Shown piece after piece: positions 1 to 64,000 of a stretch of 64,000 nucleotides of DNA. Numbering within the stretch: position 1 is the stretch's first letter; each line of letters opens with the position of its first letter. The notes beneath the pieces were generated by a model. That model was not told where the DNA came from and did no database searches. It was given only the letters and a program-made list of their open reading frames with translations. This DNA is from Salminus brasiliensis (taxonomy: Eukaryota; Chordata; Actinopteri; Characiformes; Bryconidae), in assembly GCF_030463535.1 (NCBI RefSeq), contig NC_132891.1, positions 7,283,122 to 7,347,121 on the forward strand, written 5' to 3'. The position numbers and the translations under genes were made by a program.

Positions 1-22
1 TGTACTCATAAACAATCCATCA

Positions 23-53
<31 letters not shown>

Positions 54-1486
54 TTACAACACATTTATATTAGTGTCCATATGTAAATGTTGTAAACACG
101 TATCTGTGTGTGTACTTGGCTACAATTACAGTATATAAAGTGTATATAAAGAGTGTGTGTATATATCATTCCAGCATCATCAGACAAGACAATATAGAGT
201 AAAGGTTAACCTCAGTTTAACTCAGTTTCAATGACTTATCTTTCAGTGGCAGATTCTATCAGTCCATTAGTATGTATTTTACTCCAACCTGGGATACACA
301 GTATTATTAATTACACAGTATTATTAATATGGTGACTTTTGGTGAAAATTCCTGTATTTTTGTGAAATATTGCAAAATATAAGGTGTTATTTAAAAAAAA
401 TAACACCTTATTTTTTTATATAAAAAAATGTTATTTATATATAAAGTTTTTCTACCATATATTTTGCAGACCTGTGTGCAGCTCTCTTACTTTCAAAGTA
501 GTTTTATTTTGATGTCATTTCCCTCAAGCAAACCTGACAGCTGACTTTTTACTTAAGAAAATACCCATTAAAGAGTAAATTATGGTATTTATTTTGTGAC
601 TATGGCAACAAAAGTGCAGGAAGTACGCTGGTGTGTTTCACATTTAGATTCAGCAAACACACGGCAAGTTTATGAGTAAAACTCTGAAACCTGGATCCTC
701 TGGCCTATCCTATCAAGACCCATGAACATTGAGTAGTCCTAATACAGTAATTAAGGTCTGAGACCTTGGTTAAAGTTATCCCAGAGGTCAAATATCTTCG
801 GGTGCCCAAACGCACGTGCAAGATGTTCCTTTCTATTTTTCCACACTTGTAAAAATGTCAAATCAAAATAATCGACTGATCCATCTTGCTTTACAACTAT
901 GACAGATTTTCATCTTTAACTTTGGAGATCTTTTGGAGATCATGCTTTACTCATTTAACTATTCACAGTACCGCATTTTGACCAGGGGTGCCCATAAATT
1001 TGCATGCCACTTCATATCAGGCATCATGACAATATCAAACATATATGAAGTGTTATATGTTATATTAGCAAAGTAAGGACTTTAAGAGGTCGATTACATA
1101 AAGCAGGGACTACCTCTGTTAAAACTTAGCTCTGTTTAATTATGTGAAATTGTGTGAGAAACACATGACACTGTCGCTGGTTCACCGGTTGTCCTTCCTT
1201 GGCCCACTTTTGGTCGAAAGCTACTAACCATGGCATACCAGGAACACGCCACAAGACCTGCCATTTTGGAGATGCTCTGACCCAGTCGTCTAGCCATCAT
1301 CATCATCATCATCAGATCCTTACACATGCCCATTTCTCCCATTTCTGGGCTGCACTTAGTCCAGCTAAATTATGTGAAACACTAAATAAAAGTCATTTTA
1401 CGTTACTTTTTATCAAATAAAATAAAAAAAGGTGTCAGTGCCAACTTATTTAACTGCAGAAAAGTACATAAGAGGAGTATTTTACC

Positions 1487-1532
<46 letters not shown>

Positions 1533-1679
1533 GCAAAAGGGGTAAAGTATGGGACTGGGACTTTGTCCATTACATTCACCAGGGTTGCCTCTGTGTTAGA
1601 AGCACTTTCTGTCCCATCACTGCAGCTCAGAGGGGGCTCCCAGACTAAGCAGCAGCACCAACACCAACTTCCAGCAGGA
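1..1679. other. AT-rich non-coding DNA (probable intron of left gene)
   Basis: No coding exon or known element was recognised. It contains (CA)n at 31-53, an (ATC)n run at 1288-1311 and a (CA)n(TA)n tract at 1491-1532. Short open frames here are chance. Confidence 0.5.
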
Positions 1680-2560
1680 CTCCCAACCCCGCTGCCTCTT
1701 CCCGCATGTGGCCGCCCCAGACCTGCCCTCTCGGTCGTGTCCGCACTAATCTCAGCCCGGTCGTCTCTCCGCGGCTAGGCTACGATAAACTTACGTTAAC
1801 TTTAGCTACAATAAAGGGGCCTTAATTCAACTACACCCGTCCCGTTTAGAGACAGAGGCCATACTAGTTGGGTACTTCTGGAGCTCTCACGGGCCGCTGG
1901 AGAAAAGTGAAGCGAGGCGAGGAAAAAAACTTGAGATGTTCAGAGAGAGTGTCTCTCTCTCTCTCTCTCCCCCCTCTCTCTCTCTCTCTCTCCCCCCCCT
2001 CTCTCTCTCCTCTCTCCTCTCTCAGCAGCTATCTACAAACCCGCCTGTCCCTAAACCTCCACACCGCCGCTCACATTACCGACCACGCTAGCAGGATTAG
2101 TACAAACAATGCCAACCATTCCTGAGATGTTTTCTCCGCCAGCCTCGCTTGTCAGTAGCGCTGGTAATTAGGCTAGCTAACTAGCTTAGCATGCTAGATA
2201 GGTAGCTAGCTCGCCGTAGGCAGAGACTTCGGTCGAAGCTAACTAGCCAGTTAGCCACAAGTTGACAACACAGCCGACCCCCGGCGAAGTCCACTTTTCC
2301 CCGCACAGAGCGGCGTATACCCGCGCTAAAGACAGGCCGGGGCGCGTTTCGTTTAGTTAGGCGCTAACTGAGGGAATCTGACAGTTAGTTGAATGTTTAC
2401 AAACTCACCTCGGCGCCCCTCTCTCTCTCTCTCTCCCTCGCTCTCTCCCTCGCTCTCTCTCTCACTCTCTCTCAGTTGGAATCCGACACTCCCCTCCCCG
2501 CCGAAATATCGCGAGACGAAACCTCAGGCTGCACGAGTCTCACTCCTTCCACCTTGAGGC
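1680..2560 (-). promoter_or_regulatory. CpG/CT-rich promoter and first non-coding exon of a gene leaving the left edge
   Basis: The interval is CpG-rich and has CT-repeat runs (1952-2022, 2417-2475), unlike the surrounding AT-rich DNA. The minus strand shows a strong donor, GCCGAG/GTGAGT, with GT at 2407-2408. An exon from 2409 to about 2545 contains no ATG, so it would be a 5' UTR exon, and sequence from 2406 leftwards would be its intron 1. The gene cannot be named from the window. Confidence 0.55.
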
Positions 2561-2871
2561 GACACTTTCCTCAGCTTTTAACAAGCTCGATGATATTAAT
2601 TATGTAATTTATTTTTTAATATCACATTTATTATATTATATTTCCACATCATATTTATATTTTGATATTTGCCAATTTAAAAAAAAAAGCTTTTTTCTAC
2701 AGTCATTAATATTAATGGTTCCACTGTGTTGCTTTTATTCTGTAATACAGATTGTAAACATTTTGATGATGCAGTAAAATTGTTAGCACCCATAGGAGGA
2801 TATATTACATTCATAAATATCATGAAATGTCATGAGTCATGAAATGCAATTTTTGTGTAGCTCTTGTAAAA

Positions 2872-2943
2872 GGTAAAGGTGCACGTATTTGTCACTGTAC
2901 AGCGAAATGTGTCCTCCGCATTTAACCCTGATCTGTAGTAGTG

Positions 2944-2974
<31 letters not shown>

Positions 2975-3118
2975 GTGAACTAGGGGCAGTGAGTACACAC
3001 GCACCCAGAGCGGTGGGCAGCCAACTCCAGCGCCCGGGGAGCAGAGAGGGTAAAGGGCCTTGCTCAAGGGGCCAACACCGGCAGCTTGCCGAGCCCGGGA
3101 ATCGAACCCACAACCCTG
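2872..3118 (-). mobile_element. tRNA-derived SINE, family 1 (head truncated)
   Basis: Near-identical over more than 150 bp to the copy at 4905-5157 (shared words GTGGGCAGCCAACTCCAGCG, GGGTAAAGGGCCTTGCTCAA). A B-box-like GGTTCGATTC lies on the minus strand at 3099-3108. The copy contains an internal (CA)n at 2945-2973 and lacks the A-box end. Confidence 0.8.
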
Positions 3119-3189
3119 TTGAAAACAAATAGGCTATATTTAATCCCATAATAATTATCACTCAAGCAGCACTATGTAGCATTTTTACC

Positions 3190-3560
3190 TTAAAAAAAAA
3201 AAAAATACCAGCTTCAACACCCGAGGATATGACCCGAGGATCGCTGGTTTGAATCCCAGATCATGCTGCCTGCCATCAGCAGCCAAAGCTGGAGGGAGCA
3301 AAATTGGCCATGCTCTCTCCAGGTGGGTAGATGGCTCTCTCTCTTTTTCCACATCATCTCAGTGTCGATGTCTGCTAGCCGATGCATAGGCACTAGGTAC
3401 CCGGCGCTTTCCTCCGAGGGCTTTGGCTGCCTGGTGGCGTTGCATCGGGGCAATTCGAAAAAAGAGGTGGTGGCTGGTTAAACATGTACTGAAGGAGGCA
3501 TGTGTCTGTCCTCATGCTCCCCAGTGGTAGGGGGAGTTGGGTATGGCTAATATCTAGAAA
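3190..3560 (+). mobile_element. tRNA-derived SINE, family 2
   Basis: A B-box-like GGTTTGAATCCC sits at 3246-3257, followed by the body shared with copies at 6540-6765, 44140-44450, 46395-46860 and 55545-55710 (words such as CATGCTCTCTCCAGGTGGGT and CCCGGCGCTTTCCTC). It is preceded by an A-run at 3192-3205. Confidence 0.7.
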
Positions 3561-4279
3561 ACGATATGGGCAGGACAGCACTTGTGAGAACTGTAAAACG
3601 CTGATTAATCCAATTCAGCAATTCATAATGCTAAAATCCTGTAGTATTACTCTACTCAGTCCACATGCTTCATTCACTTCAGATGTTGGCTCTGTAGCTC
3701 TTAGCTTGTGTTGAAATCTTACTCAGTTAAAAGTGGAAGTATGGAGCCAAAAATACACTTGGACAGTTTGCCCCCCTTTCGCTGTAGTAACGGCCTCTAC
3801 TCTTCTGGGAAGGCTTTACGCTGGATGGTGGAACATTGGTTGGCACAGTGATCTTAGGTTCTCGTAGGATACTTTGCTCCTAAAGTGTATTTTTAGATTA
3901 CTTGTGATGATCGATTCTCAAACAGAACATTAGGATCAAAAGTACTGGCCTGTACCGGATTCTGGGGTGTTAAATTTTTCTCATTTTAACACATAATCAG
4001 CATCAACATCTAATGCTGGCACTATATGCAAAAAAAAACATGCAGTTGGATTACTGGACATAGCATGCAGAAATAAGGAGCTACATAAAAAGTCCCCTCA
4101 TTGAAGGCACCAAGATGATTTGCATGATGTTCATGCCTTTGGCAGGTGCATATATGAAGCAGGGCAGATGGCGGCAAACACTTCTTGTCTATTACCAACT
4201 CTGATTTAGGAGCTTGCTCCTGTTGTTTGACAACATTAAGGGCCACATGAAACTGATAAGAACAGGATATACACAGTCT

Positions 4280-4690
4280 ACATTCGACAGACAATGAATG
4301 TTGTCAGAAGACAGCTTTACAGAGATCCCAATACAAGCCAAATGAAACAGTGACAAGGAAAAACTCCCTCATGCAGAGAGGAACCAAGATTCAGAAGGAG
4401 AACCCATCTTCCTCTGGTCGACACCAGATAGCACAATAAATAGTGAGATAATGAAGAGCTACGGCTAATGTGAGAGCACGCAATGAGTTATGAGAATGTG
4501 AGTAAGTGTAGGACACATGCTCAGTGCTAATGGGAAAGTCCATGCTAGTGAAACAGCTATGTAGCGTCTAGAGTGGTGTGAACAGGACAGCATCGCAGTG
4601 GGCAGCTCGGACAGGTGGGGGAGAGTTGGGTCGGGCAGTACCTAGAAACAGGGGATCTCAAAGTTTGGGGAGTAGATAGAAAGAAAACAA
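4280..4690. repeat. Probable interspersed teleost repeat
   Basis: The segment around AAAAACTCCCTC and GAACCCATCTTCCTCTGG resembles a dispersed repeat I recall from many fish genomes. There is no second copy in the window and no termini are visible, so its class and limits are uncertain. Confidence 0.3.
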
Positions 4691-4904
4691 AAAGGAAGGA
4701 GAAATAAAGGGGTTAGGAGGATTGTAGCCCTTATTGGCTGTGATACTATGAGAAACGAAGGCTGGTCGGGGTTTCCCTAATGCATTGCAGCAGCACTGAA
4801 TGAGACATTAGACTAAAAACTAAAGAAGTATGTAGGATGTTTGTGCACCAACACAAACATCACTATGATTATCTGCTAAATGGAAAGGAACCTAATGTTT
4901 TTCC

Positions 4905-5157
4905 CCTAAATCTAAAGGTAATTGTGTCCTCTGCATTTAACCCATCTGTGGTAGTGAACAAACACACACACACTAGTGAACTAGGGGCAGTGAGTACACA
5001 CACACCCAGAGCGGTGGGCAGCCAACTCCAGCGCCCGGGGAGCAGAGAGGGTAAAGGGCCTTGCTCAAGGGCCCAACAGTGGCAGCTTGCCAAGCTCGGG
5101 AATTGAACCCACTATTATCGATAGCCCGGAGCTCTAACCGCTGAGCCACCACTGCCC
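4905..5157 (-). mobile_element. tRNA-derived SINE, family 1 (near complete)
   Basis: The minus strand starts with a tRNA-like head: A-box TGGCTCAGCGGTTAGAGC at 5131-5148 and B-box GGTTCAATTCC near 5099-5109. The body is shared with 2872-3118 and, in part, 54632-54780. These are the internal RNA polymerase III promoter boxes expected of a SINE. Confidence 0.85.
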
Positions 5158-5164
5158 TGCTGCC

Positions 5165-5347
5165 AACAGGTTCATGATTATTTGCTCCAGAGAGTCCTAT
5201 TCTATTTGCAATACTTCTCTACAGAGACTAGACCAGCTGTGTGTATGTGTGTGTGCATTTGCACATCTGTCTCAACAATACAACAGGTCAACTTAAAGTA
5301 GGCGACTGCAGTCATTAGAGGGGGTGTCCACAAACATTTGGACATCT
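5165..5347 (+). mobile_element. CACTATATGG-family element, 3' fragment
   Basis: Shares the right part of the 500-bp family described at 42966-43465 (AGAGAGTCCTATTCTATTTG, GGGGTGTCCACAAACATTTG). The left part is missing. Confidence 0.75.
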
Positions 5348-6539
5348 GGATTAGCATTACAAAGAGATTCATAAGAGCAGCGCATTGCAAATGTGATATA
5401 TAGACTTAGCATTAAAAGACAATAAATATGATGCTGTATTTAATGACGTCACACTTCTTCTCAGACATCCCATCTATCCGTCTCTTTCAAAATGTATAAC
5501 CACCGCTGACGTCAAGCTTCCAGCTCAGTATCTCTGTTCTCTGAAATGGTTCTCTTTTTTTTTTTTTTTTTTTTTAACTTAAGAAGGAAGCAATGTCATT
5601 AAATATTTATCTTTCCCAGACCATAATGTCTTGCATAATTGCTGGATCTGTTCCAAGCTCTTGCATGTGGGCACTGTTTTAGACAGAAAGAGTGTTTACG
5701 GCAGGTCAGGTCGGCTATAGCACGTCCTCTAGAAGAGTCAGCATCGATTTTCACATACTGCCGCAGCACCAGAATACATTTGTTCACACCTGCCAGAACA
5801 AAGATGTACTCAGGTTCTGACGGCAAAAACGGAGGTGTGGAGACCAGAGGAAGTTAACGGAGAGAGGGCCTTTATTCCATCCTAGTGCTGTTTCCTTCCT
5901 GGGCAGTTTATTCGTTCTCTTTAGGAGGACGTCCTGTACTTATTCAACAAGCTAAAATAGAACACAAGCCCTGCTGAACAAAGAGATTTGAAAGGTATAT
6001 AAAGACATTAGTTGTTTTAGGCACTACAGTTTCATAATATAAAGCCAGTTTGGTTCAGATCATTCCACAAAATTACTGTAACATGCTAGTCCAGGTGTCC
6101 AGGCCCAGAGTGATGACAGACCGCTGTATAACATCAGTCAAATCAGCATTCAGATGCCTTACATTTAAAAGTGATGGTCAAGACTTCCAGGCCGTTGCTA
6201 AGCTGTTGCTCTGTAGTCACTAGGACGAAGCTGGGTTTGGTAGGTGGTTGCTATGGTCTCAGGTAGAAATTTGCCATGGTTGGGTGTATTTGTTGTATTC
6301 TGTTATTCTGACATAAGAAGGGTGCACAAACGTTTGTACCCCATTTATTGCTTAGAGGAAGAATTCAGTTGGAAATCTAGTTGCTACTCGGAAACCAGGA
6401 GTCCAAATCACACAACCAGACTGAACAATCTGGAATGATCGATTTAGAAACTTGCAGCACGAGTTAATTCCAAAAAATAAAATAGAAAAATACTAATAAT
6501 ATAATAAAACGGACAATGTTATATAAAAAAAAAAAATAG

Positions 6540-6765
6540 AGATTAAGGTGCTGTCACTATAATCCAAAGAACGCTGTTTCGAATCCTGGGCCATGCTGCT
6601 TGCCGGAGTCAGAGAGAGCACAATTGGCCTTGCTCTCTCAGGGGTGGGTTGATGGCACTTCCTACCCACATCACTCCTAGTGTGATGTTGGTCAGCACAG
6701 GCGTCTGTTAGCTGTTGTATTGGAGCGCACTGGCTGCCTACAGTCTTCACCCTCTTAGTACCCTC
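6540..6765 (+). mobile_element. tRNA-derived SINE, family 2 (diverged)
   Basis: Same order of blocks as at 3190-3560: a CGAATCC box, ATGCTGCTTGCC, GAGAGCACAATTGGCCTTGC, then CATCACTCCTAGTGTGATG. It is degenerate at the right end. Confidence 0.65.
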
Positions 6766-7731
6766 TTGTATATACATAAAATATTATAAATATTTTGTTT
6801 GATAACTTTGATAACTTATTTTAATGATCAAGATTGTTAAATTATTAAATTATTACTGCATCTAAACAAATTATTAATAACGCAAAGAATTTCAAACAAT
6901 TGAACGACAGTGTTCTTGCACAAGCAGAAGTTAGAAGGGAGAACCCCAACTTGAAAGTTTGGGGACAAAGTAAAATACACAACAGCAGTGTTCCAGTGAT
7001 CTAATATCATGATCCATTCAGGAGAAGCATCATAGAGTATTGGAGCTGCTGCTAGGTCAGGCCTGCTACTGCGTGGAAATATAATGTTGATTCTCCTTCA
7101 CAACTAGAGCAATCTCAGCCTCAAAACTCTACAGAAACAGTCCGCATGTTGCATGAATAAGTAAGTGTATACTGAAACCCTGCAGGCCTCTCTACAAGAT
7201 CTAGCTTATAGTCTAGAGCCCCCTGCTGGAGCAGACTTGAATGTGTCTCAACAGCTATGAACTCAACCTGCGGATAAAGAGAGGAGAACTCCATGTGTGT
7301 GACGCAGAAAGGCTTTTACTTGTTGTAGTTTTGGTGTGGAATTAATGTCTGGCTGCACATACTTCAACTCTAAGCATCACAGTTACTAACAATTTCTAAT
7401 CAGGCTACCACTGTACAAACATAGACTACAGCGATAACATTGGTGGGGAAGTCACTTAGGTTTCACTCAGGATTCAAAGGTTAAGCTGGGTACAAGCTTA
7501 GTAAATTCCTTGTTTTAAGATATCCCCGTCAAGGGCAGCCAAAACATGGAATGATCATGCTGTGTTAAACCAGATTAATTATCATTAACATTGTCAGGTT
7601 CAAAAATGAAGAATTCGCAGCCTCTGCAAAAAAAATTACAAATAAAAAATGAATTGCATCAGCAATGCCATCTGAAACTGAAATCATCACATACACTTGT
7701 ACCCCAGCACCAAATGAAAGATACACTATAC

Positions 7732-7901
7732 CAGGGCTGATCAATCCTGGTCCTGGAGATCTAACACCCTGAAGAGTTCAGTTCCAACACAACTGACTCT
7801 AATGTTCAGTTGCTCCTGATGGCCTCAGGTGTGTTAAAATTCAGGATGGAGCTAAACTCTGCAGGGTGATCGATCTCCACGACCAGGATTGAGCAGCCCT
7901 G
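7732..7901. mobile_element. hAT-type MITE with perfect 8-bp target duplication
   Basis: The ends are CAGGGCTG and CAGCCCTG, with imperfect inverted arms of about 75 bp. Both sides are flanked by CACTATAC (7724-7731 and 7902-7909). An 8-bp duplication with CAG-starting ends is the signature of hAT elements. It has no coding capacity. A related sequence is seen at 52040-52140. Confidence 0.85.
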
Positions 7902-8676
7902 CACTATACAATCTCCAGAGCTAAAATGGTCTAATATAAATAAATAAAAATTACCCAAGCATTCGCTTTCATTTAAAAGTCAATGCAAAAAGGAGTCGAG
8001 GAGCAAAAAAGGAACAGTCATTTTAAAGTTTCCAATAATCAAACTTCTGTATTGTGTGGAACAAAGGTGTTTATGAAGTTAGAAAGCTCACAACAAATTA
8101 TGAAATTTTCTTATACTGCAAGAGTACATCATTACTGTCACACAAACAAACCTGGCATCTCCATTTTTGACCTAATGTGAATCTGGAAGTCTGAATTTCG
8201 TTTACGTCAGAATTTCATGATGAATGGACCAATAGAAATGCCCTAAAATGGAATTAGATCTTTTTACACTAACTCCGATTAAGAGTTAGGTTTTTTTCCC
8301 CCCCTTCTCCTGTAAAGTTGCCATTTTGACGGTTTGGAGAGGTTTTTGCGTGACAGTGACATCATCCATTATAACTTTTTTTCTGCCTTGATAGAATTTA
8401 GTGTCAGAATTCTAAAACTATTAAAGTATCAGTGGATTTTAACTGCATTGTAACAGCCGATATCAATATCCCTGTGAATTTAAGTACTGATCCTTATTAG
8501 CTTATGACAATAAAAATAAAAAAGTGTGCAATTGAAAAACAAAACAAAACAAGCTCTCTCATTCACACAGACAGATTGTGGCTTGCATTCAGTACAATTA
8601 AAAGAAAATCACAACTACTACCTCCTCGCTTGCATTACAGGCAGTCCGTTCTCTTTTTCTCTCTCATGCTCAGTCC

Positions 8677-10693
8677 TCAGTCTCTGAGGAGTACATACTC
8701 TTTGACTGACTCTGGCAGTGGTAGCTGTTTCACAGCGGTTGGGAGATACTGCACTCCGAGGCTGTTTCGCACAGCACAGCGGGCCAGGGCTCGCAACAAA
8801 GGCGGCTGGGCCACCATGCCGGTGAGGCGGGCCAGCAGCTGAGGATCTTTGCTGAGCTCGCGGGGCAAAGTGCCATCGGCCCTGCGGATGTCGAACTTCC
8901 CTGCAGCCCGGCACAGAAGCTCCAGGCACTCTTCCTCCTGCTCTGTGCCCAGGCCCCGCGCCAGGAGAGCCACCAGCCGGGAGATGGGCGTCTGGCCCTT
9001 GAGGTTGGTGACGTGAACCTGGGCACCATACTCCAGTAACACGCGCACGCTCTCCAGGTTGCCCTTCATGGCCGCCCAGCTGAGCGGTGTGTCATTGTTG
9101 TAGTCACGTGCATTGGGGCAGGCGCCGCTCTCCAGCAGGGCTCGCACACACTCGGGGTTGTCTTTGAAGGCGGCCCAGTGGAGGGGCGTGTCCTTGTTGC
9201 CGTCCAGTGCGTTGGGGTGAGCTCCATATTCCAAGAGAAGCTCCACGCAGCCTTCGTCCTTCTCTGCGGCGTAGTGTAAAGCTGTGCGGTTATATCCGTC
9301 CAAGGCGTTGACCTGTGTGTAAAACAGAGCGGAGTACGTTACAGGACTATGCAAAAATAAAATAAATAAATAAATAAATAAATAAATATCAATGAAGGAT
9401 CTTCAATGCTAATTTTAAGCTTGTAGGATACACTATATGTCTAAACATTTGTGGACACCCCATCTAACAAACACACATTCAGCTACTTTAAGTTGCACCC
9501 ATTGCTGACACAGATGTGCAAATGCACACACAGCTTGTCTAGCCCTTGCAATAAGGTACTGCTAGTACAACAGGACTCTCTGGAACAAATGAACATGAAC
9601 CTACTGGCACCGTACCTAATGCCAGGCGTGGGCTAGAGGAGTATAAATCCCCTACTATTGAGCTGTAGAGCAGTGGAACTGTGTTCTCTGGAATGATGGT
9701 TGGTGCTCCATCCAGTACTTTTGGGATGAATGCAATCAAATCCTCACTGCAATGTTTCAAAATCTAGTAGAAAACCTTCCCTGGACACTAGAGACAGTTA
9801 CTCCAATAAAAGCAGGATTAGCCCAGCATAATACCCTTGATTTCAGAAGTGCAATACAGAAAGTGGAGTGTGCGATCATTGTGGACCAATTACACAGTGT
9901 GAGGAGTGCTGTTAAGCGCTCACGGCACACGCCACTGTACAAGATGTTGCATTTCTTTGCATTCTGTGTTGAAGTAAACGTTTGGCTTTAGTCAGATATT
10001 CTACAGCGTTTTACCTCTGCACCTTTCTCCAACAAAAGCTCCACACAGTCTGCATCAGCCACCATACAGGCACAGTGTAGAGGCTTCAGGGTGCCATGCA
10101 TCCGGTTCACGTCTGCGCCCTGAAAAGTAAATTACAGTGAACCACTATAACCAGGCAGGCAACATGGTCTGTTAGACAGCATCTCAAAGCTAGGTGTGCA
10201 GCGGACGCAGTTTCCCAGCCACTGCACCACTGAAGGCTGTGCAGGTTTGTAGAATCTGTCCAATACAGCCTTAATTTCTGAACATTGATAACGCAGCTGC
10301 TGCATCTAATTACTTACCATCCTTTTCATTTTGAGAACTATTTGAAATTGCTGTAATAGCTGAAATTCTGCCTACAGCATCAGTGTAGAGTGGAATTGAA
10401 GTTACAGGTATTGTGAATACATCATGTTGACAGCATACAGTGGTACCCATACTGCAGATTTCCGGTCCAGTAGAACAGCTGATTCCACTTATGACGGACC
10501 TGAGCATTAGCTAATGATGAAAAATGTTGTACAGTATAAATAAATACATCTTTATTAAGCTTACCCTGCGTATAAGGTCTTCCACATTATCGTGTGGAAA
10601 TGAGCGAATGGCTGCAATTGTCCGGATGAGCCTTTCCGAAAGGGAGTATTTACTTTGAATACTCTGCATGATGTACCACATAGTCGAGCTCAT
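8677..10693 (-). CDS. asb8: Ankyrin repeat and SOCS box protein 8 (3 coding exons, 289 aa)
   Basis: Substrate-recognition subunit of a cullin-RING E3 ubiquitin ligase: ankyrin repeats bind the target and the SOCS box binds elongin B/C and Cul5 (family knowledge). Coding exons on the minus strand are 10565-10693 (43 codons, start MSSTMWYIMQSIQSKYS), 10015-10119 (35 codons) and 8677-9312 (211 codons plus TGA). All junctions are phase 0 with GT-AG borders. Ankyrin repeats run from about residue 44 to 185 (motifs GADVNRMHGTLKPLHCA, ALDGYNRTALHYAAEKDEG, DTPLHWAAFKDNPECVRAL, NNDTPLSWAAMKGNLESV). The C-terminus ends in a SOCS box (YLPTAVKQLPLPESVKEY). The length, 289 aa, is within one residue of the mammalian protein as I remember it. 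The ATG opens the conserved N-terminus. Exon 2 also holds 5' UTR up to an acceptor after 10731. Nothing looks broken. Confidence 0.96.
9429..9850 (-). mobile_element. CACTATATGG-family element in asb8 intron 2
   Basis: Reverse-oriented copy: TACACTATATGTCTAAACAT at the left, then GGGATGAATGCAATCAAATC and CTTCCCTGGACACTAGAGAC. It matches the internal order of the copy at 42966-43465. The opposite terminus is not clear. Confidence 0.75.
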
Positions 10694-10917
10694 GTGGAGC
10701 AAAAGGACATGGCACCCGGGCCGGGTGGCGCCTAAAAACAGTAAGAGGCTGAAATGAAAGAAAACAACATCATTAAAAGACATACACTGATTATTTAATG
10801 ACTAAACTTTTAATTTAAAAGCAATAATTATTAATAATAATAATTACAAATGTAAAAACAAATATGACCAAATGTATTAATGCTTTGTATTACCTACTGT
10901 AGGCCAGTCTTTTACAT

Positions 10918-11318
10918 ACGGTATATGGACAAAGGTTTTGGGACACTTGCTCATTCACTGTTTCGTCCACAATCAAGGGTATTAAAAAAGAGTTTATCCT
11001 GCTTTTGTTGGAGTAACCGCCTCTACTGTCTACAAGATTTTTAGATCTTAAAGCACTGCTGTGAGGATCTGATTGCATTCATTGATAAGAGCATTTGTGA
11101 GGTTAGGATGTTGGATGACGGACCTGAGCATTAGCTCATCTCATGTCCACCTCATCCCAAAAGTCATGGATGGTGCACCAACTATAGTACTATAAGTAGT
11201 ACTTCTACAGGGACTAGACAAGCTATGTGTATGTGTGCATCTGCACATCTGTGTCAGCAATAGGTGTAACTTTTTAGAAGGGGTGTCCACAAACATTTGG
11301 ACAAACATACAGTGTATC
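10918..11318 (+). mobile_element. CACTATATGG-family element in asb8 intron 1
   Basis: Begins GGTATATGGACAAAGG and ends GTCCACAAACATTTGG followed by a CAGTGTA terminus. It is internally shorter than the 500-bp copy. Confidence 0.75.
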
Positions 11319-11695
11319 TAGCTCCATCCGTGGGTGTGCCCAAGAGTCGCTCTATGTTAAGATAATCTTACCCTATTATATCACAAATGATAACTCACTA
11401 GATTGTAAAAATGAGACTGATAATATTGTGCTTGGTAAACTGTGTTTTGAGCAATGCTCGAGACCGGTTTCTCAGTCCTACTCCCACATTATCTCACATT
11501 TCATGCTTTTCCTGTTTGTTCACCTCATGAAGGGTATGAAAATGAGCTGAAATAATTAAAATATATTTATAAAAAAACATTTCTAGGCAGGACACCCTTA
11601 TTGTGTTTATTGTGTGGCTCTGGAACAGGTCTGGGATACACACCAGGCGTTCCGTCCAGTTGTGCTGACCATCGATATGTGCTACTTGGCGGCTC

Positions 11696-11707
11696 TGCGC
11701 ATGCGCA
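11696..11707. promoter_or_regulatory. NRF1-type palindromic site
   Basis: TGCGCATGCGCA is the full palindromic consensus bound by the activator NRF1, which is usually close to a transcription start. Here it lies in the interval assigned to asb8 intron 1, about 1 kb downstream of exon 1, in otherwise AT-rich DNA. It may mark an alternative promoter; no other promoter evidence is visible. Confidence 0.35.
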
Positions 11708-12445
11708 AAGAAAATATTTTGTAGTATTTTTTCGTTTTTTTTTTTTTCAATAATCATATTTTCTTTGTGTGCATAATGCAGTATGAGCTTACTGTTATTA
11801 TTTACGAATGAAAAAAATATTCCTTATTATCTCAATTACTTTAGCTTTACCCTGATATACTGGTTTAGGGTCTAAAAACCCTGTCTGTACTCTTCTGAGA
11901 GCATTTTCTGATATGGTGCTTTTAGCCTACGGTTAATACTATTCTTCTTATTATTATTCTTATTATTATAATTATTATATACGGCTTTATTTAGGCAGCT
12001 TTAGCTATAAACATACACTGTGGTAGCACGCTAGCTAGCACTAGCTACCGCTCGGCAGAACACCCGGTCTAGAGGGACATTGGCTACAGGGACAAACAGG
12101 CTTAAATTAAACAGACTCAATTTAATGATCACTTTCCCTAATTTCTGTGTTTGCAGATCTAGAAATTCCAATAATGGACTAAACACCTGCTGACTAATGT
12201 TAGTTTGGTCCAAGCTAGCCAACCTAGTGCCTACCTATAGCTAAGTAGACGCGTCTTAGGAGGTGACAGCTCGGCTAACTGGCTAGCTAGCGAAATCCCT
12301 ACCGTCAAAATGTCACTGTTTTCATCTATAATTTAGCTCTAGGTTGCTAAATCATCCCTTTAATATATACATAAACACATAAAGAACCGTACTAATACAT
12401 GTCATGAACGCAGTTTGTCGAACAGGGTCTGTTTTTAGCAGCGGT

Positions 12446-12585
12446 GGCAAATCCAGGTCCGGACCGTACAAATCCACTCCAGGATTGTGTTCCAACTGCC
12501 TGGATGGCTCTGCTGCAGCAGAGCCATCCAGGCAGTTGGAACACAATCCTGGAGTGGATTTGTACGGTCCGGACCTGGATTTGCC
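12446..12585. repeat. Perfect 140-bp palindrome (two 70-bp arms, no spacer)
   Basis: Bases 12446-12515 are the exact reverse complement of 12516-12585, with the centre at TGCTG/CAGCA. I compared the two arms base by base and found no mismatch. Symmetry stops abruptly at both ends (12445 and 12586 do not pair). It lies in asb8 intron 1, about 165 nt downstream of the exon 1 donor, so the pre-mRNA could fold into a 70-bp hairpin. The arm wording resembles the 'lesser' fold-back elements common in fish introns. A very young fold-back insertion or an assembly artefact are both possible. Confidence 0.95.
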
Positions 12586-12840
12586 TTGGGTTGTTAGCTA
12601 GCTGCTTCTGCTTTCTCCTAGAGGCGAGCCGCTGACTTTAAACGAGTTAATATTGCACCAATTAACTCTAACGTGCAGCGCTGAATCTATTTATGCATTT
12701 ATATAACGACTTATATAATTAGAGAAAATATCATAGCAATAAAAGCATACCTTCGAGGTCTGTCTGCTTACAAGTTTCAGTCTGCGAGTCCAACCCAACC
12801 TCCCTCGACTCTGCTCAACAACAACACGGCCATGGAAACG

Positions 12841-13172
12841 TCACTGATGGGAAGTGACTTAGCTAGCTACCAAATCTGCATCCCCCCGGCTCTTCACACA
12901 CTTTACTTTACTTTACACACAGCTAGCTGCTGCATTCACACGCTGTTCTAAGGTCTAAGGGCTGAAAGGGCTGAATTCCTACAAACACAGCTATAAATAG
13001 GTTCAGATATCCCTCCACGGAGGCGACAACGTTCTCCACATACCAAGTCGTGGGCTCCAAATATAGTCAGCACATGGCCGCCTGCTCCTCTAAACACACA
13101 GGACCAGGACTGTACATTGAGTGACTGTACACTGAGGGTGAGGGTGTTAATGAAGCAGAACCCCCCCCAGTC

Positions 13173-13227
<55 letters not shown>

Positions 13228-13247
13228 CTCTGGAAAAAAACCCTGAT

Positions 13248-13302
<55 letters not shown>

Positions 13303-13658
13303 TATGGGAGGAGTGGGATATTTTTTATCCAGTGAATTTCATAATATAATATATTTCCTTTATAAAATCATCATGAATCCTGCTTCTGAGGGTCTTAGTG
13401 ATTATCCAAGGTGAAGCAGAACCCCCCCAGTCGACACACACACACAGCTCTGAAAAAAAAACCCTGATCAACATATATATATATATATACTCATATGGGA
13501 GGAGTGGGATATTTTTTATCCAGTGAATTTCATAATATAATATATTTCCTTTATAAAATCATCATGAATCCTGCTTCTGAGGGTCTTAGTGATTATCCAA
13601 GGTGAAGCAGAACCCCCCCAGTCGACACACACACACAGCTCTGGAAAAAAACCCTGAT

Positions 13659-13726
<68 letters not shown>

Positions 13727-15789
13727 TATATATATATATACCCATATGGGAGGAGTGGGATATTTTTTATCCAGTGAATTTCATAATATATAATTTCCTT
13801 TATAAAATCATCATGAGTCCTGCTTCTAAGGGTCTTAATGAAGCAGAACCCCCCAGTCGACACACACACAGCTCTGGAAAATAATCCTAATATATATATA
13901 TATATACCCATATAGGAGGAGGGGGATATTTATATCCAGTGAATTTCATAATATATTATATTTCCTTTATAAAATCATTATAAAATTACAATATGAGAGA
14001 ATATTAAACAGATCATATCTTAATGTTAATATTTAACGAACATGCACTTACATTTAGGTAACATGGCAAAAACTAGTTTCACAGGTACAGATACGGAGTA
14101 AAATGCAGTCGGATTATCCAAGGTCTTCCTTTTTAAATTTAATAAATGGAGGTTTAATTAAATATATCACATCATTTCATTAAATTTAATATATGCCAGA
14201 TATATAAAAAAATCAAGTTTTTTTACACAATTCTTAGCTATTGTCATACATAGCAAAAATATACTTGATTAAAACAAATATATATATTATTAATATATAT
14301 GTCTTTTTTTCCTCCTTTCTTCTCTTTATTTAAAAAACACATATGACTATTTTTTTTGTCAAACAACATTTAAAGGGAAAGTGTATATTATGGACTGCAC
14401 AATTTCTGGAACAAAATTCCAAGTATGTACTGATGAGGCCAATATTAACCTCTACTAAAGCGATGGAAAGGTCAAAGTGTAGAGCAACATAGACAAAGTA
14501 TCCTTAAAATGTATTTATCAAATGTTAAATAAATTACAAATACTTTTACTTTTTATAAACATATATTTTGCATATACTATATTAGTCAAAAATAGTATTT
14601 GTTTTATTTCTCAGTTTAAAAACAAGATATGAGAAAACAAGAATGATCCAACGGCATCTTTACTGTGTATCCTTACCCATGACATTTGGTTTTGCCATTT
14701 GAAACGTATATTTATTAACTTTCAGATATGCTAAATAGCTGCGTTTAATATTTCCCAAAATATTTAAATATGACTGTATAGGAAAACAGATTTGCTTTGA
14801 CGCACTAAATTCTGAAATATCATTTTACTGTGTGAAATGTACTTTGGAATGAAATACAATGTATCTAAAATGCATTTCAAATGTACAGAAATACATGGTT
14901 TTTCTTTTATTCCATATGAGAGGTAAGAAGCTTCTCATGATCCAAAATATAAAAGATCATCAGTCTAACATGGTGGAGGTAGTGTCATGACTTGCAGAAC
15001 TGACAAAAGGCAGCAAGCCGCCATCAACCCCTTGCATATTGAAAGAAAGCCTCAGCCCCTACATATTTAAAAGCTAACCCCAGAGTGGGTTTCTGGGAAC
15101 ACCAGGCAGCCTATATTAAAGCTATGGTACAATACAGTGGCTGTTGATGATGTAGGAAGGGTTGGATCTCATCTGACTCCAATCTCTGGACCAAGCAAAA
15201 AGCCCAGATCAGGTGCAATGCGGCAGGGCAACGAGTCCACAGGACTGAAGGACTGCTGTGTGGTTCGTCTTAGTGGTTGTGAACATGATGTTTTCCCCAC
15301 CTGGCAGAGAGCGACGCATACATCAGGCATTTCAGAAGAAACACTTGTTACACTTTGATGAAACATGACTGAAAATAAACCTAGTCCTTTATGGAGTATG
15401 GAGTATGGGAATGTGTTGCTCCTCGGCTCCCCCTACAGTTGGGAAGTTGAATTTAGATTCATTTTAACACTCAGCTCTTTATCCACCAGCAAACCGCCAG
15501 AGAAGAAATATTGGCCCTGAAGCAAAACGTCTTCACTCCAAAATGCATCCAGGTATAAAAACCTAGTAACCACACTTCGTAAGAAAATTTGATTTGATTG
15601 AAACAAAAAAAAATAATAAACAACGGTAAATGAATAATACATTTCAGAGCTAAACCTTCGAATACTAGCCTTCAAGCACAGAGTGTCCAGAGTCAGTCAA
15701 GGGCAACGCAATCGATTCACACTCAGATTGTTAGTAAAAGTCAAATCAAGACAAAATGTGTCAATAAATGAACTGAAACTCTAAGCCCA
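12841..15789. other. Intergenic region between asb8 and larp4
   Basis: Outside the tandem array this is AT-rich DNA without recognisable exons or mobile elements. Confidence 0.5.
13152..13985. repeat. Four-unit tandem array with embedded (CA)n and (TA)n
   Basis: Units start at GAAGCAGAACCCC: 13152, 13413, 13604 and 13840. Each unit runs (C)n, AGTCGACACA(CA)n, GCTCTGGAAAA, CCTGATCA, (TA)n, CATATGGGAGGAGTGGGATA, then CAGTGAATTTCATAATATA. Unit length varies (about 260, 190, 235 and 145 bp), mostly through the embedded microsatellites. Confidence 0.9.
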
Positions 15790-18700
15790 AAACAAAATAA
15801 TTTATTTTCTTTTTGACATTTTTTTATGCAGACAGCTAGAATTTAGTGTCTCCAACACGTTCAATCCATCGTTAAATTCTTCCCTTTACCACACCACCCC
15901 TAAAATCAATTAACAGTAATACCCCAAACATTAAGGAGAATGCTATTCCTGTAGATTTCAGCAAGCCTTTCAACATCAATATCATTATCTTATGCTTCTA
16001 TGATTTCACATTACAGAACAGTAAGATTTTTTTTTTAACAAGTTAGTGCATTTTTGTTTTATTACACTAAACCACTAGCTGCTCAAATTCATTAATAAAA
16101 AGAAAACAAAACAAAAAATAATGTATAAACAATAAAAGCCCCAGTGATTCGTTATTTACTGCATTACTAAGCCTCTAGTAAATGCATCAAGTATTTTCTC
16201 TCTGCTGAAACCTCAAAAATATACAAATGTTAAATCTGTGATTCTCTCCCAATGTCATTTTTGTACATAGTCAGGAACCTGGCCTACATGGATTGGGATG
16301 AGAGGCAGGGGGAGGGGGGCAGCAGGATTAAAATAAATTAAAAGAAATAATTTCATAAAAGCAATACTTACAATGAATTAAACAGCAATACTGCATATTC
16401 ATCTGATTACATTGTATGAGGGTTTAATTTTTTTTTATATAAACAGCACCAGTTCACCTTCACATCATTTTTTCTTTTTTGGCGGTGACAGAGTTCCTGC
16501 TTCCAAAAGCGCACTGCCCAAAGGGTGAAGTCCAAGACAGAACTCTCACCAGGTTGGGGGCCGTATATACGAAGCAGCCCTCTTATCCATGTGCTTTAGT
16601 GCAGACTCCAGATTCAGAGAGTAAAAGCTAGTCTAGATCAACGGAGTTCAATGCAGCTTGTAATCTTCCCACCCGCGATCATGAATGCTGACGTCTTCAG
16701 GTATCTTGCATGGAAAGGTCTGTGAAGAAATTTCAGATATTGCTCTAGCTATCTGAACAGAGAAGCAAGCAGCAGAGCTTTCCTTTTCCGGATTTGGTGC
16801 CACTCAAGTGAACCACTCAAAAGTTTAGAATCTAGGAGGGACACAATAAGCAAAATACTAAAGCATGATTTTTTTTGTCCCCTGCCTCACAGAAACCCGT
16901 TTGGTTGGAAATGCAACATTACATGAAAGGACTGATGTAGAATAAATGAACGACACCAACAACGTGCGACAATTCTTCTGGCATGGAAAAGAATGAATGC
17001 ATTCAGACATGTTCTTCCAGCAAGGGAATCCAGTACAACGTTTCAACAGCCTTCGAGAACCATCTCTTCTTCAAACAGCCTACATCATGTCTCTCAGTTG
17101 GGAAAGAAGCACAGTCATGCATAATCGGACCTCCAGACTGCTCATGAAGTCATTTAGATAGATATTTAGATCAGGTAATCAAATTAGCTCAATTTACTGG
17201 TGTAGCCCAAGTTTTGTACACACTGCAGCCCGGAGACTTTGTCATACTATCAGGTTCCTGACCTGTACCTGCAGTCATTTGCATCATCTCTGGTCAAAAG
17301 CAAAGCAAAGAAACTAAAAGAAATGAAATAAATCGGGTCATTTCTGGACATTTCTATATTCAAAAATTATTATTATTAAAAATGAACTGCCCAGAATTTC
17401 ATGATGGATTATCAACCAATTTCTGCTCTTTTAGCTACAACTGTGACAATATAAAGGATATTGACATCACTCAATTAAATAGGCTTCAGGTTCTCCTGAC
17501 CTACATCACTATGACAAATCTACTAAGCACAATAGTTACTCATCATTAATTATTCATACTGAATGTCCTGATTTTGAGAAAAGAGGAAAAATGTCACCCA
17601 AAATGAAACTAAAAAGCAGCCATTGGCTTAGTCTGTCTTTCATTAGCCCAAACCAACATAAATGTTGTAAACACGCCATGTGCCTGCCTGATTATCAGGA
17701 AATATGAGCTTGCTCAGAAGCCATTCTGGGAGGATAATGCACAAAATAAAGGAAAAAACAAAAACAAAAAACAAAACCAACTCTAAAACATGAGATGACA
17801 CTATGTACACGACTGTGGTCGTGATCTTTCACAGGCTATTGGTTACTCAAGCTAGCTTAAAAAAAAAAAAGCCTTTCGCAAACCAGCGATCCAACATCAC
17901 TGCATTATCATTGGCAAACTTTGACCTTGAAGTGATGTATATGAATCATTACCGAGGCTCAACAATCCAACAACTCGTTATACTGCGCTTTACAACTGTC
18001 TAAATACCGGCTCTTCGATTCCAGAAGCATACTGTAATCAACAGCTAACGGCATGCAAATTAACGCAGAGAAAATTCCAGACCAACCGGTCCAAACCTCA
18101 CTGTTGCACCTAGCTAATTCTCCAATCCACTCAAACACACTTTTGCATGTTCTAGATGGGTTCTAAACCCCAAAACTGATTAAAAATCAACACTACTGCA
18201 AAAACACCACATCCTTCCACTCAAAAGCTCATAAGTTCATGTACATTTCCCCCCACTCACTCCACACCACTTCGCATTCCCAGTGCCCTGCAAATGCAAA
18301 CTAAGGAGAAAAGCCACCTTCAAAAAAAGTAAAGAAAAAAAAAAGTAAAAACACAAGATCAGATGAATCATTGCATGTCAACGTGATATCTTTGTATAGG
18401 TACATGACATACAGTATGCATGTTCCTTATTCTTCTTAGTGCATATGTTTTTTGCAGATCACCATTATCTCAGCTCATTAGCACTGAGCACTGGGCTGTT
18501 ACAGTGCCCTGGGTCCCACCTCTCCCCAGCTGGATAAAAGGCCCTCTTCTCAAGAAGAGAAAAAGAAAGAAAGGAAAAAGGGAAAACAAAAAAAACAAAC
18601 AACTTAGCTTTGATTTACATTCTGAGGGGACATTGTCAAGTCAGAAGCTCACATTTTGTTTCCTATATGATGACCTCCTTCAACTAGCTTATACTAGCTT

Positions 18701-18919
18701 CCAATGATCTCATGCCCGCATGTCCCAGTCTGTGCATTGTCATGTCATTAAATTTTTTTCCCCCCTCTGGATGTGCTCCAGGCAGGAGAGGTGGCTACTA
18801 TTAGATCTTAAACTTATTTCATCTCTTTAATATATATATATATATTTATATTTATATATATTTATTTATATATATGCATGTGTATATATTCATACATTTG
18901 TAAGGATTCTGCTTAGTCT
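15790..18919 (-). other. larp4: Probable long larp4 3' UTR
   Basis: About 3 kb of unique, AT-rich sequence follows the larp4 stop with no recognisable transposon and no convincing reading frame. A minus-strand AATAAA hexamer lies near 15800. Mammalian LARP4 also has a long 3' UTR. A (TA)n-rich tract occurs at 18830-18890. Assignment to the UTR is inference; transcript data would settle the end. Confidence 0.35.
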
Positions 18920-34480
<15,561 letters not shown>

Positions 34481-34650
34481 CGGCCGCTCCCTGGCTCTTA
34501 CTCTCGCTGCGTCGCCTCCGTCTTCCTCTCCCCGGCCGGGCCCCCACGTGTGTGTCACCCACCCCCTTTTCTTGATCACTATTCCCAGCTAGCTAAGGAG
34601 TTACTCGGACTAATATAACCGTCACTGCGACCGCGACCGGCGTCCTAACA

Positions 34651-36109
34651 GCCCGGGACGTCCACTTTTAACTTCCCCAGCTGGTTGTGATCGCTAAGCT
34701 AGCGCGCTATGTCGCTACGTCGCTACGTCGCACACTACGAGCTGGCTGGCTAGCTAGCTAGCTCCTCTGCTAACAGGCTAAGCGGGCTGCTCAGTGCATC
34801 GATGATGATGATGATGGTGGTGGTGGTGGTGGTGGTGGTGGTGGCGGCAGCAGCAGCGATGATGATGATGATAATAATACGAAGCAACCAGGCGCGGACG
34901 CGTGCGAACAGCCACGACAACTAGGACAGCGGACGAAAGCACGACAGAGTAGCAGATCCGTCTCTAGCGCGTCTTCCTCTCCAGTAACTCAGGCGCCAGA
35001 GCCATGCGGCGCATTCCTGAAGGGGCAGCCCGAGCGGACACAGCGGACACGCACCTTCTCTCCGAGCGGGCGGACATTAATGCGCTCCGCCACCGTCCCA
35101 GCTTCCCCAGCGACCTCCTCTTGCCCTCTGATGTCTTTCTTTAACATCCGGTTAGCGAAAAAACAAATGGCTAACTGAACCATTTTCTACAGTAAAAGTG
35201 CTGTTTGATGGACGAGGCGTTGTTTTAGGAAAGGATGTTTTGGCCAAGAAATATAAAATATATATTAAAAAAAAAAAATGAGTAAGAGACAGGTGCATAC
35301 AGGGTATTTCAGGGCAAAAAAATAAATAAATAAATAATTGTGTTGTTTCCTGGATTTAATAAGTCATTCTCCTAATTTAATACAACGTTCCCTCGATATA
35401 ATCTATAGTCTATTCCCTCCGTTTAATTAATACAAGCTTTTATTAAATAAAAGCTTAATTAACAGCAATCCCTTTGAACCATGTTCAACTGTCCCTTTTA
35501 CCACATTCACACCACATACATCAACTTAAGAGAATCACATTAAGTGTAGGTGAAATATAATGGCCAAAAACATAAATGCCTGTACGCAGAACAAGATACA
35601 ACCACGTTAATATCTGACTTTAGGCATGATTTAGTCTTGATTTAGTCTCAATTATTTCTTTTAAGAATTGTCTGCACTTGGGTACCGATCCGCAATCCCT
35701 AAATTGCACGTCACTGCCGGTCCAGAGTGTGTTTAAACAGTGAAATCTGGAGCGGCAGCAGTAGGAAACTTTATCAGTAGTCAAATAATTCATGTGGAAG
35801 TTGTTTTGGAGGGCAGGTCATTTAAAATGTGTGAGAAATGGCAAGATTAGAGCTAAGTGCAAGAGTCCGACAGCCAGGGTGTGAAAGTTGGCAGCTCTAA
35901 CAAATGTCAGAACATGTGTGTAGATTCACAGGTGATTTCAGATAGTTACTAACATGGCTATATTACCTTCCTGAACATGGCAAACTCCAGTTCCTATCAA
36001 CATCACTGTAAAGAAATCATCATAGCAAAGTCTGTAAGAGTTTCTACAATGAACCATGTTTACCTTTATCAATTGATTCTGCAGATATTTTGAGGAGGCA
36101 GAAATCCCC
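34651..36109. other. Intergenic region between larp4 and itgb7
   Basis: The left part holds the CpG-rich larp4 upstream sequence with a (GATGAT)/(TGG) triplet run at 34800-34880. The rest is unique AT-rich DNA without exons. Confidence 0.5.
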
Positions 36110-36681
36110 ATTGAGATTATTTTATTAGTCATGTATTACAGCAATCACAGAAATGCCAGATACATTCAGGCAATAGCATGTCTGGGTCTAAAAAATAAAT
36201 TAATCAAATTAAAAAAAGGTAGACAGCAAATATAATTACACTACATACTAATACCCCGGAAATTCTACAGAAATGCAGCTTAGTTATGTTTTTGGAGAGG
36301 GCAATGAAATTCACATTCTTTCTAGTATAATTGAGAAAACTGGGACAGGGCTATAGGCCAGTGTATTGCATGTAGAAAGCTGATATTTAGTTCAGTGATT
36401 TTCTTGCACAACACAATAGGGTTAACCTATCTGTCAATTACCAGGTTTAGTTGCTGTTTGTTTGACAAGGGAAATCGCATAAATCAGCTGGACATATAAG
36501 ACCCAGAACTGGAACTGAATTGTGTTCCACTTTGAAACCAGAGTTGTACTACAAAACGTGACGTAATGTGAAACACGCCTCAGGTTTTTACCCCCACTTG
36601 TTTTAGTTTAGCTTTTTGAAATATTGTTATCAAAATGGTGAATGTTTTTTTAGAAATGTTAGCCTAGCATCCTTCGTTCCT
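36110..36681 (-). other. itgb7: itgb7 3' UTR
   Basis: Sequence downstream of the TAA at 36682-36684 contains a minus-strand AATAAA at about 36121-36126, giving a 3' UTR of about 560 nt. I looked here and on toward 35200 for an exon encoding an integrin tail (HDRRE or NPxY type) and saw none. Confidence 0.45.
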
Positions 36682-39600
36682 TTAAGGCACAATTTGGTAG
36701 TAGATGTTCAGCAGTAATAAGTATGTTAAGATCATAGTGGTTCCCAAAATGACAACTCCTCCTACTCCACTACAGACGATCACTAAGGTCCCAAACATGG
36801 CAGACTGGAAAAGATCTGAAAAGAGAGATCACACATCAGTCAAGGTGTTATGTCGATTATGCTCTTTGTTCAAATCTCATTGGTTCCAGTATTCGCAAGA
36901 TGTCGCACAAGATGTTTGTGTTGTGGCTCACTGTGGTTTTCCCGGTAGAAGATCCGGACGGTCTCACTATTTGATTCCACGTTAAAGAATACCATTTCCT
37001 CATGACATGAAAAGGTTCTTGCATCAGGGGAATGAATGAGCTCAGTAGAGGTACAGGCTTTATCGCAGGTTCTGTTCTCTAATACATTTGACAGTCTACA
37101 CCGAACACAAGCACTGGAGGGGAGAAACAACCAACAGGAAGAAAAAAGATCATTGCTGTTTTAATGGGACAAGGTACCAGTCTGATCTTCCTGATCAAGA
37201 TACAGAATTGGTTTACTCTGTTTATACATGCTCTACCACAAAATCTCATGCAGGCCATGAGGCTTTTTCTTCTATGTCTAGACAACCCGAACACAAGGCT
37301 CTTGGTGTTCTTTCAGGCTTACCCATATTGAAGGCATGGATATAGGGACACGGTGCAGTGCTTGCCTTTGAAACCTGGATGGCAAACGCATTGATTACAT
37401 TCACAGTGCCCATGGTTGCTGCATATGCTACCGTTCCCTGTCTGGCACTCATCTGTGGTGGTAGGACATTCACAGGCAGACCCCTCATAGTTTGGGTGGC
37501 ATTCACAAGTGCCACAGTTACATCGCCCATTTCCTGCCAAGGCAAACAGAAGACAATCAGAGTCAATAGATAAGGTACTCACAGTCCTGAATACATAAAC
37601 TGTGTGTCCAAAAATCACCTGCTTATCCACTAGTTCTTCTGTAAGCAGTATTATTAAAGGACCCTTGCTTTATTGAAATGAAGGAGTTTAAAATCTGGAT
37701 TAAGACCTTGCTTACCACCGCAGATGAGGTTTTTGTGGTGATTGCAGCTGGTGTCATCACACTGGCAGTACTGGCCTCTGTACTGACCGTGGCAAATGCA
37801 GCGTCCACACAGGCAGCTCCCATGACCGCTGCACATGTTTGTGCTGTTAATGGGTGAACATAAAGCATCCATGGACAATATGGAGTCTGCATTCTGCTGC
37901 TTCTCACATTCACACATCTGTCCAACGTAGCCTTCATCACAGCTGTGGATCGAGACACACAAACACCACTTTAACTATTCTAGTAGTACTACTCAAACTA
38001 TTTAAAGTGTTCAGAGATGAAGCCTTATAGTCTCAAAGAATAACCAGCTTGTGTGAAACTATTGTATGGAGCACCATCTTTCCAGAGAACACAGTTCCAC
38101 TGCTCCAATGCTGGGGGGGCTGGCATTAGGCATGGTGCCAATAGGTCCATGTGTATCTGCTCCACAGAGTCCTATTCAATTGGCAATGCTTCTCTACAGG
38201 GACTAAACAACCTGTGTTTGTGCATTTGCACATCTGTGTCAGCAATAGATAGAACTTAAAGAATCTGAATGCATCCGTTAGAAGAGGCATCCACAAAAAA
38301 ATGGAAAAACATTTTTCACAAGACATATAATTCAACAAATCCCACCGTCTCAGACCTTTTAGATATTGTTGCATAGAATTACCTTGGATGACGTGTTTAA
38401 CTTAGACGCCATTCTAAAAAATCAGGAGCTGAGCTTTAAAGATGGTTGAAGGTTTAAAGGAAGACCTGCCTGCAGATGCCACACGTGTACGTTCCATTGC
38501 CATGACAGTCAGGTGACTTCTGTTCAGTGTCGCTGCAATCACAATCACAGATTGTCTCCACCGTCATAGAAAGCTCCTCATTGAGGCCTTGAGGTTTGAT
38601 GATGAAGGATTTGGTGTGGGAGAAACACACTGAACTGCTTACGGTGACTGTGAAATTAATCTGGAAGGGAACAGCAAACTCACAGTTACTGTAGACCCAT
38701 GGCAACTCGAACAGTGTTACTGTTAAAAGTATAAGAACCTTGAGGAACTTTTGGAGGTTCTGTGGAGGAACATTTTGAGATGCTTTGAGGAACTTTCAAG
38801 GAACCTTTTGTCATTTTGTGAACCACTTCAAATAACCTTCAAAGAACCTTCAAAAGTTTCTTATTGATCTTATGTAGTTCATTTACTGTTACATCAGAAC
38901 CTACAAGAAAGCAGATATCCTATCCTGAAAAACTGATTTCAGGAAGGTAGCATCAAGCATCAGGGATTCAGATTGCTTATTTGGAGTAGCCTCATCCATG
39001 CCTTGAGAACTTTGAGAAGGTTTTCTAGCATTATGTTAAAGCTGAGAGCTAAGCAGAGGAACAGCACAAATAGCTGGATCATCCCCCAGCCTCAGAAAAC
39101 AGAAGAGCTGAGTGGATAAAGATTCTTTTTGATGCCAACATCTCAGCTACAGATGACCAACAACAAAAAAAGCTGATGGTCAGGGTGGTTGAAAAGCTGA
39201 TTGTCCAGACATGCTGGTAAGCTAGCTGGTTAATCAACTCCTAACCAGTGTTGTTACGCTTGTTATGCTGGTCATCCAGTGTGGTCACACTCGTCATGCT
39301 TGTCAACCACCGTGGTCGTGCTGGTCAACCGGGTGGGTAATGCTGGTCATGCTGATCAACCAGCATGGTCAAGCTTGGTCAGACTTTTGAACATTTCTTA
39401 AGCTTATTCAGGTTGGTTATGCTTGTAGATCTGCTTAACCATCACCCTCAAACAAAAACATACCCTGTGCTGATCAACAGCTCAGCTGGGCAGGAAGATG
39501 ATAAGACAGCACCCTACTGACCCCAGGAAACAGATAACTTGTGGGTATTATATGTCAGCTTTAAGATTTATCTGAATAAATCATGAAATGTTGCTCTCAG

Positions 39601-42600
39601 TTGTGTTTGTTTATATTTATACAGTAAAATGTGGGGTCAGTTTTGGACAAAATAAAATTCTGAACATATGTTTTTATAATTTTTATGTGTGTAAATGTAT
39701 GGCTTCAGATTTGTTTTTATGTAATTCCTAAAGTTCCTAAAAATTCCTCAGATTATGTAGACGTTTCCTGAAGAACTGTAACTGAACTGAATTGTAAGAT
39801 TTTATTGAATTGATTTTTTACCTGCTGATCAAAGCCAACATTTCTGCACTCTCCTCGTCTCTGGTTGTGACTGTAGGTGCCATCGCTGCACGTTGAGCTG
39901 TAGGTTATGTCCAGCCCTGCTGGAGCTTTGTGATGCTCCAGTATCAACTTGGAAACCAAATCCTACAAGCAGCACAACATGTTTGAGCAATTTTTTCAAG
40001 CTAGCCCATCAAAAACTTATCAACTCAAGACTTGATGATCCCAAGTCCTTTCTAATTAGGTGATTATGAACAGCAGGTCATAAGCCTACTCTGACACAGC
40101 CTGATTTGATTGTTGCTTACATTGTAGGCATCGGAGATGAGCTGCACGACATTACTGGAGTCACTTTCCAAGATGCCCACCACCGACTGGGGAATGACTT
40201 CACTGAGCGCCTGCAAAGACCAGACAATTGACACATCTCTATAAGGCAGGATGTAGATGGAGCTTCTTACTGATGAATAAGGAGTAAATTAGTAATAAAC
40301 GTAATAACCTGGTAGCTCTCCAGAACCTTCTTAGTAATCGCAAATATAATTTTTATATGGTTCTTAGTAAGGGTCTCAGATAGATGGGCTATTGAAGGGT
40401 AGTCCTAAAACACAGCAGAATAAGGTAAGCATTTGCATAATGTGTTTAGTATAACTTAATAAATGTTTAGAAATACAGCTCAGCCCATAAGTATTTGGAC
40501 AGTGACACACGTTTTGTAATGTTGCCTCTCTACCCCACCTCAATGGATTTGAAATGAAACAATCAAGATATAGTGAGTTTTTCTTTCCATTGTCACAGGC
40601 TCAAAAGCAATTGGACAAACTGATATAACCTGGAATCACCTCCAGATCTAGACCATTTACATTTGAGCCTGTAATGAATGTTGTCATTCCTAAACTGTTA
40701 TTGCGATATTTTTCTCTATCCCCTTTAAACTGCAGCTGAAAGTCTGCACTTACATCACATCTTAATTGCTTAAAAATGGTGCCACTGTCCAAATACTTAT
40801 GGACTCATTTGTATGCATTTATACACATCTATACAATCAAAAAAAGGGTATTTGCTGTCTCTCACATGGAGTTCACCCTTTTCATAGAACCCCATTCTGT
40901 TTAGGTGGCACTTCCCATCGTTTGGTGTGACAATACCAGCAAGCCTGCCATCTCCGGCCATGTGGAAGAGATCATCGGAGAGGTACACCAAGATACGGGT
41001 CACATTGCCCCAGCCGATCTCTTTCTGAAGAAAGCAGAAAACTGATGAAGTCACTATGATTTGCATCTAGAAAGCACCATCCCAAAGCTCACTTACTTAA
41101 CATTGCCTTTAAATAGCCTTAATAATGATTGTATAGCTTATTATTTTATTGTATTATAACATTGATTGCAATTTATTATTTTGTATTTTTAGAGCTTTGT
41201 AATACACCACTCAGACATAACATTAACACCACTGGGTGGGATCTACATATCAGGCAGCAAGTGAACAGTTAGGTCTTAAAGGTGAAACATTTTCAGGGGC
41301 CAAATTGTGATTTGTAGATAACTGGGTCAGGACATCTCCAAAAAATCAGGCAGGTCTTGTGTGGTGTTGATGGTATGCAGTGGATAGTACCTATCAAAAG
41401 TGGTTCAAGAAAGGGACCAACTGTGACCTGGCGACAGGGTCCCACCTTACAGTCTACAGTACTGCTAATGTCTTGGTGCCAGATACCACAGGACACCTTC
41501 AGAGCCCTTGTGGAGTAGAGCCCATGCCTTGAATGCTCTGATCTATTGTGGTGGCCCAAGGGGGACCTACTCAATATTAGTCAGGTGGTGTTAATGTTAT
41601 GGCTGATCTGTGTATTTTATGTTATATATAAACTTACTGAGCAATTTATGAGAAAGACTGACTTGTGCATGCAATTATTAAATCAGCCAATCGTGTAGCA
41701 GCAGACAGAGGTCAACAGACAATGACCAGACTGTTTGGAGCTCGGCACAGGTTGAGCCCTGAATACAATCAAACGAATCAAAGGAGACCCTACGCAGCAT
41801 TAGCACAGTCTTCTTAATACATTGTTTTTGAACTTTCCTTTTTACCTCACATACAGCAACCTGCATTACACCATCAAAGCCAGACTCAGGCAAATCTTCG
41901 TTCGTTGAGATGTATTGCTTGCTGACCTCTGTCTCAAAGTCCTCCATGTTGTCAGTGAGCTTCAGAACGTGCTGGAAGCTGAACGATGGCTGACATTTGT
42001 GCTGGTGGCAGGGTTCTGCCAGTTTGTCTGCTTTTGTATTGACATAAGGCATTTTACGTTTTTCCACAAAAGCCCCAAAACCTGCAAGTAGGCAAAGGAA
42101 GTGAGTTATTTTGCTTAGTGATTTTTTAACAATAACGTTTCTCAGCATTTCATGATGGAAATGTGCCTGATTTATCCAAATGGCTCGTTTTCACCCGCTG
42201 TTCCATAATACCAGTGATAATAACCAGTGATAATACAGTTAAAACATAGATATTGAGCGTCTGAGGATTAAAAAAAAAAACAACACTTCCTCCTCCTATG
42301 ACCCGTCACACCGTGACCCAGAATGCTCTCAATTTAAAACGCACCAATCCTGGCAGCATGAGTGACGTTCCTTAAAGCAGACATGACTTTATAGCCCAGT
42401 TTCTTCACATTCTCCAAGTCGTCTCTCATGGAAAATGAAAGATCCATAAGGAAGTACAGGTCGATGGGGTAACCCTCTGCTCTTTTGAAGGCCACCTCAA
42501 ATGTTTGGGGAACACCTTAAAAACAGAAGAAACACAAGAGTAAATGAGGTATGATGTAACCTAGGCCTTTAGTGATTAAGCAGAACACCCTCCCCCCGCC

Positions 42601-44654
42601 CTTTAACAGTGCAAATACAAAACAAGCGGCCATATTGAACAGGACTGGGTGACGGGGGCCGGAGTCCAGCACACTTTACTGCTTTCGGTCAAACACACCT
42701 ACTAAACCCGACAATTAAGAGGTGAGTTGAATCAGGTGAACTTCAGCAGCAAAATCACAAAACTATGAGGGGATTCCAGCCCTCCAGGACCAGATTTGCC
42801 ACCCTGATGTTGTCTGCACTTTTTTAAAAGAGTTTACTGTAGTATGTACTGTAAAGCTACACAGTACTGTAAAAAGCCCAATTCACACACTCATCCACTG
42901 TCCATCAAGACTATTCTATGTATAATACTGATTGTTTTTGTGATTGCACACATTTACAGTACATACACTACATGGACAAAAGTATTGGGACACCTGCTAA
43001 TTTTTTTTCCCCTTCCAAAAACTAGGGATTTGTTTTGAATTGTTGGAGTAATGTCTCTACTGTCCAGAGAAGACTTTCTACTACATTTTGGTACATTGCT
43101 GTAAAGATTTGATTGAATGCAGTGACAAGAGTGTTAGTGAGGTCAGGATTTTGAATGTTTACCACCCCACCAACTCACCCTAAGTATTGGATGTATCATC
43201 ATTATTCAAGAGAAACACAATTTCACTGATCCACAGCTTAATGCTGCGGTTCTTTATACCCCTCTAGCCTAGCATTAGGCAATAGGTGACAAGAGGTTTA
43301 TGTTTATCTGCTCCAAAGAGTCCTATTCTATTGGCAATATATCTCTACAGAGACTAGGCAAGCGGTGTGTGGACATTTACACATCTGTGTCAGCAATAGG
43401 TGAAACTTAAAGTAGCTGAATGCATTCATTAGAAGGGGTGTCCACAAACATTTGGATTTATAGTGTATATTTGTCTATTCCACTCACAGAATTTCAGCTC
43501 TGTCCATTTCCCCTAAGCTTATTACGAGTATTTTAGCCAAGACTGCACAACATGCCCTGGTAGCCAATCACGAAGAGCTTATTTACATAGATCATTCTCA
43601 AAGATGCAGAAACAAAAACCTCCTGCTTAATTCTAAGAGGTAAAGAGGAAGGTAATGGTTATGTAAGTTATGGCTGTATCTGGTACATAAAACCACACGA
43701 GCATCACAAGTGCAATGCAATAAAATACAGCACCTTTAGGTTTAAGTGACTACTTACAAATGACACTCTTAAAAGATTGAGCACTTGGACCATGATAATG
43801 AACTGGCTGCAGGGAAAGTGAAGGTGAAGCACGTACCCACTCTGAGCTTGAGATGGATCTTCTGTGGTCGAAGCTGGACCACATTCTCCAAACTGCTGCC
43901 GAGCCCTTTGTCCATAATTCTCTGGGCATTAGGTGTAGGATCAGTGATCGCTGAACAGTTCCTTCTCCTTAGACCCTCTGCAGTATCACAACGCCTGTGA
44001 TCAGGCTGTCCAGGACTCAGAAAGCCCTTTTATCAAAGCGCACACAAACGCACACTCATTAGGATAGTCTACTAATTTTATGTTGCATCCACCCTAAACT
44101 AGCTAAACGTTTTAGTCCCCTGTGAAAAAAATAGTATTAAAAATCCCCTTGTCATGCAGCTTTGCCATCAGCGGCCAGAGTCTGAGAGAGCACAACTGGC
44201 CGTGCTCTCTACAGGTGGGTAGATGGCGCTCTATCCCCTCATCACTCTCATAGTGATGCATAGTGCAGTGGCTGAGATGGGGAACCACCACTTTCGTCCG
44301 AGCAGTTTGGCTGCCTGGCAATGTTCGAAAAAGATGTGTGGCTGCCTTTGCATGTATCAGAGAAGACATATTAGAAGCATTGCAAGTGCTAGGGGGAACT
44401 ACGAACAGGTGGGTTAATTGACAGTACTAAATTGGGGGAAAAAATAAAAATTCTGACAAACAAAGAAAGAAAAAAAGTAAAAAAGTAAAAATATTAATAT
44501 TATAATAAACATTGCTACATAAAGGTGTGGTTCTACATCACTGTGTATATTAAAACCTTTCCAAAGCTCTTCTCATGGGAGTCTAGTATTATTTGTTGTG
44601 ATTATCCAACACCTGGTTTGGTAAATCAGGGCTTAATGATGGTAAATTAGGTGA

Positions 44655-44685
<31 letters not shown>

Positions 44686-45122
44686 ATGGAGTTGAACACA
44701 TCCTCCACGCTGTGCTGGCTGGACTGGGGGGCAGCCAGTAGAAACCTGGAGGAACCAAGCTCTGTTCTTCAGACTAGCTCACCGACAAGATCTCACCTAC
44801 TTTCTTCAGAATTGTTCCTTTTTTTACTGGATTTACTTTTACCTGCCTCTGTTTTAATATGATGTGAAGATTTTGCTGTAAAACTCTCTTAATGCTAAGA
44901 GAAATAGTGGTGTATAGAAATGGTACAAAATTGTTAAACTCTTGTTAAAGTTAAGAACATTTGAGGCTCTATCATGGTACCAGAAAAGCTCCATAACCAA
45001 ACATGGGACATTCAGCCGCTCACCCTCTGTTTACACCAAGCACAGCCAGTGTGCTGCACACACTCCGAGCAGGTGGATTTGGATGAGCACTGGCCTTCAG
45101 TGCCTAGAAAATGTTCTTAGTT

Positions 45123-45188
<66 letters not shown>

Positions 45189-45480
45189 AAAGAATGTAGA
45201 TCATTTATTTCACACACCAGTGAGATATGCTTTGTCACCACTTTTTCTGCCATAAATCTTGATAAAAAAGTATTTATAGAATATTTGAATATATTAAAAT
45301 ACAACTGGCTGACATTTAAAATCATGTTAATCCAAAGCACCTTATTAACAGATATATAATGTCTATAATGTACTGAAATGAGGACATGAGGATTAAGACA
45401 CATTCTGACATTTAGAGCTACTCACCATGAAGAATAATGCAAAGCATGAATACAGTTGTGGAGATCTCTCGCCTCAACAT
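36682..45480 (-). CDS. itgb7: Integrin beta-7-type subunit lacking a cytoplasmic tail (14 coding exons, 720 aa)
   Basis: Cell-surface adhesion receptor subunit that pairs with an alpha chain. Exons: 45426-45480, 45024-45103, 43837-44026, 42345-42515, 41846-42081, 40866-41024, 40309-40404, 40121-40210, 39822-39962, 38470-38660, 37716-37942, 37323-37533, 36932-37113, 36682-36815 (TAA). They total 2163 nt with consistent phases. Order: signal peptide (about 1-19); PSI domain ([15 protein letters not shown]); betaI domain with an intact MIDAS/ADMIDAS motif (DLSFSMRDD, about 133-141) and the DLPE loop; Cys-rich EGF modules; beta-tail; one membrane segment. [27 protein letters not shown] and [12 protein letters not shown] resemble human beta-7 more than beta-1 or beta-2. 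The frame stops 8-10 residues after the membrane segment ([12 protein letters not shown]), so the HDRREF-like and NPxY motifs are absent. The integrin beta call is near certain; the beta-7 assignment less so. Confidence 0.88.
38055..38310 (+). mobile_element. CACTATATGG-family element fragment in itgb7 intron
   Basis: Contains CCAGAGAACACAGTTCCACT, GGCATTAGGCATGGTGCCAA and the right-hand block with CAATGCTTCTCTACAGGGAC. It lies in the intron between exons 38470-38660 and 37716-37942. The left end is missing. Confidence 0.75.
38700..38890. repeat. Low-complexity AGAACCTT/AAGGTTC repeat
   Basis: Short diverged repeats around AGGAACTTT and AAGAACCTT follow directly after itgb7 exon 38470-38660. 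No terminal structure is visible. Confidence 0.55.
39195..39435. repeat. Degenerate GCTGGTCA minisatellite in itgb7 intron
   Basis: Repeated words GCTGGTCATGCTG, GTCAACCAGCATGGTC and GCTTGTCAACCACCGTGGTC form a diverged tandem array with internal dyad symmetry (GCTGGT versus ACCAGC). Confidence 0.8.
41206..41617 (+). mobile_element. Degenerate Tc1-like element in itgb7 intron
   Basis: The inverted ends are CAGACATAACATTAACACCA and, at the right, GGTGGTGTTAATGTTATGGC. Near 41478-41515 a remnant of the Tc1 transposase C-terminus is readable ([14 protein letters not shown] followed by a stop). It is internally deleted and non-functional. Confidence 0.85.
42655..42802. mobile_element. Possible MITE in itgb7 intron 3
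   Basis: GGGGCCGGAGTCCAGCAC at the left and CCAGCCCTCCAGGACCAG at the right resemble the ends of small fold-back elements common in fish introns. No clear target duplication was seen. Confidence 0.4.
42966..43465 (+). mobile_element. CACTATATGG-family element, full-length 500-bp copy
   Basis: It starts CACTACATGGACAAAAGTAT and ends GGATTTATAGTG, flanked by TA on both sides (42964-42965 and 43466-43467). The inverted ends are about 30 bp and imperfect. It has no coding capacity. The TA duplication suggests a Tc1/mariner-type origin; this copy is my reference for the other members. Confidence 0.85.
44140..44450 (+). mobile_element. tRNA-derived SINE, family 2, in itgb7 intron 2
   Basis: Shares GAGAGCACAACTGGCCGTGC, TCTACAGGTGGGTAGATGGC and TTTGGCTGCCTGGCAATG with the copy at 3190-3560. 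Confidence 0.7.
45125..45184. repeat. (CA)n microsatellite in itgb7 intron 1
   Basis: About 60 bp of pure CA, some 20 nt upstream of the acceptor for exon 45024-45103 on the transcribed strand. Confidence 0.95.
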
Positions 45481-45699
45481 CGCCCAGAAACAAGAGTCAA
45501 TTCAGTCAAGTTTAGTTAATTTAGTTTTAGTAAAATAAAAAATAACCATTTATGAAAGTAGTTCCTGACGAAAAATAGAGCGGCACAAAGCACTTGCAAC
45601 CTAATGTTGAATCAAAACTTTAAGTTCCCTTTTGTGCAGGCAAAGGTATAACAGCTTGATATGGTAGAATAGTCAAGGCACACCCAGCACTGACTGTCC

Positions 45700-45742
45700 T
45701 TCTGTGCTCGGACACGCTCAGTTTTGCATTTCTTTTATAGAG
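45700..45742 (-). promoter_or_regulatory. itgb7: TATA box and inferred start of itgb7
   Basis: The minus strand reads CTCTATAAAAGAA, placing TATAAA at 45734-45739. A start some 30 nt downstream, near 45705, would give about a 225-nt 5' UTR before the ATG at 45478-45480. Purine-rich GAGGAA/AAGGAA words just upstream (45748-45790) resemble ETS/PU.1 sites, which would suit leukocyte expression. That last point is inference. Confidence 0.5.
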
Positions 45743-46064
45743 AAAAACAGAGGAACCCAGAGTGAGAGATATAAGTAAAGGAAAGGAAAAAAGAAGTGTG
45801 TTTGTATTAAGTCTTAATATTTGATTGTTTATATTTACTACACTATATTGTTTTTATTTTTATAAGCAGTTTAGGTTTCAGTTCCTTTAAACTCAAGAAT
45901 CAGCACTCTTCCACATGACTGGCATATTCAACTCAGTGGGCATGGTGGGTGTCTGTTTATAATTAACAAACAAAATGTCTTTGTTCAACAATTACTTTCA
46001 ATTTAAGCATTATATATTAATAAACCTTACATGAACCATAATTGCATTGTAATATGGTGTGGTT

Positions 46065-46310
46065 GTAAAATGGTGCGGTTGGTGTGGCACAATGGATACC
46101 ACCACTAGCTGCCAGTAAACTACCACACTATGTGGAAAGCTGTGGGTTTGATTCCTGGTCTGGGTAACTTTGCTGCTCTACACCAATAAGAGTCCTTGGG
46201 CAGGACTCCTAACCCTGCACTAGCTCACCTCTGTAATTCAGGCATCCTTCTCCTACTCTAAGTTACTCTAAATAAGAGCTTCAGCTAAATGCCATGGATG
46301 TAAATGTAAC
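46065..46310 (+). mobile_element. tRNA-derived SINE, family 3
   Basis: An A-box-like TGGCACAATGGATACC and a B-box-like GGTTTGATTCC lie on the plus strand, followed by CCTTGGGCAGGACTCCTAAC and a tail with CTTCAGCTAAATGCCATGGA. Confidence 0.75.
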
Positions 46311-46394
46311 TTTGATAGCTAGTGCTATCTTTAGGTGGCACCACATGTCCTAAACCATTGCTAGCTATATTTAAAATACATTATATCAACATAT

Positions 46395-46671
46395 AAAAGT
46401 TTATTTGTGCTTTTCTTTTCCAATTTTAAATTGCCAATTACCCAGCTCTCTTGTTAATGCTCTCCCCGTATCACATGTAATGTTCCAGACACAGGGAGCC
46501 TGAGGACTGAAACATGCCTCCTCTGACACATCCGTAACCAGCCACCGCCTGCTTTTGAACCGCACCGATCATCGGGCAACCAAAGAGCCCAGAGGAAAGC
46601 ACCGGTACCCAGCTCTGATGCATTGACTAGCAGATGCCCATATCAGCCAGCATCACACTTGAAGTGATGTG

Positions 46672-46734
<63 letters not shown>

Positions 46735-46860
46735 CTACCCACCTGGAGAGAGCAAGGCCAATTGTGTTCTTTCAGGCTCCGGCTGCTGATGGATTTGAAG
46801 CAGGGCACTTTCGGACATAATGGCAGCACCTTAGTCTGCTGGGCCACTCAGAGCCCTTAT
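46395..46860 (-). mobile_element. tRNA-derived SINE, family 2, split by (GA)n
   Basis: Reverse-oriented copy with CCGGTACCCAGCTCTGATG and ACCTGGAGAGAGCAAGGCCA. A 56-bp (GA)n expansion occupies 46675-46730 at the point where other copies read CTCTCTCT. Confidence 0.75.
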
Positions 46861-46944
46861 TTGTGCTTTTCATATATTTGGGACTGTCATTTGGTATAAA
46901 GCTGCTGTTATATGAAGCATTAAACTGTGGGGGTGGACACTGGC

Positions 46945-47110
46945 GGCTGAAAAGTTAGAACACTTGGTTATTGCTCATATGATTGTGGGTTCAATACACC
47001 AGTCTATTGATCTTTCACTGAGCAAGACCCCTTACTCTTTCTGTGCTTGTGCACTTCCTAAACCTGGCATATGCAAACTGGGCAACCGAGGACTAATGTT
47101 TAGAGAAGCG
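46945..47110 (+). mobile_element. tRNA-like SINE fragment
   Basis: GTGGGTTCAATACACCAGTC (B-box-like) followed by CACTGAGCAAGACCCCTTAC resembles tRNA-derived SINE heads. The rest is diverged. Confidence 0.5.
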
Positions 47111-47454
47111 GGCTTGGGTTATTTGGCTTCATTTATCTAGGAGCCATCTTTGTGAAATACCCCTCTATGTTCTTAATGTATTGGAAACCATAACTACACA
47201 ACCATAAAAGGCCTGGAATGGCTCGACCAGTCTGCATTATTTTCCATGTAATTACTGAATAATAATAATCTTTACATATATACAGTAATAAGAGTCTCAC
47301 ACAGCTACAAATACTGCAATTCTACCTTTCCCTTCGTCCTGTGTCTCAGCTGAGATCAGCTCACAAACTGAAATAACCAAATAAAACACAAAGATACTTC
47401 TGATTTAGGAACTTTAGTTTATTTTAGAACTGATTTCAATATATAGTGGTAACT

Positions 47455-47646
47455 GCTGATAACAGGTTCAGGGTTTATTATAGAGTCCAATGAGAGAAAA
47501 CAACCAAATGAAAGGTCAATAAAGGAAAGGAGCAACAGAATGAGGACAATGAACAGGACAGACGATCGACCTGAGAGGGACTGGATGTGCGGTCAGGTTT
47601 CCACATTAACCCCTTCACCCTTCTCAGGCCACAATTTACTTTAAAT
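47455..47646 (-). other. pfkm: pfkm 3' UTR and polyadenylation signal
   Basis: The stop TAA is at 47647-47649. A minus-strand AATAAA lies at 47474-47479 and a second near 47418, so the shortest 3' UTR would be about 190 nt. The end point is inferred from the hexamer only. Confidence 0.5.
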
Positions 47647-58040
<10,394 letters not shown>

Positions 58041-58062
58041 ATTCAAAAGTGCCCCAAAACGC
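58041..58062 (-). other. pfkm: pfkm 5' UTR portion of exon with upstream acceptor
   Basis: A pyrimidine-rich tract ending in GCCACTAG, with AG at 58063-58064 on the minus strand, precedes 22 nt and then the ATG at 58038-58040. This is a convincing acceptor, so at least one non-coding 5' exon must lie further right (58.1-61.8 kb). I could not place it. Confidence 0.7.
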
Positions 58063-61000
58063 CTAGTGGCAAAGGGAAGGTGAAAAGAGGGATGAAGGAG
58101 TGCTGTTTCCCCCCCAGAAGTCTCTCAAAACAGGGGGTTACAAGGGGGGAAGGTTTTATAGGAGAGCTGTCCCGCTCCCACCCACCTCCCCCTAAACACA
58201 CAAACATACACCCTCCCTCCTGTAGGACTAAATATAAGTTGGACATCACCACTTCCAACAGCTTCCACTGTTAACCTCTATTGCTGAATAAATCAACGCA
58301 TTTAAAGTCAAGTGGTTTGAAGACGTGACCCACCGCTACACACTTCAGTAAAGGTCGGTGCTGTCTACCTTTAGACTGCACTTTAGAGAACATCAGAGTT
58401 CTTTACACTATGATACTAGACCAGGGATTGTAAAAATATAGTTATGCTAGCCAAAAGTGAACCTACATGTGTGTTTTTTATGCCATTCTGAACAGCAATA
58501 GTGGGAGAATCACAATGAGTCTAAGAAACCACATTCAGACCCATTTAACACAGGTTTTCTATGTTACAGGGTTTAGAAGCATTAAACCTTTCAGTTTTTG
58601 GATTCCTGCCACCAGCATTTCACACCAAACCATACTGATTTAATTATGCAGAATGTGAAAAATCCATGCAGTTTGTCTTTAAGGACAGTGTTGATAATGT
58701 TGCTAATATTCCCCCAACAGTGAACTACTCATTTTTAAACCCAGCTGAACCAGCTATATAGTGTAGCTCTAGAACAGTAACCCTGGCTATGGAGGCAACC
58801 TGCCCTGCACATTTTAGTGCTCCCAACACACCTGATTCAACTAATCAGCTCATTAGCCCTGTCAGAGTTGTTGAAGAGGGTGTGTTTAAGCAGGGGGTCC
58901 ACTGAAATGCCTCCTGAACCTGAGTGAAGTTAACATTACTAATACTCTGACCGATATATCGTAGAATAAGCTCTACAGATTTAACAGCATTGGTTAAAAT
59001 CCCGCTAGTAAAACTGAACATGTCTGAAATTTACAATATTGGATTTTTATTCTCATGAAAATAAGTCAAATGTGCATTAACAAATAACTAACATAGGTCA
59101 AATATAGGACTTGTTGGGACCCAGTCATTGTAAGGTCATTTGTAAGTGGTTGGTTTTCTGGGAGTGGGAGTGTATTATTTGTAGGTGCCACATTTGCTGA
59201 ATATTTTAAGTTGCTTTTTGATGTATAAATAGTAAGTATTAGACTTTGGTTGGGGTGAAAATGGCAAATGTGGTTTTACAAACCTATTAACAACCCTGTT
59301 ATTGTGCCTCAGCATGAAACATGCTGATTTTTCAGAGGACTCCTGAAAAGACTGATGAGCTCTTCTTGGATTGGCTGGTTTACAGCACCGCAACAGCTCA
59401 TAGGAGCCATATAGCATAGCCTAGCACTGTTTTTAGCACTGTAACAAAAATGTATGTTTTTATGTTTGTAATTATTCCTGAGTCTTGTTGCTGTCATTGC
59501 TGTGGTGACAGAAAAATAAAGTACCAGATCAGCTGGGGATCAGCTAGCTTTTAGACAAAACTTGCAGCGCTATGCCCAAGGGGCGTTTTTTCCACGGATG
59601 TCGCCTGTGCTCCTCCAAACTGCACATTTTTCATGGCTGTGAGCTGTGGGGCACCCATGGGTTGGCTTTTAGCCTAGCACCCATTAGCTTCTTGGCTCGC
59701 CAAATTTATTCTGCACTTCTGCGGACAATGGCACCAGCAAAACCAAAGGCACGACAACTACACTGTATGTCCCAATGTTTGTGGACACCCCTTCTAGTAA
59801 ATGCATTTGCAAATTAAAGTAGCTAAATGCACACACACAGCTTGTCTAGTCTCTGTAAAGAAGTACTGTCAACAGCTACAACCAGTGACCGTGATCAGTT
59901 CAGACCCTAAACCTTGTGCACTATAAATCATTGAAGAACATGTAAAGCCTTAGTACAAGTAATGAGAAAACTTAATCTGTTGAACTGTTGATCTTTTACA
60001 GACACACTAACTGTCCGCAGCACAGAGTGTTAGCATACATACAGAATCGCAAAGTGTGAACGTAAACTGGTGAGTTCAGGTAACAGATGAAAAGCTCAGA
60101 GCACAGCCTTTATATACATTTATTATTAAGTATAGACAAACAGTAACAATCGGCACTGATCATGAAATTAGTTTTACAACCAAGAAACAGCTAATCCAGC
60201 TTACTCAAACTGAATTTCTATCTTCCTCTGCACACATGATGAGTGGCCTTTCAGTCAGACCGTGATCAAACTTTAGTGTTCAGTTATAAATACATATAGA
60301 AAGTGATCCTGCAAACATCATTGTGAAAACACAGAGAGTCTCATCTGGAAGACCAATATACAAGTCCAGTGTGTGCAACATTATGGACCAGCATATCTGT
60401 AAATAGGTCCTTAGTAATCAATATTTTACAAGCTCCCATAGGAGTAATTCTACATGAACAGGGTTATAGTAAAACACTACTACTGATAATACTGTCTGGT
60501 ATATGCCGGCATTGAAAAGCTGGTTGAGCGAATCAGAATCATATGGGCACTTCTACGTATCTATGTATTACTTCTACACCACAGATTCAGCCTGGCGTCA
60601 CTTCAACTGGGGTCTGCTCCTCCCATAATTTTTCTGGCTTTTTGACAACCACAGGGCACACATTTAAGAAACTGTAAAAACAAGGCTGCGCAATATTTTG
60701 TTGGTGTTATTGTGATACTTAGCTTTGCTTTTACAGCTTGTAAATGAGCCCTTTAACCAGCAAATAAATACTTTACTGTGTGCAGTTAGCACCCTGAGCC
60801 ATCTCAGGTTCTCCTGATGGGCTTTTGTGGTGCTTCAAACACATCAACAAACTACAAATGCATTACGGTATAAGTGGAAATTCAGGGACTATTTAAAAAC
60901 CTTGTGGGCCAACGTTAGGAAACATGTGAATAAGAAAAATACAACCACTACGGGTGATCTGTATACAACAGAGCAGTGTGAGGTTGTCTAGAGCAGCAAT

Positions 61001-61759
61001 TCTCAAACAGGGACACAGGGACACCTCAAACAGCTGCAACCCAACTTGCAATACAAAGGGACAGAGCAAAAATCTAGACTGGGGATCACAGAGCAATGAC
61101 TTGAGAAATACCGGTCAAGACTATAAATTGTGGATAGACACAACAAAGTTAAAATATTGAATCAAAAGGTTGATAAATTTTTTGGCATACATGAGCATTA
61201 TACAGCTCTTTAGTCCTTAGACTTAGACGATCACCGATCTTATCGCTGTAAATACGTGCCAGAAATCTGTCAAAACTATGTAAACTTACTGAAATGGTGT
61301 GAACAGACCTTATTTAAACATGCAAGCTAAAACTGGACACTTACTCAAAATTGCTGCAGTTTGAGCTGGTTGAGTGATTTTTGTGCATTTAGTTAAAGAG
61401 CAGATTGGTAAAAGCCCAAGTTTAGTGTTTGTTAGCAACATCAGCCTAATATCTATCATTCTAAACTTTATTAACACTAAAATATTTTCTCTATTAAATG
61501 ATCTGTAAGAAATGCTCCCCATACATTATTTACTGCTGTTCACACACAATCCATAGTGGCTGGATTTTTGTTGTGAACACAGTCACACCATATCTCAATA
61601 TGCTTTTAAATAGCGCCTGAATATTTCACTTAATGACCTGTGTATGATCAGAGTTTGCTGTTGGAGGAACACCAGACTAAATCTATGAAATAGAACAAGG
61701 TAAAACCGAGAAAGACTTGAACCTTAAAGGTTGAACTTTAAATTGACATGGGTGAAAGG

Positions 61760-61790
<31 letters not shown>

Positions 61791-61835
61791 GGAAATATTT
61801 ATATTTTCATTTTTCTGAATCTTGATGTTCAGCCA
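58063..61835. other. Region between pfkm coding start and troap
   Basis: Must contain the pfkm upstream exon(s) and promoter, but I could not identify them. No CpG-rich block stands out. A MITE-like fragment (58790-58930, with CACACCTGATTCAACTAATC) and a poly-A run (61760-61787) are visible. The remainder is unique AT-rich DNA. Confidence 0.45.
59763..59870 (-). mobile_element. CACTATATGG-family element, terminal fragment
   Basis: CACTGTATGTCCCAATGTTT and GTGGACACCCCTTCTAGTAA, followed by CACAGCTTGTCTAGTCTCTG. Only about 110 bp remain. Confidence 0.7.
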
Positions 61836-63216
61836 TCATCTTATTGGTGAGGAAAGGAGGGGAACAGGGCTAAGGCTTGGAGACACCATCCCAATTGGCA
61901 CAAAGCACTGTAGAGAAGAAGAAAGAAAAACACAACAGAAAATGTCCAATAAGTCAACTTGCCATTAGATTTGTTCCCAAATGAGCTGGACAGTAACAGA
62001 GAGCGGTCACTCACGATGGAATCCTGATAGAGGAGTATGGAGGCCACAGGGTTGCTACAGCGGGGCTGTGCTGGCCACAACTGCTGGCAGGAAGTGTATG
62101 TAGCACACTCATCATCCAGAAACACCTCCTCCAGGGCTGGCAGACGCCGTCTTAGAGCACACACTGCTAGGCTGAGGCTAGAAGCTGCCGTGAGACCCAT
62201 TAACATATGCACACACAGAAACATACTGATGAACACTGGTACATAGTAGACCACACTTAAATTGTCCACTAGAACAAGATGAGGACTGAAATTAGGAAGC
62301 GAAACTGTGGAGTACAACGCGTAAATGCAGCCAAACGTTAATGTAGAAGAAATGGGTTTCTGCTTAAAGGGCAGACATCATGGAAAAGCATTAAAACTGT
62401 TCTGCATAAACAGAAGCTAGGCTGCAGAACCCAACACCCATTTTGAACATTTTGAAACAACCACTTTTACACTGATCAACCTTAAGAGAAGCACCACTAA
62501 CAGGTGAAGTTTGTCAAGGGTTGGATATATTAGGTAGCAAGTGAACAGTCAGTTCTGGAAGGTGATGTGTTAAAAGCAGGAAATGTGGGCAAACATAAGA
62601 ATCTGAGACAAATGTGACGACTGGGTCAGCATATCTCTAAAATATCAGCCAGGTCTAGTGGGATTTTTCTGGTATGCCGTGGTCAGTACTTAGCAAAAGC
62701 AGTCCAAGAAAGATACATCGCAGTTTGAATGATTGACCTCACTGATAGGATCCATGGAGGCCCCACCTCACAACTGACAGAACCTAAAAAGATTTGCTGC
62801 TAAAGCCTTGGTGCCAGATACCACAGGACACCTTCAGAGGTCTTGTGGAGTCCACGCCCCAATGGGTCAGAGCTGTTGTGGCTACACACAGGGGATCTAC
62901 TCAGTATTAGGCTGGTGGTGCTAATGTTATGGCTGATTGGTGTACATAATTCCACCAGAAAGGCACAGTAACAACTTGGGTAGTTGACAAGAGGTTGGAA
63001 ACAGCAATATTCAAATCAACTGCAACTCTTTGTGTTTTATAAAGCAAATCAAGTATAAGAGAACAAAAAATATCAAACACATAAGAAAACTATAGAATTT
63101 TGGCCCTTTTGCTTCAAAATGCCTTGTAATAAAATCTTTTTACAGCAGTTTTTCCCCTTCACCTGTGAATTGACCTTTTTTGAGATATGAGGTTTTTGTA
63201 AATAAATAAGCGTAAC

Positions 63217-63263
<47 letters not shown>

Positions 63264-63911
63264 TAATAATTATTAAGCTTTAGCATGTGTCCATTCAGTA
63301 ACTTTAAAGGGTTAAAGTGAAAAAGAAAGATTTCGGATTTACCTTTTGTCTTACATTGTTTACTGGGGCTCATTCGTTCACTTGTGTCAGAGTTTAGTGC
63401 ACGCTGTGATCTGCTGAACTGGACCATTTGTACGGGGGCTGTGCTCTGTGCCAGAGTTGGAGCTGAGCTGGATAAACATGGCTGGAGTTGCCCTGCATTC
63501 TCAGAGATCTGCGAACTGTCCTGAGTCGGGTCTGGTCCAAACAGCCGCTGACCAGACGAGAAAACTATGACGGACTGCCTGTGTGGAGCCTGGATGAAGG
63601 GCTGAACTGCTGGGATCTTGTTTTCGTTATCTAAATGGCAATGGCTTGTGTCCGCGTCTGTGGTCCTTGGCTTCAAATGAGGTTCAGCCTACGAGAAACA
63701 AGAGATCAAAAAGTAAGTAAAGTGAATCAGGTTGATCACTGTTAGTATTTAGCACATGGTATTAAACTCATACAGTAATCAACAGAATTAATCTTACAGT
63801 TTGGTGATGCTCCAATGACGAACCCAGTGTAGCTTCATCTCCTTCTTCCTCCATCTGCTCATTCTCCTGCTGCTCTGGTTCCTCTTGAAATAACTTCTGA
63901 ACCACATCCTC
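61836..63911 (-). CDS. troap: Trophinin-associated protein (tastin), C-terminal part (4 exons, 233 aa; 5' end beyond window)
   Basis: Cytoskeletal protein associated with trophinin and, in dividing cells, with spindle microtubules (family knowledge). Exons in the window: 63798-63911, 63343-63688, 62015-62184, 61836-61907 (TGA). They sum to 702 nt with matching phases (0, 1, 0). Most of the protein is low-complexity and acidic (EEPEQQENEQMEEEGDEA). The call rests on the C-terminal block: ALRRRLPALEEVFLDDECA, then TYTS, CSNPVASILLYQDSICF and VPIG. This lines up with the human tastin end (LDDECAFYTS, CTNPVATLLEWQDALCF, IPVG), recalled from memory. The weaker point is the acceptor before 62184, which has a poor pyrimidine tract, although the phase fits exactly. 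Upstream exons lie past 64000. Confidence 0.85.
62476..62944 (+). mobile_element. Internally deleted Tc1-like element with transposase C-terminal remnant, in troap intron
   Basis: The ends are CACTGATCAACCTTAAGAG and, at the right, TGGTGCTAATGTTATGGCTG. A frame near 62800-62910 reads [14 protein letters not shown], then WVRAVVATHRG and STQY with a stop. This is the C-terminal end of a Tc1-type DDE transposase, but there is no catalytic core. Confidence 0.85.
63219..63262. repeat. (AAT)n microsatellite
   Basis: About 44 bp of TAA/AAT repeat in the troap intron, about 80 nt beyond the donor of exon 63343-63688. Confidence 0.9.
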
Positions 63912-64000
63912 CTGCCATGGATTCACATTTCCACGTTAGCTAGTTTTAATGCCCGTTTACTTCCTTAACAGTGTAAATGAAGGTCAAACTTCATAAACGA
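63912..64000 (-). other. troap: troap intron at right edge
   Basis: Sequence upstream of the GCAG acceptor at 63912-63915 shows in-frame stops, so it is intronic. No further exon fits before the window ends. Confidence 0.5.

Follow-up and report, generated by a model that had tools for sequence, protein, structure and literature searches.

A probable membrane-anchored integrin beta chain without a cytoplasmic tail, encoded by a second beta-7-type gene of Salminus brasiliensis

Integrin activation is usually explained from inside the cell, by talin and kindlin acting on the cytoplasmic tail of the beta chain. A stretch of 64,000 nucleotides of the Salminus brasiliensis genome (C14:7283122-7347121, called hereafter the window) carries an integrin beta gene in which no such tail was recognised, and the question is whether this gene encodes a genuine receptor chain, is falling into decay, or is completed in some way that its last exon does not reveal. 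The genome searched comprised 1.07 Gb in 103 contigs. On balance, the gene is more likely than not a real second itgb7, whose product would be membrane-anchored, ligand-competent and unable to recruit talin or kindlin.

The gene was read on the minus strand, from 45480 to 36682. Its 14 exons join into 2,142 nt, that is 713 codons plus a stop, with consistent phases and no inner stop. Exon 1 (45426..45480), part of the spliced model and followed by a GT donor, encodes a signal peptide as judged by eye. Exon 2 (45024..45103) encodes the first part of the PSI domain, and exon 3 (43837..44005) the PSI/hybrid portion, where a 7-residue loop of the sister gene on contig C7 (see below) is absent. The beta-I domain starts in exon 4 (42345..42515, with the MIDAS/ADMIDAS motif DLSFSMRDD), continues through exon 5 (41846..42081, with the metal-site segment NEDLPE), exon 6 (40866..41024, with the MIDAS Asp in LSDD) and exon 7 (40309..40404), and ends in exon 8 (40121..40210). 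The second part of the hybrid domain follows in exon 9 (39822..39962), hybrid/I-EGF1 in exon 10 (38470..38660), I-EGF modules in exons 11 (37716..37942) and 12 (37323..37533), the putative beta-tail domain in exon 13 (36932..37113), and the membrane helix with the TAA stop in exon 14 (36682..36815). The span 36682-36932 singled out by the original prediction thus consists of exon 14, intron 13 (116 nt) and the final base of exon 13. A candidate poly(A) signal, AATAAA, was read from the sequence at 36121..36126 (minus strand), about 560 nt past the stop.

Twelve of the 13 introns are of the GT-AG type. The exception, intron 10, was passed over in the original prediction of a fully open, in-phase 14-exon model, of which the phases, the 713 codons and the absence of inner stops are otherwise as described. 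Exon 10 ends in CAG and is followed by GCAGGT, with the GC at 38469. Since the C7 sister has GT at the same place, intron 10 was read as a GC-AG intron; from the sequence, the GT four bases further, joined to the same acceptor, would stop the frame after one extra codon. The donor of intron 7, GTTATT, appears weak by eye.

Intron 13 deserves separate mention, because the frame remains open into it and ends ahead of the membrane exon (ORF 37160-36870), so that its retention would make the main product a secreted ectodomain. The truncated beta-1 paralogues of zebrafish are possibly secreted according to their authors (PMC1538996). However, a GTGAGC donor and, behind a pyrimidine-rich stretch, a CAG acceptor mark the ends of intron 13, and exon 14 still codes for a homologous membrane helix. 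A mainly secreted chain is therefore highly improbable.

Residues of the metal sites were kept: DLSFSMRDD (residues 126-134), NEDLPE (219-224) and D254. Over 11 positions that we take to form the MIDAS, ADMIDAS and SyMBS sites, the sole change was E165, an Asp in human beta-7, and Glu is also found at this position in the beta-1 row from C5 of the alignment. The ligand-binding site, predicted to be intact, is thus intact but for this one D to E replacement. Pfam PF00362 (Integrin_beta) matched residues 114-357 of the window protein with 337 bits. The PSI domain, the hybrid domain and four Cys-rich I-EGF modules were recognised from alignment to human beta-7 and beta-2, from EGF_integrin and I-EGF_1 matches and from the pattern of cysteines. 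The beta-tail domain was aligned to that of human beta-7 by homology; its Pfam profile, PF07965, gave no match on C14 (genome scan, E<=1) or in the spliced protein (E<=0.01), and missed the C7 protein too. Among the 54 Cys of the window protein, 52 align with Cys of the C7 sister, the other two belonging to the signal peptide and the membrane helix, respectively. Two Cys of the human beta-7 ALCDQCPGC segment, which would fall in exon 12, are absent from both fish copies in HMMER alignments.

The best PDB match of the window protein was human beta-7 (8zjf_B; 591 bits, residues 22-708), followed by beta-2 (582 bits) and beta-1 (567 bits). The C7 sister gene (C7:28.9547-28.9680 Mb, minus strand; 733 codons assembled from exon 2 on) is most similar to human beta-7 as well, with 718 bits versus 608 for beta-1 and 577 for beta-2. 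It ends in YDLREYRSFIKAQEQTDWKE plus TQNPLFQGATTTVLNPLHTQDC, with the tail motifs YDLREY, NPLF and NPLH. The two fish proteins share 49% identity over 687 aligned columns, and their exon patterns are alike from exon 2 to exon 14. They form a pair in the tree with support of 99.6/99, and of 99/99 in a tree of the headpiece, 7 of the 11 rows being built from matched pieces that cover 342-540 of 713 columns. Human beta-7 and human beta-2 were not separated from each other in the tree. The description of the gene as beta-7-type agrees with its being sister to a clear beta-7 gene and having a muscle-type PFK next door.

Three further features of the C7 region were observed. The second tail motif of C7 itgb7 is NPLH in place of NPxY/F, so the kindlin site of this copy may be altered as well. 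Downstream of the gene lie three extra copies of the membrane and tail exons, about 10 kb apart (C7:28.923, 28.934 and 28.944 Mb). For the one that was read, identity is 86% over 1,180 columns, in an alignment starting 7 nt inside the membrane exon. They were rejected as full genes, since headpiece and EGF/beta-tail queries match one C7 gene only. A protein-kinase ORF (180 bits) is also found downstream of the main C7 gene, on the opposite strand.

Both integrin genes have the same neighbours. A PFK gene lies directly upstream of each, on the same strand; typed on the window copy only, its pieces score 544 bits with the muscle type versus 515 with the platelet and 498 with the liver type. Downstream of each, again on the same strand, is a gene carrying a Pfam La domain (56 bits), on the strength of which we take it to be LARP4-like; it is located at C14:7.307 Mb, about 12 kb away, and at C7:28.882 Mb, about 72 kb away. 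The window further contains, at 8680-9402 (minus strand), a gene with ankyrin repeats and a SOCS box, presumably ASB8-like given its Ank and SOCS_box domains, for which no C7 match was found at E<=1e-10 (131 of 229 candidates scored). Human ITGB7 is located at 12q13.13, and we assume human 12q13 to be the neighbourhood of PFKM, LARP4 and ASB8 also. If these locations of the neighbours hold, the window integrin lies among genes of the types expected for a member of the beta-7 subfamily. Because three genes have identical order and orientation on two chromosomes, the window and C7 genes are duplicates of one itgb7, within a duplicated LARP4-ITGB7-PFK block. Most simply, we infer, the duplication was that of the teleost genome. 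The copies share their neighbours, the pattern of exons 2-14 and the absence of the two Cys, and differ in that the C7 gene has a tail: the window copy lost it after the duplication and the C7 copy kept it.

Searching the genome with the window protein gave at least 66 matches (63 of 101 candidates scored), which fall in at least 11 beta-gene-like places: C14, C7, C5, C27 (two), C8 (two), C12, C26, C17 and C3. A further match on C11 concerns EGF only. Of the ten places inspected for a cytoplasmic tail, which were all those other than C3, nine have one and C14 does not. Pfam PF08725 detected seven of these tails; the other two belong to C7 and to a beta-2-like gene at C8:11.80 Mb. The genome-wide Pfam tail scan, which missed the latter two, is thus not fully sensitive, and for this reason direct scans were given more weight. 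Another beta gene of the genome has a modified metal site: the second of two adjoining beta-1-like genes at C27:12.759-12.774 Mb reads DLSDSMTQDL, keeping the MIDAS DxSxS but with Gln for the first ADMIDAS Asp, and its tail is present. The ADMIDAS is likewise changed in zebrafish beta1-3.

How far does the window chain extend into and beyond the membrane? Homology and hydropathy both support one membrane helix close to the C terminus, and the membrane helix of C7, used as a query, matched window 36789-36700 (E=0.001). The resemblance to human ITGB7 (8zjf_B) includes this helix up to EIY/NIY; where human beta-7 continues with DRREYSRFEKE, the window chain stops. The stop is four residues past IYY, which aligns with IYD of human beta-7, and by alignment the helix would be kept up to the position of beta3 H722, plus five residues. 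The basic residue of human beta-7 AYRLS is Leu in the window chain. In the alignment to the C7 sister IYKVLLELYDLREY, the K is replaced by Leu and the D by Tyr, so that neither the snorkelling residue nor the inner-clasp Asp remains. No Lys, Arg, Asp, Glu or His is found beyond residue 669 of 713.

An uncharged hydrophobic segment running to the C terminus is the classic layout of a GPI-attachment signal, and the window chain has one, with small residues (CSG, GVG) ahead of its last hydrophobic stretch. It could accordingly be a lipid-anchored integrin beta chain. Against this, the segment comprises about 37 near-continuously hydrophobic residues, which is long for a GPI signal. It is close to a normal integrin helix, that of beta3 (I693-H722) counting 30 membrane-embedded residues (PMC8569584). 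Support for a lipid-anchored beta chain was not found in the open-licence PMC literature, and we regard this alternative as improbable.

The tail itself had been predicted to be missing, also within about 1.4 kb downstream of the stop. This held over a longer distance: N[PA]x[YF] and HDRRE-like motifs were absent from all three minus-strand frames between 36815 and 33000 (stretch past the stop, 33000..36681), whereas the same scan of C7, the positive control, gave one match per tail-coding exon, two in all (YDLRE and NPLF). Similarly, Pfam Integrin_b_cyt (PF08725) was not detected in the window protein at E<=0.01 and scored 57 bits in the C7 sister. Since the tail feature is found in that sister, the window chain is a homologue of the integrin beta family without a cytoplasmic tail. 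A genome-wide search with the C7 tail (E<=10) gave nine matches, eight on C7, one on C8 and none on C14. Tail and cytoplasmic segments taken from C7 and from the beta-2-like gene of C8 were also searched for throughout the window; the best match (C7 tail, 10234-10193, far from the integrin gene) had an E of 0.06 versus 0.016 for the reversed control, hence no signal either way. A nucleotide search for remnants of tail exons carries no weight, since it did not recover even the TM exon that served as its positive control (P 0.26, 300 shuffles).

These results bear on the possibility that a tail is present via an unrecognised exon, exon 14 being bypassed or spliced at a donor within it. The failure of the Pfam genome search to detect the tails of C7 and C8:11.80 Mb leaves some room for it. 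The motif scan, however, recovered the C7 motifs and nothing in any minus-strand frame of 36815-33000, and the C7 tail had no counterpart on C14 even at E<=10. Moreover, a GC-rich ORF lies about 2 kb downstream of the window integrin and may be the first exon of the next gene. A hidden tail is therefore very improbable. Reading the TAA as a sequencing error is also weakened, as no tail motif is restored downstream when the TAA is ignored. An insertion of a transposon at the stop was considered and rejected: when the 1,501 bases of 36700-35200 were compared with the genome, 40 of 151 candidates were scored, and all of these but the stretch itself lie in a repeat about 780 bases past the stop. 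This dispersed repeat (35709-35898, minus strand) has at least 39 other genomic copies, 67-93% identical. Rfam gave no match at the gathering threshold in window 30000-48000.

A tail-less duplicate may be a gene under selection or one at the start of decay. The latter, the main rival of the preferred reading, supposes that the tail was lost and constraint is fading, other lesions having not yet accumulated or lying in regulation or splicing. Besides the loss of the tail itself, the GC donor of intron 10, where C7 has GT, and the weak donor of intron 7 speak for it. On the other side, the 713 codons contain no stop or frameshift, and the metal sites are kept. Of single substitutions, 4.5% create a stop; assuming equal substitution rates and ignoring indels, the chance that an unconstrained frame would be stop-free is 0.055 at 3% neutral divergence, so decay, if any, must be recent.

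Divergence between the two copies was estimated over 644 ectodomain codons (pS 0.69, pN 0.34; dS 1.85, which is near saturation, dN 0.456). This comparison shows past constraint on the pair; it is not a demonstration of present constraint on the window copy. The branch leading to the window copy is shorter than that of C7 for the ectodomain (0.468 vs 0.674) and about equal for the headpiece (0.440 vs 0.430). With human beta-7 as the outgroup, 73 private changes were counted in the window ectodomain versus 50 in C7; for the beta-I domain the counts were 34 and 11 (chi2 11.8). Restricting the comparison to the 306 columns with the same residue in human beta-7 and beta-2 gave 29 versus 15, of which 16 versus 5 in beta-I. 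No excess was observed with human beta-2 (48 in the window vs 58 in C7; beta-I 20 vs 17) or fish beta-1 (43 vs 59; beta-I 17 vs 22) as outgroups. At 134 outgroup-invariant columns, the window copy keeps 118 and departs at 16, and C7 keeps 122 and departs at 12. The outcome of the relative-rate comparison thus depends on the outgroup chosen.

Read from these alignments, the beta-I domain appears to have drifted from beta-7-type residues more in the window copy than in C7, a drift compatible with a changed use of ligand as well as with mild relaxation. The argument of the original prediction, that extracellular conservation speaks against long neutrality, is consequently supported in part: the branch lengths speak for it, the beta-I private changes counted with human beta-7 against it. 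For the decay alternative, these beta-I changes (34 vs 11, and 16 vs 5 at the columns shared by beta-7 and beta-2) count in favour, and the shorter ectodomain branch counts against. Taken with the open frame and intact metal sites, we consider decay possible, though unlikely.

The window gene should be compared with the truncated beta-1 paralogues of zebrafish, beta1tr-1/2/3. These keep their Cys but end four residues past EGF-4, so that beta-tail domain and membrane helix are missing, and their ADMIDAS is mutated (PMC1538996); their authors speculate on non-signalling or antagonist roles. The window chain resembles them as a duplicate beta chain of a fish that would be non-signalling, but its ADMIDAS is intact and its membrane helix is kept. 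As stop position, ADMIDAS and lineage all differ, it was rejected as a truncated beta-1 paralogue of the zebrafish type. An engineered beta3 chain cut after H722 terminates at a membrane-proximal site very close to the end of the window chain (PMC8569584); that chain is artificial and retains K716, whereas the window chain has Leu there. In a survey of 2011, zebrafish has one ITB7 entry, 661 residues long and located on chromosome 6 (PMC4030831). Searches of the open-licence PMC literature found no fish beta-7 described as anchored in the membrane but lacking a tail.

If the window gene is the real, membrane-anchored second itgb7 that we favour, its product would fold and pair with an alpha chain of the kind used by beta-7, either alpha-4 or a fish alpha-E-like chain, the pairing with alpha-4 being suggested by the beta-7 class of the gene. 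The chain would reach the surface by means of its uncharged membrane helix, would bind ligand through the intact metal site, and would be unable to bind talin, kindlin or filamin. Signalling, if any, would go through the tail of the partner alpha chain. Studies of other integrins offer a guide to its resting state. For alphaIIb-beta3, one paper describes K716-H722 as the minimum needed for the resting state, and reports that beta3 truncated after H722 fails to bind the talin head and that K716A/C activates (PMC8569584). Since a change of the basic residue loosens the resting state of alphaIIb-beta3, a receptor that is ligand-ready by default yet uncoupled would be the likeliest outcome, a sink that competes for alpha chains and ligand with the copy of beta-7 that has a tail. 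A decoy or dominant-negative function, as suggested in the original prediction, is at this stage hypothetical. Beta-1 integrins respond differently: charge reversal of the snorkelling lysine lowered adhesion to collagen, in a report that also cites activation of alpha5-beta1 and a knock-in that disrupted the inner clasp of beta-1 and had no phenotype (PMC5207772). The predicted affinity state is insecure for this reason.

It is tempting to go one step further and propose that the second fish beta-7 is conserved as a naturally uncoupled, ligand-ready anchored integrin, a built-in competitor of the tail-bearing beta-7 on leukocytes. This extended proposal is doubtful. Should the gene be decaying, it would represent an ordinary loss after duplication. 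If it is real, it would provide a natural test of an integrin without inside-out signalling, beside a tail-bearing duplicate in one genome, and a test of whether duplicates can evolve into antagonists.
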